From: Flavobacteriaceae bacterium
GTDB taxonomy: Bacteria; Bacteroidota; Bacteroidia; Flavobacteriales; Flavobacteriaceae
Length of the DNA: 58,112 bases
Assembly: GCA_014239275.1 (NCBI GenBank)
Contig: JAAZZF010000001.1
Coordinates: 1 to 58,112 of the forward strand
Direction: 5' to 3'
The notes beneath the pieces are model-generated. The model saw nothing but the letters and a program-made list of their open reading frames with translations. It was not told the origin of the DNA and searched no databases. The position numbers and the translations under genes were made by a program. Shown piece after piece: positions 1 to 58,112 of this stretch; position 1 is the stretch's first letter; each line of letters starts with the position of its first letter.

Positions 1-119
1 ATAAAGTGCCGTATTCAAGATCAGTGAATGTACCATTTAATAATGTGAAATCTGGACTTTATATTCTGAAAGTAGATTCCAAAACAATTAAAAAATCAAT
101 TAAAGTAATTAGAGAATGA
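1..119 (+). CDS. C-terminal end of a type IX secreted protein (partial)
   Basis: The window opens inside a gene whose reading frame ends with TGA at 117-119. The visible tail reads approximately VPFNNVKSGLYILKVDSK followed by KKSIKVIRE. The pattern of a short beta strand, SGLYILKV and a final basic strand is the signature of the type A C-terminal sorting domain of the Bacteroidota type IX secretion system. The parent protein is therefore probably exported across the outer membrane and processed at the cell surface. Its function cannot be seen, because only about 38 residues remain. The stop codon overlaps the ATG of the next gene (ATGA), so the two are probably co-transcribed. Confidence 0.75.
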   Translation, partial: KVPYSRSVNVPFNNVKSGLYILKVDSKTIKKSIKVIRE

Positions 120-823
120 AAAAGATATTAATCATATCGTTTTGTGTGTTTTTTCCTCTTTTGATTTCTTGTGGTGGAAGTGGTGGAGATGATGGCAATA
201 ATGGTGGAGGAAATGGAGGAGGAAACCCACCAGGTCCAGTTGCTCCAAAGCCTGCTACACTTTTAAAACCTGCAAATAATTCTGAATGTCTTGAGGTAGA
301 TGCTGTTAAGTTTGAATGGAACAAATCTGATAATACTACTTCATATACAATTGTTGTAAAGAATCTTTTAAATCAAGCTAGTATTTCACAAACAACTACT
401 TCTACAAATGTTGAAATAACTTTAACAAAGGGATTCCCTTATTCATGGTATGTCATTTCTACTAATACTGGTACAGCTACTGCAACTAGTGCAAAGTGGA
501 AATTTTATTTATCTGGAACTCCTCAAAAGAATCATGCCCCTTTTCCAGCTGAAATTGTTGCACCTAAACCTGGGGCAACAGTTAATTTAGGAGCGGTTCA
601 ATTATCATGGTCTTTTTCTGATGTAGATTCTGGAGATACCCATACATTTGATATTTATCTAGACCAAAAAGATGCCACTACTGTAAATGTTTCAAATTAT
701 GCAGCCACAAAAAAAACCGTTTCGGTTAATGATACAGGCACATACTATTGGAGGATAATTACAAAAGACAATCATGGGGCAACATCTGATTCTGGAGTGT
801 CTACTTTTGTAGTAATTGAATAA
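116..823 (+). CDS. Surface lipoprotein with two fibronectin type III-like domains
   Basis: This 235-residue protein starts with a lipoprotein signal (MKKILIISF... LISC) and so should be lipidated on Cys-19 and anchored in a membrane. A Gly/Asn/Asp-rich linker (about residues 20-40) leads into two beta-sandwich repeats of roughly 90 residues, each with the SW/EW...YWRI or YSWYV pattern of fibronectin III-like modules. The second repeat has the YYWRIITKD strand typical of this fold. No catalytic residues are visible, so a structural or binding role at the surface is inferred. The start overlaps the stop of the upstream type IX cargo gene by 4 bases, suggesting one operon and perhaps a shared surface function. 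Confidence 0.75.
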   Translation: MKKILIISFCVFFPLLISCGGSGGDDGNNGGGNGGGNPPGPVAPKPATLLKPANNSECLEVDAVKFEWNKSDNTTSYTIVVKNLLNQASISQTTTSTNVEITLTKGFPYSWYVISTNTGTATATSAKWKFYLSGTPQKNHAPFPAEIVAPKPGATVNLGAVQLSWSFSDVDSGDTHTFDIYLDQKDATTVNVSNYAATKKTVSVNDTGTYYWRIITKDNHGATSDSGVSTFVVIE

Positions 824-828
824 TAATT

Positions 829-1863
829 TTATTTAAAAAATTTCAATAAAGAATCTATTTGTTTTTCATTATTATAAAAATTAAAACTTACTCTTATTCC
901 ACTGCCTCTTCTTGAACAAATTATTTGATTTTTAATCAATTGTTGATACAATGAATCATCTCCTTTGAGATTAAATATATTTGAATGCTTCACTCTATTT
1001 TTAACTTGATAATCTAGAAGGTTATAATCAATAAATTTTTCCTTGGCATAATCTGCCAAAACATTTATTCTGTTTTCAATTTTATCAATTCCAAAGTCAG
1101 ATATCTTATTTATAGAAAATAATAAACTCCCAAAACTAAGTGTATCTAAATTTCCTGGTTCAAAAGTTCCATAAAGAAACTCTTCTATATTTGTATTATA
1201 ATTTTTGTTTATAAAATCTTTAATAAAATTCTTTTTAATTAATATAAATCCGTTACCGTAACCACTAAAAAGCCATTTATATCCACTAGAAATTAATATA
1301 TCTATAGCAGAATTATCAAAATCAAATAATTTTGTTCCACAAAATTGAGTTCCATCAGCAATAATCAAAAGTTTTGGAAATTTCTTTTTAATTTTTTTAA
1401 AAAAATCTAAATCTATATAAACTCCATTTAAATATTGAACTATAGATAAAGTCAAAACCTGAGGCTTATATTTTTCTATTTTTTTTAAAATTTTTTCTTC
1501 TAAGTCAAATGTATTTTCTACAAAGTCATGTTTAAATCTATTAGATTTTACTTGGTCTATAATTGATGGATAATCATTTTTAATTAGTAAAAATTTAAGA
1601 TTTGGATTTAAAATACTTAACAGTGAGTTAAAGCCAATTGAAAAGCTATTAGTTAAGAAAATATAGTTCTCATTACAATTAAAAAAATTACCTACTCCAT
1701 TTCTGACATTATCAATAAAATCATCATTATTTAACCTGAATTGACTTCCCATATGCAAAAACAAATTATCATGTTTTTCCCTCCAAGATAAAAGGTCTAG
1801 ACACATTCCTCCTGATCTTGCTGAATCAAAATATATATATTTTTCAGAAATTGGAAAATTCAT
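829..1863 (-). CDS. Class V PLP-dependent aminotransferase/lyase-like protein
   Basis: The 344-residue protein has the class V (cysteine desulfurase/kynureninase) aminotransferase fold. Visible features are the N-terminal YFDSARSG substrate-cofactor strand, the cofactor aspartate and nearby Gln (ADGTQFCG, D170/Q173) and the Schiff-base lysine in SGYKWLFSGYGNG (K196). There is no cysteine-bearing flexible loop of the IscS/SufS type, so it is not an obvious cysteine desulfurase. The substrate is unknown. It stands alone, convergent with the upstream lipoprotein gene and divergent from the DHFR gene. The most likely alternative is a flavobacterial amino-acid lyase of unknown specificity. Confidence 0.75.
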   Translation of the reverse strand: MNFPISEKYIYFDSARSGGMCLDLLSWREKHDNLFLHMGSQFRLNNDDFIDNVRNGVGNFFNCNENYIFLTNSFSIGFNSLLSILNPNLKFLLIKNDYPSIIDQVKSNRFKHDFVENTFDLEEKILKKIEKYKPQVLTLSIVQYLNGVYIDLDFFKKIKKKFPKLLIIADGTQFCGTKLFDFDNSAIDILISSGYKWLFSGYGNGFILIKKNFIKDFINKNYNTNIEEFLYGTFEPGNLDTLSFGSLLFSINKISDFGIDKIENRINVLADYAKEKFIDYNLLDYQVKNRVKHSNIFNLKGDDSLYQQLIKNQIICSRRGSGIRVSFNFYNNEKQIDSLLKFFK

Positions 1864-1902
1864 ATTAAAAAGTTACAGAACAAATAATTTATTATAAAAT
1901 CT

Positions 1903-1910
1903 TACTTTTG
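1903..1910 (+). promoter_or_regulatory. Putative -7 promoter element (TACTTTTG) of the DHFR-fabD operon
   Basis: TACTTTTG matches the Bacteroidota -7 consensus TAnnTTTG and lies 21 bases before the ATG at 1932. No clear TTG is found 19-20 bases upstream. The box contains the TTG that the ORF track uses as a start at 1908. This argues that translation starts at 1932 and that 1908 is promoter DNA. Confidence 0.5.
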
Positions 1911-1931
1911 CCATTTAAGATTAAGCTCAAA

Positions 1932-2831
1932 ATGTTATTTAAAGGTAAAAGTAACGACAAAATTAACGAAGATCAAATCAATCTAGTAAAGACAGCTCAA
2001 AGAAGAATAAAACAGAAGAAAAGGTTGTTCTTTCATCTTTCTTTAATGTTTTTTGGAATTATATCTTTTCTTGCCATTAATTTATTATTTGGGTTTAAAG
2101 AAGAATTGCTTTTTTTTAATTACCCTTGGTCATATATGGCAAGTACCATTTGGATTTTATTATTCTTAATCCATACATATAATGTTTTTATTACAAATAG
2201 GTTTATGGGGAAAAATTGGGAAAAAGAGCAAATAAAAAAACTTGTTTCTAAACAAGAGTTAAAGATTGCTAAAATAAAAACAGAATATGAAAAGGAGGCA
2301 AGAATCAAAGCAGAGTCACAACTATTTAATCAAAAAAATTCTAGTAATTGTGTTACACTAATTGCAGCTGCTTCAGAGAATAATGTAATTGGAAATGAGA
2401 ATAAACTTATTTGGCATCTTCCAGATGATTTGAAACACTTTAAAGAACTCACTAAGGGACATTTTGTTATTATGGGAAGAAAAACTTTCGAATCTATGCC
2501 AAAAGCATTACCCAATAGAACCAATATAGTAATAACAAGAAAATTAGATTATATAGGTAAAGATGCAATTGTTGTAAATTCAATTCATGAAGCATTAGAA
2601 AGGGCTAGTGATGATAAACAACCTTTTATTATAGGTGGTGGAGAAATTTATAATCAAAGTATATTATTAGCCAATAGAATTGAATTAACAAGAGTTCATA
2701 CTGATTCTACAGGGGATACTCATTTCCCTGAAATTAACTATAAGTTATGGGAGGAAGCTAGTAGAGATCAAAGATTTAAGGACGATAAGCATAAATTTGA
2801 CTTCACTTTTATTAGGTACAATAAAAAATAA
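1932..2831 (+). CDS. folA: Membrane-anchored dihydrofolate reductase (2TM-DHFR fusion)
   Basis: From the preferred ATG the protein has 299 residues. Residues about 32-54 and 65-87 are two hydrophobic helices with the flanking basic and aromatic residues of the Bacteroidota 2TM domain. A charged, probably coiled-coil stretch (about 95-135) follows, then a full dihydrofolate reductase domain (about 140-299). The DHFR part shows VIGNENKLIWHLPDDL with the catalytic acid, MGRKTFESMP, and the IIGGGEIY cofactor motif, and is the normal 160-residue length. It should reduce dihydrofolate to tetrahydrofolate with NADPH, here tethered to the inner membrane. The ORF track starts at a TTG (1908) inside a promoter-like box. 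fabD follows 3 bases after the stop. Confidence 0.9.
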   Translation: MLFKGKSNDKINEDQINLVKTAQRRIKQKKRLFFHLSLMFFGIISFLAINLLFGFKEELLFFNYPWSYMASTIWILLFLIHTYNVFITNRFMGKNWEKEQIKKLVSKQELKIAKIKTEYEKEARIKAESQLFNQKNSSNCVTLIAAASENNVIGNENKLIWHLPDDLKHFKELTKGHFVIMGRKTFESMPKALPNRTNIVITRKLDYIGKDAIVVNSIHEALERASDDKQPFIIGGGEIYNQSILLANRIELTRVHTDSTGDTHFPEINYKLWEEASRDQRFKDDKHKFDFTFIRYNKK

Positions 2832-2834
2832 CAC

Positions 2835-3716
2835 ATGAAATCATACGTATTTCCTGGTCAGGGTTCACAATTTACTGGAATGTGTCATGACCTTTACGAA
2901 AAACACAATTCATTAAAAGAAATGTTTCAAAATGCTAAAGATATTTTAGGATTTGATATTTCTAAGATAATGTTTCACGGATCAAGTAATGATTTAGTAC
3001 AAACTAAAGTAACTCAACCTGCAATTTTTATTCATTCAATGGCAATATTAAAAGTGATAGAAAAATCTTTTAATCCAGCAATGGTAGCTGGGCATTCACT
3101 TGGTGAATTTTCTGCACTTGTTGCTGCAGGAGTATTAAGCTTTGAAGATGGCCTGAAACTTGTATCTATAAGAGCAAAAGCAATGCAAAGAGCATGTGAA
3201 AATACAAAAGGGACAATGGCAGCAATTCTTGGACTTGAGAATAATATAATTGAAAATGTATGCAAAAACATTATTGGTAATGTTGTTGCAGCAAATTATA
3301 ACTGTCCAGGACAAGTTGTAATTTCAGGAGAAATTAAAGCTGTTGAAGAAGCTTGTAGAATACTTACAGAAAAAGGAGCTAGAAGAGCATTAATTCTTCC
3401 TGTTGGAGGGGCATTTCATTCTGAGTTAATGAACGAAGCAAAGGAAGAACTTTCACAAGCAATTAATGAAGCTAAATTTAATGAACCTATTTGTCCCGTA
3501 TATCAAAATGTTAAGGGTATTGGAGAAACTTCTGTGATCTCTATAAAAGAAAATTTGGTCTCTCAGTTAACATCAACTGTTAGATGGACTCAAAGTATAA
3601 ATCAAATGATTGAAGATGGAGGTACTGAATTTATTGAAATTGGTCCTGGAAAAGTTCTTCAAGGGCTAATAAAAAAGATTAACAGAGATATCTTAGTAAG
3701 TGCTCCTCTATTTTAA
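2835..3716 (+). CDS. fabD: Malonyl-CoA:ACP transacylase
   Basis: This 293-residue protein transfers malonyl groups from CoA to acyl carrier protein, the entry step of type II fatty acid synthesis. It begins with the family start YVFPGQGSQ, carries the nucleophile in GHSLGEF (S88) and the partner histidine in GAFHSELM (H195), and keeps the QPAIF and EIGPGKVL motifs. Length is normal for FabD. It lies 3 bases after the DHFR gene and is probably co-transcribed with it. Its last 9 bases overlap the 3' end of the convergent DegT aminotransferase gene. Confidence 0.96.
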   Translation: MKSYVFPGQGSQFTGMCHDLYEKHNSLKEMFQNAKDILGFDISKIMFHGSSNDLVQTKVTQPAIFIHSMAILKVIEKSFNPAMVAGHSLGEFSALVAAGVLSFEDGLKLVSIRAKAMQRACENTKGTMAAILGLENNIIENVCKNIIGNVVAANYNCPGQVVISGEIKAVEEACRILTEKGARRALILPVGGAFHSELMNEAKEELSQAINEAKFNEPICPVYQNVKGIGETSVISIKENLVSQLTSTVRWTQSINQMIEDGGTEFIEIGPGKVLQGLIKKINRDILVSAPLF

Positions 3717-4838
3717 AAATGTGTTAATTTTTTCACAGATAAAGCTAATTTGATCCAGTTCTAATTCAGAGTGCATAGGAAGCGATATAACTTGCTTAGT
3801 CAAAAGATTAGTATTTGAAAAATCCTCTTCATTATATCTAGAGTCTATATACGCTTTTTGTCTATGTAAAGGTATTGGGTAATAAATTCCAAAAGGAATA
3901 TTAAACTCTGATAAATAGTTAGCAAGATCGTCTCTTTTTTTATTCAAAACACGAATTGTATACTGGTGAAATACATGAAACTTTTCCTCTTCTTTAAATG
4001 AAGGAAGAATTATATTTGGATTCCCTTTTAAATTTTCAGAATATAATTTTGCAGATTTATTTCTGCTTGAATTATAATTATCTAAAAACTTTAATTTAAT
4101 ATCTAAAACAGATGCTTGAATGCTATCTAACCTAGAATTAACTCCAACTACATCATGATGGTATCTTTTATACATCCCATGATTAACTATTCCTCTAATT
4201 GTATGAGCTAAATCATCATTGTTTGTAAACAATGCTCCACCATCTCCATAACAGCCTAAATTCTTTGAAGGAAAAAAAGAAGTTGTTCCAATATCTCCTA
4301 TTGTTCCTGCCTTTATTTTATTTCCAGATGTAAATTGGTATTCTGAGCCAATTGCTTGAGCATTATCTTCAATTACAAAAAGATTATTTTGATTAGCTAT
4401 TTCCATTATCTCTTCCATATTGGCAGGTTGGCCAAATAAATGAACAGGAACTATTGCTTTTGTTTTTGATGTGATTGCTTTTTTTATCTCATTACAGTCA
4501 ATATTAAAAGTTTCCAAATCTACATCTACCAAAACAGGCGTTAAGTTTAATAAAGCTATTGTCTCTACAGTAGAAGCAAAAGTAAAATCTGCAGTTATAA
4601 CCTCATCTCCAGGTTTAAGATTTAATCCCATCATGGCTATTTGAAGAGCATCTGTTCCATTTGCACACGGAATAACATGTTTTACATCTAAATAATCCTC
4701 TAAATTTTTTTGAAAACTTTTTACAGATGGGCCATTTATAAAAGTAGCATCTTCAATCACATTTATTACTGAATTGTCTATTTTGTCTTTTAACTGCTTA
4801 TACTGGCTTTGTAAATCCACCATTTGTATTTTTTTCAT
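3708..4838 (-). CDS. DegT/DnrJ/EryC1/StrS family sugar aminotransferase
   Basis: The 376-residue protein is a PLP-dependent aminotransferase acting on keto sugars linked to nucleotides, as in the synthesis of amino sugars for surface polysaccharide. The cofactor residues are present: IEDNAQAIG with D158 and Q161, and the Schiff-base lysine in FFPSKNLGCYGDGG (K192). The N-terminal MVDLQSQY start and the GTDALQIA loop are typical. The exact sugar cannot be read from the sequence. It sits tail to tail with fabD and divergent from waaA, an LPS core enzyme, which supports an envelope role. Confidence 0.88.
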   Translation of the reverse strand: MKKIQMVDLQSQYKQLKDKIDNSVINVIEDATFINGPSVKSFQKNLEDYLDVKHVIPCANGTDALQIAMMGLNLKPGDEVITADFTFASTVETIALLNLTPVLVDVDLETFNIDCNEIKKAITSKTKAIVPVHLFGQPANMEEIMEIANQNNLFVIEDNAQAIGSEYQFTSGNKIKAGTIGDIGTTSFFPSKNLGCYGDGGALFTNNDDLAHTIRGIVNHGMYKRYHHDVVGVNSRLDSIQASVLDIKLKFLDNYNSSRNKSAKLYSENLKGNPNIILPSFKEEEKFHVFHQYTIRVLNKKRDDLANYLSEFNIPFGIYYPIPLHRQKAYIDSRYNEEDFSNTNLLTKQVISLPMHSELELDQISFICEKINTFLK

Positions 4839-4852
4839 AAAATAGTTTTGTG

Positions 4853-4860
4853 CAAAAATA
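4853..4860 (-). promoter_or_regulatory. Possible -7 box (TATTTTTG) of the DegT gene
   Basis: Read on the minus strand, TATTTTTG fits the TAnnTTTG consensus and ends 14 bases before the start codon at 4838. No matching TTG element is seen at the usual spacing, so this is a weak call. Confidence 0.3.
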
Positions 4861-4926
4861 ATAAAATGTAAAGCTTTAATATTAAATATATTTACAAAAT
4901 ACTACTTTAGTACAATTATATATAAA

Positions 4927-6168
4927 ATGGGTATCATTTATAACTTCTTTATTCAAACAATCAAAATTATTCTTCATTTTTTAAAATATTTTAATAGTAA
5001 TATTTACAAATTTTTTAATGAGAGAAAAGATGTTTTGAAAGATTTAGAATTTAATATTTCAAATAATGAAAAATACATATGGATTCATGTTGCTTCATTG
5101 GGAGAATATGAACAAGGCTTTCCTGTTTTTAATGAAATTAAATCTCTTTATAATGATCATAAAATAGTTATCTCTTTTTTCTCATCATCTGGTTATAATG
5201 TAAGAAAATTGAATCCAATAAGTGATCTGACAGTTTATTTACCAATTGATACTGAAAAAAATGCCAATAAATTTCTTGATTTATTAAACCCAAAAATGGT
5301 TTTTTTTGTAAAATATGAGTTTTGGCCTAATTTTTTAAAATCTTTAAAAAACAGAAATATACCTACATATCTAATAGCAGGAATTTTTAGAAAAAATCAT
5401 TGGTTTTTTAATTTTTATGGATTGTGGATGAAAAAATATTTAAAAGCATTTCATCATTTTTTTGTTCAAAATGAATCTTCAAAAAATATATTAATTAAAC
5501 AAAATTTTACTAATTGTACTGTAATGGGAGACTCTAGATATGATAGAGTCATAGATCTTCCAAATCAAAATAATGAAATTAGATACTTAAATGATTTTAA
5601 GGGAAATAAAAAGTGTTTTGTAGCTGGTAGTACTTGGGAAAAAGATGAAAGTTTAATCATAAAATTTATTAATTCGTATGAGAAAAATGATGTTTGTTTT
5701 ATAATAGCTCCACATCAGATAAATCTTAATAGAATTAATGAACTAAAACAATTAATTACAAAAAATACTATCTTAATGTCAGAATTAGCTAAATCTAATG
5801 CAATAAATCCTGAAGTTATAATTATTGATTCCATAGGAATATTAACAAAGGTTTATAGTTATGGTGATATTGCTTATGTTGGTGGTGGGATGGGAAATAC
5901 TGGCCTTCATAATACATTAGAGCCAGCAGTGTATAAAATTCCTATAATAATTGGAAATAATTTTGAAAAATTTCCAGAAGTTAAAGAGCTAATTGATTTA
6001 AAAGGAATGATTAGTATTAATAATATAAAATCTTTTACTAATGAGTTGAATGAACTTTTAAATTCAAATGAAAAAAGAGATCAAATGGGGAATATTAATT
6101 ATGATTATATAAATGCTAATCTTGGAGCTTGTGAAAAAGTAATAAACTATTTAAAAGAAAAAAAATGA
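4927..6168 (+). CDS. waaA: 3-deoxy-D-manno-octulosonic acid (KDO) transferase
   Basis: This 413-residue inner-membrane-associated enzyme adds KDO from CMP-KDO to lipid A. An N-terminal hydrophobic anchor is followed by the N-lobe motif WIHVASLGEYEQ, in which E60 is the expected catalytic base. Other family motifs are the FVKYEFWPNF segment, GDSRYDRV, and the C-lobe nucleotide-binding motif VGGGMGNTGLHN followed by LEPAVYKIP. Length matches the family. It implies that the organism makes KDO-containing lipopolysaccharide, consistent with LptC later in the window. It overlaps the next gene by 4 bases. Confidence 0.95.
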   Translation: MGIIYNFFIQTIKIILHFLKYFNSNIYKFFNERKDVLKDLEFNISNNEKYIWIHVASLGEYEQGFPVFNEIKSLYNDHKIVISFFSSSGYNVRKLNPISDLTVYLPIDTEKNANKFLDLLNPKMVFFVKYEFWPNFLKSLKNRNIPTYLIAGIFRKNHWFFNFYGLWMKKYLKAFHHFFVQNESSKNILIKQNFTNCTVMGDSRYDRVIDLPNQNNEIRYLNDFKGNKKCFVAGSTWEKDESLIIKFINSYEKNDVCFIIAPHQINLNRINELKQLITKNTILMSELAKSNAINPEVIIIDSIGILTKVYSYGDIAYVGGGMGNTGLHNTLEPAVYKIPIIIGNNFEKFPEVKELIDLKGMISINNIKSFTNELNELLNSNEKRDQMGNINYDYINANLGACEKVINYLKEKK

Positions 6169-6875
6169 AAAAAATATTTGTTTTAATTGTCTGTAATTTA
6201 TTTGCATTAAATATTAATGCACAAAGTTTTGTTGGAGCTTGGGAAAGAAATCATAGTTCAGAAAATGGAGAAAAATTAAAAAGTGTTGTAATTTTTTCAG
6301 ATGGATACCAGGTAATAAGTACATATGAAGCTAAAACGGGCAAATTCATTTATTCCAATGGAGGAACCTGGAAATTAACAGGAGACACTATGACTGAAAA
6401 AGTGGAATTTGACACTAATAATTCGGATCGTGTTGGATCAGAAGTAACTTTTAAGGTTGAAATTAGTGACTCTACAATGGCCATAGTTGGTAGTGACATG
6501 AAATTTAAAAGAATAGATAGTGGTAAACCTGGAAAACTTCATGGAGCTTGGTTAATGGCAGGAAGAGTAAGAGAGGGAAAAAAACAAATGAGAGATACTG
6601 ACAGACCAAGGAAAACCATGAAAATTTTATCTGGAACTAGATTTCAATGGATTGCTTATAATACAGAAACTAAACAATTTATGGGAACAGGAGGAGGAAC
6701 ATATACAACAATTAATGGTGAATATGTTGAGAACATAGAATTCTTTTCTAGAGATGATTCTAAAGCAGGTTTAAGTTTAAAATTTAACTATGAATTAACC
6801 AACAACGAATGGGATCATAAAGGATTTAGTAGCAAAGGCGATCCAATGCATGAAATTTGGGTTAAAAGAAAATAA
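6165..6875 (+). CDS. Secreted protein with two homologous lipocalin-like halves
   Basis: The 236-residue product begins with a cleavable signal peptide (MKKIFVLIVCNLFALNINAQS). The mature part consists of two related repeats of about 100 residues, each beginning with GAW and containing a matching block (DGYQVISTYEAKTGKFIYSN in the first, TRFQWIAYNTETKQFMGTGG in the second). This looks like an internal duplication of a small beta-barrel of the lipocalin/DUF4488 type. No enzymatic motif is recognisable, so ligand binding in the periplasm is only a guess. The ATG overlaps the waaA stop (ATGA). A terminator follows at once. Confidence 0.65.
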   Translation: MKKIFVLIVCNLFALNINAQSFVGAWERNHSSENGEKLKSVVIFSDGYQVISTYEAKTGKFIYSNGGTWKLTGDTMTEKVEFDTNNSDRVGSEVTFKVEISDSTMAIVGSDMKFKRIDSGKPGKLHGAWLMAGRVREGKKQMRDTDRPRKTMKILSGTRFQWIAYNTETKQFMGTGGGTYTTINGEYVENIEFFSRDDSKAGLSLKFNYELTNNEWDHKGFSSKGDPMHEIWVKRK

Positions 6876-6898
6876 AAAACCCACATAAAGTGGGTTTT
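6876..6898 (-). terminator. Intrinsic terminator, probably bidirectional
   Basis: AAAACCCAC (6876-6884) pairs with GTGGGTTTT (6890-6898) around a 5-base loop. Read on the minus strand the hairpin runs into TTTTTTATTTT, an efficient U tract for tRNA-Leu. On the plus strand a shorter T tract serves the lipocalin-like gene that ends at 6875. Confidence 0.8.
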
Positions 6899-6900
6899 AG

Positions 6901-6982
6901 TGCGGGTGAAGGGACTCGAACCCCCAAGCCGTAAAGCACTAGATCCTAAGTCTAGCGTGTCTACCAATTTCACCACACCCGC
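6901..6982 (-). tRNA. tRNA-Leu (UAG)
   Basis: On the minus strand the 82 bases fold as a class II tRNA. Acceptor GCGGGTG pairs with CACCCGC, followed by discriminator A. The D arm contains AATTGGTAGAC, the anticodon stem-loop CTAGA-CTTAGGA-TCTAG has anticodon TAG, a long variable arm follows, and the T loop is GGTTCGAGTCC. The long variable arm and anticodon identify leucine (decoding CUN). CCA is not encoded. A -7 promoter box lies just upstream and a terminator just downstream, so it is an independent unit. Confidence 0.97.
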
Positions 6983-6992
6983 AAAAAGGAAT

Positions 6993-7000
6993 CAAATATA
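6993..7000 (-). promoter_or_regulatory. -7 promoter box (TATATTTG) of tRNA-Leu
   Basis: CAAATATA on the plus strand is TATATTTG on the minus strand, identical to the -7 box found before tRNA-Phe in this window and matching TAnnTTTG. It ends 10 bases before the tRNA 5' end. No clear TTG is seen 19-20 bases upstream. Confidence 0.6.
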
Positions 7001-7079
7001 AGCAAGATTATTATAATATCCTTAAGCATTTCTCTATGTTAAAAAAGCATATTTAATTACATTTACACAAAAGGTTATT

Positions 7080-8477
7080 TTGGAAAAATTTAAGAATTAT
7101 ATTGAAAAAAATAAAGATCGTTTTTTAGATGAACTTTTTGAACTATTAAAGATTCCCTCTATAAGTGCTGTTTCAGAAAACAAATCTGATATTAGATCCG
7201 CTGCAAACCTAATAAGGGAGCACCTTTTGAAACTAGGTTTAAATAATTGTGAAATTTGTGAGACTAAGGGGCATCCCATTGTCTATGGAGAAAAAATAAT
7301 AGATTCTAGCCTCCCTACTGTACTTGTATATGGACATTATGATGTTCAGCCCGTTGACCCAATAGAGCTATGGGATAAAGATCCTTTTGAACCTTATATT
7401 AAAAAAACAAAAATTCATCCTGAGGGGGCTATTTTTGCTAGAGGAGCATGTGATGATAAAGGTCAAATGTTTATGCACGTAAAGGCTTTAGAAGTTATGC
7501 TAAAACATGATGGCATTCCTTGTAATGTAAAATTTATGATTGAGGGTGAAGAGGAAGTAGGTAGCGACAATCTTGAAATATTTGTAAAAAATAACAAAGA
7601 AAAACTTTCTAATGATATTATTTTAGTTTCTGATACTGGGATGATTAGTAAAAATATTCCATCAATTACTACAGGCCTAAGGGGTCTTTCTTATATGGAA
7701 GTAGAAATAACTGGACCGAATAGAGACTTACATTCTGGGCATTATGGTGGAACTGTGGCAAACCCAATAAATATGCTATCAAAGATGATAGCTTCTCTTC
7801 ATGATTCTAACAACAGAATTACTATTCCAGGTTTTTATGATAAAGTAGTTGAAGTTACAGAAGATGAAAGAAAAGAAACATGTTTAATTCCTTTTAATCT
7901 AGAGGAATTTAAAGATTCAATAGGAATTAATTCTGAATATGGTGAATTAGGTTATTCGACTATTGAAAGACAATCTATAAGACCAGCATTAGATGTTAAT
8001 GGGGTTTGGGGTGGATATATAGATGAAGGCTCAAAAACAGTATTACCAAGTAAAGCATTTGCCAAAATTTCTATGAGATTAGTTCCAAATCAAAACTGGA
8101 AAGAAATAAGTTCTCTTTTTACTAAACACATAAAAAATATAACTCCTAAAGGAGTTACTGTAAAAGTAAGAGAGCACCATGGAGGAGAGCCTTATGTTGC
8201 TCCTACAGACACTATTGGGTTTCAGGCTGCAAGTAATGCATATGAGGATGTTTTTAAATTAAAACCATTTGCAACTAAAGATGGTGGAAGTATTCCAATA
8301 ATAGCACTTTTTGAAAAGGAACTTAAAAGCAAAACTATTTTAATGGGATTTGGATTAGATAGTGATGCAATTCATTCTCCAAATGAACATTACGGTGTTT
8401 CAAATTTTCTTTTAGGAATAGAAACAATATCTAAATTTTATTATCAATTTTCAAAATTGTTTAATACTAACTCTTAG
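7080..8477 (+). CDS. M20 family metallo-dipeptidase
   Basis: The 465-residue cytoplasmic protein belongs to the M20 dipeptidases (CNDP/PepV-like), two-zinc enzymes that hydrolyse dipeptides. The zinc ligands are visible in YGHYDVQP (H87, D89), ARGACDDKGQ with bridging D125, and EGEEEVGS. The dimerisation domain contains the DLHSG motif (NRDLHSGHYGG), and the last zinc histidine is probably in DAIHSPNEH. The only start fitting the family N-terminus is TTG at 7080, because no in-frame ATG lies nearby. Its last 11 bases overlap the 3' end of the convergent hemW gene. Confidence 0.92.
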   Translation: MEKFKNYIEKNKDRFLDELFELLKIPSISAVSENKSDIRSAANLIREHLLKLGLNNCEICETKGHPIVYGEKIIDSSLPTVLVYGHYDVQPVDPIELWDKDPFEPYIKKTKIHPEGAIFARGACDDKGQMFMHVKALEVMLKHDGIPCNVKFMIEGEEEVGSDNLEIFVKNNKEKLSNDIILVSDTGMISKNIPSITTGLRGLSYMEVEITGPNRDLHSGHYGGTVANPINMLSKMIASLHDSNNRITIPGFYDKVVEVTEDERKETCLIPFNLEEFKDSIGINSEYGELGYSTIERQSIRPALDVNGVWGGYIDEGSKTVLPSKAFAKISMRLVPNQNWKEISSLFTKHIKNITPKGVTVKVREHHGGEPYVAPTDTIGFQAASNAYEDVFKLKPFATKDGGSIPIIALFEKELKSKTILMGFGLDSDAIHSPNEHYGVSNFLLGIETISKFYYQFSKLFNTNS

Positions 8478-9600
8478 AATTAATTATAAATAAATCTGAA
8501 GCAATTCGATCTGATAAAAATTTTCCATTAATTGTCGTAGTTACAATATTATTATTTTGAATTAAGTGGTTAGAATCAAAATATTTTTCTGATTTTTCAG
8601 TAAAATGTTTTTCAAATTTATATCCAAAATTATCTTTTAAATAATCTTTAGATACTCCCCATATAGTTCTTAATCCTGTCATTATATATTCATTGTACTT
8701 ATCTGTTTTTGTTAATTTTTCGCTCTCAAAAAAAATTTTATCACTATTAAGTGCTTTAACATATAAACTGTTGTTTGAAATATTCCAACTTCTTGAAATC
8801 CCATCAAAACTATGGGCTGAGGGGCCAATTCCTAAATAATTTTTTCTAAGCCAATATGCAGTGTTATTATTAGAGAAATAGCCTTTTTTTGCAAAACTTG
8901 ACAATTCATAATTAATATAATTATGACTTGTCAATTTGTTAAACATTAATTTATATTGATCAAAAACCATTTCTTCATCTAATAGTTTTACAATTCCTTT
9001 TTGAACATTTTTTTCAAGAACAGTATTGGGTTCTACAGTTAATGCGTATGCAGAAATATGATTAGTATTATATTCAATAGCCAAGTCTAAGTTTAATTCC
9101 CAATCTTTTAAATCCGCTTTCGGCATTCCATAAATTAAATCGATTGATATATTATCATAATAATTTTTTGCATTTTCAATACAATTTTTTGAATCGTTGG
9201 ATTTATGTGCACGATTCATCATTTTTAAATCATTATCTAGGAAAGATTGTACCCCAATACTTAATCTATTAATTTTTGTTTTAGATAATTCTTTCAACTT
9301 TAATTCTGATAAATCATCTGGATTTGCTTCTAATGTAATTTCTGGATATGAAGAAGTTTTAAAATTTTTGAAAACCATTTCAATTAATTTAAATATTTCT
9401 TCTGTTTCCAATAAAGATGGGGTTCCTCCTCCAAAATAAATAGTTTCAACTATACCATTATATTCTTTTGATCGAATATAGATTTCTTTTAGCATAGCTT
9501 CAATTATATCATTTTTATTTTTTAAAGAGGTTGAAAAATGAAAATTACAATAGTGACAAGCTTGTTTGCAAAAAGGTATATGAATATATATTCCTGCCAA
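8467..9600 (-). CDS. hemW: Radical SAM heme chaperone HemW
   Basis: The 377-residue protein starts AGIYIHIPFCKQACHYCNF, with the radical SAM CxxxCxxC cluster cysteines at C11, C15 and C18. The C-terminal part has the HemW domain rather than the features of a true coproporphyrinogen III dehydrogenase (HemN). HemW binds heme and hands it to cytochromes; older annotations call it an oxygen-independent coproporphyrinogen oxidase. The YFGGGTPS and SIGVQSF motifs are intact. It is followed downstream by the overlapping convergent dipeptidase gene and lies 6 bases after ruvC, probably in the same transcript. Confidence 0.92.
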   Translation of the reverse strand: MAGIYIHIPFCKQACHYCNFHFSTSLKNKNDIIEAMLKEIYIRSKEYNGIVETIYFGGGTPSLLETEEIFKLIEMVFKNFKTSSYPEITLEANPDDLSELKLKELSKTKINRLSIGVQSFLDNDLKMMNRAHKSNDSKNCIENAKNYYDNISIDLIYGMPKADLKDWELNLDLAIEYNTNHISAYALTVEPNTVLEKNVQKGIVKLLDEEMVFDQYKLMFNKLTSHNYINYELSSFAKKGYFSNNNTAYWLRKNYLGIGPSAHSFDGISRSWNISNNSLYVKALNSDKIFFESEKLTKTDKYNEYIMTGLRTIWGVSKDYLKDNFGYKFEKHFTEKSEKYFDSNHLIQNNNIVTTTINGKFLSDRIASDLFIINSKS

Positions 9601-9606
9601 TTTAAA

Positions 9607-10164
9607 TTATTTAAGCCTACTTGGATTTTTTTTTATAAAAGATTCCCATCCGCTATACTTAGATCCATAATTAATTTTATTAGAATTATAAAAATGGCAT
9701 ACTGCTGCTGCTAGGCCATCTGTTGAATCAAGATTTTTGGGCAACTCTTTAATAGATAATAAGCTCTGAAGCATTTTAGCAACTTGCTCTTTAGAAGCAT
9801 TTCCGTTTCCAGTTATTGCCATTTTTATTTTTTTAGGAGAATATTCTGTTATTGCAATTTCTCTTGAAAGACCTGCAGCCATAGCTACTCCCTGAGCTCT
9901 ACCTAATTTCAACATAGATTGTACATTTTTTCCAAAAAAAGGAGCTTCTATTGCAATTTCATCTGGTTTATGCTCGTCTATCAATTCAATTGTTCTTTCA
10001 AAAATGTGTTTAAGACGTAAGTAATGATCATCATATTTTTTTAATTTCAATTCATTTAATTGTAGAAATTTCATTTTTTTATCGATAACCTTAATCAATC
10101 CAAAACCCATAATTGTTGTTCCTGGGTCAATTCCTAATATTATCCTTTCTTTTTTTGATTCCAA
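9607..10164 (-). CDS. ruvC: Holliday junction resolvase RuvC
   Basis: This 185-residue endonuclease cleaves Holliday junctions during recombination. The RNase H-like fold is clear: ILGIDPGTT carries the first catalytic aspartate (D13), AIEAPFFGKN the catalytic glutamate, and the C-terminal DSTDGLAAAVCH the last acidic residues. Length matches RuvC almost exactly. It starts 10 bases after the lipoprotein gene and is followed 6 bases later by hemW, so the three probably share a transcript. ruvA and ruvB are not in the window. Confidence 0.96.
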   Translation of the reverse strand: MESKKERIILGIDPGTTIMGFGLIKVIDKKMKFLQLNELKLKKYDDHYLRLKHIFERTIELIDEHKPDEIAIEAPFFGKNVQSMLKLGRAQGVAMAAGLSREIAITEYSPKKIKMAITGNGNASKEQVAKMLQSLLSIKELPKNLDSTDGLAAAVCHFYNSNKINYGSKYSGWESFIKKNPSRLK

Positions 10165-10174
10165 GACCTTTAAA

Positions 10175-10645
10175 TTAATTTGTTTTTATTATTAAAGGCA
10201 ATTCAAACCTTGAGTTTACCTCCACTCCAATATTCGTTTTAATTGCTGGTAATACATTTGACAAATTATTAATAGCATTATACAATATACTGTCAATTAA
10301 TGGAATTTGTTTTCGAACTTTCGAATTAATCTGACTATCATAGAGAGAAATTTTACCATCTTTATCAATTAAAATAGAAATTTTTAAAGTATCATTTAAA
10401 CTATTATTAACTTCAATTTGACTAAAATCAATATTGTCAAAAATAGATTTAGTCAATTTTTGCTGAAAACAAATATTCCTTTCCGATTCAGATTCAATTT
10501 GGTCACATGTAGTAATTGATGGAGGTTCGTCATTTTTATTCCATACCGTTATACTACTTGGAATTATAATTTGCTTTTGATTATAATCATTTTTACATCC
10601 CAACATTAATAAAATTATAAGAAAAAAATTTATTATTTTCATCAC
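10175..10645 (-). CDS. Small lipoprotein with TonB C-terminal-like region
   Basis: The 156-residue product has a lipoprotein signal (MMKIINFFLIILLMLGC), so Cys-17 is the likely lipidated residue. The mature part contains a conserved-looking pair of cysteines (TTCDQIESESERNICF) and a stretch with the pattern of the Bacteroidota TonB C-terminal-like fold (ISILIDKDGKISLYD ... LIDSILYNAINNLSNVLPA). Similar small periplasmic proteins often sit beside ruvC and hemW in flavobacteria, but the function is unknown. It heads the leftward ruvC-hemW group. Confidence 0.6.
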   Translation of the reverse strand: MMKIINFFLIILLMLGCKNDYNQKQIIIPSSITVWNKNDEPPSITTCDQIESESERNICFQQKLTKSIFDNIDFSQIEVNNSLNDTLKISILIDKDGKISLYDSQINSKVRKQIPLIDSILYNAINNLSNVLPAIKTNIGVEVNSRFELPLIIKTN

Positions 10646-10697
10646 ATATGTAAATTACAAAAAATTCATATTTATATATTACAATTTTATTTAATTC

Positions 10698-11189
10698 ATG
10701 GACATATTCTTATTAATAATTGGTTTATTATTTTGTATAATTGGTATAATTGGAAGTTTTATTCCTATTATTCCAGGTCCAATTACTAGCTGGATGGGTT
10801 TATTGCTTTTACATTTTACATCATTTGTTCCTATTGAAATTTATTTTCTTATAGGTAGTTTTTTAATTGCTATAACCGTTTTTATATTGGACTTAATAAT
10901 TCCTATAATTGGATTGAAAAAATTAGGTGGAACTAAAAAAGGGCTTGTAGGCGCTACTATTGGCTTGTTAATAGGCTTTTTTTTAGGACCTATTGGAATA
11001 TTAACTGGTCCATTTATAGGAGCTCTTTCGGGCGAATTAATGAATAATTTAAGCTATAAAAAAGCTATTAAAGCATCATTAGGAACATTAATTGGGTTTT
11101 TAGCAGGAATGGCAATGAAATTTACAGTATCATTTATTTTTTTGATAATATATATTCAAAAAGCATTATCATTTGGACATTATATTTAG
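10698..11189 (+). CDS. DUF456 family inner-membrane protein
   Basis: This 163-residue protein is almost wholly hydrophobic, with about five membrane segments. It carries the glycine-rich repeats of the DUF456 family (GLLFCIIGIIGSFIPIIPGP, GGTKKGLVGATIGLLIG and FLGPIGILTGPFIGALSGE). The PxxPGP turn near residue 28 is diagnostic. The function of the family is not established. The gene is single, divergent from the ruvC group and convergent with the PpiD-like gene, 6 bases away. Confidence 0.85.
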   Translation: MDIFLLIIGLLFCIIGIIGSFIPIIPGPITSWMGLLLLHFTSFVPIEIYFLIGSFLIAITVFILDLIIPIIGLKKLGGTKKGLVGATIGLLIGFFLGPIGILTGPFIGALSGELMNNLSYKKAIKASLGTLIGFLAGMAMKFTVSFIFLIIYIQKALSFGHYI

Positions 11190-11195
11190 ATTGTG

Positions 11196-13304
11196 TTAGT
11201 AATATGTAGATCTATTATCAATAATTTCAGCTGATTCTTTTACAGCTTGATATAAAGTGCTATTAACACTTGGTCTGGATGAAAGCAACAGTTGATTCTG
11301 ATATGATGAGTAAGTATCTAAACCACTTGATTTATCTTTTTTTGTGACTTTAATTTTATAAACACCATTTTCACCAATAATAAAATCTGAAATCTGGTCA
11401 ACCTTCAAACCAAATGCATGACCAACTAATAAAGGTTCTCTACCTGCACCACTAATTGTAGCATTTTTTTGATTTAATGCTAAAGCTTTTTTAATTTCAG
11501 TATTATTATTGTTCGCTAAATCCTCTAAAGACTTATTTTTTTTATTTTGTTTAATAATTAATTCTGCTTTCTTTTGATTTCTTACCTTAGGAACTGCGGT
11601 AAAAGTTACATCTTCTACAGATGAAAGTCCTTCTTCTCTTAAATCAGTAACTTGAGCTATTAAATAACCTCCATTAGAAAGATCAAATCTTTTATAAGAA
11701 TTTAATTCAACTTCTTCTGAAAATAACCATTGAACCAATCTTCTTTGATTAGTTAAGCCAGGCAAATTATCATCTAAAATTTTAATATTACTCACTGGTT
11801 TAATCTCATAATTATTTTCTTTAGCCAATTCATTTAGATTTTTATTTTTTGAAAGATTAATTTCAAATTTTGTAGCCAAATTAAAAGTTTTATCACTGGT
11901 GTTTTCTGATGGAATATTTTTAATAGCAATGGAAGCTAAAAGGACCAAGTCTTCTTTAGCTACTATATTTATAACATGAAAACCAAAATCTGTCTCAACA
12001 ACTCCAATAGTTCCTTCTTTTTTTGAAAATACAAAGTCATTAAAAGGCTTAACCATAGCACCTTCTTGGAAAAAACCTAAATCTCCACCACTTGATTTTG
12101 AAGGACCATCGGAAAATTCAAATGCTAATCCAGAAAAAGAATCAGGATTCTTTCTTACTAACTTTAGAATTCTATTGGCTTCTTTTCTAGCTTCTGATTT
12201 AGATCTAGTTATCTCAGGAGAGGCATTTTTAGAGCCTTTAAACGAAATTAAGATATGACTTGCTCTAATATTTCCCCCTTTTTTCTTGTCAAGCATCCTT
12301 GATATTTTAAAATATTCATCATCCAAATATGGGCCATAATTTTGACCTTTATTTAAGTTAAATAAAATATTGGCATCATTATTTGGCAAAGAACCTTTAG
12401 GAACATATATAGAATCGAATTTGATTTCAGAGTTCTGATTAATAAATTCCGTTAAATTTTTAGCAGTTAGCAAACTTGGAATAGTCTCTTCTTGTTTTGA
12501 AATATCATTATATTCTTTTTTTTCAACTAGAAAGCTTTCTAAAAAACTTTTAGTTTCATTTTCATCTTCAATTGAAGGTTTTTCCTCAAATAAAACATAC
12601 TCTATACTTCTAGAAGCATCAATTTTAAAATCAGTGTGATTTGATTTAATATATTTTTGAACATCAGAATTTTTAAGTTTTACCAAACTATCAGGGATAG
12701 AACTATAAGGAATTTGAACATATTCTATATCAACTCTATCATTTTGTAATAAATACTCGAATTCTCCATCTTTATAAGAAAAGTTAATACCAGATGATAT
12801 CAAATCAAAATAAATTTTTTCATTTGATTGACTTTGAAAAATAGATTCTTGTTTTTTCCATTGTTCGTAAGCATCTGGATTAGTTGTTTTATATTCAACA
12901 ATCAAATCAATAAACTTTTCTATTTCAAAAATTTTTGCATCATTTAAAAAACTAGGCTCAGAATTAAAACTTGGATTTTGCGATAAAATATACTCAAGAT
13001 GGTCTTTTCCTGAATCAACACCGCTTAATTCAAATTGATTTTTTAATATTAAGTTTCTAACCGTTTGATCCCAAACGCTATTGACGGCATTCATTCCAGA
13101 TAAATTATAAGATCTTTCTAAGAAATCTACTTGATTCCTAAATTCTTCAATTGACAAATCTTGATCATTTACCATCCCAATTGGATCTTGAGAAGTATAA
13201 CCTTTTCCATCAAAAACTCCAGAAATTACAAAAGCAAATAATGCCATTCCAATTACAGTAATCAAAACAACAGAATTTTTTCTAAGACTTCCTAAAATTG
13301 CCAT
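11196..13304 (-). CDS. ppiD: PpiD/SurA-type periplasmic peptidyl-prolyl isomerase
   Basis: The 702-residue protein has one N-terminal membrane anchor (SVVLITVIGMALFAFVISGVF), a SurA N-like chaperone region, and a parvulin-type rotamase domain near residues 345-450 (IRASHILISFKG ... GGDLGFFQEGAMVKPFNDFVF ... FGFHVINI). This is the PpiD arrangement: an inner-membrane-tethered foldase that helps outer-membrane and secreted proteins fold in the periplasm. A further region at the C-terminus resembles a second, non-catalytic parvulin-like unit. It ends the leftward envelope cluster running from coaX. Confidence 0.88.
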   Translation of the reverse strand: MAILGSLRKNSVVLITVIGMALFAFVISGVFDGKGYTSQDPIGMVNDQDLSIEEFRNQVDFLERSYNLSGMNAVNSVWDQTVRNLILKNQFELSGVDSGKDHLEYILSQNPSFNSEPSFLNDAKIFEIEKFIDLIVEYKTTNPDAYEQWKKQESIFQSQSNEKIYFDLISSGINFSYKDGEFEYLLQNDRVDIEYVQIPYSSIPDSLVKLKNSDVQKYIKSNHTDFKIDASRSIEYVLFEEKPSIEDENETKSFLESFLVEKKEYNDISKQEETIPSLLTAKNLTEFINQNSEIKFDSIYVPKGSLPNNDANILFNLNKGQNYGPYLDDEYFKISRMLDKKKGGNIRASHILISFKGSKNASPEITRSKSEARKEANRILKLVRKNPDSFSGLAFEFSDGPSKSSGGDLGFFQEGAMVKPFNDFVFSKKEGTIGVVETDFGFHVINIVAKEDLVLLASIAIKNIPSENTSDKTFNLATKFEINLSKNKNLNELAKENNYEIKPVSNIKILDDNLPGLTNQRRLVQWLFSEEVELNSYKRFDLSNGGYLIAQVTDLREEGLSSVEDVTFTAVPKVRNQKKAELIIKQNKKNKSLEDLANNNNTEIKKALALNQKNATISGAGREPLLVGHAFGLKVDQISDFIIGENGVYKIKVTKKDKSSGLDTYSSYQNQLLLSSRPSVNSTLYQAVKESAEIIDNRSTYY

Positions 13305-13372
13305 AATATTTTTTTTGTAGCAAACGAAAATACAATATCCTTATCAATTAAAAAAAAAGACCTGTATTTAAT

Positions 13373-14641
13373 TTAATTTAGGACTTTTAACTCTATAGTT
13401 TCAATTTTAGTATCAGTTACATCTCTAACTATAAATTCAAATGAAGAAATCTTAAGAACTTCTCCACTCTCAGGAATATCCTGTGTATTATGAACAATAA
13501 AACCACCTAAAGTTTCATATTGATCATTCTCCGGAATATTTAATTTATACTTGTCATTTAGATAATCTACCTCTAATCTTGCTGAAAAAAGAAATGAGTT
13601 AGAATTGATTTTCTTTTCTAAAAATTTAGTTAAATCATGTTCATCCTCAATTTCTCCAAACAATTCTTCAATTATATCCTCAATAGTAATAATTCCTGAA
13701 GTACCACCATATTCATCAATAACAACAGCAATACTAATTTGTTTTCTTGTTAGAAGGTTTAAAACATCATTAATTAGCATTGATTCAGGAATAAATTCTA
13801 CAGAATGAATAAATGATTTAATATTTTTTGGCTGGTTAAACATATCCTGTAAACTTATATAACCAACTATGTGATCAATATTTTCTCTGTGAATCAAAAT
13901 TTTAGATAATCCGTGTTCAATAAATTTATTTTTTATTTCAGATGAAAAACTATACCTGTCTACAGAAATAATTTCAGCTCTAGGAACCATAACTTCTCTA
14001 GCCCTTACATTAGAAAATTCCAAAGCATTTTGAAAAATTTGAATTTCTGAATCCATATTTTTTATTTGAGAATCATTGGCCAATTCTTCATTAATATAAT
14101 CTCCCAGTTCATCTTTACTGAAGACTATACGTATCTCATCTTCTTTAGTTTTAAAATATTTCCTTAAAACACTATTGGAAATATAATTTAATACATAGGT
14201 AATTGGACTAAGTAAAATATAAAAAACATAAGAAGGAAAAGACAGATATTTTAAGAATCTATTTGCATAAATTTGAAATAAAACTTTAGGTATAAATTCT
14301 GCTGTAATTAAAATCACAAAAGTTGAAATTATTGTTTGGTAAAATATATATATAAAATCTAAAGACTTGGAGCTGTCTATTTCAGGAAAAAGTAACTCAA
14401 GGATTAATTTTCCTGAAAAAAGGCCATATACAACTAATGCAATATTATTACCGAGTAGCATAGTTGCGATAAATTTTGATGGAGAATAAGTTATTTTTTT
14501 TAAAATATTAGAAAAAAATCCATTTTGTTTTTTTTCGATTTCTAAATAAATTTTATTTGAAGAAACATATGCGATCTCCATTCCAGAAAAGAAAGCTGAA
14601 AAAATAATTGAAATTAAGATAACGGCTATTTGTAAATCCAT
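13373..14641 (-). CDS. CNNM/CBS/CorC_HlyC membrane protein (hemolysin family)
   Basis: The 422-residue protein has an N-terminal CNNM (DUF21) membrane domain of about four helices, a pair of CBS domains (about residues 205-330, with REVMVPRAEI and the DEYGGTSGIITIEDIIEELFGEI motif), and a C-terminal CorC_HlyC domain. Proteins of this design are implicated in magnesium/cobalt efflux. The older name hemolysin is not a demonstrated activity here. The gliding protein GldE has the same architecture, but its usual neighbours gldD and ssb are absent, so that symbol is withheld. It follows the small membrane protein gene by 5 bases. Confidence 0.88.
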   Translation of the reverse strand: MDLQIAVILISIIFSAFFSGMEIAYVSSNKIYLEIEKKQNGFFSNILKKITYSPSKFIATMLLGNNIALVVYGLFSGKLILELLFPEIDSSKSLDFIYIFYQTIISTFVILITAEFIPKVLFQIYANRFLKYLSFPSYVFYILLSPITYVLNYISNSVLRKYFKTKEDEIRIVFSKDELGDYINEELANDSQIKNMDSEIQIFQNALEFSNVRAREVMVPRAEIISVDRYSFSSEIKNKFIEHGLSKILIHRENIDHIVGYISLQDMFNQPKNIKSFIHSVEFIPESMLINDVLNLLTRKQISIAVVIDEYGGTSGIITIEDIIEELFGEIEDEHDLTKFLEKKINSNSFLFSARLEVDYLNDKYKLNIPENDQYETLGGFIVHNTQDIPESGEVLKISSFEFIVRDVTDTKIETIELKVLN

Positions 14642-14646
14642 TAAAT

Positions 14647-14835
14647 TTATTTATTTCTTTTTTCAAATTTTTTTCTATAGAATCTTCTAAAAAAAAACAT
14701 AAATAAAGACACCAAAGCAAAAATTAGTAAAATATTCTTCCTGTTAGGCTCATCATTTGATCCAAAAAAATAATCTGTTGAAGCAATAATAAAAATTAAT
14801 AAATAAACTATTTCTGATATTTTTCTAATTTTCAT
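14647..14835 (-). CDS. Small two-helix membrane protein
   Basis: The 62-residue product has two hydrophobic helices (about residues 8-24 and 34-50) and a strongly basic C-terminus (RRFYRKKFEKRNK). It overlaps the lptC 3' end by 11 bases and ends 5 bases before the CNNM gene start, which supports it as a real gene within the envelope operon rather than a shadow ORF. Small proteins of this kind occur between lptC and the hemolysin-family gene in other flavobacteria. Its function is unknown. Confidence 0.65.
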   Translation of the reverse strand: MKIRKISEIVYLLIFIIASTDYFFGSNDEPNRKNILLIFALVSLFMFFFRRFYRKKFEKRNK

Positions 14836-15382
14836 TAATTAAAGTTTCGTTTTCTTCAACCATAACTTTACCATCCAATTCACCAGTATTAAATATAGTA
14901 AATGATCTATTTGCATCTAATCTTTTAGCAATAATATCATAATCTATATTTTTAAAACTAAATTTTTCTTCTGTAAAAAGCCATTCTTGTTCAGGATCCC
15001 AATAAAGTTGAGAGGTTTTTAATTCTGATCCATCATGAATATTAATAATAACATCCCCAACCAAATCAACAATATTAGTTTTGTTGTATGTAATAGCGTA
15101 ATTTGATGAAACTACAGTTGCATTTTTATTTTTATCAAAAAAAGTAATTTCTATTCCATTTGGAAATTCAGAGTATGGAAATTCTTGATTTGTAAAATCT
15201 TTATTTATTGGAGATGTTAATACCGCCTTAACTTTAGCTGAATCAGTATAGATTAATTTTATATTTTCAGCAATTCCGATAGGAATATTATCATAATTAT
15301 TAATATTTTTTATTTCCTGAAAATTGTCTTCACAAGAAAAAAAACAAAAAATAATTAAAATGAAGAATTTAAACCAATTCAT
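14825..15382 (-). CDS. lptC: LPS export periplasmic protein LptC
   Basis: The 185-residue protein begins with a hydrophobic lipoprotein-like signal (FFILIIFCFFSCED), so it is probably anchored through Cys-17. The rest is the beta-jellyroll of LptC: IKLIYTDSAKVKAVLTSP, EFPNGIEITFFDKN and the repeated strands ending in TSQLYWDPEQEWLFTEE, which match the Bacteroidota LptC pattern. LptC links the LptBFG transporter to LptA in LPS transport. It fits the LPS evidence from waaA. It lies 3 bases after the TPR gene and overlaps the small membrane protein gene. Confidence 0.9.
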   Translation of the reverse strand: MNWFKFFILIIFCFFSCEDNFQEIKNINNYDNIPIGIAENIKLIYTDSAKVKAVLTSPINKDFTNQEFPYSEFPNGIEITFFDKNKNATVVSSNYAITYNKTNIVDLVGDVIINIHDGSELKTSQLYWDPEQEWLFTEEKFSFKNIDYDIIAKRLDANRSFTIFNTGELDGKVMVEENETLINEN

Positions 15383-15385
15383 TAT

Positions 15386-16771
15386 TTAAAGGGAAGGAAC
15401 TGTAATACTTTTACCAATCCAACATTTTATAGAAATAGTTTGACCAGATCTTCCTTCAGTAAAAATATCTGTTTTGGATGGAGCTCTCCCTTCATAACTT
15501 ACAGCTGTTTTCTTAGCAGTTCTTCTAACAGATGCATCTACGGCTGCTGCCTTTCTAGCTTCTTTTGCAGCTAACCAATATATCGCTCTTTTTTCAAATT
15601 GAGTATTACCACAGTTATTAGCACTTGCAGCATATAGATTAGCAATTAATAAATATGCTCTTCCAGCAGAAGGTTGAAACTTAAGTGCTTTATTTGCATA
15701 GCTTCTTGATTTACTATATTGTCTTGACTTTTTAAATTTTAAAGCAATTTTATATAATGTCTTAGCTTTTTTAAGATTATCGGTTTCTAATTCAATAGAC
15801 TCATTATAATATTGAATTGCAGTTTTAGAATCACCCTTCTTATCATTTAACAAGCCTAAATAATAAGCAGAATTAGCAGAAGGGTTTAATTCGTGCAAAG
15901 CCTCTACTAATTCAACAAATAATGGATCATCTGAACAATCTTTACTGTCCATTCTACTTGCTGCTCTGTTTAACCAAACTGAATTTGACTTAAATTTATC
16001 GAAATTCTTTCTATATAAAGGAATTAAATTTTCACATGTAGATTCTTTAGCAATTATAGCATTTAAATTATTCAAATAAGTTGAACAAGCTATCATGTTT
16101 ACTTCATAAACTCTTTTATTTTTAGCCTCCCTACTTGATAGTGGGTCATCATTTTCTTCTTTTTTTATAAGTGCATCTAACTTAGAAGTATAAACATCCA
16201 TTTCTAATTCAAATTTTTCAGTCAATTCTTCATATTTTTCAAATAATGATTCTAAAGAAACAGATGAGTTTCCAGCTTTGTAAAGGTTAAAATAAATTTT
16301 AAAGTAATTGTATAAACCTTTTGGAGAAGTAAAACTTCCTGGATCTATTTTAAATGCTTCATCATAAACATCATAAATCTCCTTAGGATCAGTTAGCTTA
16401 TAATCTAGCATAGATTGTGCTTTAATTGCTAGGATTTTACCTGTTTGTTGCTTCCCAGATTTTAATTTTGAAAAATATTTTAACCATTCATCATAAAGGT
16501 CTAAAAGATCTTCTTCATATTGATCTTTATCATTCCCTTGACTATTTTTAATATAAAACTTTAAAATTCTTTCTCCATAAACATATATTGCAGAATTAAT
16601 GTCAGGACATTCACCTCTTACTTTAAGCCAAGGTTCATACGCAGCATCATAATTTTTAACTTTTGCATACTCTGCAAATATTGAAAGGTTAGAAAAACAT
16701 TCTTCCTTAGATTGACTATAGCAGTTTAAGTTAAAAAATATTAATAAACAATAGATGACTAAATTTTTCAT
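15386..16771 (-). CDS. Exported TPR-repeat protein
   Basis: The 461-residue protein has a signal peptide (MKNLVIYCLLIFFNLNCYSQS) and is largely helical. Its centre contains several tetratricopeptide repeats, for example SANSAYYLGLLNDKKGDSKTAI and the following repeat with KALKFQPSAGRAYLLIANLYA. Such proteins act as periplasmic protein-protein scaffolds. The gene lies between an outer-membrane protein gene and lptC, in a flavobacterial envelope cluster conserved in order, which suggests a role in envelope assembly. No enzymatic motif is present. Confidence 0.8.
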   Translation of the reverse strand: MKNLVIYCLLIFFNLNCYSQSKEECFSNLSIFAEYAKVKNYDAAYEPWLKVRGECPDINSAIYVYGERILKFYIKNSQGNDKDQYEEDLLDLYDEWLKYFSKLKSGKQQTGKILAIKAQSMLDYKLTDPKEIYDVYDEAFKIDPGSFTSPKGLYNYFKIYFNLYKAGNSSVSLESLFEKYEELTEKFELEMDVYTSKLDALIKKEENDDPLSSREAKNKRVYEVNMIACSTYLNNLNAIIAKESTCENLIPLYRKNFDKFKSNSVWLNRAASRMDSKDCSDDPLFVELVEALHELNPSANSAYYLGLLNDKKGDSKTAIQYYNESIELETDNLKKAKTLYKIALKFKKSRQYSKSRSYANKALKFQPSAGRAYLLIANLYAASANNCGNTQFEKRAIYWLAAKEARKAAAVDASVRRTAKKTAVSYEGRAPSKTDIFTEGRSGQTISIKCWIGKSITVPSL

Positions 16772-16788
16772 TATTATATTATAAAAAT

Positions 16789-16796
16789 CAAACTTA
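16789..16796 (-). promoter_or_regulatory. Possible -7 box (TAAGTTTG) of the TPR-lptC operon
   Basis: On the minus strand TAAGTTTG matches TAnnTTTG and ends 17 bases before the ATG at 16771. No TTG occurs at 19-20 bases upstream, so support is modest. Confidence 0.35.
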
Positions 16797-16852
16797 ATAT
16801 TTGATTATTAGACATTTACATTCAATATTACTCAAAAATGAAGCCAAATTTA

Positions 16853-18109
16853 TCAATTATACTTGTTTTTTACAAACCAGCGATCATTTAAAGTCAATCC
16901 TAATCTAACACTAAAGAATTTTTCCTTAATCAATCCAGCATTTGTTGTCCCTCTTTTTCCAACTTCAAAACCAAAATTAATATTTTGAAAACCTTGAAAT
17001 GGTAAGCCTAATCCAAAGTTTATTCCATATTCATTAATAGATTGATTCTGAATATGAAGGCCTGTTTTTTCTATTCTCATTCCAACTCTATAAACAATCC
17101 TACTAAAATAGCTTGTAAAAGAATCATAATTTGGAATAAAAAACCCTCCTAATGAAATCTTTGAAGCTTCCTTATATTCAACATTTTTTAAATTGAATAA
17201 TTTATTTTCAAATCCACCTCCATTAGTTTTAGTATAATCAAATCCAACAAACCATTTTGTTTCTTTCCCAACTCCTAAGCCAAAGGAATTCGAAGCAGGA
17301 ATAGTAATTTTTGTTTCATTTAAATTTAAAGCTGTTAAATCAATTTCTTGACTGTCTCCTCCAAAAGATCCATCTCCAGGAATTGTATATAAAATTTGAG
17401 AATTTTTTGACGAAAGTTTTGAATGGGGCTTAAAGATGTAACTTGCATGTAAAGTCAAATCATTTGAAATTTTTTCTCTAAAAAGAGTTGAATAAACAAA
17501 ATTAACTCCACTAAGTGAAGAGTTGCTTTCAACTTTTGTATATAATTCTATGCCTTCTAAAATCCTTGAATTAGAATGTTCTAAAGTTCCAAATTCATAA
17601 TTTGCAGAAATTCCAAGTCTTATTTTTTTAAAAGCTTTAAATCCAAAAGTTAGAAATGCTGTATTAACTCCTCCATTACCCTCATATCTATCAATTTGTT
17701 TAGGAGATTTAGATTCATCTGTACTTTGTAAAAGATAACCAACAGATGATTTAGGAATAATTCCAAAACCAAAAACAAGATGATTTGTAGGTACTGTAAC
17801 TGCTAGATAATTAACGTTGGCAGTGCTCGTATTTTCATTTGAATTCTCTGAACTTAATCTAGAGCTGTTATAATCAACTCCAACTGAATAATTAACAAGT
17901 TCAATTTCAGAGTATGCTGCTGGATTTGTAAGGTTTAAATGAATACTATCACTGTAAACATTTAATCCTCCCATAGATCTATTTTCAATAGTCCCTTTAA
18001 AAGTGTTTTCTCCAATACCATAAAAAGAATAAGGTGATAGACTTCCAGATTGACTAAAAACAATTGATGTTGTAAAAATTAAAAAAATAGCTTGAATATA
18101 TTTTTTCAT
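16853..18109 (-). CDS. Outer-membrane beta-barrel protein
   Basis: The 418-residue protein starts with a signal peptide (MKKYIQAIFLIFTTSIVFSQS), continues with SGSLSPYSFYGIGE, and is otherwise made of alternating strands rich in Gly, Asn and aromatic residues, ending with a strand pattern typical of outer-membrane barrels (FFSVRLGLTLNDRWFVKNKYN). It resembles the FadL/OmpP1-like barrel proteins found next to coaX in flavobacteria. The start ATG overlaps the coaX stop, so the two are co-transcribed. Substrate or function is unknown. Confidence 0.75.
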   Translation of the reverse strand: MKKYIQAIFLIFTTSIVFSQSGSLSPYSFYGIGENTFKGTIENRSMGGLNVYSDSIHLNLTNPAAYSEIELVNYSVGVDYNSSRLSSENSNENTSTANVNYLAVTVPTNHLVFGFGIIPKSSVGYLLQSTDESKSPKQIDRYEGNGGVNTAFLTFGFKAFKKIRLGISANYEFGTLEHSNSRILEGIELYTKVESNSSLSGVNFVYSTLFREKISNDLTLHASYIFKPHSKLSSKNSQILYTIPGDGSFGGDSQEIDLTALNLNETKITIPASNSFGLGVGKETKWFVGFDYTKTNGGGFENKLFNLKNVEYKEASKISLGGFFIPNYDSFTSYFSRIVYRVGMRIEKTGLHIQNQSINEYGINFGLGLPFQGFQNINFGFEVGKRGTTNAGLIKEKFFSVRLGLTLNDRWFVKNKYN

Positions 18110-18831
18110 TATTTTTTATTCAATTCAATTAAAAAGTTGAGTCCCAATATGAGAAAATTTGAATTCGCAAAGATGCTATTTTTTATCCTATTGAACAAGA
18201 ATTTAGAATCTCCCCCTGTTAAAATTATCCTAATTTCTTTAAACTGACTTTTATATTTATCTATAGCACTATTTAACTCCCCTACAATTCCATTAATTAT
18301 ACCTGAATGAATTGAATCTTCAGTGTTTCTTCCAATAAAATAATCAATTTCTTTAGGGTTTATTAATGGAAGATTCGCAGTATATCTATTTAAAGATTTA
18401 TATCTCATGCTTAAACCAGGTGAAATACTACCTCCAAGATACTCGTTTTTACTATTTAAAAAATCAAAAGTTATACACGAACCTAAATCAATTAATAAAA
18501 CATTTTCTTTAGGATATTCTTTAGAAGCATTACTAACAAGAGCTATTCTGTCTTTTCCTAAAGTATTTTTAGTTTGATAACAATTTTTAAATGGAACTTT
18601 AAGGGATGAATTAAATTTAATTAAGTTAGTTTTATTAGATAATAATTCTATTAATTTATTGTTAGATTCTGAAACATTTGAAGCTATTGAATGAGTAATA
18701 GGGGTTTTATCTAAAATTGATTTAATATTTGAATAATATTCCCGATTAAATTCATAATAATTAATAAGATTATTATTTTTAAAAATACCTGCTTTTAAAA
18801 AGCTATTACCTATATCTAGGGCTAAATTCAA
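18109..18831 (-). CDS. coaX: Type III pantothenate kinase
   Basis: The 240-residue cytoplasmic enzyme phosphorylates pantothenate, the first step of coenzyme A synthesis. It shows the ASKHA-fold motifs of CoaX: LALDIGNSFLKAG at the N-terminus, LGKDRIAL, LIDLGSCITFDF with the catalytic aspartate, GGSISPGL and the C-terminal LTGGDS. Length is slightly under the usual 250-260. It is the first gene of the leftward envelope cluster that continues with the barrel protein, TPR protein and lptC. Confidence 0.94.
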   Translation of the reverse strand: MNLALDIGNSFLKAGIFKNNNLINYYEFNREYYSNIKSILDKTPITHSIASNVSESNNKLIELLSNKTNLIKFNSSLKVPFKNCYQTKNTLGKDRIALVSNASKEYPKENVLLIDLGSCITFDFLNSKNEYLGGSISPGLSMRYKSLNRYTANLPLINPKEIDYFIGRNTEDSIHSGIINGIVGELNSAIDKYKSQFKEIRIILTGGDSKFLFNRIKNSIFANSNFLILGLNFLIELNKK

Positions 18832-18876
18832 ATGCTCATTATTAAATGGTAAAAATACACAAGATTTTTTACATGA

Positions 18877-18910
18877 TTTTTTGTTGCTCTAATAAAACAA
18901 ATTATATTTG
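18877..18910 (+). promoter_or_regulatory. Complete Bacteroidota promoter of tRNA-Phe
   Basis: TTTTTTG (18877-18883), 19 bases, then TATATTTG (18903-18910) match the Bacteroidota primary-sigma consensus TTG-N19-TAnnTTTG exactly. Transcription would start about 5-7 bases after the box, leaving a short leader before the tRNA at 18932. It is the best promoter match in the window and a useful reference for the others. Confidence 0.78.
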
Positions 18911-18931
18911 CTCATCTAAAAAACTAGCTAT

Positions 18932-19004
18932 GGTACCTTAGCTCAGTTGGTAGAGCAAAGGACTGAAAATCCTTGTGTCCGCAGTTCGATTCTGCGAGGT
19001 ACCA
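18932..19004 (+). tRNA. tRNA-Phe (GAA)
   Basis: The 73 bases fold as a standard tRNA. Acceptor GGTACCT pairs with AGGTACC plus discriminator A, the D loop is CTCAGTTGGTAGAGC, the anticodon stem-loop GGACT-GAA-AATCC has anticodon GAA, and the T loop contains GTTCGATTC. CCA is not encoded. A consensus promoter lies just upstream and a terminator just downstream, so it is transcribed alone. Confidence 0.97.
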
Positions 19005-19007
19005 CAT

Positions 19008-19046
19008 AAAAACCCTATTTAAAAAACAAAATAGGGTTTTTTATTT
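19008..19046 (+). terminator. Intrinsic terminator after tRNA-Phe
   Basis: AAAAACCCTATTT (19008-19020) pairs with AAATAGGGTTTTT (19028-19040) around a 7-base loop, followed by a T-rich tract. Because the complementary strand also ends in Ts, it can serve the leftward gene ending at 19048 too. Confidence 0.82.
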
Positions 19047-19047
19047 T

Positions 19048-19752
19048 CTATGAAATAAGATTTCCTTCTTTATCCCAAATAGCAGTATCATTTCTCTTAG
19101 ATTGATCTATGCATTTATCCAACCAATCTTTATCATATGATAGCCCATACTGATCTAATATGTTTTGAGGAACACCATCCCAAACATTTGGAGTATTTCC
19201 TTTATATCCTAATTCCTTAATGCCAACTTCTGACGTAAAATAACCAGTCATAGTCAAGTTTCTTAATAAATTAAACCATTGCACAGGTTCAGGAAGATCA
19301 TTCATGTTTTTGTTTGGATCATAATAGGCAATTTCATCTAATATTTCTTTCTGTGAGGAATTATTAATATCTACAAATAAATTATTAAATCTATTTTTGC
19401 TTTCATTATTAATCCATGAGAGCCCTTTCCTTAGAGGTTCTTGATATGATGGAATATCTTTTGCCATAAATTCTATTAATTGAACAACTTCAGCTTCTTT
19501 AATTGATCCAAAATCATTTGGGGGTAGGATTAAGTTACATAATTTGTCTAAAGTTAGTAGCTCATCATTTGAAAAAAACTCTTGTTCAAAGAGTTTGTCA
19601 TCATAAAGTTTTTCTTCAGGTGTTCTTCCATATTCATATCTTGTAAGAGATCTTGCAATTTTTTCTCTTGACACATCATAACATGATTCAAGAAAAATAC
19701 TTGCACCAAATGATGCTAAAGTCATATTTTTAATTGAATCTCTTCTTTTCAT
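19048..19752 (-). CDS. Gluconate 2-dehydrogenase subunit 3-like protein
   Basis: The 234-residue protein starts with a twin-arginine-like signal (MKRRDSIKNMTLASFGASIFLESC) that may also be lipidated at Cys-24. The rest is the helical gluconate 2-dehydrogenase subunit 3 domain (LDKLCNLILPPNDFGSIKEA, WFNLLRNLTMTGYFTSEVG). In known systems, such as the Caulobacter LacABC and gluconate dehydrogenases, this small subunit is needed for export or assembly of the partner GMC flavoprotein. The partner gene lies 3 bases upstream, which supports a two-subunit exported dehydrogenase. Confidence 0.9.
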   Translation of the reverse strand: MKRRDSIKNMTLASFGASIFLESCYDVSREKIARSLTRYEYGRTPEEKLYDDKLFEQEFFSNDELLTLDKLCNLILPPNDFGSIKEAEVVQLIEFMAKDIPSYQEPLRKGLSWINNESKNRFNNLFVDINNSSQKEILDEIAYYDPNKNMNDLPEPVQWFNLLRNLTMTGYFTSEVGIKELGYKGNTPNVWDGVPQNILDQYGLSYDKDWLDKCIDQSKRNDTAIWDKEGNLIS

Positions 19753-19755
19753 TTT

Positions 19756-21477
19756 CTAAAAATTTTGTTTTTTAAATTGGTCTATTATATATTCTGAGCT
19801 TCTCCAAGCTAGAGCCATAATTGTCCAAGTAGGATTTTTGTCAGCTTGTGATACAAAAGGTCCCGCATCAACTACAAATATATTAGAGACATCATGAAGC
19901 TGTTCAAATTGATTAACAACAGAATTTTTAGAATCCTTTCCCATTCTAGTTGTTCCTACCTCATGTATTATCCATCCTGGATCATTTATGCCATAATTAG
20001 ATTCTTTACCAGGCTTGCCCCATAATGGAATTCCTCCCATGTTATGGATTATCTCTTCAAAAGTATCTTGCATATGCTTAGCCTGCTTTATCTCGTTATC
20101 TGTCCATTTGTAATTAAATCTGAGAACTGGAACTCCATATTTATCAACTTTTTTAGGATCTATTTCACAATAATTAGTTTTTTGAGCTATGGACTCTCCT
20201 CTTCCTGACAAACCTATTGTTGATCCATAATATTTTTTCATATCAGACCTTAAAATATCTCCGTATCCCCCAGCCTTTTTTAATCCAAAAAATTTATTAA
20301 AACTATTTATATTAAACCCTGTTCCATAAGATGGTGCACCCAATCCTCCCCAAACTTCTATATGATATCCTCTTGCAAAATCTAATTTTTTATTGTCAAG
20401 CCACCATGGAGAATATACATGCATTCCTCCTACACCATCTTCATTATAAATCTTTCTATCTATTAATTCTGGAATAAATGCCATCATATCACCACCCGTA
20501 GAATCATGTAAATACTTTCCAATTAAATCACTGGTATTTCCCAATCCATTTGGATGTTGTTTAGATTTAGAATTCAATAGAATTCGAGCAGAACTACATG
20601 CAGAAGCAGCTAAGACAACAACTTTTCCTTTTAATTTATATTCTTTATTATCTGTTTTATCAATATAAGATACACCAGTTGCTTTGCCTTCCTCATTTGT
20701 AGTGACTGTCCTTACCATAGCATTAAGAAACATATCAATTTGACCTCCTGATTTTTGAGCTGGAAATATTAAACAAGAACCTGATGAAAAATCTGCGTAT
20801 GCCATACAACTCCTAGCACATTGATTACAATAAAAACAAACTCCTCTTTGATCATTAATTCTTTTAGTTAAAATTGACAATCTAGAGGGGATTACTTTAA
20901 CATTACTTTTTCTAGCTCCTTTCATGTAAAAAAGTTCGTGGAGTCTCGGTTTGGGAGGCGGAAGAAAAAATCCATCAGGATCATTTGACAAATTTTCCTT
21001 ACTGCCAAAAACACCAATTAATTTATCCACTTTATCGTAATAAGGCTTAACATCTTGATAAGTAATTGGCCAATCATCACCAAATCCATCAATAGATTTT
21101 TTTCTAAAATCATCAGGTCCAAACCTTAGCGATATTCTTCCCCAATGGTTAGTCCTCCCTCCTAACATTCTAGATCTAAACCATTTGAATTGAGTGTCTC
21201 CTACTTGAGAATATGGTTCTCCTTCTATTTCCCATCCGCCATATGCTTGATCAAAATCTCCGAAAAATCTAGTTGTTCCTCCACCACGTCTTGGAGATTC
21301 ATATGGCCATTTCATTTGAGTCATTTGGTCTGGGTTGGCAGGATCATAAAATGGACCTGCTTCAACAATAGCTATAGATAATCCTGCTTCTGATAAAATT
21401 TTAGTTGCCATTCCTCCACCAGCACCAGATCCAACTATTATAACATCATATTCATTGGGATTCTCTTTTATCTGCAT
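19756..21477 (-). CDS. GMC family oxidoreductase (FAD-dependent sugar dehydrogenase)
   Basis: The 573-residue protein has the GMC flavoprotein fold: an N-terminal FAD motif VIIVGSGAGGGMA, the substrate-region motif RMLGGRTNHW and the C-terminal HEVGTTRMG with catalytic histidine, followed by VVDAGPF and NPTWTIMALA. It lacks its own signal peptide and is probably carried out with the twin-arginine subunit encoded immediately downstream. A cysteine group (VCFYCNQCARSCM, near residue 215) could bind metal or form disulfides. It likely oxidises a sugar hydroxyl, giving a 3-keto glycoside, in the periplasm. It leads the two-gene unit. Confidence 0.92.
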   Translation of the reverse strand: MQIKENPNEYDVIIVGSGAGGGMATKILSEAGLSIAIVEAGPFYDPANPDQMTQMKWPYESPRRGGGTTRFFGDFDQAYGGWEIEGEPYSQVGDTQFKWFRSRMLGGRTNHWGRISLRFGPDDFRKKSIDGFGDDWPITYQDVKPYYDKVDKLIGVFGSKENLSNDPDGFFLPPPKPRLHELFYMKGARKSNVKVIPSRLSILTKRINDQRGVCFYCNQCARSCMAYADFSSGSCLIFPAQKSGGQIDMFLNAMVRTVTTNEEGKATGVSYIDKTDNKEYKLKGKVVVLAASACSSARILLNSKSKQHPNGLGNTSDLIGKYLHDSTGGDMMAFIPELIDRKIYNEDGVGGMHVYSPWWLDNKKLDFARGYHIEVWGGLGAPSYGTGFNINSFNKFFGLKKAGGYGDILRSDMKKYYGSTIGLSGRGESIAQKTNYCEIDPKKVDKYGVPVLRFNYKWTDNEIKQAKHMQDTFEEIIHNMGGIPLWGKPGKESNYGINDPGWIIHEVGTTRMGKDSKNSVVNQFEQLHDVSNIFVVDAGPFVSQADKNPTWTIMALAWRSSEYIIDQFKKQNF

Positions 21478-21556
21478 ATAATTTAATTAGTTAGAGATAT
21501 AAAACATTATAAACTTATATAATCTATTGTCTTTTTTGAAAGTTAATTTAAATAAA

Positions 21557-22312
21557 TTATAATTCTAATATTCTAATATTCCTAAATGAAATCACGCCAG
21601 GGTGATCTTGAATAGATATTTTACCTGTTTTAAATTTTCCAAAATCACAATTATGCCAAGGTTTTTGATCACAATTATTAAATTTAGTTGGAGCTACCAT
21701 TGCATCCCATTCTTCTCCGCTTAATGGAAAATTAACTATTTCTTCACCATTGTGAACTACCACTCCTTTGTTAGAATTATGATCTATTGTAATATCATAA
21801 GTATTCCATTCACCTGCAGGTTTTGTAACCCACTTAGAAGGAGCAATCATTCCATATAAAGCACCTGCTTGTGTTAAAGGTCCATCCGGCATCTCAGGGT
21901 CTAAAATTTGAATTTCAGGTCCAGTTACAAAAGGAAATTCATATTTCATATCCTCTTTAACTCCCCAAAAAAATCCACTATTAGACCTAGGACTTACTTT
22001 CCATTCTAAATGGATTTTAAAGTTTGTATAATCCTTATCACTTACTAAACTTTTATCACCCTTTCCCTTTGCATTAGCAGATGTGAAAGTTAAAACCCCA
22101 TTATTGATATCCCATCCTGACTTTTTTCCATCATCTTGAAAATAATGCCACCCTTCCATTGTATTTTCTTGAATTAAAGAAACCCAGTCATTACTTGGGG
22201 AGGATTCCATCAGATTTTCAAGAGGAATAGCTTTAATCTGTTTTTTAGAATTGTTATTGCAACTTAAAATAAAAAAAGAAGTAATAATTAATAAGCAATT
22301 TATTGTTTTCAT
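21557..22312 (-). CDS. DUF1080 lipoprotein (3-keto-disaccharide hydrolase family)
   Basis: The 251-residue product has a lipoprotein signal (FFILSCNNNS, Cys-18) and a single concanavalin-like domain of the DUF1080/PF06439 family, with family motifs such as EGWHYFQDDGK, KIHLEWKVSPRSNSGFFWG and GPEIQILDPE. Characterised members cleave glycosides whose sugar has been oxidised to a 3-keto form. It lies between the Gfo/Idh/MocA and GMC genes, which supports a role in a periplasmic oxidation-elimination route for glycosides. Confidence 0.88.
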   Translation of the reverse strand: MKTINCLLIITSFFILSCNNNSKKQIKAIPLENLMESSPSNDWVSLIQENTMEGWHYFQDDGKKSGWDINNGVLTFTSANAKGKGDKSLVSDKDYTNFKIHLEWKVSPRSNSGFFWGVKEDMKYEFPFVTGPEIQILDPEMPDGPLTQAGALYGMIAPSKWVTKPAGEWNTYDITIDHNSNKGVVVHNGEEIVNFPLSGEEWDAMVAPTKFNNCDQKPWHNCDFGKFKTGKISIQDHPGVISFRNIRILEL

Positions 22313-22358
22313 AGAACTAATATATTTATATAACGATAAGATAATTAAAAATTTATAC

Positions 22359-22366
22359 CAAACATA
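22359..22366 (-). promoter_or_regulatory. Possible -7 box (TATGTTTG) of the DUF1080 gene
   Basis: CAAACATA on the plus strand reads TATGTTTG on the minus strand, fitting TAnnTTTG. It lies 46 bases before the ATG at 22312. No clear -33 element is seen, because the region is mostly A and T. Confidence 0.35.
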
Positions 22367-22390
22367 AAATAATTTCTTTTAAAAAATTTT

Positions 22391-23821
22391 TTATAAATCC
22401 CAACCAGGTCTCCTCACTCTTCCCACAAATTTATTTGCTAAATCAAAATTTGTAATTCTAGTATTTTCTCCATCCCAAAGAAGTTTTTTTCTACCTATAA
22501 AATCTGTTCCATCTTTAATCATGTAGCTCCTTAAAGCTATATTCCCTATTAAAACTGTTTCTGTGAAAGGTCCTGCATATTCAATTGGTGCTGTTAACTT
22601 TTTATATTCTTTACTTCCATAACCTCCTTTAATTGCATCAATCCATTCTTTATGATGAATGTGATCTAATCCATTATTTTTATTATATATTTTATCAGTA
22701 TTTAAATGCAATGTTTTTTTGCCTTTTCTATATAATTTTGGGTTTAATCCATAAACTCCTGAACTAATAACTCCCTCTTTTCCTATTATTAATACCCCAT
22801 TTGTATTCCCTTTTTCACCCAAATAATCTTCTGCAGGTATAACTTCAGGTCTAGGTGGAATAATCCCGCCATCCATCCAAACTAGCTCTAAATCAGAGTT
22901 GGTTTTATTGTTTTTTTTAAAATGAAGAGTTACAAGTGATGCTGCCGGAGGACCTTCAGGATAATAATTTGGACTCCACATTTTTTCATAAATCTTAGCA
23001 ACACTACATTCAACATCTTTAGGATAACCTAAATTTAAAGCTTTAACAGGTAAATCTAGAATATGACAACCCATGTCTCCAAGTGCTCCAGTTCCATAGT
23101 TCCACCATCCTCTCCAATTAAAAGGATGAAATTCTGGTCTGTAAGCCATTTCCTTAGCAGGCCCCAACCATAAATCCCATTCTAAATCTTCAGGTTTACT
23201 AGCAGAGGGTTCTGGCATTTTAAAACCTTGCGGCCAAACGGGTCTATCTGTCCATGCATAAACTTTATTAATGTCACCAATTTTTTTTGTGTCTATCCAT
23301 TCCTTAACTCTTTCAACTCCAATACAGGAACCTCCCTGATTACCCATTTGAGTTATGACCTTATTTTTCTTTGCAGTAATGGTTAACTGTCTGGCTTCTT
23401 CTATATTATGAGTTAGAGGTTTTTGAATATAAACATGGAGACCTTTATTCATAGCCCTATTTCCAATCACTCCATGTGTATGATCTGGTGTGCTAATTGT
23501 AACAGCATCTAAATCTTTCTCTTTATCTAGAAGTTCATTAAAATCAACATAAAATTTAGCATTAGGATACTTTTTTCTAGATTGAATTACTCCATGTTTC
23601 CCTAATGGATGTACATCACATAAAGCAACAACTCTTTCTTTTGACGCCCAAGATTCTCTTATATCTGAACCTTTTCCTCCAGCTCCTATAGCACCAATAT
23701 TTAATTGATCGCTTGGCGCAACAAACCCAACTCCACCTAAAACATTTCTTGGAACTATAAAAATTCCTGAACCAATAAGCGAAGATTTTTTAATAAAATT
23801 TCTTCTAGACTTTTTCTTCAT
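22391..23821 (-). CDS. Tat-exported Gfo/Idh/MocA family oxidoreductase
   Basis: The 476-residue protein begins with a twin-arginine signal (KKKSRRNFIKKSSLIGSGIF) and continues with the NAD(P)-binding Rossmann motif IGAIGAGGKGSD. The catalytic-region motif appears as YIQKPLTH, the QKP variant of the usual EKP found in exported members of this family, followed by GNQGGSCIG. The large C-terminal domain is typical of sugar oxidoreductases. These enzymes interconvert sugars and their 3-keto forms with a tightly bound cofactor. Its neighbours (DUF1080, GMC dehydrogenase, ThuA) fit one catabolic cluster. Confidence 0.92.
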   Translation of the reverse strand: MKKKSRRNFIKKSSLIGSGIFIVPRNVLGGVGFVAPSDQLNIGAIGAGGKGSDIRESWASKERVVALCDVHPLGKHGVIQSRKKYPNAKFYVDFNELLDKEKDLDAVTISTPDHTHGVIGNRAMNKGLHVYIQKPLTHNIEEARQLTITAKKNKVITQMGNQGGSCIGVERVKEWIDTKKIGDINKVYAWTDRPVWPQGFKMPEPSASKPEDLEWDLWLGPAKEMAYRPEFHPFNWRGWWNYGTGALGDMGCHILDLPVKALNLGYPKDVECSVAKIYEKMWSPNYYPEGPPAASLVTLHFKKNNKTNSDLELVWMDGGIIPPRPEVIPAEDYLGEKGNTNGVLIIGKEGVISSGVYGLNPKLYRKGKKTLHLNTDKIYNKNNGLDHIHHKEWIDAIKGGYGSKEYKKLTAPIEYAGPFTETVLIGNIALRSYMIKDGTDFIGRKKLLWDGENTRITNFDLANKFVGRVRRPGWDL

Positions 23822-23938
23822 TTTTTTATTTAAAATTTTAAATTATAAAAATTAGCATTTTAAGGTGAATGACAAATTCAAAAAAACAAATTTAATGTTA
23901 ATTATAAATTCCATAAATTGGAATTTAATTCATTTATT

Positions 23939-24655
23939 ATGAAAAAAATAATTTTCATGTTATTATTTAGTATAATAACACAAAATTTTATTTATTCTCA
24001 ATCTTTAGAAGATAAAAATGTTTTAGTTGTTTGGGGAGGTTATAAACCACATCAACCAAAACTTTTTGCAAAAAATATAATAAACTGGTTAAAAAAAGAA
24101 AAGGCAAATATTCATGAATCTAACAATTTAAATGTTTATTCAAATTATGACTCTTTGATAAAGTTTGATTTAATAATACAATCTGTAACCATGATGAACC
24201 TTTCCTCTAAACAAGAAAAAAACTTGACAAATGCTGTAAAAAATGGCGTAGGGATTGCAGGGTCTCACGGAGGACTTGGAGATTCATTTAGAAACAATAC
24301 TGCCTATCAATTTATGATTGGCGGGCAATTTGTAGAACACCCTGGAGGCAAAGTAAATTTTAAAGTAAGAATGTTGAAAGATCCATTAACAAAAGGCCTT
24401 AATGATTTTGAAATTTTTAGTGAACAATATTATTTGCACTACGACCCCAATATTAAAATATTGGCTACAACTAAATATGATGGGAATACTTATCCATGGA
24501 TAAAAGATGTTGTTATGCCTGTTGCTTGGAAAAAAATGTATGGAAAAGGAAAGGTGTTTTATATTTCAATCGGACACGATCCAAATGAATTTGTTGAATA
24601 CCCTGAGGGATGGAAACTGTTAACCAGAGGTTTTGAATGGGCTAGTAAAAACTAA
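23939..24655 (+). CDS. ThuA-like exported protein
   Basis: From the ATG at 23939 the protein has 238 residues: a signal peptide (MKKIIFMLLFSIITQNFIYSQS) and a class I glutamine-amidotransferase-like ThuA domain (NVLVVWGGYKPHQPK, GVGIAGSHGGLGDSF, GGQFVEHPGG, PVAWKKMYGKGKVFYISIGHD). ThuA proteins take part in trehalose/3-keto-sugar use in Sinorhizobium. The ORF track begins at a TTG 21 bases earlier, but the ATG gives a cleaner signal peptide. The gene is divergent from the Gfo/Idh/MocA gene and its end overlaps the convergent pseudouridine-synthase homologue by 4 bases. Confidence 0.88.
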   Translation: MKKIIFMLLFSIITQNFIYSQSLEDKNVLVVWGGYKPHQPKLFAKNIINWLKKEKANIHESNNLNVYSNYDSLIKFDLIIQSVTMMNLSSKQEKNLTNAVKNGVGIAGSHGGLGDSFRNNTAYQFMIGGQFVEHPGGKVNFKVRMLKDPLTKGLNDFEIFSEQYYLHYDPNIKILATTKYDGNTYPWIKDVVMPVAWKKMYGKGKVFYISIGHDPNEFVEYPEGWKLLTRGFEWASKN

Positions 24656-25365
24656 AAACTTTTTAAGTTAATTAACTCTTGTTTTGTAATATTCCTCCAT
24701 TGTCCGCGAGATAAATCTTTTTTGGTAAAATTTGAAAAGAGAACTCTATCAAGTGATATTATTTTATAGTTAAAATCTAATAAAAGTTTTTCTAAATCTT
24801 TAATATTATGGATAGATAGTTCTATGCCAATTTCATTTTTATTTGCCCCATCTACATAATTAATTGATTTAATTTTCAATTTATCGTTAAAATCTAAATC
24901 TTTGATATTCTTTAAATCTTTTTGCAAAAAATCAACATCTAGTTTTAAATGAAAAATTTGATTTATCAGATTCTTTTTTGCATTTATTTGAATTACAAAT
25001 TCAGTGTCATTTGAGAGAATAATAAGTCCAGTATGATTTTCTTTTAAAAAATCTAAAGACATTATTCTATTTTCTTCTTTAATAGAAGACAAAAGAGAAA
25101 AAACAGTTTTGGAATTTTTTTTTGTGGAAATACAATGAAACCCTTTTGGTTTATTTAAAATAATATACTGCATTTTAACAGGAAATACTTTTCTTCCATC
25201 TAACTTCACACTATCCTTTAAAGACACCTTAGAGCCTAATCGAACAATAATTTTATCGTTTACTGATACTCTACCTTGACTTATGTAATCATCTGCTTGT
25301 CTTCTGTTACAAAAGCCTGAATTTGAGATAAATTTGTTTAATCTAATTGTATTTTGGGTTGTCAT
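24652..25365 (-). CDS. Divergent RsuA/RluB-type pseudouridine synthase homologue, probably inactive
   Basis: The 237-residue protein keeps the S4 RNA-binding domain (RLNKFISNSGFCNRRQADDYI, residues 8-28, to KLDGRKV) and the NKPKGF motif of RsuA/RluB/RluF synthases. The catalytic GRLD-x4-GL motif is altered to MSLD with three extra residues before TGL (residues 103-114). The usual GxNRxVRR motif near the C-terminus has been replaced by LSIHNIKDLEKLL. It ends with the family's RGQWR segment. It probably still binds RNA, but catalysis is doubtful. It lies 10 bases after the UbiA gene, at the end of the mevalonate operon. Confidence 0.75.
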   Translation of the reverse strand: MTTQNTIRLNKFISNSGFCNRRQADDYISQGRVSVNDKIIVRLGSKVSLKDSVKLDGRKVFPVKMQYIILNKPKGFHCISTKKNSKTVFSLLSSIKEENRIMSLDFLKENHTGLIILSNDTEFVIQINAKKNLINQIFHLKLDVDFLQKDLKNIKDLDFNDKLKIKSINYVDGANKNEIGIELSIHNIKDLEKLLLDFNYKIISLDRVLFSNFTKKDLSRGQWRNITKQELINLKSF

Positions 25366-25375
25366 AATTTAAGAA

Positions 25376-26260
25376 TCAAAATCCGTGCAAGATAATACTA
25401 AAAAGCCCTATAATAATTAAGACTTTTAAAGAATTGTGTAATGTTTCATAATATTTATTATCATTAAATTTCCATAATAAATAAAGAAATGGAAAGAAAA
25501 ATGGTATTGAAAAAAAATAGAAATAAACCATTAAAGAAATGTCGTAATTTATAATTAAATTAAAACAAATTGCTATTACTAAAAGAACATAAATTGTTAT
25601 ATAACTTTTGGTCAATTTGTCACCATATATTACTGGGATGGTAAGGTAATTCATTGTAAAGTCTCCTTTTAAATTTTTTAAATCCTTTATTAATTCCTTA
25701 ATTAATATCACAAAAAAAAGAAACGAAGCATGTGTAATTATTTCCATTGAAAAATTCTTATAATAAAGACTAATCGCAAAGAATGGAGCAATAACTAATA
25801 GTACTGAAAAAAAATTTCCAATAAATGGATATTTACTTATTTTAATAGAATAGATAAAAATTCCTAATATGTAAAAACTAAAGAAAAGCAATGCTTTAAA
25901 AGAAACTAGAGCAGAAAAAATCAATGCGAGAATATTTAAAAAAACATAAACAAATAATTTTGTCCTGCCAGAAATTTCTTTTTCCAAAATAGTTTTTAGT
26001 GGTCTGTTTATTAAATCCTTATCCGAATCATAAAAATTATTAATTATATATCCAGCTGATATAGAAGATGAAGAAGAAAGAGCTATAAACCATATATTAT
26101 AATCTAATATAACAGAAATAACATAATTGGAATTCGAAAAAATAAATATTGAAGAAACTAATTGAGCGAATATCATGAATATGACATTGTAGCCCCTTAC
26201 TACAGAAAATAAGCTCAATATTTTTATTAAAATTTTCTTGTTGAAAAAAGAAAAAGACAT
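25376..26260 (-). CDS. UbiA family prenyltransferase
   Basis: The 294-residue protein has about eight hydrophobic helices and both aspartate-rich motifs of UbiA enzymes: NNFYDSDKDLINRP in the first cytoplasmic loop and a second DLKNLKGD in a later loop. It attaches a prenyl chain to an acceptor in the membrane. Flavobacterial relatives in this gene position are often labelled geranylgeranylglycerol-phosphate geranylgeranyltransferase, but the acceptor cannot be read from sequence. Its place 5 bases after a mevalonate kinase gene links it to isoprenoid supply. Confidence 0.87.
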   Translation of the reverse strand: MSFSFFNKKILIKILSLFSVVRGYNVIFMIFAQLVSSIFIFSNSNYVISVILDYNIWFIALSSSSSISAGYIINNFYDSDKDLINRPLKTILEKEISGRTKLFVYVFLNILALIFSALVSFKALLFFSFYILGIFIYSIKISKYPFIGNFFSVLLVIAPFFAISLYYKNFSMEIITHASFLFFVILIKELIKDLKNLKGDFTMNYLTIPVIYGDKLTKSYITIYVLLVIAICFNLIINYDISLMVYFYFFSIPFFFPFLYLLWKFNDNKYYETLHNSLKVLIIIGLFSIILHGF

Positions 26261-26265
26261 TGAAA

Positions 26266-27195
26266 TTAAAAATTATAGACGACCTCTAGTTTATAATCTT
26301 TCAATGCAGATTTTGCTTTTTTAAAATCTTCAGAGAAACCTAAAATATAACCACCACCTCCAGATCCACATAATTTTAAAAAATAGTCATTTGATTCAAT
26401 ACCTTTAGCCCAAATATTGTGGAAATTTTTTGGGATCATAGGCTTAAAATTATCTAGAACAACTTTTGATAAATTTCTAATATCTAAAAAAAGTGATTTA
26501 AAATTTCCTTCTAAAAAATTATCAACACAAGAATCCGTAATTCTAATAAAATCTTCTCGAATTATTTTACTATAATTTTTATTTTTCATAGAGTTAAAAA
26601 AAATATCTACCATAGGAGCAGTTTCACTAGACTTACCACTATCTAATAAAAAAACAGTTCCTTTTCCTGTCGAAGATTGAAATGGGATTCCAGTTGTTTC
26701 AATTTGATTTTTTGAACGAATTAATATTGGTAAACTCAGGTAGCTATTTAATGGATCTAGTCCAGAAGATTTACCATGAAAATGAGATTCCATTTTAGAA
26801 AAAATATTTTTCAAAATTATAATTTTGTCTTTGGTTAAATTTTCCAAAACAGTAATCTTATTTTCTGCATAACGGTCATAGAAGGCTGCGACTAAAGCAC
26901 CACTACTTCCTATTCCATATCCTTGGGGAATTGTGCTGTCAAAGTACATTCCTTTTGAAAGATCATCATTCATTTTATTAAAATCAAAAAGAACAATCGA
27001 ATTATCTATTTTCAATAAATAATCTCTAAAAATTGAAAGATTTTCGTTTGATTCCTTTACAATCTCAATTCTTAAATCTCCTAACTTTAATCCTCCTTTA
27101 TAAAAATTATAGGGAATTGAAAGTCCTTTAGAGTTTTTTATAATACCATACTCGCCAAACAATAAAATCTTTGAATAGAATAAAGGCGCGCTCAT
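26266..27195 (-). CDS. mvk: Mevalonate kinase (GHMP family)
   Basis: The 309-residue GHMP kinase opens with FYSKILLFGEYGI, has the ATP-binding motif PQGYGIGSSGALVAA, a central KMESHFHGKSSGLDPL motif with the catalytic aspartate typical of mevalonate kinases, and the third motif CGSGGGGYILG. It phosphorylates mevalonate. The gene is directly downstream of diphosphomevalonate decarboxylase (9 bases), which makes this assignment stronger than for an isolated GHMP kinase. Confidence 0.88.
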   Translation of the reverse strand: MSAPLFYSKILLFGEYGIIKNSKGLSIPYNFYKGGLKLGDLRIEIVKESNENLSIFRDYLLKIDNSIVLFDFNKMNDDLSKGMYFDSTIPQGYGIGSSGALVAAFYDRYAENKITVLENLTKDKIIILKNIFSKMESHFHGKSSGLDPLNSYLSLPILIRSKNQIETTGIPFQSSTGKGTVFLLDSGKSSETAPMVDIFFNSMKNKNYSKIIREDFIRITDSCVDNFLEGNFKSLFLDIRNLSKVVLDNFKPMIPKNFHNIWAKGIESNDYFLKLCGSGGGGYILGFSEDFKKAKSALKDYKLEVVYNF

Positions 27196-27204
27196 TTTAT
27201 AAAA

Positions 27205-28278
27205 TTACAATTTTAATGGTCCAATCCCAATCATGTCATTTATAAATTGTCCTGATTCACAAAATTTGATTAATTTATTTCTGATAAATTCCTGAATAGG
27301 ATCATATTCTTTTTTTGGATAAATCAAATGAATATTTGCTCCAGCATCTAAAGTGAAGCATATTTTTGAATCATTTTCTTTTCTATATTTCCAAATTAAA
27401 TTTATAATTTTTATAGTATTAGGTTTAAGTAATATATAATATGGATCTGAAGTCATCATCATAGCATGAAGAGATAAAGCTTCTAATTCAACTACTTTAA
27501 TAAACATATCATAATCACCCCTTTCTAATGCGTTTTTTAGATTTTTTAAACTAATTTTAACTTGGTTCAAACGATCATTTGAGAAACTATGACCTTCCAT
27601 TAAATGATGACCCATTGTACTGGAAACTTCTTTTTTTTCTTTATCAACAATTAAAACTGTATCACAAATTTCCTTATAAACATCATGAATTTTATTTGGA
27701 TAATTCATTGCATATAAATCACTACTAAAATCAAAAAAGTCTGATCTTCCCCATATAGAAAAAAACCCTAAAATACTTCTACATGCACTTCCTGAACCAA
27801 GTCTTGCAATAAAAGAAGCTTTTTTTAAAAAAAACTTATCATCAATGGATGGGTTTAATTCCTTCTCGATATCCATTATACAGAGAGATAATGCACTATA
27901 TGAAGAAGCTGATGAAGCAATTCCACTGCTATGTGGAAAAGAATTCCTAGACTCAATTTTTAATTCAAGATTTGATAGATAAGGACAATATTTTTCAATC
28001 TTGATAAAAAATTGTCTTAATTTCTTTTCAAAACTAGGATTGTTTTCTCCCTCAAACAAAAAACTAAATTCTAGCTTGCTAACTTTTTTAGTTTGATATG
28101 AAATTTTTGTTTGAGTAAAACAATTTTTCAATGTAATACTTATCGACGGGTTTAATGGAATCTGGTTATTTTTTTTGCCCCAATATTTTATTAATGCAAT
28201 ATTACTGGGAGATCTCCATTCAGAGGCACCACTAATAGTTTGAAAATTGTTTGAATTAAATATAAAATCATTTATCAT
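27205..28278 (-). CDS. mvaD: Diphosphomevalonate decarboxylase
   Basis: The 357-residue enzyme makes isopentenyl diphosphate from diphosphomevalonate with ATP. Diagnostic motifs are SPSNIALIKYWGKKN near the N-terminus, the GHMP motif PHSSGIASSASSYSAL, GSGSACRSILGG-type text (GSGSACRSILGFFS), and the catalytic FTLDAGANIHLIYP near the C-terminus. Its start overlaps the stop of the ferredoxin-NADP reductase gene by 4 bases. It anchors the identification of the mevalonate pathway in this organism. Confidence 0.95.
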   Translation of the reverse strand: MINDFIFNSNNFQTISGASEWRSPSNIALIKYWGKKNNQIPLNPSISITLKNCFTQTKISYQTKKVSKLEFSFLFEGENNPSFEKKLRQFFIKIEKYCPYLSNLELKIESRNSFPHSSGIASSASSYSALSLCIMDIEKELNPSIDDKFFLKKASFIARLGSGSACRSILGFFSIWGRSDFFDFSSDLYAMNYPNKIHDVYKEICDTVLIVDKEKKEVSSTMGHHLMEGHSFSNDRLNQVKISLKNLKNALERGDYDMFIKVVELEALSLHAMMMTSDPYYILLKPNTIKIINLIWKYRKENDSKICFTLDAGANIHLIYPKKEYDPIQEFIRNKLIKFCESGQFINDMIGIGPLKL

Positions 28279-29333
28279 TCTATTGACTTTATAGTTGAAC
28301 CTTCATATTTTCGTTTAGAACCATCAAAACCTTCAATTCCAGTAACTGTTGTATATCTTAAAATATTTTTTTTATTAGGGTAAATAATTTTAAAAGCAGC
28401 TTGACACATTAGAGTGGCTTCATGAAAACCACATAAAATTAATTTTAATTTACCTGGATATGTATTTATATCTCCAATTGCAAAAATTCCCGGAATATTT
28501 GTTTGATAATCTAAAGCATTATTAACACAAATTGAATTTTTTCTTATTTCAAGGCCCCAATTTGATATTTTATCCAATTTGGGAATTAAACCAAATAGGG
28601 GAATAAAAAAATCTGTGTTCATTTCTTTTTCTTCATCATTTATTTTTATTCTGACACTTTCTAATTTTTTTTCTCCTCTTAACCCAATTACTTCTCCAGG
28701 TGTAATAACATCAATTAAAAAATTATTTTTTAATTTTTGAACTTTTTCAATTGAATCAAAAGCACCTCTGAATTCTGTTCTTCTATGAACTAATGTGACT
28801 TTTCTTGTAATTTTTTGTAATTCAATAGTCCAATCTAATGCAGAATCCCCACCACCAGAAATTATAATATTTTTATTTTTAAATACTTTTGTATCTTTAA
28901 TCATATACTCTACTCCATTTCCTTCATATTTATTTATGTTCTTTATATGAGGTTTCCTTGGATCAAAACTTCCAAGTCCTCCAGCAATAGCAATAACTTT
29001 TGCATTATGAATAGTTCCCTTATCAGTTATCACATTAAATGAGCCATCTTTTTGTTTTTCTAAATCTTTAGCAGACTCAGATAAAGTATAACCTGGTTTA
29101 AATGGCTTAATTTGTTGTAATAAATTATTTATAAGTTTTCCAGCTAAAATTTCAGGAATAGCTGGAATATCAAAAATTGGTTTTTTTGGATATATTTCTG
29201 CACATTGTCCTCCAGGTTTTGCTAATGCATCAATTATATGACATTTTAAACCTAATAAGCCCGCTTCAAAAACTGTAAACAAACCTGTGGGACCTCCCCC
29301 AATGATTAAAATGTCCGTTTTGATTATTTTCAT
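28275..29333 (-). CDS. Ferredoxin/flavodoxin-NADP(+) reductase (thioredoxin-reductase type)
   Basis: The 352-residue flavoprotein has two Rossmann motifs: ILIIGGGPTGLF for FAD and IISGGGDSALDW for NADPH. It lacks the CxxC redox pair of thioredoxin reductases, and its C-terminus (RYTTVTGIEGFDG) is that of type 2 ferredoxin-NADP reductases. It should pass electrons from NADPH to ferredoxin or flavodoxin in the cytoplasm. The gene lies between nifU/apbC Fe-S genes and the mevalonate genes, consistent with reduced ferredoxin being needed for Fe-S work. Confidence 0.88.
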   Translation of the reverse strand: MKIIKTDILIIGGGPTGLFTVFEAGLLGLKCHIIDALAKPGGQCAEIYPKKPIFDIPAIPEILAGKLINNLLQQIKPFKPGYTLSESAKDLEKQKDGSFNVITDKGTIHNAKVIAIAGGLGSFDPRKPHIKNINKYEGNGVEYMIKDTKVFKNKNIIISGGGDSALDWTIELQKITRKVTLVHRRTEFRGAFDSIEKVQKLKNNFLIDVITPGEVIGLRGEKKLESVRIKINDEEKEMNTDFFIPLFGLIPKLDKISNWGLEIRKNSICVNNALDYQTNIPGIFAIGDINTYPGKLKLILCGFHEATLMCQAAFKIIYPNKKNILRYTTVTGIEGFDGSKRKYEGSTIKSIE

Positions 29334-29337
29334 TTAT

Positions 29338-29574
29338 CTATTCTACACTAATAACTTTTTTAATTTGAGGAGCATGTTTTTTAATGGTCATCTCTACCCC
29401 ATTTTTTAAAGTCATCTGGTTTACAGTACAACTAACGCAATTCCCCATTAATTGAACCTTAACAATATTATCTTTAATTGATAATAGAGCTATGTCTCCA
29501 CCATCAGATAAAAGAAAAGGCCTTATTTCTTCTAATGCAGATTCTACTTTTTTTGTTAATAAATTTTTATTCAT
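29338..29574 (-). CDS. NifU-like Fe-S scaffold/carrier protein
   Basis: The 78-residue protein is a stand-alone NifU C-terminal domain: ALEEIRPFLLSDGGDIAL followed by the cluster-binding CVSC pair (residues about 46-49) and the NQMTLKNGVEMTI helix. It carries or transfers Fe-S clusters. It lies between mrp/apbC (5 bases upstream) and the ferredoxin reductase gene (4 bases downstream), forming a compact Fe-S assembly group. Confidence 0.93.
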   Translation of the reverse strand: MNKNLLTKKVESALEEIRPFLLSDGGDIALLSIKDNIVKVQLMGNCVSCTVNQMTLKNGVEMTIKKHAPQIKKVISVE

Positions 29575-29579
29575 AATAA

Positions 29580-30716
29580 TTATTTTATAGCTGAGCAGCC
29601 TGACATGGTTCTTATTTTTACAACTTCAGTTGGTGGAAGTTTTTTATTTCGTAATAATAGCTCAGAAATCATATTTTTTGTTATTGTATTAAAAGCATTC
29701 TCAATAATTGAGTTCTTTTGAAGAGAAGCGGGTCTGCCTATATCGCCAGCTTCTCTAATACTCTGAATTAAAGGCACTTCACCTAAAAAAGGAACTTTTA
29801 AATCAATTGATAAATTTTTTGCACCTTCCTTTCCAAATAAATAATATTTATTTTTTGGTAATTCTTTAGGAGTAAAATAAGCCATATTTTCTATAATTCC
29901 CAAAACTGGAACATTTATATTTTTTTGCTTAAACATTGAAACACCTTTTCTTGCATCAACAAGAGCTACATTTTGTGGAGTACTAACTACGACAGATCCT
30001 GAAATTGGCAATGATTGCATGATACTTAAATGAATATCACCAGTTCCGGGAGGCAAGTCTATTAATAAAAAATCTAAGGTTCCCCAATCCGAATCAAATA
30101 TCATTTGTTTTAATGCTTTAGAGGCCATTGGTCCTCTCCAAATTACTGCTTGATCAACTTTTGTAAAAAATCCAATAGATAAAATTTTAACACCAAAATT
30201 TTCTATGGGCTTCATTTTAGATTTGCCATTAATTTTCACAGCAAGAGGTTTATCTTGTGCTACATCAAACATGAGGGGAATTGAAGGGCCATAAATATCA
30301 GCATCTAAAATTCCTACAGAAAAACCCATTTTATTCAAAGTAATTGCCAAATTGGCTGTAACTGTTGATTTTCCAACACCACCTTTCCCTGATGAAACTG
30401 CTATTATATTATTAACATTTTCTAAAACTTCATTCTCATTAAAAATAGTTTCATTTAATATTCTAGCAACTTTAAAATTAATTTTTATTTCAAAATTTTG
30501 TTTGTATTGAGAAATAATGGCATTCTTAATTAAAGATTTTATATAATTTTTTGATTGTAATGTAGGATTTGTGATTTCTAAATCAATAATAATTTCTTTA
30601 TCAAAAACTACAACATTAATAACTGAATTATTTGATATAATATCTAATTTTTCGCCTTTAAGATGAACAGTTTTTAAAAGAGATGAAATTTTATCTTTTG
30701 TTGGTTTCAAAATCAA
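29580..30716 (-). CDS. apbC: Mrp/NBP35 family Fe-S carrier ATPase
   Basis: The 378-residue protein combines a short N-terminal MIP18/DUF59-like domain with a P-loop ATPase whose deviant Walker A is SSGKGGVGKSTV. Further motifs are LDADIYGPSIP, DFLLIDLPPGTGD and STPQNVALVDARKG. These features define the Mrp/ApbC family, which binds a labile 4Fe-4S cluster at a dimer interface and delivers it to apoproteins. The C-terminus contains the family cysteine near TMSGCSAIK. The nifU gene immediately downstream supports the role. Confidence 0.92.
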   Translation of the reverse strand: MILKPTKDKISSLLKTVHLKGEKLDIISNNSVINVVVFDKEIIIDLEITNPTLQSKNYIKSLIKNAIISQYKQNFEIKINFKVARILNETIFNENEVLENVNNIIAVSSGKGGVGKSTVTANLAITLNKMGFSVGILDADIYGPSIPLMFDVAQDKPLAVKINGKSKMKPIENFGVKILSIGFFTKVDQAVIWRGPMASKALKQMIFDSDWGTLDFLLIDLPPGTGDIHLSIMQSLPISGSVVVSTPQNVALVDARKGVSMFKQKNINVPVLGIIENMAYFTPKELPKNKYYLFGKEGAKNLSIDLKVPFLGEVPLIQSIREAGDIGRPASLQKNSIIENAFNTITKNMISELLLRNKKLPPTEVVKIRTMSGCSAIK

Positions 30717-30753
30717 ATTAATTTTAATTGCAAATATAAGCTTATGAATACAA

Positions 30754-31089
30754 TTATTTTAATTCAAATGATGGGTCCCAAAAAATATTTATAAAATTTA
30801 CAATCTTATCATTTTTAATTTCAATACCCTCACTTTCTAATAATTGCTTCATCAGATTATTACCAAAAAAATGATTTTTACCACTTAAAAGTCCTATTCT
30901 ATTAACAACTCTATGTGATGGTATATCTTTAATAACGTGAGAAGCATTCATAGCCCAGCCAACAACTCGTGCACTTTTTTTAGTTCCTAAATAATTTGCT
31001 ATTGCACCATACGTCGAAACCCTTCCATAGGGTATTTTATTAACTACAGAATATACCTTTTTAAAAAAATCTGATTTTTTTTTAGTCAT
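30754..31089 (-). CDS. Alkyltransferase-like (ATL) protein, MGMT family
   Basis: The 111-residue protein is the DNA-binding domain of O6-alkylguanine alkyltransferases: VNKIPYGRVSTYGAIANYLG, then ARVVGWAMNAS. At the active site the expected PCHRV is PSHRV, so the alkyl-accepting cysteine is replaced by serine. It cannot therefore carry out normal alkyl transfer. ATL proteins instead bind alkylated guanines and flag them for excision repair. The gene overlaps the trmB 3' end by 8 bases. Confidence 0.85.
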   Translation of the reverse strand: MTKKKSDFFKKVYSVVNKIPYGRVSTYGAIANYLGTKKSARVVGWAMNASHVIKDIPSHRVVNRIGLLSGKNHFFGNNLMKQLLESEGIEIKNDKIVNFINIFWDPSFELK

Positions 31090-31768
31090 TTTTATAATTA
31101 AAACTAAAACTTAAATAAGAGATATTTTTATTCTCTTCTAAAAATAATTTTTCATAATGAGTTTTAATATCTAGAACCTCCATAGGTGCATTATTGTTCT
31201 TATAGATATCATGATTAGAAAATAGAGGCTTAATATTTGAATTTTCTAATAAACCTAATGTATATCCGTGAAGAAATTCACTATCAGTTTTAAGGTGAAT
31301 TACACCATTTTTATTTAAGATTTTTTTATAAAGTTCTAAAAAAACAGGGTTTATTAAACGATGTTTTCTTCTTTGAAACTTTATTTGAGGGTCTGGAAAA
31401 GTTAACCAAATTTCATGAATTTCATCATTTCCAAAAACATATTCAAGCAATTCAATTTGCGTTCTTAAAAAAACTACATTTTCTAATTTTTCATCTATTG
31501 CGGTTTTTGCTCCTTTCCAAAATCTTGCTCCTTTGATATCTATTCCTATATAGTTTTTATTAGGATTTAGTTTAGCTAAATTAACTGTATATTCACCTTT
31601 TCCACATCCAAGTTCTATAATTATTGGGTTATTATTTTTAAAATATAAGGAATTCCATTTGCCTTTTAGTTTAAAAAAATTTGAAATTAATTTTTTTCTA
31701 TTTGGCTGAATTACATTTGAAAAACTTTCGTTTTCTATGAATTTTTTTAATTTATTTTTACTTCCCAA
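31082..31768 (-). CDS. trmB: tRNA (guanine-N7-)-methyltransferase
   Basis: The 228-residue protein methylates guanine 46 in tRNA. It has the SAM-binding motif IIELGCGKGEYT, the GIDIKGARFWKGAK motif and the family signature WLTFPDPQIKFQRRKHRL, then LKTDSEFLHGYTL. Length is typical. It is preceded by the histidine kinase gene (38 bases) on the same strand and overlaps the ATL gene by 8 bases. Confidence 0.95.
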   Translation of the reverse strand: MGSKNKLKKFIENESFSNVIQPNRKKLISNFFKLKGKWNSLYFKNNNPIIIELGCGKGEYTVNLAKLNPNKNYIGIDIKGARFWKGAKTAIDEKLENVVFLRTQIELLEYVFGNDEIHEIWLTFPDPQIKFQRRKHRLINPVFLELYKKILNKNGVIHLKTDSEFLHGYTLGLLENSNIKPLFSNHDIYKNNNAPMEVLDIKTHYEKLFLEENKNISYLSFSFNYKND

Positions 31769-31806
31769 CTAATAATTATTTAAGAATAAAACAAACTTAA
31801 AAATAA

Positions 31807-32859
31807 TTAATTTGATTTTTCTAAAGTAAAGGAAAATTCAGAACCTACACCATAATCACTTTCTACATATAGCTTTTCATTATGAGCATCTACTATATGC
31901 TTAACAATTGCTAGGCCTAAACCAGAGCCTCCCGTTATTCTGTTACCTGAATTATCTACTCTATAAAATCTTTCAAAAAGTCTATTAAAATGAATTTTTT
32001 GAATACCACTACCATTATCAGTAATTCTAATGATGATTTTATTTTCAGTAATGCTTTCAATTGTAACTTCAGAAGTTCCAGATTCTTTTCCATATTTAAC
32101 GGAATTCTCTATTAAGTTTGTTAAAACTTGATGAATTTTTTCTTGGTCAGCAATAACATTAACTGATTTAAATTTTGAGTCCAAGGAAAAAGAAATTCCT
32201 TTTTTATTAGCTTGAATTTCTAACATTTCAAAAACATTATTTACTAATGAAATAATATTAAAAGTTGATTTTTCTAATTTTAAATCGTCAGACTCAAGCT
32301 TTGTTATTAAGTCTAGATCTTTGACAATAAAGATCAACCTTTCTATTGATTTTTCAGCAATTTTAAGATACTTTAAATTAACATTTTTATCTTTTAAGGC
32401 GCCATCAATTAGAGTTAACAAATAGCTTTGTGATGTAAATAAAGGGGTTTTCAACTCATGTGCTAAATTTCCAATAAAATCTCTTCTGAAATTTTCTTTT
32501 TCCTTCATCGATTTAATTTCGGTCTGACTTTCTTTTGAGAACCTCTTAAGTTGCTCAACTAATTCGCCCATGTTAGTTGAAACTAAAACATCCTCTGTTT
32601 CTTGCTGATTAGGCACTAAATCATTGTATAAGTTTCTTATTTTTTTAAATACAAAAGATTCTAAATAAAAATAAATTATAAAAAAATAAAGGGTAAATAA
32701 CATAATTGTCAAAATCAATAATTCTACTACGTTATTAACCAATAATAATGATATATTAGAACTATATGCATTAAACAAATAAATTGCTATTAGGGTAATA
32801 ACAGATAATATAATTGACAATACAAGAGCCTGAAGCTTAGATTTATTGAATGATGGCAT
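31807..32859 (-). CDS. PhoR-type sensor histidine kinase
   Basis: The 350-residue kinase has two N-terminal membrane helices (about residues 10-30 and 44-66) with only a short periplasmic segment, a linker, a HisKA domain with phosphoacceptor H134 in GNLAHELKTPL, and a HATPase_c domain with N box LTNLIENSVKYG, G1 ITDNGSGI and G2 GGSGLGLAIVKHI. The stimulus is unknown. It lies 4 bases downstream of the response regulator gene, so the two form a two-component system. Confidence 0.92.
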   Translation of the reverse strand: MPSFNKSKLQALVLSIILSVITLIAIYLFNAYSSNISLLLVNNVVELLILTIMLFTLYFFIIYFYLESFVFKKIRNLYNDLVPNQQETEDVLVSTNMGELVEQLKRFSKESQTEIKSMKEKENFRRDFIGNLAHELKTPLFTSQSYLLTLIDGALKDKNVNLKYLKIAEKSIERLIFIVKDLDLITKLESDDLKLEKSTFNIISLVNNVFEMLEIQANKKGISFSLDSKFKSVNVIADQEKIHQVLTNLIENSVKYGKESGTSEVTIESITENKIIIRITDNGSGIQKIHFNRLFERFYRVDNSGNRITGGSGLGLAIVKHIVDAHNEKLYVESDYGVGSEFSFTLEKSN

Positions 32860-32863
32860 AAAG

Positions 32864-33544
32864 TCATTGAGTGAACTTATAGCCCACCCCTTTTATAGTT
32901 TTAAAATACGAATCTCCGATTTTTTCTCTTAATTTTCTAATATGAACATCAATTGTTCTGTCACCGACTATTACTTGAGAACCCCATACACTATTCATGA
33001 TTTCATCACGAGTGAAAACTTTTCCTGGTTTAGAAGCTAAAAGAAATAATAATTCGAATTGTTTTCTAGGGAGAGTTAAATCTTGTTTATCTTTTACAAT
33101 TTTATATTCATTTCTGTCTATAACCAAATTATCCATCTCTAATTTTAGAGTTTTATTTTTTCCATAATTTATTCTCTTTAAAATTGAGGCAATTTTTTTT
33201 AATAAAATTTTAGGTTTTACAGGTTTTGAAATATAGTCATCTCCACCAGCATCAAAAGCTGCTATTTGAGTAAAGTCTTCACTTCTAGCACTTAAAAAAA
33301 TTATCATAGTATTATCTAACGAAGGAATTCCCTTGATTTGAGAACAGGCTTCAATTCCATCCATTTCTGGCATCATGATATCTAATAAAATAATTTGTGG
33401 AATAAATAATTTGGCTTTTTTAATTGCTTCCTTTCCATTAGCAGCACTCTTAACTTCATATCCAGCTAAAGAAAGGTTATACCTTAAAATTTCTACAATA
33501 TCAGGATCATCATCGACAACTAAAATCTTAGGAAGAATAGACAT
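32864..33544 (-). CDS. OmpR/PhoB-type response regulator
   Basis: From the ATG at 33544 the protein has 226 residues (MSILPKILVVDDDPD). The receiver domain has the acidic pocket D11-D13, phosphoacceptor D55 in IILLDIMMPEMDG, and the lysine of YISKPVKP. The C-terminal winged helix has the PhoB-type pattern LPRKQFELLFLLASKPG and VIVGDRTIDVHIRKLREKIG. It acts with the adjacent sensor kinase. The ORF track starts at TTG 33562, which lies inside a TAATTTTG promoter box, so the downstream ATG is preferred. Confidence 0.93.
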   Translation of the reverse strand: MSILPKILVVDDDPDIVEILRYNLSLAGYEVKSAANGKEAIKKAKLFIPQIILLDIMMPEMDGIEACSQIKGIPSLDNTMIIFLSARSEDFTQIAAFDAGGDDYISKPVKPKILLKKIASILKRINYGKNKTLKLEMDNLVIDRNEYKIVKDKQDLTLPRKQFELLFLLASKPGKVFTRDEIMNSVWGSQVIVGDRTIDVHIRKLREKIGDSYFKTIKGVGYKFTQ

Positions 33545-33559
33545 TTCAATAATTTTATT

Positions 33560-33567
33560 CAAAATTA
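33560..33567 (-). promoter_or_regulatory. Putative -7 box (TAATTTTG) of the two-component operon
   Basis: On the minus strand TAATTTTG matches TAnnTTTG and ends 15 bases before the ATG at 33544. It contains the TTG used as a start by the ORF track, repeating the situation seen at 1903-1910. A -33 TTG at 19-20 bases is not visible. Confidence 0.45.
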
Positions 33568-33651
33568 ATTATAATTATATTTTAAATATATTACTCAACA
33601 ATAAGTTAATAAAAGCTCAAAATTAAATTTACAACGTAATTTAATAGTGTA

Positions 33652-34644
33652 TTGATTAAATTTGAAATTAAAAATTTGAATCCATTTAAAATTAAATCTG
33701 AATTAGACTTTAAATCAAAGGCGATTGCTTTATTTAAAAAGCAATACAATAATAATTTAGTTTATAATCAATACTGTAAGTTATTGAAAATAAAATCAAC
33801 AGAAGTTAAAGAATTAAATCATATTCCATTTTTACCAATTCAGTTTTTTAAAACTCATAAAATTGTTTCTAATAAAAATAAAATTTCACATATTTTTAAA
33901 AGTAGCGGAACAGAAGGAAATAAAAGTATAAACTATGTCTCTAATATTGATAATTATATTAAAAGTTTTAGAAGATGTTTTGAAATGTTTTATGGTCAAA
34001 TAAAAAATTATGTTTTTTTAGGGCTTCTACCTTCTTATATAGAACAAAAAAATTCTTCCCTTGTTTTTATGGTTGATAATTTTATTAAAACATCTAATCA
34101 TAACGAAAGTGAATTTTACTTAGATGACTATAAAAAATTATTCTCCGTTTTAAAAAAGGCAAGAAACGAAAAGAAAAAAATAATTCTTTTTGGGGTTAGT
34201 TACGCTTTACTAGATTTTGCTAAAAAATATCCTATTACAATAAAAGATTCAATTGTTATTGAAACTGGAGGAATGAAAGGAAGAAAAAAGGAAATAACTA
34301 GAGATGAGCTTCATTTTAATCTAAAAAAAGGGTTTGGCACAAAACATGTTCACTCAGAGTATGGGATGACAGAATTATTCTCTCAAGCTTATTCTTTTAA
34401 AAATGGAAAGTTTCAGAATCCACCTTGGATGAAAACACTTATAAGAGATATAAACAATCCTCTAATGGTTTCAATTATTGGCAAAGGGGCTATAAATATA
34501 ATTGACCTTGCAAACGAACATTCTTGTGCTTTTATAGCTACTGATGATATGGGAGAAGTTTTTAAAAATCAATCTTATACAGTAAGTGGAAGACTTACCG
34601 AAACTGAAATAAGAGGTTGTAACTTAATGTTTAATTACAATTAG
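33652..34644 (+). CDS. LuxE/PaaK-family acyl-protein synthetase-like enzyme
   Basis: The 330-residue protein resembles the LuxE acyl-protein synthetases and PaaK-like adenylate-forming enzymes. Supporting motifs are HIPFLPIQFFKTHKI, the phosphate-loop-like FKSSGTEGNKS, ETGGMKGRKKE, and HSEYGMTELFSQAY. Such proteins activate acyl groups as adenylates. The acceptor here is unknown, and flavobacterial copies are usually annotated only as acyltransferases. No in-frame ATG lies near the expected start, so TTG at 33652 is used. Its last 21 bases overlap the convergent tyrS 3' end. Confidence 0.82.
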   Translation: MIKFEIKNLNPFKIKSELDFKSKAIALFKKQYNNNLVYNQYCKLLKIKSTEVKELNHIPFLPIQFFKTHKIVSNKNKISHIFKSSGTEGNKSINYVSNIDNYIKSFRRCFEMFYGQIKNYVFLGLLPSYIEQKNSSLVFMVDNFIKTSNHNESEFYLDDYKKLFSVLKKARNEKKKIILFGVSYALLDFAKKYPITIKDSIVIETGGMKGRKKEITRDELHFNLKKGFGTKHVHSEYGMTELFSQAYSFKNGKFQNPPWMKTLIRDINNPLMVSIIGKGAINIIDLANEHSCAFIATDDMGEVFKNQSYTVSGRLTETEIRGCNLMFNYN

Positions 34645-35919
34645 AAAATAATTCTTTTTTCCTCTTTGTGCTAAAATGTATTTATCACATATCAAATTTG
34701 ATATTGATAATCTATCCGTATCCTTTATTTTATCCTTATTAATTGAAATAGAATTTTCTTTAATAGCTCTGTTAATTTCTGATTTTGAGGATAGAAACCC
34801 TGCTTTATAAAGAAATTCTTGAATAATTGGATTAGTATTTAGATATTTTAAAGATACTTTAGTCTGGGGAACACCAGAAAAAACATCTAAAAAAGTCTTT
34901 TCATCTAATAAACTTAGGTCATTAGATGTTGATTTTCCAAACAAAATATTAGATGCAATAATTGCCTTTTCTAAATCATCATCAGAATGAACTAGTCTAG
35001 TCAAGTCTGAAGCAATTATTTTTTGTAATGATCTATGATGGGGGTTTTTCTTGTGTTCTTTTATAAATTTTTGAATTTCCTCTTTAGAATAAAAAGTAAA
35101 TATTTTAATGTACTTAATAGCATCATCATCAGTAATGTTAAACCAATATTGATAAAATTTGTATGGGGATGTTCTGTTTTTATCAAGCCAAACATTACCC
35201 TCCTCCGTTTTTCCAAATTTAGTGCCGTCAGTCTTAGTAATTAAAGGGCATGTTAAAGCAAAAACCTTTTTGCCTGTTTTTTTCCTAATTAACTCCGTTC
35301 CACTTGTAATGTTTCCCCATTGGTCACTTCCTCCCATTTGAAGAATACAATCTTGGTTTTTGAATAAATGATAAAAATCATAAGCCTGTATAATTTGATA
35401 TGTAAATTCTGTGAAAGACATGCCTTCTTTTGAGTCTTTACTCAGTCTCTTTTTAACAGAATCCTTAGCAACCATGTAATTTACAGTCAAGTGTTTTCCA
35501 ATATCTCTTATAAAATCTATAAGCTTAATACTTTTAAACCAATCGTTATTATTACAAATAGCAGCAGCATTTTTATCTTTTGAATCAAAATTTAAAAATT
35601 TTGTAAGCTGAGATTTTATTCCATTAATGTTTTTTTCTAGATCAGCCTCACTTAATAAATTTCTTTCAGCCGATTTTCCAGATGGATCTCCTATCATTCC
35701 AGTTGCACCGCCTATTAAGACTATAGGTTTATGTCCTGATTTCTGGAAATGCATTAATATTAAGATCTGTACAAGACTTCCTATATGCAGTGAATCAGCT
35801 GTAGGATCAAAACCAATATAACCTGATGATGAACTTTCTAATAATTTTTCTTCACATCCAGGAATAATGTCTTGAAGCATTCCCCTCCAACGTAGTTCAT
35901 TAATAAAGTTCTTTGACAT
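34624..35919 (-). CDS. tyrS: Tyrosyl-tRNA synthetase
   Basis: The 431-residue class I synthetase charges tRNA-Tyr. It shows the HIGH motif as SLHIGSLVQI, the tyrosine-binding region with GGATGMIGDPSG and QMGGSDQWGN, the KMSKS-type loop as KFGKTEEGN, and a C-terminal S4 RNA-binding domain (SKSEINRAIKENSISIN). Length is typical of the bacterial TyrS. It is tail to tail with the LuxE-like gene (21-base overlap) and divergent from the epimerase gene. Confidence 0.97.
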   Translation of the reverse strand: MSKNFINELRWRGMLQDIIPGCEEKLLESSSSGYIGFDPTADSLHIGSLVQILILMHFQKSGHKPIVLIGGATGMIGDPSGKSAERNLLSEADLEKNINGIKSQLTKFLNFDSKDKNAAAICNNNDWFKSIKLIDFIRDIGKHLTVNYMVAKDSVKKRLSKDSKEGMSFTEFTYQIIQAYDFYHLFKNQDCILQMGGSDQWGNITSGTELIRKKTGKKVFALTCPLITKTDGTKFGKTEEGNVWLDKNRTSPYKFYQYWFNITDDDAIKYIKIFTFYSKEEIQKFIKEHKKNPHHRSLQKIIASDLTRLVHSDDDLEKAIIASNILFGKSTSNDLSLLDEKTFLDVFSGVPQTKVSLKYLNTNPIIQEFLYKAGFLSSKSEINRAIKENSISINKDKIKDTDRLSISNLICDKYILAQRGKKNYFLIVIKH

Positions 35920-35992
35920 AATACAAATTTTAACAAATATATACCTCTAAAATAAAAGAAAAAAGTAATTCAAAAAATAGTACATTAGAGTT

Positions 35993-36994
35993 ATGATTTT
36001 AGTAACAGGCGGAACAGGTCTAGTTGGGTGTCATTTATTATTTTTACTAGTAAACAATAATAAAAAAGTTTTAGCCCTAAAAAGAAAGAGCAGCAATTTA
36101 GAAAATGTAAAAAAAGTTTTTTCTTCATACTCTAAAAATCACAAGGAATTATTTAATAAAATAAATTGGATAGATGGAGATATTAATGATTTAGAAAGTC
36201 TTTCAATTGCTTTTAAAAATATCAACGAAGTATATCATTGTGCAGCATTCATTTCCTTTGATAAAAAAGATTTGAAATCTATGCAAAAAATAAATATTGA
36301 AGGAACTGCTAATATAATTAACTGCGCTTTAGATTTTAAAATTCAAAAATTATGTTACGTTAGTACAGTCGCTGCAATTGGTTTAAGCACAAGTAAATTT
36401 ACTGATGAAAATACTGAATGGATAGATAGTAAAAATCCATATGCTCAAACAAAAAAAAGTGCAGAAATGGAAGTCTGGAGAGGTATATCAGAAGGTTTAA
36501 ATGCTGTGATTGTAAATCCCGGGGTAATAGTTGGAAGTGGTTTTTGGAAAAGAGGAAGCGGAGCTTTTTTTACTCAAATAAGTAGAGGAATGAATTATTA
36601 TCCTATGGGGAAAACTGGTTTTATTTGTGTTAAAGATGTTGTTAAAATAATGTATGAACTAATGGAAAAAAATATATTTTCTGAAAGATTCATTCTGGTG
36701 GCTGAAAATTGGTCTTTCAAAGAATTTTTTACAAAAGTAAGTCTCTCTTTAAATCTAAATCCTCCAAAGAAACAAGCTGGAAAGATTTTGATGGAAATAG
36801 CTCTTATATATGATTTTATTGTAAGTAAAATAAAAGGAAAAAGAAGAAGATTAAATAGAGCTTCTATAGAATCATCTAATTCTTCTACTCATTATTCTAA
36901 CTCTAAAATTTCATCAAAAATTAATTACAATTTTAAAAAAATTGAGAAATCAATTGAAGAAACTTGTTTAATATTTAAAAATCAATTTAATTGA
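35993..36994 (+). CDS. NAD-dependent epimerase/dehydratase (extended SDR)
   Basis: The 333-residue protein begins with the nucleotide-binding motif ILVTGGTGLVGCHLL and carries the SDR catalytic motif as YAQTKKSAE, with serine and tyrosine in the expected relation (CYVSTVAAIG upstream). It is probably an oxidoreductase acting on a sugar nucleotide or a dihydroflavonol-like substrate; the substrate is not evident. A TACATTAG sequence ends 4 bases before its ATG. Its 3' end overlaps the convergent DUF4296 gene by 8 bases. Confidence 0.87.
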   Translation: MILVTGGTGLVGCHLLFLLVNNNKKVLALKRKSSNLENVKKVFSSYSKNHKELFNKINWIDGDINDLESLSIAFKNINEVYHCAAFISFDKKDLKSMQKINIEGTANIINCALDFKIQKLCYVSTVAAIGLSTSKFTDENTEWIDSKNPYAQTKKSAEMEVWRGISEGLNAVIVNPGVIVGSGFWKRGSGAFFTQISRGMNYYPMGKTGFICVKDVVKIMYELMEKNIFSERFILVAENWSFKEFFTKVSLSLNLNPPKKQAGKILMEIALIYDFIVSKIKGKRRRLNRASIESSNSSTHYSNSKISSKINYNFKKIEKSIEETCLIFKNQFN

Positions 36995-37370
36995 AATTTT
37001 TTAATGAATCTATTCTTTTTTTAGTATGAATTTCCAAATCTTTAGAGAGAGAATCTTTCAGAAGTTTTAACTTTATTTCTAGTTTTGAATATATTCTTAA
37101 ATATAGCTTAGGATTTGACGCATAATAAAAATTACTTTCAGAAAAAATTGTCGAATCAATTTTATGCTTTTTAAATAGTAATGTATCCTTAATATTGTAA
37201 TAATTTAATTCAGATCTATTTCTAAAAGCTCTACTTGAATTAATTATATTAATATCAAATAAAAAGTTTACCATTTGTTCCTCAGACATTAAGTTTTGAG
37301 GTACGTTCTTTTCTTTATTACTACATGAAAATAGTGTTGTTAAGACTAACAGGATAATTGTTTTTTTCAT
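36987..37370 (-). CDS. DUF4296 lipoprotein
   Basis: The 127-residue product has a lipoprotein signal (MKKTIILLVLTTLFSC, Cys-16) followed by NKEKNVPQNLMSEEQMVNFLFDINIINS, the opening of the Bacteroidota-specific DUF4296 family. The rest is helical and charged. Function is unknown. It overlaps the dihydroorotase gene by 4 bases, a pairing common in flavobacteria, and its 3' end overlaps the epimerase gene. Confidence 0.82.
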   Translation of the reverse strand: MKKTIILLVLTTLFSCSNKEKNVPQNLMSEEQMVNFLFDINIINSSRAFRNRSELNYYNIKDTLLFKKHKIDSTIFSESNFYYASNPKLYLRIYSKLEIKLKLLKDSLSKDLEIHTKKRIDSLKNFN

Positions 37371-38704
37371 CTGTTAAATATTAATTTTTTACCATGTAAC
37401 ACTGGATCAAACTTTCCATTATTATATGCCAACTTACCATTAATAAAAGTATGTGTGACTTTTGAATCAAATACATAATTTTCAAATGGTGACCAATTGC
37501 ATTTATATAGAATATTATTTTTTTCCACTTTCCAAGACTTATTTAAATCAATTAATACTAAATCTGCAAAATACCCCTTTCTAATATATCCCCTATTTTT
37601 AATTTGAAATAAATCAGCAGGATTATGACACATTTTAGTTACAATTTTTTCTAAAGTAATTTTATTATTAAAATAATGCTGTATCATTGAAACTAATCCA
37701 TGTTGAATTAGTGGTCCACCTGATGGACATTCCAAATATTTTTTTGATTTTTCTTCAATTGTATGTGGAGCATGATCAGTTGCAATTACATCTATTTTAT
37801 CATTATTCAAAGCTTCCCATAGCGCTTCTCTATCATGTTTTGTCTTTATAGCTGGATTCCATTTTATTAATGATTGTTTTTCATTATAATCTTCATCAGA
37901 AAACCATAAATGATGAATACATACTTCTGAAGTAATTTTTTTATCTTTTAAATAGATATCATTCCTAAATAAAAGAGATTCGCTTTTAGTAGATAAATGA
38001 AAAACATGAAGTCTAGCTCCAGTCTGTTTTGCCAATTTTATAATTTTTATTGTTGATTCTAAACAAGCTTCTTCAGATCTAATTTTAGGGTGGTATTTAA
38101 AAGGAATATCATTTCCATACTTAGATTTATAATGATTTAAATTTTTATTTATAATTTTTTCATCTTCACTGTGTACTGCAATTAAAAGATCTGTTTTTTC
38201 AAAAATTTCTTTTAGTACATTTTGATCATCAACTAACATATTTCCAGTTGATGAACCTAAAAACAGTTTTAATGCAGCTACATTTTTAGTATCTAGTTTT
38301 TTAATTTCTTCAATGTTATCATTTGTTCCGCCAAACATAAAAGAGTAATTAGCATATGAATTATTTTTAGCTATTTCAAATTTATTATCAAGATCATTAA
38401 TCGTTGTGGTTTGTGGAATTGTATTTGGCATCTCAATAAAAGATGTGACCCCTCCAGCTATTGCTGCCTTTGATTCTGAATTAATAGTAGCTTTATGAGT
38501 TAATCCTGGCTCTCTAAAATGCACTTGATCATCAATTACACCAGGAATTAAAACTTTATTACTTGCATCTATTAATTTGTATTGACTTTCAAATGGAATA
38601 TTGTGTGCTATATCACTTATAAAATCTCCTTTTATTAAAATATCAGATTTAAATATTTTACCTTCATTAATTATCTTAGCATTTTTTATCAATATATCTG
38701 ACAT
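37367..38704 (-). CDS. pyrC: Dihydroorotase
   Basis: The 445-residue class I dihydroorotase closes carbamoyl-aspartate to dihydroorotate in pyrimidine synthesis. The metal-binding motif appears as IDDQVHFREPG, the carboxylated-lysine region as AALKLFLGSSTG, a histidine in LHVFHLST, and the catalytic aspartate in IATDHAPHT. The composite amidohydrolase beta-sandwich surrounds the barrel. It shares a 1-base overlap with the upstream glycosyltransferase gene and a 4-base overlap with DUF4296, so the three are one transcript. Confidence 0.95.
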   Translation of the reverse strand: MSDILIKNAKIINEGKIFKSDILIKGDFISDIAHNIPFESQYKLIDASNKVLIPGVIDDQVHFREPGLTHKATINSESKAAIAGGVTSFIEMPNTIPQTTTINDLDNKFEIAKNNSYANYSFMFGGTNDNIEEIKKLDTKNVAALKLFLGSSTGNMLVDDQNVLKEIFEKTDLLIAVHSEDEKIINKNLNHYKSKYGNDIPFKYHPKIRSEEACLESTIKIIKLAKQTGARLHVFHLSTKSESLLFRNDIYLKDKKITSEVCIHHLWFSDEDYNEKQSLIKWNPAIKTKHDREALWEALNNDKIDVIATDHAPHTIEEKSKKYLECPSGGPLIQHGLVSMIQHYFNNKITLEKIVTKMCHNPADLFQIKNRGYIRKGYFADLVLIDLNKSWKVEKNNILYKCNWSPFENYVFDSKVTHTFINGKLAYNNGKFDPVLHGKKLIFNR

Positions 38705-39441
38705 TATTTTTTGTTGTTTTTATAAAAGTAACTTAAGATTTTTAATTTAATTAATCCAAAAACAGCTTCAAATATTATATTTCCATTCATTTTAGATTCC
38801 CCATGAATTCTATCTTTAAAAATTATTGGAATTTCCAAGATTCTAAAGTTATTTTTATAAGCCTTAAACTTTAGTTCTATTTGATATGCATAACCATTAA
38901 AAAGAATTGATTTTAAATCAATTTTATGTAAAACTTCTTTTTTGTAACCAACAAAACCAGCAGTTGCATCATAAACAGGTAAGCCAGTTATTATTCTTGA
39001 ATAAACAGAAGCACCATATGAAAGTATTATTCTACTTAATGGCCAATTAATAACATTTATTCCTTTAACATATCTTGATCCAATAATAACATCACAATTT
39101 GAATTATCAAGTTCATTTTGCATTCTAACTAAGTCTTCTGGATTATGAGATAGATCTGCATCCATTTCAAAAATATAATTGTAATCCCTATCTAAGGCCC
39201 AATTAAACCCATGTGTATAGGCCTTTCCCAAGCCTTCTTTTTTAATTCTAGATTCCAAAAAAATTCTCGTTTTATATGTATTAGTATATTCATTAACAAC
39301 TTTAGCAGTTCCATCAGGTGAATTATCATCAACGATTAATACATGAAAAAAAACCGATAGATTTATAATTTTGTTTAAAAGAATAGAAATATTCTCAAAT
39401 TCATTATAAGTAGGGATAATAACTATAGATTTAGACATCAT
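38704..39441 (-). CDS. Polyprenol-phosphate mannosyltransferase-like GT2 enzyme
   Basis: The 245-residue protein is a family 2 glycosyltransferase closest in pattern to dolichol-phosphate mannose synthases: IIPTYNEFENI, IVDDNSPDGTA, and the metal-binding EMDADLSHNPED, then VIGSRY and PIIFKDRIHGESKM. It lacks the extra membrane domains of larger relatives. It probably makes a polyprenyl-phosphate sugar for cell-surface glycosylation. It heads the operon with pyrC and DUF4296. Confidence 0.9.
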   Translation of the reverse strand: MMSKSIVIIPTYNEFENISILLNKIINLSVFFHVLIVDDNSPDGTAKVVNEYTNTYKTRIFLESRIKKEGLGKAYTHGFNWALDRDYNYIFEMDADLSHNPEDLVRMQNELDNSNCDVIIGSRYVKGINVINWPLSRIILSYGASVYSRIITGLPVYDATAGFVGYKKEVLHKIDLKSILFNGYAYQIELKFKAYKNNFRILEIPIIFKDRIHGESKMNGNIIFEAVFGLIKLKILSYFYKNNKK

Positions 39442-39452
39442 TATATTTTATA

Positions 39453-39460
39453 CAAAAATA
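39453..39460 (-). promoter_or_regulatory. Possible -7 box (TATTTTTG) of the GT2-pyrC operon
   Basis: TATTTTTG on the minus strand fits TAnnTTTG and ends 11 bases before the ATG at 39441, leaving a very short leader. No good -33 TTG is seen. Confidence 0.35.
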
Positions 39461-39513
39461 CAGTTTTAATAAAGTAATAAATATACTTTCAATTCAATAG
39501 ACTAAAATAATGC

Positions 39514-39521
39514 TAATTTTG
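39514..39521 (+). promoter_or_regulatory. Possible -7 box (TAATTTTG) of the DUF4271-hemD pair
   Basis: TAATTTTG fits TAnnTTTG and ends 34 bases before the ATG at 39556. The upstream region lacks a clear TTG at the standard spacing. Confidence 0.35.
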
Positions 39522-39555
39522 AATTGTGAATGGATTAATTTTTTAATTATAATTT

Positions 39556-40185
39556 ATGGAAGATTGGATAAAAATTCTAATAATTATATCAACTTTTTTA
39601 ATTCTTTGGGCAAGAATAATAGGTGGAGAAAAAATTCAATATTTAATTAGATTTTGGAATATACATAGATATTTTATTTATAAATCAGGTTATACAATAC
39701 CTATTTTTAATAGCGTAAATATTTTATTTTTTTTCTTAAGAATTACACTTTTTTCAATTTTTATATCTATATACTTTTTCCCTGAAAAATTTTCAGAGTT
39801 TCAATTATATAATTTTTTTATTATTTCTGGATTAATCACAATCTATATTTGTTTAAAATTTTCAATTGAAAAAATTTTATCAATAATACTAAATTATAGA
39901 AACCATTTAATTGAAATTAACAGATACAGAATTGGATTTAAAAACCTTATTGTAGTTCATTTATACTTTTATTTACTCTTACTAATTTTTAATTCAATTT
40001 CATATAATTTAACAATATTAATAAGCTTTGTATTATTTTTTAATTATCTATTATTTTCTTCATATTATATCTATAAAAAATCTTTCAATAGAACCTATAA
40101 ATATCTATTTTATTTTATTTTGTACCTTTGCACGTTCGAAATAGCACCAGCATTTTTTTTATTCTGGTATGCATTTAAATTTTGA
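39556..40185 (+). CDS. DUF4271 membrane protein
   Basis: The 209-residue protein is mostly hydrophobic, with about six membrane helices and basic loops. It matches the Bacteroidota DUF4271 family, whose genes regularly precede hemD. A C-terminal EIAPAFFLFW segment resembles the family end. No catalytic motif is visible. Its stop overlaps the region just before the hemD start, so the two are co-transcribed. Function is unknown. Confidence 0.82.
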   Translation: MEDWIKILIIISTFLILWARIIGGEKIQYLIRFWNIHRYFIYKSGYTIPIFNSVNILFFFLRITLFSIFISIYFFPEKFSEFQLYNFFIISGLITIYICLKFSIEKILSIILNYRNHLIEINRYRIGFKNLIVVHLYFYLLLLIFNSISYNLTILISFVLFFNYLLFSSYYIYKKSFNRTYKYLFYFILYLCTFEIAPAFFLFWYAFKF

Positions 40186-40190
40186 ATTAT

Positions 40191-40937
40191 ATGAAGGTAA
40201 AATCTATTTTAGTTTCTCAACCAAGTCCAACAATTGAAAATTCACCTTATTATCAATTAAAAACTAAAAGAAAAGTAAAAATTGATTTCATCCCTTTTAT
40301 CCATGTTGAAGGAGTTAGTGCCAGGGAAGTTCGTCAACAAAAAATTGATTTATCTAAATTTTCAGCTATTATATTAACCAGCAGGAATGCAATAGATCAT
40401 TTTTTTAGAGTGGCTGAAGAAATGAGGTTTCCAATTCCTAATGCTCTTAAATACTTTTGCTTATCAGAGGCTGTAGCATTCTATTTGCAGAAATATGTTG
40501 TTTACAGAAAAAGAAAAATTTATGTGGGTACCAGAACCTTTGATGACTTATCATTGCAAATAGCCAAATATAATGAAGAAAGTTATTTGATTCCTTGTTC
40601 TAATGCATTATCCCCAGTTATTCCTAAAAAATTGAATGATCTAGGTGTCAAATGGGTTCAGGGCACTTTTTATAAGACAGTTATTAGTGATCTTTCTAGT
40701 TTAAAAAATGTTTACTACGATGTTTTAGTTTTCTTCAGTCCTTCAGGAATAGAATCTTTATTTTCAAATTTTCCCGATTTTCAACAAAATGACACTAGAA
40801 TAGCAGCCTACGGAAATTCAACAGTGAAAGCAGCTAAAGATGCAGGGTTAAGGATTGATATTTCTGCACCTGCTCCAAAAGTTTCATCAATGTCTAGAGC
40901 ATTAGACATCTATATAGAAAAAGTTAATAAAAAATAG
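40191..40937 (+). CDS. hemD: Uroporphyrinogen-III synthase
   Basis: From the ATG at 40191 the protein has 248 residues. It starts KVKSILVSQPSPTIENSPYY and has the two-domain HemD pattern: IDLSKFSAIILTSRNAIDHFF in the first half and VFFSPSGIESLFSNFP with IAAYGNSTVKAAKDAGL in the second. It cyclises hydroxymethylbilane to uroporphyrinogen III for heme. The ORF track starts at TTG 40182, but the ATG three codons later fits better. The heme pathway is also represented by HemW in this window. Confidence 0.88.
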   Translation: MKVKSILVSQPSPTIENSPYYQLKTKRKVKIDFIPFIHVEGVSAREVRQQKIDLSKFSAIILTSRNAIDHFFRVAEEMRFPIPNALKYFCLSEAVAFYLQKYVVYRKRKIYVGTRTFDDLSLQIAKYNEESYLIPCSNALSPVIPKKLNDLGVKWVQGTFYKTVISDLSSLKNVYYDVLVFFSPSGIESLFSNFPDFQQNDTRIAAYGNSTVKAAKDAGLRIDISAPAPKVSSMSRALDIYIEKVNKK

Positions 40938-40949
40938 ACTTTCCTTAAT

Positions 40950-41495
40950 CTACAATCTACTTTTAAAGGTTTTAATAAATTTATCAAAATCTTCTTGAGA
41001 TGTTATCGATTTATATTTATCCTTTTTAAAAAGCTCTAGATATATTTCAAGCTGCTTAGGAATTAAATAGCCTCTTATAGGAGTAATTAAATTCATCTTG
41101 TCATCAAAAAAAAGAGTGGTAGGATATGCATTTATTCCTAAAAATTGAGTGAACTGATGAGATGAATTCCTTGTCTGAGATTTACTTTCATCATATCGAA
41201 TATTTTCAAACTTTCTTCCCATAAAATTTATTTCCTCATTACCCTCTCCATTAAATTTTACAGCATAATAATGTTTATTAATATAACCTGCAATAAACTT
41301 ATTCTGAAAAGTATTTTTTTCCATTAATTTACAAGGACCACACCAATTAGTGTAAACATCCATGATTATATTTTTTGGTAAAGTTTTTTGAGCTTCCATA
41401 GCTTTCTCAAAACTGATCCAATTAATTTCTTGTGAAAAATTAACAAAAAACCCTAAAAAAAATATCAAAAATAAACTGCTATTTAATTTAAACAT
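40950..41495 (-). CDS. Exported thioredoxin-fold protein
   Basis: The 181-residue product has a signal peptide (MFKLNSSLFLIFFLGFFVNFS) and a thioredoxin-like domain with an intact CGPC active site in YTNWCGPCKLMEKNTF. A long insertion precedes the cis-proline region (INAYPTTLFF). It probably reduces or isomerises disulfides in the periplasm. It is last in a leftward set after the POT transporter gene (17 bases). Confidence 0.87.
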   Translation of the reverse strand: MFKLNSSLFLIFFLGFFVNFSQEINWISFEKAMEAQKTLPKNIIMDVYTNWCGPCKLMEKNTFQNKFIAGYINKHYYAVKFNGEGNEEINFMGRKFENIRYDESKSQTRNSSHQFTQFLGINAYPTTLFFDDKMNLITPIRGYLIPKQLEIYLELFKKDKYKSITSQEDFDKFIKTFKSRL

Positions 41496-41512
41496 TAGAA
41501 AAATAATAAAAA

Positions 41513-43015
41513 TTATTCTGCATTATGAACAAGTCTTTTTAATGGTTTTAAAATTAATATAACTAAAAGACCAAAAATTGAGCAGAAAATTGTTATTCCA
41601 GTAAATGTCCAATAATCTCCCACTTCACTGGCATTTTCGCCAATTATTCCAGCAACTTTATTACCTAGACCAGTAGCAGCAAAATAAGCTCCCATCATAA
41701 AAGCACCCCAACGTGCTGGAGCTAACTTAGTTATAAAAGAAAGAGCTACAGGAGAGGCACATAACTCTCCAATTGTATGAAAAAAGTAAGCCAATACTAA
41801 CCAATACATAGCTGATTTTTTTATAATTTCTCCTGAAGAATCATAAGTAACTTCATTTGAAGCAATAGACATAAAGAAAAAACCAAATCCCATAATAATT
41901 ACACCTAAAGCCATTTTAAAAAGTGAAGAATGTTCATATCCTGATTTTTTCCACCAAATCCAGAAAGAGCCAACTAAAGTTGCAAAAATTAAAATAAAAG
42001 TTGCATTAACAGACTGAAACCAACTGGCAGGAACCATAAAAGATCCTAGAGCTAAATCTGTTTTTTGAGATGCATATAAATTCATTAAACCTCCTGCTTG
42101 TTCAAACGATCCCCAAAAAACTATAACTATTAAAAATGCTAAGTAAGTAACTATTATTCTATCTTTTTCTATCTTATTTCCATCATTATATACTACAATT
42201 GCAAATCCAACAGCAAATGCAATTCCAATTAAAAGCAAACCATAATCCCAAACTCCATTTAATCCTAAGTATAACCCAATAATCGCAGTTAGAGAAAACC
42301 CTAATAAAGAATTAGTTTTTTTAAAAATCTGTAAAAACAAATTGTCTGATTTCTTATTATTTGAAGTTTCTAATTCAACCTTATTTCCAACATGAACTAA
42401 ATATTTTTGTCCCTTCCAATAACCTAATTGTCCAATAGCCATTCCAATGCCTGCTAATCCAAAACCATAATGCCAATTATAAGTTTCACCAATATATCCT
42501 ACAAGAAGAGCGGAAACAGCAGCACCAATATTAATTCCCATATAAAATATATAAAACCCCATGTCTCTTTTATTATGATCCGTTTTACTGTAAAGTCCAC
42601 CTACCATGGTAGAAATATTCCCCTTTAAGCATCCAACCCCCAAAACAATAAATGTCAATCCTGTATAAAATGCCCATAGAGCCTCCACTGCTAAAATTCC
42701 GTGTCCAAAACACAATAAAAGTCCACCAATCATAACTGACTTCTTTTGACCCAAATACCTGTCTGCTAAAATTCCTCCTGGTATTGTTGCCAAGTAAACA
42801 AACATGGTGTACCATCCATACAACTCAAGAGCTGATCTATCACTCCAGCCCAATCCAGGGTTTACTCCAGATGTTTCTGAAACTAAATAAAGAACAAGTA
42901 TTGCTCTCATACCATAATAACTAAAGCGTTCCCAAAGTTCTGTAAAGAAGAGATAAAAAAGGCCTATTGGATGTCCAAGAAATGTTTTCTGCAGTAATTC
43001 ATTTTGATCATTCAT
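41513..43015 (-). CDS. POT family proton-coupled peptide transporter
   Basis: The 500-residue protein has 12-14 membrane helices and POT/PTR2 signatures: FYLFFTELWERFSYYGMRAI at the first helix with the ExxERFxYYG motif, GGILADRYLGQKKSV, and a GMNIGAAVSALLVG segment. It imports di- and tripeptides with protons. Long internal runs of helices place it in the inner membrane. The gene lies 6 bases after cutC in an apparent operon with the amino-sugar genes. Confidence 0.92.
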   Translation of the reverse strand: MNDQNELLQKTFLGHPIGLFYLFFTELWERFSYYGMRAILVLYLVSETSGVNPGLGWSDRSALELYGWYTMFVYLATIPGGILADRYLGQKKSVMIGGLLLCFGHGILAVEALWAFYTGLTFIVLGVGCLKGNISTMVGGLYSKTDHNKRDMGFYIFYMGINIGAAVSALLVGYIGETYNWHYGFGLAGIGMAIGQLGYWKGQKYLVHVGNKVELETSNNKKSDNLFLQIFKKTNSLLGFSLTAIIGLYLGLNGVWDYGLLLIGIAFAVGFAIVVYNDGNKIEKDRIIVTYLAFLIVIVFWGSFEQAGGLMNLYASQKTDLALGSFMVPASWFQSVNATFILIFATLVGSFWIWWKKSGYEHSSLFKMALGVIIMGFGFFFMSIASNEVTYDSSGEIIKKSAMYWLVLAYFFHTIGELCASPVALSFITKLAPARWGAFMMGAYFAATGLGNKVAGIIGENASEVGDYWTFTGITIFCSIFGLLVILILKPLKRLVHNAE

Positions 43016-43021
43016 ATATTA

Positions 43022-43648
43022 TTATTTTAATTTAATTATTTTTTTTCCGTGATAATATTTTCCTTGAATTAAAGAATGTAATTCATTAATATTTTTATAT
43101 GTAATTCCACCTGCATTAATTATTTCAAAATTATCTGGGACTAAATCTAACATTTTTTTTAAAGTTTTCGTTGCATCTATTGCAAAAGTCTTGCCTCCAG
43201 ATGATAAAACTCCATTTATATTTTTGTTTTTTAACAATAATAAAAGGGAATTAAGTACAGAATCTGTCTTATCAATTGATTTGTGAATAATAACATTTAA
43301 AGGTTTCGCTATTTCTGACAATAAATTAATTTGATTCATATTAAAATTTGAATCTTCATTCAAACAACCTAAAACAACCCCATCAACCCCTAATTCTTTG
43401 CAATAATTAATATCTTCAATCATCCTTTGAATATCTTCTTCAGAATATATAAAAGAAGGGTGTTTAGGTCTAATCATTACTCTAATTGGAATACTCAAAT
43501 TTGAAAACACTTTCTTAATTAGTTTTTTATTAGGGGTCAAACCGTCAAGATCAAGTCTTGCACATAGTTCAATTCTATTTGCGCCTTTTTTTTCAGCATT
43601 AACTGCATTTAAAAATGAGTCAACACATACTTCTTTAATAATTTGCAT
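43022..43648 (-). CDS. cutC: CutC family protein (short form)
   Basis: The 208-residue protein has the TIM-barrel pattern of CutC: EVCVDSFLNAVNAEKKGANRIELC at the start, then PIRVMIRPKHPSFIYSEEDIQRM, GVDGVVLGCLNEDS and VLSSGGKTFAIDA. It is about 30-40 residues shorter than usual at the C-terminus, yet ends cleanly with a stop. The family has been linked to copper handling, but the biochemical role is unsettled. Here its neighbours are amino-sugar genes (12 bases after nagB), so a link to sugar metabolism is possible. Confidence 0.88.
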   Translation of the reverse strand: MQIIKEVCVDSFLNAVNAEKKGANRIELCARLDLDGLTPNKKLIKKVFSNLSIPIRVMIRPKHPSFIYSEEDIQRMIEDINYCKELGVDGVVLGCLNEDSNFNMNQINLLSEIAKPLNVIIHKSIDKTDSVLNSLLLLLKNKNINGVLSSGGKTFAIDATKTLKKMLDLVPDNFEIINAGGITYKNINELHSLIQGKYYHGKKIIKLK

Positions 43649-43660
43649 ATGAGAATATAT

Positions 43661-45562
43661 CTAAAAGTAGTGTCTTTTAAAAGTCTCTATAGCTGAGTAG
43701 TCCGACATCCCTAAATCCCGAAAGTCTTTAGCAATTGCTCTATCTCTATCTTCTGTTCTAACCCAAAACTCCCTATTATCATCTCCCTGAAACATTACAT
43801 TATCTTTTTGAGTTTGATGGTAAAAAATAGCTTTTCTTTTTTTCAAAACTTGGTTAGGACTCATAGGAATAGACATATCTATTTCATGAATTTCCCATTC
43901 ATGCCAAGCTCCTCTATAAAGCCAAACCCAACAGTTTTTCATAAAACTTTTTTTCTTAATACTTTTCAATACATCAAAAAGAATGTCCAGGCAAACTTTA
44001 TGAGTTCCATGTGGGTCAGCAAGATCACCGGCAGCATAAATTTGGTGAGGTTTTATCTTAGAAATTACACTTATCATAATGTCTAAGTCTAAACTTGAAG
44101 GTGCAGATTTTTTTACAGTTCCTGTTTCATAAAATGGAAGTCTTAAAAAATGTACATTAGAATCAGGAATTCCTATAAATCTAGTAGCTGCAAAAGATTC
44201 TTTTTCTCTTATTAAAGTTGCTATGTTTCTTATCTCTTTATTTTCTAAAACTTCATTACTATTTTTTAAAATTTCAATTAATTCATTATATTTCTTTTTA
44301 GCATTTTTAGAAGTGTCCGAATAAACCTCTAAAAACTTAAGAACGTCAGAATTGTTTACAGCAATGTTGCCAGAAGTTTGATAAGCGACATGTACTTCAT
44401 GACCTTGTGAAACCAATCTTTCAAAAGTACCTCCCATAGAAATTACATCATCATCAGGATGAGGACTAAAAATTATAATTCTTTTCTTAGTAGGATTAGC
44501 TCTTTCAGGCCTATATTTATCATCTGCATTCGGCTTTCCTCCTGGCCAACCAGTAATGGTTCTAGAAATTTTATTAAAAACTTCTAAATTGATGTCGTAG
44601 GGAGATTGATGAATCAGTAATTCTGACAAATTATTTTCATTATAATCAGACTCTGTCAAATTCAAAATTGACTTATTAGTGTTTTTACAAAGCCAAACCA
44701 CTGCCTTTGATTTTAACTCTTTAGTCCATATACAAGAACCTACTTTCCAAGGTGATCTAATCCTTGTCAAATTAAAGGCTGAAGTTCTATCCAAAACAAA
44801 TGTTACATTTTTATGGTTTTGTAAAAAACTCGCCGGAATATTTGTATCTACCTTTCCTTCAATTGCTTTTTTAATTGCCTCTGCCTTATTTTGCCCCCAA
44901 GCTAAAAGAACCACTCTTTTAGATTTTCTAATAGTATTAATTCCCATTGTAATTGCCCTTGTAGGAACATTTTCAATTCCATAAAAACCTTTTCTTGCAT
45001 CATTTCTTGTAATATAATCAAGATGAACCATTCTTGTTAATGAACTATAATTTGAACCAGGTTCATTAAATCCAATATGACCAGTTCTTCCAATACCTAA
45101 AAGCTGAAAGTCAATTCCCCCTAATTTTTTAATCTTATTCTCATATTTATTACAATGATTGTTAATTTTATCTAAATCCAATTCACCATTTGGAATATTA
45201 ATATTCTCCAATTTAATATCAATGTGAGAAAACAAATGAAGATGCATAAAATGATGGTAACTTTGTATATCAACATTTTTCATTGGAAAATATTCATCCA
45301 AATTAAATGTAATAACATTTGAAAAACTAAGCCCCTCTTCTTTATGTAATCTTACAAGTTCCTCATAAACCGAAATTGGGGAAGAACCTGTAGCTAAGCC
45401 TAAAATACAATTCTTGTTTTCTTTTTGTTTTTTTCTAATTAAAATTGCTATTTCATTTGCAACTATTTTTGATGCTTGTTTGGATTCATCAAAAATTACA
45501 CTGTGAATTTTTTCAAATCTAGTTTCCTCTAAAGTTCCAGGTGATTTATAATTAATTATCAT
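43661..45562 (-). CDS. nagB: Glucosamine-6-phosphate deaminase fused to a PIG-L deacetylase domain
   Basis: The 633-residue protein joins an N-terminal NagB domain (about residues 1-270; LGLATGSSPISVYEEL, TFNLDEYFPM, GRTGHIGFNEPGS) to a C-terminal PIG-L/LmbE-type zinc deacetylase domain (about 365-630; IIFSPHPDDDVISMGGTF with the metal ligands, and a DPHGTHKVCL motif). NagB turns glucosamine-6-phosphate into fructose-6-phosphate and ammonia. The fused deacetylase could act on N-acetylated sugars. This architecture is known in Bacteroidota. The symporter gene lies 3 bases upstream, suggesting coupled amino-sugar uptake and breakdown. Confidence 0.93.
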   Translation of the reverse strand: MIINYKSPGTLEETRFEKIHSVIFDESKQASKIVANEIAILIRKKQKENKNCILGLATGSSPISVYEELVRLHKEEGLSFSNVITFNLDEYFPMKNVDIQSYHHFMHLHLFSHIDIKLENINIPNGELDLDKINNHCNKYENKIKKLGGIDFQLLGIGRTGHIGFNEPGSNYSSLTRMVHLDYITRNDARKGFYGIENVPTRAITMGINTIRKSKRVVLLAWGQNKAEAIKKAIEGKVDTNIPASFLQNHKNVTFVLDRTSAFNLTRIRSPWKVGSCIWTKELKSKAVVWLCKNTNKSILNLTESDYNENNLSELLIHQSPYDINLEVFNKISRTITGWPGGKPNADDKYRPERANPTKKRIIIFSPHPDDDVISMGGTFERLVSQGHEVHVAYQTSGNIAVNNSDVLKFLEVYSDTSKNAKKKYNELIEILKNSNEVLENKEIRNIATLIREKESFAATRFIGIPDSNVHFLRLPFYETGTVKKSAPSSLDLDIMISVISKIKPHQIYAAGDLADPHGTHKVCLDILFDVLKSIKKKSFMKNCWVWLYRGAWHEWEIHEIDMSIPMSPNQVLKKRKAIFYHQTQKDNVMFQGDDNREFWVRTEDRDRAIAKDFRDLGMSDYSAIETFKRHYF

Positions 45563-45565
45563 TTG

Positions 45566-47374
45566 TCAATTTAGTTTATTTAATTTTTTCCAACTATTTT
45601 TTAATAAGATAGCAAAAACAAGAGCAATAATTAAAAAACAAATTCCATTATTTACTTCTCCATAAATAAAATAACCTGTTGAGAATAATATAGAGTATAT
45701 AGCAAAACATCCAAATAACATACATATTATTCCAAGTGGAACTGACCATGTTTTATCACTTTTATTATTAAAAGAAATATCTTTTTTTAAAGCTTCTAAT
45801 CTAATTTTCTCCCATCCAGGGCCCCCTGGATTGGTTTTTTTACAAAAATCAATTAAGGCTTCTATTGAATCTGGTTTAGTTAAAAAAGTAACAATTACCC
45901 ACACGACTGTAGTAAATATGACAACCACAGGAAACTTATAATAAGATTCTAAAATTCCTGAATCAGAAAATAATAAAGGCCCTAAACTTGTAAAATTTAA
46001 TATTATCGATACAAATCCTGAAACAAACATTGCTGTAATTTCACTCCAAGCATTTATTCTCCACCAAAACCATCTTAAAATAAAAATTAAGCCTGTTCCT
46101 GCTCCAAACATTAAAATAACATCAAATAACTGTAAAGCATTTGTTAATAATAATGCGAAAACAGCACTTAGAAGAAATAATGTTACTGTTGAAATTCTTC
46201 CAATGTTTACAAGTTCTTTTTCAGATGCATCTTTTTTAATCTGTTGCTTATAAAAATCATTCACAATATAAGATGATCCCCAATTAAGATGTGTAGAAAT
46301 AGTTGACATATATGCTGCTACAAGTGAGGCAATCACCAATCCTAATAATCCAGAAGGGAGCATAGTTAGCATAGCAGGATATGCTAAATCGTGGCCTAGT
46401 TTATCTTCAGAAATATTAGGAAATGCCTCTTGAATACTTGCTAAATCAGGAAAAACTATTAGTGAAGCTAAAGCGACAATTATCCATGGCCAAGGTCTAA
46501 GCGCATAATGCATTACATTAAAGAAAAACGTAGCTCCTATTGCGTGATTTTCATCTTTTGCAGCTAACATTCTTTGAGCAATATATCCTCCACCTCCTGG
46601 TTCAGCCCCAGGATACCATGAGCTCCACCATTGCACAGCAAGAGGAACAATTAGTAGTGGAATATAGATGTCTGGATCATCCAAACTTGGTGTCATAGAT
46701 AACATATCGTTTGGGGTTTTAGCAATTAGATTAACCATTCCACCAACTTCAGGGAGGTTAACTAAATAATATGCTGCTCCTATTGATCCCGCCATAGCTG
46801 CAAAGAATAAAATAAAATCTGTGTATACTACTCCTTTAAAACCACCAACTGTACTAAAAATAACAGTTATAGTCCCTGCATAAAGAATAGTATCCATTGG
46901 AGAGAGGCCAAGCATTATTTCGCCAATTTTAATTGCAGCTAGAGTTACTCCAGACATAGCCATAACATTAAAAATAACCCCAAGATATATAGCTCTAAAT
47001 CCTCTTAAAAATTTACCTCCCCAACCACTATATCTCAATTCATAAAATTCCATATCAGTAGCAACATTTGATCTTCTCCACAACTTAGCATAAACAAAAA
47101 CTGTCAACAATCCTGTTAGTAAAAATGCCCACCAAACCCAATTTCCAGAAACTCCATTTGTTCTAACAATATCAGTAACAAGATTTGGTGTATCAGTTGA
47201 AAAAGTTGTAGCTACCATAGAAATTCCTAATAGCCACCAAGGCATATTTCTCCCAGAGAGAAAATATTCAGTTGAACTTGAGGAAGACTTTTTCGAAACT
47301 AAAAATCCTATAATTAATGTAATTGAAAAAAAACATAATATTATAGCATAATCAAATGATGATAACTCAATCAT
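45566..47374 (-). CDS. Sodium:solute symporter family transporter
   Basis: The 602-residue protein has about 14 membrane helices and the sodium:solute symporter pattern (SSSSTEYFLSGRNMPWWLLGISMVATTFSTDTPNLVTDIVRTNG, GGFKGVVYTDFILF, SLVAAYMSTISTHLNWGSSYIVND). It imports a solute with sodium. Its adjacency to the NagB/PIG-L gene (3 bases) suggests a sugar or amino sugar, but the substrate is not shown by sequence. It appears to start an operon running to the thioredoxin-like gene. Confidence 0.9.
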   Translation of the reverse strand: MIELSSFDYAIILCFFSITLIIGFLVSKKSSSSSTEYFLSGRNMPWWLLGISMVATTFSTDTPNLVTDIVRTNGVSGNWVWWAFLLTGLLTVFVYAKLWRRSNVATDMEFYELRYSGWGGKFLRGFRAIYLGVIFNVMAMSGVTLAAIKIGEIMLGLSPMDTILYAGTITVIFSTVGGFKGVVYTDFILFFAAMAGSIGAAYYLVNLPEVGGMVNLIAKTPNDMLSMTPSLDDPDIYIPLLIVPLAVQWWSSWYPGAEPGGGGYIAQRMLAAKDENHAIGATFFFNVMHYALRPWPWIIVALASLIVFPDLASIQEAFPNISEDKLGHDLAYPAMLTMLPSGLLGLVIASLVAAYMSTISTHLNWGSSYIVNDFYKQQIKKDASEKELVNIGRISTVTLFLLSAVFALLLTNALQLFDVILMFGAGTGLIFILRWFWWRINAWSEITAMFVSGFVSIILNFTSLGPLLFSDSGILESYYKFPVVVIFTTVVWVIVTFLTKPDSIEALIDFCKKTNPGGPGWEKIRLEALKKDISFNNKSDKTWSVPLGIICMLFGCFAIYSILFSTGYFIYGEVNNGICFLIIALVFAILLKNSWKKLNKLN

Positions 47375-47436
47375 AAAATTGATTTTTTTTAAAAATAAGA
47401 CAATCTAGTTAAAATGTAATAAAAAAATCAAGAATA

Positions 47437-48279
47437 TTATTTTAGATATTTATAAATCTCCATTATATCTTTTTTAGAAGTCAGATCCAATACATTTTCA
47501 AAAACAGGAATACCCAAAATGTTTTTATTTTTTTTTAAAATCATTTGTTTTAAAACATCTGGAATCTCTTTTTCATTTCTTTTTTTGTTGATGGGACAGT
47601 TTTTAAAAAAAGAAAAGCTGTCTTCACCATGAAATTTAAACAGATTCATACTAACCCTAATTTTTCCCAAACTATCAAGAGATTTATTAATTATTGATTT
47701 ATTAGGTTTTTCAATAATATCAATTAATAAATTTTCTTTATCCAATTTAGCAATTGAAAACGAAGAAATTCTTTCTTTTGGGAACTTTAAACCATCTCTA
47801 TCGTAAGCAATAAATGCATTCTTTGATTTTGTAGATTTAATTTTTTTTAAAGATTCTATTGAGTATAAATTATCCCCATTACAAACACAAAAAGATTGAG
47901 ATTTTAAATTAGGATACTGTTCCATTGTCTGAAAAATTGCATCTGCAGTTCCCAAAGGTTTACTTCGATTAGTTTGTAAATATTGAATAGAAAATTTTAC
48001 ATTACACTTTTTTAAATCAATTTTTAAAAGGTCTTTAAAATTATCTCTAAAATAATGTGCATTTTCACCTGTGACTATATATATATTATTAAACCCTGAT
48101 TTAATCATGTTAGAAATAGAATAACTAATAAATGGCTTTGATTCCGTTCCAAACTCAATTAAAACTTTGCTTTTAGAATTAGCAGATTCTATTTGACTTT
48201 CTGTTAAAATAGTTGAATCAACAGAGGCCTTCATCCTTGATGAAGCGCCTGCTGCCATTATAATTATTGAATTTGTCAT
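47437..48279 (-). CDS. Sugar nucleotidyltransferase-like protein
   Basis: The 280-residue protein begins with the NTP-transferase motif IIIMAAGASSRMKAS and contains VCNGDNLYSIESLKK as the probable metal-binding segment (usually a D-x-D or GD). It resembles the nucleotidyltransferases that activate sugar phosphates. A second lysine or the usual EKP-like motif appears as IIEKPNKS. It lacks the left-handed beta-helix of GlmU. Its substrate is unknown. It sits 62 bases upstream of the symporter on the same strand. Confidence 0.85.
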   Translation of the reverse strand: MTNSIIIMAAGASSRMKASVDSTILTESQIESANSKSKVLIEFGTESKPFISYSISNMIKSGFNNIYIVTGENAHYFRDNFKDLLKIDLKKCNVKFSIQYLQTNRSKPLGTADAIFQTMEQYPNLKSQSFCVCNGDNLYSIESLKKIKSTKSKNAFIAYDRDGLKFPKERISSFSIAKLDKENLLIDIIEKPNKSIINKSLDSLGKIRVSMNLFKFHGEDSFSFFKNCPINKKRNEKEIPDVLKQMILKKNKNILGIPVFENVLDLTSKKDIMEIYKYLK

Positions 48280-48353
48280 TATTATTTTAATCTTTAAAAG
48301 CTAGAAGCTGCTTTAGTTCCGACTTTAAACAACCTTTTATTAAATAAACATTT

Positions 48354-49871
48354 TTATTCTAAGGAAGGAATTATAAAATTATCTAAATAAGGTGTCGAGT
48401 GGGCTTCTTTTAAATACTCTTCCAATTCAGAAACAACTTCCGGAAATTTTGAAGATAGATCATTAAGTTCTTTAGAATCTATAGATAAATCAAAAAGTTT
48501 AAGTTTAGATTTTTCCTTAAATAAATTCTTTTTAAGACCTTTCCACTTCCCCATTCTAATTGCCTGTAATCCTCCATTTGCTGGGAACTCCCAATACAAA
48601 TATTTATGTTTTTTTTGTTTCTGCCCTTTTAATTCAGGATAAAAACTAATACCATCGGTTTGAATTGGCGACTCAATACTAGCCACATCAAGAGCTGTTT
48701 CAAAAAAATCATAAAATGCGGAAATATGATCTGAAGAGGTTCCTGGTTCAATTTCATTTGGCCAACTTGCTATCATGGGAACCCTTATTCCTCCCTCATT
48801 CACACTTCCTTTCATCGTATTCCTGGAATTAACAAAAATTCCTGTACTGTTAAAAAATTCATAATCCACCTGTGGAACATGAGTAGGACCATTATCACTA
48901 GTAAAAATTATTAAGGTGTTTTCATACTCACCAATTTCCTTAAGTTTAGCAATAATTTCTCCAACTTGCTCGTCTAAATAAGAAATCATAGCAGCATAAG
49001 TGGCTCTTGGTGTCCTATTGGGGTAATATGATCTTCCAACATAAGGTTCCTCTTTACCAAACTTTTCGTTGTAATATTTAACCCAACCTTCAGGAGCTTG
49101 TAAAGGTAAATGTGGAAGAGGCGAAGCATAATAAAGAAAAAATGTATTCTTTTTATTTTGCTCAATAAAACTCAGAGCCTCATTGTGCATTAATGTAGGG
49201 GCATAATCGCTTTGATTATATTTCTTGTAGGATTCTTGATTATAAGGGTCTTTATCATCAAGAGTTTCATTCTTATTAACAATGTAATTATTTAGAATAT
49301 GTCTGTTTTCATTTCTCCATAAGTGAGTTGGATATAAAGTATGTGCTTGTCTTTGACAGTTATATCCATAAAAAAAATCAAAACCTTTTTTGTTTGGAAT
49401 ACTGTTTGTCATAGGTGCTCCTAAACCCCATTTTCCTACCATACCGGTTTTATAACCATTATCATTTAAAACTTTAGCAACTGTAACTATAGAATCTAAC
49501 AAAGGTCTTTGACCTTCTAAATTGGGATCATCAAACATTGCTTGAAAACTCCAAACATCCCCCCTCTCACTCCATTCGCCATTAGCTCTAATATGAGTAT
49601 TTCCCATATGCATTCCAGTCATCAATACACTTCTTGCTGGCGCACAAACTGGAGCTCCACTATAATGATTAGTGAATAACATTCCTGTTTTAGCCAAATT
49701 ATCAATATTAGGAGTTTCAATAAATTTTTGGCCATATACTCCAACCTCTCCATAGCCTAGGTCATCAGCTAAAATATATATAATATTAGGTTTTTCATTT
49801 TTGCTGTTTTCACATCCAAAAAAAGAAAAAATCAATAAGAAGAATAATACAGAATTAGTAAGAGATCTCAT
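48354..49871 (-). CDS. Sulfatase lipoprotein
   Basis: From the ATG at 49871 the protein has 505 residues, with a lipoprotein signal (MRSLTNSVLFFLLIFSFFGC, Cys-20). The catalytic domain has the metal-binding IYILADDLGYGE (D36, D37) and the formylglycine site APVCAPARSVLMTG (C76 in CxPxR), then GKWGLG and TLIIFTSDNGPTH. It should hydrolyse sulfate esters of glycans after conversion of C76 to formylglycine. The ORF track starts 60 bases earlier, but the internal ATG gives a proper lipobox. An FGE-type maturation gene lies about 2.4 kb away. Confidence 0.93.
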   Translation of the reverse strand: MRSLTNSVLFFLLIFSFFGCENSKNEKPNIIYILADDLGYGEVGVYGQKFIETPNIDNLAKTGMLFTNHYSGAPVCAPARSVLMTGMHMGNTHIRANGEWSERGDVWSFQAMFDDPNLEGQRPLLDSIVTVAKVLNDNGYKTGMVGKWGLGAPMTNSIPNKKGFDFFYGYNCQRQAHTLYPTHLWRNENRHILNNYIVNKNETLDDKDPYNQESYKKYNQSDYAPTLMHNEALSFIEQNKKNTFFLYYASPLPHLPLQAPEGWVKYYNEKFGKEEPYVGRSYYPNRTPRATYAAMISYLDEQVGEIIAKLKEIGEYENTLIIFTSDNGPTHVPQVDYEFFNSTGIFVNSRNTMKGSVNEGGIRVPMIASWPNEIEPGTSSDHISAFYDFFETALDVASIESPIQTDGISFYPELKGQKQKKHKYLYWEFPANGGLQAIRMGKWKGLKKNLFKEKSKLKLFDLSIDSKELNDLSSKFPEVVSELEEYLKEAHSTPYLDNFIIPSLE

Positions 49872-49948
49872 ATAATTATTTTTATAGTTGATCATAAAGA
49901 TCGTAAAAATAAAGAAACTCATCTTCATCAATTAAATAACACAATGAT

Positions 49949-49956
49949 TATCTTTG
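49949..49956 (+). promoter_or_regulatory. -7 box (TATCTTTG) immediately before the HMG-CoA reductase start
   Basis: TATCTTTG matches TAnnTTTG and is separated from the GTG at 49961 by only four bases (TATA). If transcription starts about 5 bases after the box, as in Bacteroidota promoters, the message would begin at the start codon. A -33 TTG is not visible. Confidence 0.5.
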
Positions 49957-49960
49957 TATA

Positions 49961-51301
49961 GTGAAAAAACAAAAATCCAATAATAAAATTGATGGTTTTT
50001 CTAAATTATCTAAGCAAGAGAAAATAGCTTGGATTAATAGCACATATTTTCATAATAAAAAAAAATCTTATAATCTACTTAAACAATATTGGAATAGTGA
50101 TTTAAATCTACAAAGAATTCACGATGAATTTGCTGAAAATACAATTTCAAATTTTATACTTCCACTTGGAGTAGCACCAAATTTTTTAATTGATGGAATC
50201 GATTATACAATTCCAATGGCAATTGAAGAAAGCTCTGTAGTCGCTGCAGCTTGCAAAGCAGCTAAGTTCTGGAGGAAAAGAGGAGGCTTTAAAACAAAGA
50301 TTATAAATTTTAAAAAAACTGGACAAGTACATTTTATTTTTGATGGAAATAAAGAAACTCTAAACAATTTTTTTAATACAATAAAACCTAAACTATTGAA
50401 AGATTGTGAAAAGATTAGTCATAACATGACTAAAAGAGGGGGTGGAATTTTAAACATTGAACTTTTAGATAAAACAAAAGATATTGAAAATTATTTTCAA
50501 ATAGAAGCTACGTTTGATACAGCAGATTCTATGGGAGCCAATTTTATTAATTCTTGTTTAGAACAATTTGCTAAATCTATAAAAAAAGAAGCTAACTCAT
50601 TTGATTCTTTTTCAAATACTGAAAAAAATATTGAAATTATAATGAGTATATTTTCAAATTATGTTCCAGACTGCCTAGTTAGAGCAGAAGTTAGTTGTCC
50701 TATTAAGGATCTAGGTATTCATAAAAATTTAAGCGCAAATAATTTCGCAATAAAATTCAATCAAGCAATTAATATTGCAAAAACTCAAAAAGTTAGAGCA
50801 GTAACTCATAATAAAGGAATTATGAATGGCGTAGATGCTGTAATTATTGCAACTGGAAATGATTTTAGAGCTATTGAAGCAGGGGTACATGCTTATGCAT
50901 CAAAAGATGGTTATTACAAAAGTCTTTCTGATGTAAATATTAAGAATGGTATTTTTAATTTTTGGATTGAATTACCCATTTCACTTGGAACAGTAGGGGG
51001 AATTACTAATCTTCATCCTTTAGTAAAATGGTCACTAAATCTTTTAAAAAATCCCTCCGGTAAGGAATTAATGAAAATTATTGCTGTTGCTGGTCTTGCA
51101 CAAAATTTTGGAGCTCTAAAATCTTTAATTACTTCAGGAATTCAAAAAGGACATATGAAAATGCATTTGATAAATATTTTAAATTCTCTAGAAGCTTCGA
51201 ATAGTGAAAAAAAACATTTAATAACTCATTTCAAATCAAATCTTGTTTCTTTTAATTCAGTAGAAAAAGAGTTGTCAAATATTAGAAAAAATGGACTTTA
51301 A
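49961..51301 (+). CDS. mvaA: Hydroxymethylglutaryl-CoA reductase, class II
   Basis: The 446-residue enzyme reduces HMG-CoA to mevalonate. It shows class II motifs: the ENTIS-type segment (DEFAENTISNFILPLGVAPNFLIDG), EESSVVAAACKAAKFW, the CoA/cofactor region TFDTADSMGANFINS, and ATGNDFRAIEAGVHAYAS. There is no membrane domain. GTG at 49961 is the only plausible initiator, since no in-frame ATG occurs near it. In flavobacteria, class II enzymes serve biosynthesis. The next gene overlaps by 11 bases, forming an operon with the GYDIA kinase. Confidence 0.95.
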   Translation: MKKQKSNNKIDGFSKLSKQEKIAWINSTYFHNKKKSYNLLKQYWNSDLNLQRIHDEFAENTISNFILPLGVAPNFLIDGIDYTIPMAIEESSVVAAACKAAKFWRKRGGFKTKIINFKKTGQVHFIFDGNKETLNNFFNTIKPKLLKDCEKISHNMTKRGGGILNIELLDKTKDIENYFQIEATFDTADSMGANFINSCLEQFAKSIKKEANSFDSFSNTEKNIEIIMSIFSNYVPDCLVRAEVSCPIKDLGIHKNLSANNFAIKFNQAINIAKTQKVRAVTHNKGIMNGVDAVIIATGNDFRAIEAGVHAYASKDGYYKSLSDVNIKNGIFNFWIELPISLGTVGGITNLHPLVKWSLNLLKNPSGKELMKIIAVAGLAQNFGALKSLITSGIQKGHMKMHLINILNSLEASNSEKKHLITHFKSNLVSFNSVEKELSNIRKNGL

Positions 51302-52193
51302 AACTACTAGCTCAGGAAAAATACTAATGACTTCTGAATATGTAGTGTTAAAAGGAGCTTTGGCTTTAGCAATTCCTACAAGATTTAAACAATCATTAAT
51401 TTTTATTAAAAAAAAATCCAATAAATTGATTTGGAAAAGTTATGATTCAAAAAACAAAATTTGGTTTAATTGTGAATTTAATCTATCAAATCTTCATTTT
51501 ACTAATAGTAGCAATAGTAAAAAAGGAAAGGTTTTACAATCGATTTTATTATCAGCAAAAAAAATGAATTCATCTTTTTTATCAAGTGATTCTGGAGGAA
51601 TAGTTAAAACTAAACTTGATTTTCCAAATGATTGGGGTTTAGGCAGCTCTTCAACTTTAATAAACAATATTGCAAATTGGGCTAAAATTGATCCTTATAA
51701 ATTACTTTGGTCCAATTATAAAGGAAGTGGATATGATATTGCTTGTGCTAAAAGTAAAACTCCATTACTTTATAAACTAGAAAATAGCTTGCCAATAATT
51801 CAGGAGACTTCTTTTAAACCAGTTTTTTCAGACAATTTATTTTTTATTCATTTAAATAAAAAACAAGAAACAAATAATCAAATTAAAATTTTTAATGCTA
51901 AAAAAATTTCTTCTAATGTCATACTGGCCTTTTCTCAATTGACGAAAAAGTTTATTTCTTCAAATAATCTAATTGAATTTCAGAGTTGCATAAAAAAACA
52001 TGAATTACTTCTTTCAAAAGAACTTAAAACAAAGCCTATTAAAGAAATTTTATTTAAAGATTACAAGGGTGAGATTAAAAGTTTAGGTGCTTGGGGTGGA
52101 GATTTTATTTTAGCTGCTGGACCTATAGACTCTCCATCTTATTTTACTAAAAAAGGGTTTAAAACAATAATTCATTTTAAAAAAATGTTTTAA
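51291..52193 (+). CDS. GYDIA family GHMP kinase (probable phosphomevalonate kinase)
   Basis: The 300-residue kinase begins SSGKILMTSEYVVLKGALALA, as GHMP kinases do, carries the phosphate-binding motif WGLGSSSTLINNIANW, and shows the family-defining GSGYDIACAKSKTPLLY segment. The Bacteroidota GYDIA family is usually unassigned. Its operon with HMG-CoA reductase, together with mevalonate kinase and diphosphomevalonate decarboxylase 22 kb away, leaves phosphomevalonate kinase as the missing step, so this role is inferred. It overlaps the reductase gene by 11 bases. Confidence 0.82.
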   Translation: MDFKTTSSGKILMTSEYVVLKGALALAIPTRFKQSLIFIKKKSNKLIWKSYDSKNKIWFNCEFNLSNLHFTNSSNSKKGKVLQSILLSAKKMNSSFLSSDSGGIVKTKLDFPNDWGLGSSSTLINNIANWAKIDPYKLLWSNYKGSGYDIACAKSKTPLLYKLENSLPIIQETSFKPVFSDNLFFIHLNKKQETNNQIKIFNAKKISSNVILAFSQLTKKFISSNNLIEFQSCIKKHELLLSKELKTKPIKEILFKDYKGEIKSLGAWGGDFILAAGPIDSPSYFTKKGFKTIIHFKKMF

Positions 52194-52202
52194 AAAATGA
52201 GT

Positions 52203-52219
52203 TTGGCATGATTAATGCA
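52203..52219 (+). promoter_or_regulatory. Sigma-54-type promoter sequence
   Basis: TTGGCATGATTAATGCA matches the -24/-12 sigma-54 consensus TTGGCACG-N4-TTGCA with the correct distance between the GG and GC doublets and two mismatches. It starts 10 bases after the GYDIA kinase stop, in the gap before a convergent gene. Predicted transcription would begin near 52230, heading into the terminator at 52259-52298. No coding gene is served, so a small RNA is the obvious candidate product. Confidence 0.45.
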
Positions 52220-52229
52220 ACACTATTAA

Positions 52230-52292
52230 TACATAATATTTTTGGTTAGTTGTTGTTAAAACACCTCCGAGTTCTAAAACCGGGGGTGTTTT
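52230..52292 (+). ncRNA. Candidate small RNA from a sigma-54-like promoter
   Basis: About 60 bases lie between the predicted start of a sigma-54-like promoter (52203-52219) and a strong intrinsic terminator. The body is A/T-rich with TTTTTGGTTAGTTGTTGTTAAAAC, then the terminator stem. No ORF longer than a few codons is present. The promoter-terminator arrangement is the only evidence. The terminator alone could simply end the mevalonate operon and the convergent gene. Confidence 0.35.
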
Positions 52293-52298
52293 TTTTTA
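52259..52298 (+). terminator. Intrinsic terminator between convergent genes
   Basis: ACACCTCCG (52261-52269) pairs with CGGGGGTGT (52281-52289), with one G-U pair, around an 11-base loop, and runs into a long T tract (TTTTTTTTT). Read the other way the hairpin is also followed by a short T run, so it can end the leftward formylglycine-generating-enzyme gene whose stop lies at 52296. Confidence 0.85.
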
Positions 52299-53396
52299 AG
52301 ACTTCACATCCATTACAGTTCTAAATCCAGTATGCATTGAACTTGAGTCTGGAGTGCTTTTCATTCTCATAGAATTTCGAAAACCACTACAATAAGAATC
52401 ATTACATAAAAAACTTCCGCCTCTCATAACTTTTTTTGGGCTATAAGGTTCCATAGGATCATAACTATTTTTTGGACCTTTAGGATTAATAGCCAATTTT
52501 TCTGAACTCATGTTGTAGTAATCTGAATGATACCAATCAGAACACCACTCCCAAACATTTCCGCCAAGATCATAAAATCCAAATCCATTGGGCTGAAAAG
52601 ATTTAACTGGAGCAGTGTAGTAAAACTTGTCTTTCATTTTATTATTTGAAGGAAATTTTCCCTCCCAAATATTAGCTTTTAATATGCCTTCATATACTGG
52701 TTCATTTCCCCAACTATATATATTGTTTATTAAACCCCCTCTTGATGCATATTCAAATTCTGCTTCCGTAGGCAATCTTTTACCTGTCCATTTACAGTAT
52801 GCAATTGCATCATCCCAACTAATATGAACTACAGGATGATTTCCCTTATTTTTTATATTACTATTTTTTCCAAAAGGACTTCTCCAATTGGTCTTTTTTT
52901 CCAACCTCCACCATTGAGTGTAATCGTTCAAATTTGTAACTTCAGTTTCATAAAAAATTAATGAGGCTGGCGACAATAAGCTATCATGAGGTTTTGGTGT
53001 TCCAGGAGGTACTATTTTTTTAATTTCATTCCAATCTATTGCCTTTTCAGCAGTTGTTATGTATCCTGTTGCATCTACAAATTCTTTAAATTGATCATTT
53101 GTAACTTCCGTTTCATCCATCCAAAATGAATTTACTATAACTTTATGTTTTGGAAACTCATCTTGTTTTGCCTCATTATTATCTCCACCCATTTCAAACT
53201 CTCCACCTTTAACAAAGATCATCCCATTAGTATTTCCAGATAAGGCAATTTCAATGTCATATGAATTTTCTGATAAATTTCTTGTGATAGTATTGCTTGG
53301 CATGCAACTATGATCTGATGACGCTTTAGGTTTTTTTGTAATTGTATCACAAGAAAAATAACATAAAAGAGAAAAAATAATAATTCTATGTTTCAT
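52296..53396 (-). CDS. Formylglycine-generating-enzyme-like lipoprotein
   Basis: The 366-residue protein has a lipoprotein signal (MKHRIIIFSLLCYFSC, Cys-16) and an FGE-sulfatase domain (about residues 57-363; MIFVKGGEFEMGG, FWMDETEVTNDQFKEFV, CKWTGKRLPTEAEFEYASRGG, GGNVWEWCSDW). The active-site pair of true FGEs is retained as GGSFLCNDSYCSGFR (C331 and C336, the same spacing as in the human enzyme), unlike the many homologues that lack them. It probably converts sulfatase cysteines to formylglycine. A sulfatase with a CAPAR site is encoded 2.4 kb upstream. Confidence 0.88.
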   Translation of the reverse strand: MKHRIIIFSLLCYFSCDTITKKPKASSDHSCMPSNTITRNLSENSYDIEIALSGNTNGMIFVKGGEFEMGGDNNEAKQDEFPKHKVIVNSFWMDETEVTNDQFKEFVDATGYITTAEKAIDWNEIKKIVPPGTPKPHDSLLSPASLIFYETEVTNLNDYTQWWRLEKKTNWRSPFGKNSNIKNKGNHPVVHISWDDAIAYCKWTGKRLPTEAEFEYASRGGLINNIYSWGNEPVYEGILKANIWEGKFPSNNKMKDKFYYTAPVKSFQPNGFGFYDLGGNVWEWCSDWYHSDYYNMSSEKLAINPKGPKNSYDPMEPYSPKKVMRGGSFLCNDSYCSGFRNSMRMKSTPDSSSMHTGFRTVMDVKS

Positions 53397-53499
53397 TTAG
53401 GATTCTTTTATTAATTAAAAATAGTTGATTTGTTTTTAAATTTATAAATATTGATCTTTTTTTAATGTATTAAATGATTTAAAAAAAACTAAATTGTGG

Positions 53500-53529
53500 T
53501 TGAACTAAAATAATAATTAAATACTTTTA
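53500..53529 (+). promoter_or_regulatory. Promoter-like TTG-N19-TACTTTTA before the DUF4212 gene
   Basis: TTG (53500-53502), 19 bases, then TACTTTTA (53522-53529) match the Bacteroidota spacing, with A in place of the final G of the box. The ATG at 53535 is only five bases beyond, so the transcript would have almost no leader. Confidence 0.45.
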
Positions 53530-53534
53530 TAATT

Positions 53535-53786
53535 ATGAATAAAAAACTCGCTCAACAATATTGGAAAGAAAACTTAAAATACCTGGTGATATTATTATCA
53601 ATTTGGTTTACAGTTTCATTTGGATTTGGAATTTTATTAATTGATGAATTAAATCAAATTAAGATAGCTGGATTTAAGTTAGGCTTTTGGTTTGCTCAGC
53701 AAGGCTCTATTTATGTATTTGTATTACTAATATTTGTGTATATATCTCTAATGAATAGGTTAGACAAAAAATATAATATAAAGTAA
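53535..53786 (+). CDS. DUF4212 small subunit of a sodium/substrate symporter
   Basis: The 83-residue protein has two membrane helices and the family pattern of DUF4212: AQQYWKENLKYLVILLSIWFTVSFGFG, then AGFKLGFWFAQQGSIYVFVLLIFVYI. DUF4212 proteins are encoded directly upstream of large sodium:solute symporters of the VC_2705 type, as here (5-base gap), and are thought to form part of the transporter. Both genes are probably read from the promoter-like sequence just upstream. Confidence 0.92.
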   Translation: MNKKLAQQYWKENLKYLVILLSIWFTVSFGFGILLIDELNQIKIAGFKLGFWFAQQGSIYVFVLLIFVYISLMNRLDKKYNIK

Positions 53787-53791
53787 TTATT

Positions 53792-55462
53792 ATGACTTTA
53801 CAACTTTGGATATGGCTAATGATCGGGTTAACTTTTTCACTATATATAGGAATAGCCTTTTGGTCTAAAGCAGGATCAACAAAAGATTTCTATGTGGCTG
53901 GTGCCGGAGTATCGCCAATAGCAAATGGAATGGCAACTGCAGCAGATTGGATGTCTGCTGCTTCTTTTATTTCAATGGCTGGGCTAATATCTTTTATGGG
54001 ATATGATGGATCAGTTTTTTTAATGGGTTGGACAGGTGGATATGTTTTATTAGCTCTGCTTTTAGCGCCTTATTTAAGAAAATTTGGGAAATTTACTGTT
54101 CCTGATTTTATAGGTGATAGATATTACTCTAATACTGCAAGATTAGTTGCAGTTTTATGTGCATTAATTATATCATTTACTTACGTAGCAGGGCAAATGA
54201 GAGGCGTAGGCTTGGTTTTTTCACGTTACTTAGAAGTAGATATTAATACTGGTGTTGTAATTGGAATGGCAATAGTATTATTTTATGCCGTATTGGGAGG
54301 AATGAAGGGGATTACATATACCCAAGTTGCACAATATTGTGTATTAATTTTTGCTTTCATGGTCCCGGCTATTTTTATTTCTATTCAAATGACTGGTAAT
54401 CCAATTCCTCAACTTGGTTTTGGTTCCCAAGGTGCTGATGGGATTTATCTTTTAGATAAACTCGATGGTCTAAGTATGGAGTTAGGTTTTCACGAATACA
54501 CATCAGGATCCAAATCTATGTTGGATGTATTTTTTATAACAGCTGCACTTATGGTTGGAACAGCAGGGCTTCCACATGTAATCGTGAGATTTTTTACAGT
54601 TAAAAAAGTTAGTGATGCTAGAAAGTCTGCTGGTTGGGCACTTCTATTTATTGCTATTTTATATACTACTGCACCAGCAATAGCAGTATTTGCTAGAACT
54701 AATTTAATTGAAACAGTTAGTGAAAAAAAATATGATGAATTGCCTGGTTGGTTTGACAATTGGGAAAAAACAGGTTTATTAACTTTTGATGATAAAAATA
54801 AAGATGGTATAGTACAATATGTAGCTGATCCACAAATAAATGAACTTACTATTGATAGAGATATAATGGTAATGGCAAATCCTGAAATAGCGGAATTGCC
54901 AAATTGGGTAATTGCTCTTTTAGCAGCAGGTGCCTTAGCTGCTGCACTCTCAACCGCAGCAGGTCTACTTTTAGTAATTTCATCTTCAATATCGCACGAT
55001 CTAATAAAAAAAATAATTAAACCTGACGTTTCTGAAAAAGGTGAACTAATTGCTGCTAGAATTTCTGCCTTTTTTGCAGTTATTATGGCTGGATATTTTG
55101 GAATTAATCCTCCTGGTTTTGTTGCCGCAGTTGTAGCACTGGCTTTTGGTCTAGCTGCCGCTTCTTTTTTTCCCGCTATTGTAATGGGTATTTTCTATAA
55201 AAGAATGAATAAGGAAGGAGCAGTTGCAGGAATGTCAACTGGACTTTTACTTATGCTTTTTTATATGACAAAATTTAAATTTGGATGGTTTGGTGGTGGA
55301 ACAAGTGAAGATTGGTGGTTTGGAATATCTCCTGAAGGTTTTGGTACTTTTGCAATGTTAACTAATTTTATAGTTTCACTTATTGTTTGTCATATAACAA
55401 GTGATCCTCCAAAAGAAATACAAGATTTAGTTGAAAAAATAAGAATACCTTCAACAGAATAA
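53792..55462 (+). CDS. Sodium:solute symporter, VC_2705 subfamily
   Basis: The 556-residue protein has about 13 membrane helices and subfamily features: FYVAGAGVSPIANGMATAADWMSAASFISMAG, a GGMKGITYTQVAQY segment, and LAAALSTAAGLLLVISSSISHDLIKK. A large hydrophilic loop near residues 310-370 contains an EF-hand-like DDKNKDGIVQY sequence. The substrate is uncertain; relatives range from acetate-like organic acids to unknown solutes. It pairs with DUF4212 (5 bases) and precedes the DenV-esterase fusion by 7 bases. Confidence 0.92.
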   Translation: MTLQLWIWLMIGLTFSLYIGIAFWSKAGSTKDFYVAGAGVSPIANGMATAADWMSAASFISMAGLISFMGYDGSVFLMGWTGGYVLLALLLAPYLRKFGKFTVPDFIGDRYYSNTARLVAVLCALIISFTYVAGQMRGVGLVFSRYLEVDINTGVVIGMAIVLFYAVLGGMKGITYTQVAQYCVLIFAFMVPAIFISIQMTGNPIPQLGFGSQGADGIYLLDKLDGLSMELGFHEYTSGSKSMLDVFFITAALMVGTAGLPHVIVRFFTVKKVSDARKSAGWALLFIAILYTTAPAIAVFARTNLIETVSEKKYDELPGWFDNWEKTGLLTFDDKNKDGIVQYVADPQINELTIDRDIMVMANPEIAELPNWVIALLAAGALAAALSTAAGLLLVISSSISHDLIKKIIKPDVSEKGELIAARISAFFAVIMAGYFGINPPGFVAAVVALAFGLAAASFFPAIVMGIFYKRMNKEGAVAGMSTGLLLMLFYMTKFKFGWFGGGTSEDWWFGISPEGFGTFAMLTNFIVSLIVCHITSDPPKEIQDLVEKIRIPSTE

Positions 55463-55469
55463 GAGGTTT

Positions 55470-56636
55470 ATGACAAGAATAAATTTGGTTAATCCGTCAG
55501 AATTAAAAGACCAACATCTTATAGCAGAGTATAGAGAAATAACTATGATTCCAGCAGCACTAAATCGTACATTAAATAGTAAAATTGGTTTAAGGAGAGA
55601 AAAAATAAGCAAAAAATATACTCTTAATTCAGGTCATGTATATTTCTTTTATGATAAAGGAGAGTATCTATACAATAGATATCAAGATATTATAAGAGAG
55701 ATGAAAAATAGAGGATTTAAACCTGATATTAACAGAAAATTTCCAACTAGAATTTTTATAGATAATAATTTATACAATGATTGGATGCCAACTCTAAATG
55801 ATTTAAAAATAATAAGGAAAAGGATATCAGAGAAAATTGCTATGAAACCAAGTTGGTATAATAAAACCAAAAGTATTATTACAAAACCTTTAATATTAAT
55901 GTTCTTCTTTTTAAACACATTAAGTTCTCAAAATTTAGATTTATTTGAAAAAGAAATTTTTATTCAAGGAAAAGACACTCTAAATTACAGAGTTTTAAAG
56001 CCTCAAAATTATGATTCAGAAAAAAGTTATCCTTTACATCTTTTTTTACATGGAGCTGGAGAAAGAGGAAACGATAATGAATTACAACTTGTTCACGGAG
56101 CTAAATTATTTTTAAAAAAAGAAAATAGAGAAAAATATAAGTCTTGGGTAATTTTTCCGCAATCTCCTAAAAATGATTGGTGGGGAGGTTATTATTCTCC
56201 TTATGAATATGATTATCAAGTTGAAAAATCTGATGCTCTAGGTTTAGTTATTAAGCTCATGGATCATTTAGTTAATCGTAAAGATGTTGATAAAGATAAA
56301 GTATATATAAGCGGATTATCCATGGGAGGTTTAGGAACTTTTTCAATACTAAATCAAAGGCCTAATATGTTCGCTGCTGCAACTCCAATTTGTGGTGATG
56401 GTGACCCTAATTCAGTCGATAATTTTGCAAAAAAAGTTAATATTTGGATTTTTCATGGCTCTGCAGATAAAGTTGTTCATCCAAATCAATCATTAAAAAT
56501 GGCTCAAGCCATAATTAATGCTGGAGGAAATCCAAAAGTTACCATTTATGAAAATGTAGAACATAATAGTTGGGATGTAGCTTTTGCAGAAAAAGATTTT
56601 TTAAAATGGATACACTCAAAAACTAAAAAAAATTAA
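55470..56636 (+). CDS. Fusion of a T4 DenV-like pyrimidine-dimer DNA glycosylase and a secreted-type esterase
   Basis: The 388-residue frame joins two unrelated parts. Residues 1-135 form a complete Pyr_excise domain like T4 endonuclease V: the N-terminal TRINL with nucleophile Thr-2, the LIAEYRE segment with catalytic E23, GHVYFFYDKGEYL, and the closing EKIAMKPSWYNK. Immediately after comes a signal-peptide-like stretch (TKPLILMFFFLNTLSSQ, 138-154). An alpha/beta hydrolase of the prolyl-oligopeptidase/esterase type follows (about 155-388; HLFLHGAGERG, GLSMGG with S284, HGSADKVVHP with D333, H365). A hydrolase-only start at ATG 55842 is possible. The gene follows the symporter by 7 bases. Confidence 0.85.
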   Translation: MTRINLVNPSELKDQHLIAEYREITMIPAALNRTLNSKIGLRREKISKKYTLNSGHVYFFYDKGEYLYNRYQDIIREMKNRGFKPDINRKFPTRIFIDNNLYNDWMPTLNDLKIIRKRISEKIAMKPSWYNKTKSIITKPLILMFFFLNTLSSQNLDLFEKEIFIQGKDTLNYRVLKPQNYDSEKSYPLHLFLHGAGERGNDNELQLVHGAKLFLKKENREKYKSWVIFPQSPKNDWWGGYYSPYEYDYQVEKSDALGLVIKLMDHLVNRKDVDKDKVYISGLSMGGLGTFSILNQRPNMFAAATPICGDGDPNSVDNFAKKVNIWIFHGSADKVVHPNQSLKMAQAIINAGGNPKVTIYENVEHNSWDVAFAEKDFLKWIHSKTKKN

Positions 56637-56640
56637 TAAA

Positions 56641-57351
56641 ATGAATCTAAAAAAATTAACATTTCTAATATTAATACTAAATTTTATTATGGACAATAAT
56701 TACTCACAGGATATAAATATAGCTGGAGGTGGGAATTTACAGGATTGGGCTAATTTAAATAAATATCAAAAAAACAATAAAGAATTAAAGAAAATAATTG
56801 AACCTAATAGAGTAGTCTTTATGGGGAATTCCATTACAGAAGGATGGAGTTTTTTTAATAAAAAATTTTTTATTGAAAATCCTTTTGTAAATAGAGGAAT
56901 TAGTGGTCAAACTACTCCACAAATGTTAATTAGATTTAAATCTGATGTTGTAAACTTATCCCCTAAGAGTGTTGTAATTTTGGCTGGCATAAACGATATA
57001 GCAGGAAATACTGGACCAATTTCGATTGAAAATTCTGCTGAAAATATAATTTCTATGGCTGAAATTGCACTGGCTAACAATATTAGTGTTTTTATATGTT
57101 CTACACTTCCAGCATTAGATTTTCCTTGGTCACCTGGATTAAATCCTGCATCAAAAGTGATTAAACTTAATAAGATTTTGAAAGATTACTGCAAAAAAAA
57201 TAATCTCAAATATGTTGATTATTATTCATTTATGTCCGATGAAAATGGAGGCTTAAAAGTTCCTGAATATACTTCAGCTGATGATCTAGTTCATCCAAAT
57301 AAAGCAGGGTATAATGTTATGGAAAAAATTATTTTAAAAGCTTTAAAATAA
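56641..57351 (+). CDS. SGNH/GDSL hydrolase, exported
   Basis: The 236-residue protein has a signal peptide (KKLTFLILILNFIMDNNYSQ) and the SGNH hydrolase blocks: FMGNSITEGW (the catalytic serine block, with Asn replacing Asp of GDS), FVNRGISGQTTPQ, LAGINDIAG, and DDLVHPNKAGY with the catalytic Asp and His. Such enzymes remove acyl or acetyl groups from sugars or lipids. It lies 4 bases after the fused esterase, so the two ester hydrolases are probably co-transcribed with the symporter. Confidence 0.9.
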   Translation: MNLKKLTFLILILNFIMDNNYSQDINIAGGGNLQDWANLNKYQKNNKELKKIIEPNRVVFMGNSITEGWSFFNKKFFIENPFVNRGISGQTTPQMLIRFKSDVVNLSPKSVVILAGINDIAGNTGPISIENSAENIISMAEIALANNISVFICSTLPALDFPWSPGLNPASKVIKLNKILKDYCKKNNLKYVDYYSFMSDENGGLKVPEYTSADDLVHPNKAGYNVMEKIILKALK

Positions 57352-57408
57352 ACTCTAATTAGATTCAAATATTTAATTAAAAAAAAAAAATTATACCTTT
57401 AAATTATT

Positions 57409-58112
57409 GTGGACAATAATTTAAAAAAATATAGGTTGCTTGGATATTTTATTATTCCATTTGTAGCAGCATTATTATTCAAAGGTTTATCTAGTATTCC
57501 TAATGAGAATACGACTGTAATTTCCAAAGAGGATAGTGCTTTCTCAAATTCTAATTTTTCCAATGAAGAAATAAACTTAGTTGATTTTAATTTTGATGTA
57601 AAACCAATTCTTTCAGATAAATGTTATGCTTGCCATGGTCCAGATGAAAAGGCAAGAAAAGCCAATTTAAGACTTGATATTGAAGATGGATTTTATGCTT
57701 CTTTAAAAGACAGTGAAAGTCATTTTATTGTAAATAGGAATAATCCAAATGAAAGTGAAATTCTTAAAAGAATAAATAGTGAAAAAATTGATTATTTGAT
57801 GCCGCCACCTGATTCTAATTTAATACTTTCAGAAAAAGAAAAAAATATTTTGAAAAAATGGATTGATCAAGGTGGAAAATGGGAAAAACATTGGTCATAT
57901 AATAAACCTAAGCTATCCGAAATTCCTTCAACTATTTTTGAGGATTGGACTTCAAATGAAATAGATTATTTTATAGCAAAAAATTTAGAATTAAAAGGAT
58001 TAGAGCCTTCCGAAATGGAAAAAAAAGAAATTTTATTGCGTAGAGTTTCTTTTGATCTTATAGGTCTTCCTCCAACCATCGTAGAGATAGACTCTTTTTT
58101 ATTAGACAAATC
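57409..58112 (+). CDS. PSCyt1/DUF1549-type exported protein (partial)
   Basis: An open frame runs from GTG 57409 to the window edge without a stop, so it is missing from the ORF track. After an N-terminal anchor (RLLGYFIIPFVAALLFKG) it has a Planctomycete-type cytochrome C domain (DVKPILSDKCYACHGPDEKARK with a CxxCH heme motif, then MPPPDS and KKWIDQGGKWEKHW) and the beginning of DUF1549 (EILLRRVSFDLIGLPPT). These large proteins, usually followed by DUF1553, are common beside sulfatases and sugar-degradation genes in marine bacteria. Start codon choice is uncertain. A TACCTTTA box ends 7 bases before the GTG. Confidence 0.85.
   Translation, partial: MDNNLKKYRLLGYFIIPFVAALLFKGLSSIPNENTTVISKEDSAFSNSNFSNEEINLVDFNFDVKPILSDKCYACHGPDEKARKANLRLDIEDGFYASLKDSESHFIVNRNNPNESEILKRINSEKIDYLMPPPDSNLILSEKEKNILKKWIDQGGKWEKHWSYNKPKLSEIPSTIFEDWTSNEIDYFIAKNLELKGLEPSEMEKKEILLRRVSFDLIGLPPTIVEIDSFLLDK

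Follow-up and report, generated by a model that had tools for sequence, protein, structure and literature searches.

In this marine flavobacterium, a DNA repair domain of the DenV type (T4 endonuclease V-like), for which the nearest relative found is viral, has been joined in frame to an esterase that still carries its former signal peptide. The fusion occupies a single open frame at 55470-56636 on the plus strand of the window, by which we mean the whole 58,112-nucleotide stretch of DNA analysed here. The frame is stop-free throughout and encodes 388 aa, a chain that we read as a candidate CPD glycosylase/AP-lyase domain followed by a predicted esterase. The window comes from a draft genome of 1.64 Mb (G000; 132 contigs, 86% completeness), in which it is contig 1. 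Taking the comparative evidence together, we consider it probable that denV was captured, fused in frame to the esterase gene and later lost from one sister species, and that the fused gene yields one polyprotein that is split at its internal signal.

Domains and setting of the fused frame

The DenV domain spans residues 1-135 (55470..55874, +). Pfam assigns residues 1-88 to PF03013 (Pyr_excise; 1.5e-15, 57.8 bits against a curated cut-off of 23), a PDB sequence search matches residues 1-131 to T4 endonuclease V (2end, 1.7e-21), and in the alignment to 2end Thr-2, Arg-3, Gln-15, Arg-22 and Glu-23 are all present, with the catalytic codons for Thr-2 and Glu-23 at 55473 and 55536. Proteins of this family are usually single domains of ~135-155 aa, a size that is typical rather than defining, and the fused chain deviates from it with its 388 residues. 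The esterase domain comprises residues 154-388 and the stop codon (55929..56636, +). It is matched over approximately residues 170-373 by the alpha/beta-hydrolase families PF00326, PF01738, PF02230 and PF00756, and over residues 171-370 by a Thermotoga-type thermostable esterase (3doh; 3e-38 in the PDB sequence search, 9.2e-19 with Foldseek). The hydrolase set is complete, with Ser-284 (in the motif GLSMGG), Asp-333 and His-365 encoded at 56319, 56466 and 56562.

Between the two domains lies a predicted signal sequence at residues 131-153, NKTKSIITKPLILMFFFLNTLSS (55860..55928, +), which is called on homology and hydropathy. A basic stretch is followed by the hydrophobic core LILMFFFLNTL and then by S|Q at the predicted cleavage point, S153/Q154, and the segment aligns with the N-terminal signal peptides of relatives, which end in A/S|Q. 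Here the segment is internal, behind DenV, and not at the N-terminus as would be expected of a secreted esterase. A sequence-only reading of this DNA had proposed that a DenV domain and an esterase with a signal peptide are fused in frame, with Thr-2, Glu-23 and the Ser/Asp/His set intact, and the Pfam and PDB matches, the alignment to 2end and that of the signal segment bear it out on each of these points. Its further statement that the DenV part ends exactly where T4 DenV ends holds approximately, the fused part running to about residue 135 and T4 DenV to 138. An AlphaFold model with a mean pLDDT of 71, computed at an alignment depth of 13 sequences, has two domains and low confidence at 130-157. 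The best 50 Foldseek matches covered the hydrolase part alone, with none to the DenV part.

The frame sits in a conserved row of genes. Upstream is a Na+/solute symporter (SSF) gene (53792..55462, +; PF00474, 2.8e-55), found next to the esterase in all members of the genus that have the locus, and a 7-nt gap, GAGGTTT (55463..55469, +), separates the symporter stop from the DenV start. Downstream, a GDSL-type lipase/acylhydrolase gene (56641..57351, +; PF13472, 7.1e-24) adjoins the esterase across the genus. A formylglycine-generating-enzyme-like gene with a lipoprotein-like start (52296-53396, −; PF03781) lies beside the symporter pair.

Inheritance of the fusion and a denV scar in a sister species

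The window genome is fragmented, and an assembly or binning artefact, either an indel or a chimaera, might have joined two separate ORFs, an option that the sequence-only reading had raised. However, a second species of the genus, G007 (CABXGL010000009.1, isolate AG-319-A09), whose genome was assembled separately from the window genome, encodes the same 388-aa chain at 92% aa identity, and the DNA of the two aligns over 4143 bp at 94.6% identity with zero gaps. The isolate name is in what we take to be the style of single-cell genomes, and the record title says MAG. Since both assemblies would need to contain the identical error, an artefact is in practice refuted and deserves almost no weight; further arguments against it are the purifying selection on both parts and the denV scar that the sister species G016 bears at this position.

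Between G000 and G007, the one genome pair on which these values are based, the DenV part has a dN/dS of 0.118 and the mature esterase one of 0.111, so that both parts are constrained, and equally so; the neighbouring GDSL gene and symporter give 0.10 and 0.04. The signal segment has a dN/dS of 0.82 over few sites. Signal peptides often drift in sequence, and this one keeps its basic and hydrophobic character and its S|Q in both species. Judged by these comparisons, the fusion is real and inherited, and both of its domains are under purifying selection.

The position of the join can be estimated from what is known of the two genes when they stand apart. Because viral DenV tails read ...KIAMKPNWYRKSKS... 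and unfused esterases begin ~18-20 residues before the cleavage Q, we place it at about residues 135-137 (55872..55880, +), where the KTKS of the DenV tail passes into what used to be the signal peptide of the esterase, and in these alignments the DenV stop and the esterase start are both lost at the join. The sequence-only reading had instead seen the trace of an old stop-start pair, removed by a one-base change, in TTTAATATTAATG at 55889-55901. The off-frame TAAs and the in-frame ATG do exist there, but the junction lies some 5-9 codons upstream, and we reject this stretch as a junction relic since G007 reads ATA for the ATG and the stretch aligns with the signal core of unfused relatives.

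Relatives without DenV indicate the state before the fusion. The locus is present in 16 other genomes of the genus, with the order SSF symporter, esterase, GDSL gene in 16/16 and a DenV domain in 0/16. In 15 of the 16 the esterase start overlaps the symporter stop or is only a few bases away from it, and the esterase has an ordinary signal peptide, e.g. MKKITLIIALFFISNITA|Q; the sixteenth is G016, discussed below. The unfused order is likewise found in more distant marine relatives (L048-L051), and no further PF03013 match was found across the 22 genomes of the genus. The sequence-only reading had set against a fusion the case of all close relatives encoding the two proteins as separate ORFs in the same flanks, and of such relatives we found 0: one has the same fusion and the others have the esterase without a DenV domain, a distribution that supports a real and fairly recent fusion, which the same reading had listed among its options. 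More than 60 other DenV loci were examined and 0 contain a fused DenV, free DenV ORFs in viral and other loci being at most 156 aa long; around the DenV matches in 395 genomes of the order and 395 of the phylum (Bacteroidota), open frames reach at most 171 aa, the window genome excepted. Our literature searches found no earlier description of a denV-esterase fusion, and they yielded no paper about polyproteins with an internal signal peptide. Within the reach of all these searches, DenV-esterase is a new domain architecture of two known families.

The third species, G016 (PACX01000014.1, isolate NAT161), lacks the greater part of denV. Its esterase starts at ATGAATCTAAACTGGTATAAAAAA (MNLNWYKK), preceded by AAATTACT, and the start codon, to which there is no usable alternative, is the equivalent of Met-125 of the fusion, an in-frame ATG (55842..55844, +) within the DenV motif KIAMKPxWY. 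About 37 nt around the G016 start resemble the denV 3' end, which reads AAATTGCTATGAAACCAAGTTGGTATAAAAAA in G007 and AAATAGCTATGAAGCCAAATTGGTATAGAAAA in the viral gene L033. The match to the fusion and L033 genes scores 20-23, where shuffled sequences reach at most 15-17; a comparable denV-like match is absent at that position in eight other relatives. A tree of the symporter, esterase and GDSL proteins has the form (G016,(G000,G007)), with support of 1.0 and 0.995.

Since the esterase of G016 opens with codons that match the 3' end of denV, it is most likely descended from the fusion, the remainder of denV having been lost. G016 could instead have received a denV fragment alone by transfer. 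Its place as sister to both fusion carriers would also fit a pre-fusion state, in which the esterase start resembled a denV tail by chance and denV was later joined there by recombination, but the matching stretch belongs to DenV, is present in free viral DenVs and occurs at the esterase start of 0 other relatives. An independent resemblance over ~37 nt at just that position is unlikely, and we regard a pre-fusion G016 as improbable. Given descent from the fusion, the most economical order of events puts the fusion ahead of the split of the three species and the G016 deletion after it. We therefore propose that a phage-type denV entered the symporter-esterase-GDSL row in an ancestor shared by these three marine flavobacteria, which are close relatives, and that the in-frame join removed the denV stop and the esterase start and spared the core of the signal peptide. 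In two species the whole fusion would have been retained, with purifying selection acting on each part, and the third would have deleted denV except for its last codons, leaving an esterase that starts at a denV-inherited ATG.

Viral affinity of denV and the photolyase loci

The nearest relative found for the DenV part is a gene on a marine viral contig (L033/L055; IMGVR_UViG_3300009790_000069), with 84% aa and 83% DNA identity, and annotated phage records have at most 48% identity. In the DenV tree L055 is sister to the fusion (support 0.995), and both fall in a wide viral group to which some flavobacterial free copies also belong. Phage families are represented in the surroundings of L055 denV, where genes for thymidylate synthase, peptide deformylase and a carbamoyltransferase are also found; the carbamoyltransferase gene at 6335-8035 of L055 is Nol-like (phrog_1601). 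Free-standing DenV genes with 71% identity occur in other flavobacterial genomes (L052, AG-343-M05; L105, G077), and the one in L052 is situated among host-type surface-protein genes. A 2007 ocean survey (PMC1821046) reported that UV-repair genes in surface water, DenV among them, are highly diverse. The viral affinity of denV is evident from sequence comparison, and from it we infer the direction of transfer, from virus to host; with one closest viral contig known, passage from host to phage is a less likely course.

If the carriers had lost photolyase, this might explain why DenV was retained. Matches to the photolyase family PF03441 were found in 19 of the 22 genomes of the genus and in neither G000 nor G007; for comparison, PF03441 loci are present in G016 (L118 and L119; G016:C16:64000-78000 and G016:C4:112000-124000). 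One photolyase locus is interrupted by contig ends in G000 and has no sequence in G007. At the second locus the gene is absent from G000, where the contig runs through the site without a break, and G007 has 1.35 kb of unmatched sequence there. In G019, a genome without DenV, a two-gene photolyase cluster is cleanly missing (G019:C14 ~119169-119250), leaving 81 bp between the flanks; the missing cluster adjoins a UDP-GlcNAc carboxyvinyltransferase-like gene. Because the first locus is incomplete in G000 and G007, and because G019 lacks photolyase there without having DenV, the link is only suggestive, a lead and not a result. A fuller account, in which phage gene capture produced a polyprotein with an internal signal peptide between a cytoplasmic repair glycosylase and an exported esterase, and photolyase loss made DenV the main route for UV dimers, seems to us unlikely.

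Processing of the chain and comparison with known systems

If the chain is made as one polyprotein, DenV would fold in the cytoplasm with Thr-2 exposed by methionine removal, the internal signal would insert N-in/C-out, and the C-terminal part would be translocated. Signal peptidase I would then cut after Ser-153 and free the esterase, and the outcome would be a periplasmic or exported esterase together with a cytoplasmic or membrane-tethered CPD glycosylase. Topology, cleavage and the two enzyme activities are predictions here, but both species retain S|Q and a hydrophobic segment with positive flanks, so export of the esterase probably continues. Rhizobial cytochrome b/c1 offers a parallel, in that its precursor is cleaved at an internal signal.

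Ribosomes could also start at Met-125, which would give a 264-aa esterase precursor with a 29-residue signal peptide while the long form supplied DenV. The G016 esterase ORF, with no usable start except the ATG homologous to Met-125, indicates that an N-terminus of this type is evidently workable as a signal peptide. In a start-context model built from the window's ORFs only, however, the upstream context of ATG-125 is poor, with a score lower than that of any of the window's 49 long-ORF starts and equal to the median for internal ATGs, and since Met-125 belongs to a DenV motif and is present in many viral DenVs, it is not kept for the esterase in particular. We treat internal initiation as the rival reading, less probable than not. 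Alternatively, the full-length chain might escape cleavage. The product would then be a bifunctional protein anchored in the membrane, its esterase in the periplasm and its DenV domain held at the cytoplasmic membrane. Segments with a basic stretch ahead of a hydrophobic core can serve as signal anchors, and both catalytic sets are intact, but the core is short for a stable anchor and the A/S|Q cleavage point of unfused relatives is kept as S|Q in both fusion carriers, so we think an uncleaved product unlikely and prefer a polyprotein cut at its internal signal.

With its unfused relatives, two carriers under selection and a sister with a scar, the locus is a well-documented example of a gene being captured, fused and then partly lost again, and in it a viral UV-repair gene appears to have become fixed in ocean bacteria. 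Because the partners are expected on opposite sides of the membrane, it also provides a test of how bacteria handle an internal signal peptide.

T4 endonuclease V (DenV; PF03013; phrog_1183; 2end) is colinear with the fusion over residues 1-131 and shares Thr-2, Glu-23 and the C-terminal EKIAxxPxWY, but it has Arg at residue 26 where the fusion has Met, as do the marine viral relatives compared, and its chain ends where the fused chain continues into the signal sequence and esterase. The viral DenV L033/L055 differs in being encoded by a separate gene of 141 aa, which lies next to thymidylate synthase and further phage-type genes. The esterase 3doh and the C-terminal domain of LC-Est1 (3wyd) belong to the same alpha/beta-hydrolase family, with LHGAGERGNDN-type and GLSMGG motifs, but neither has a DenV domain, and 3doh has a different stretch before its esterase. 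The esterases of the same genus (e.g. L013, L015 and L016) are the same gene in the same place, between the SSF symporter and the GDSL gene, and they begin, without DenV, with the ordinary N-terminal signal peptide (MKK...) that in the fusion has come to lie inside the chain.
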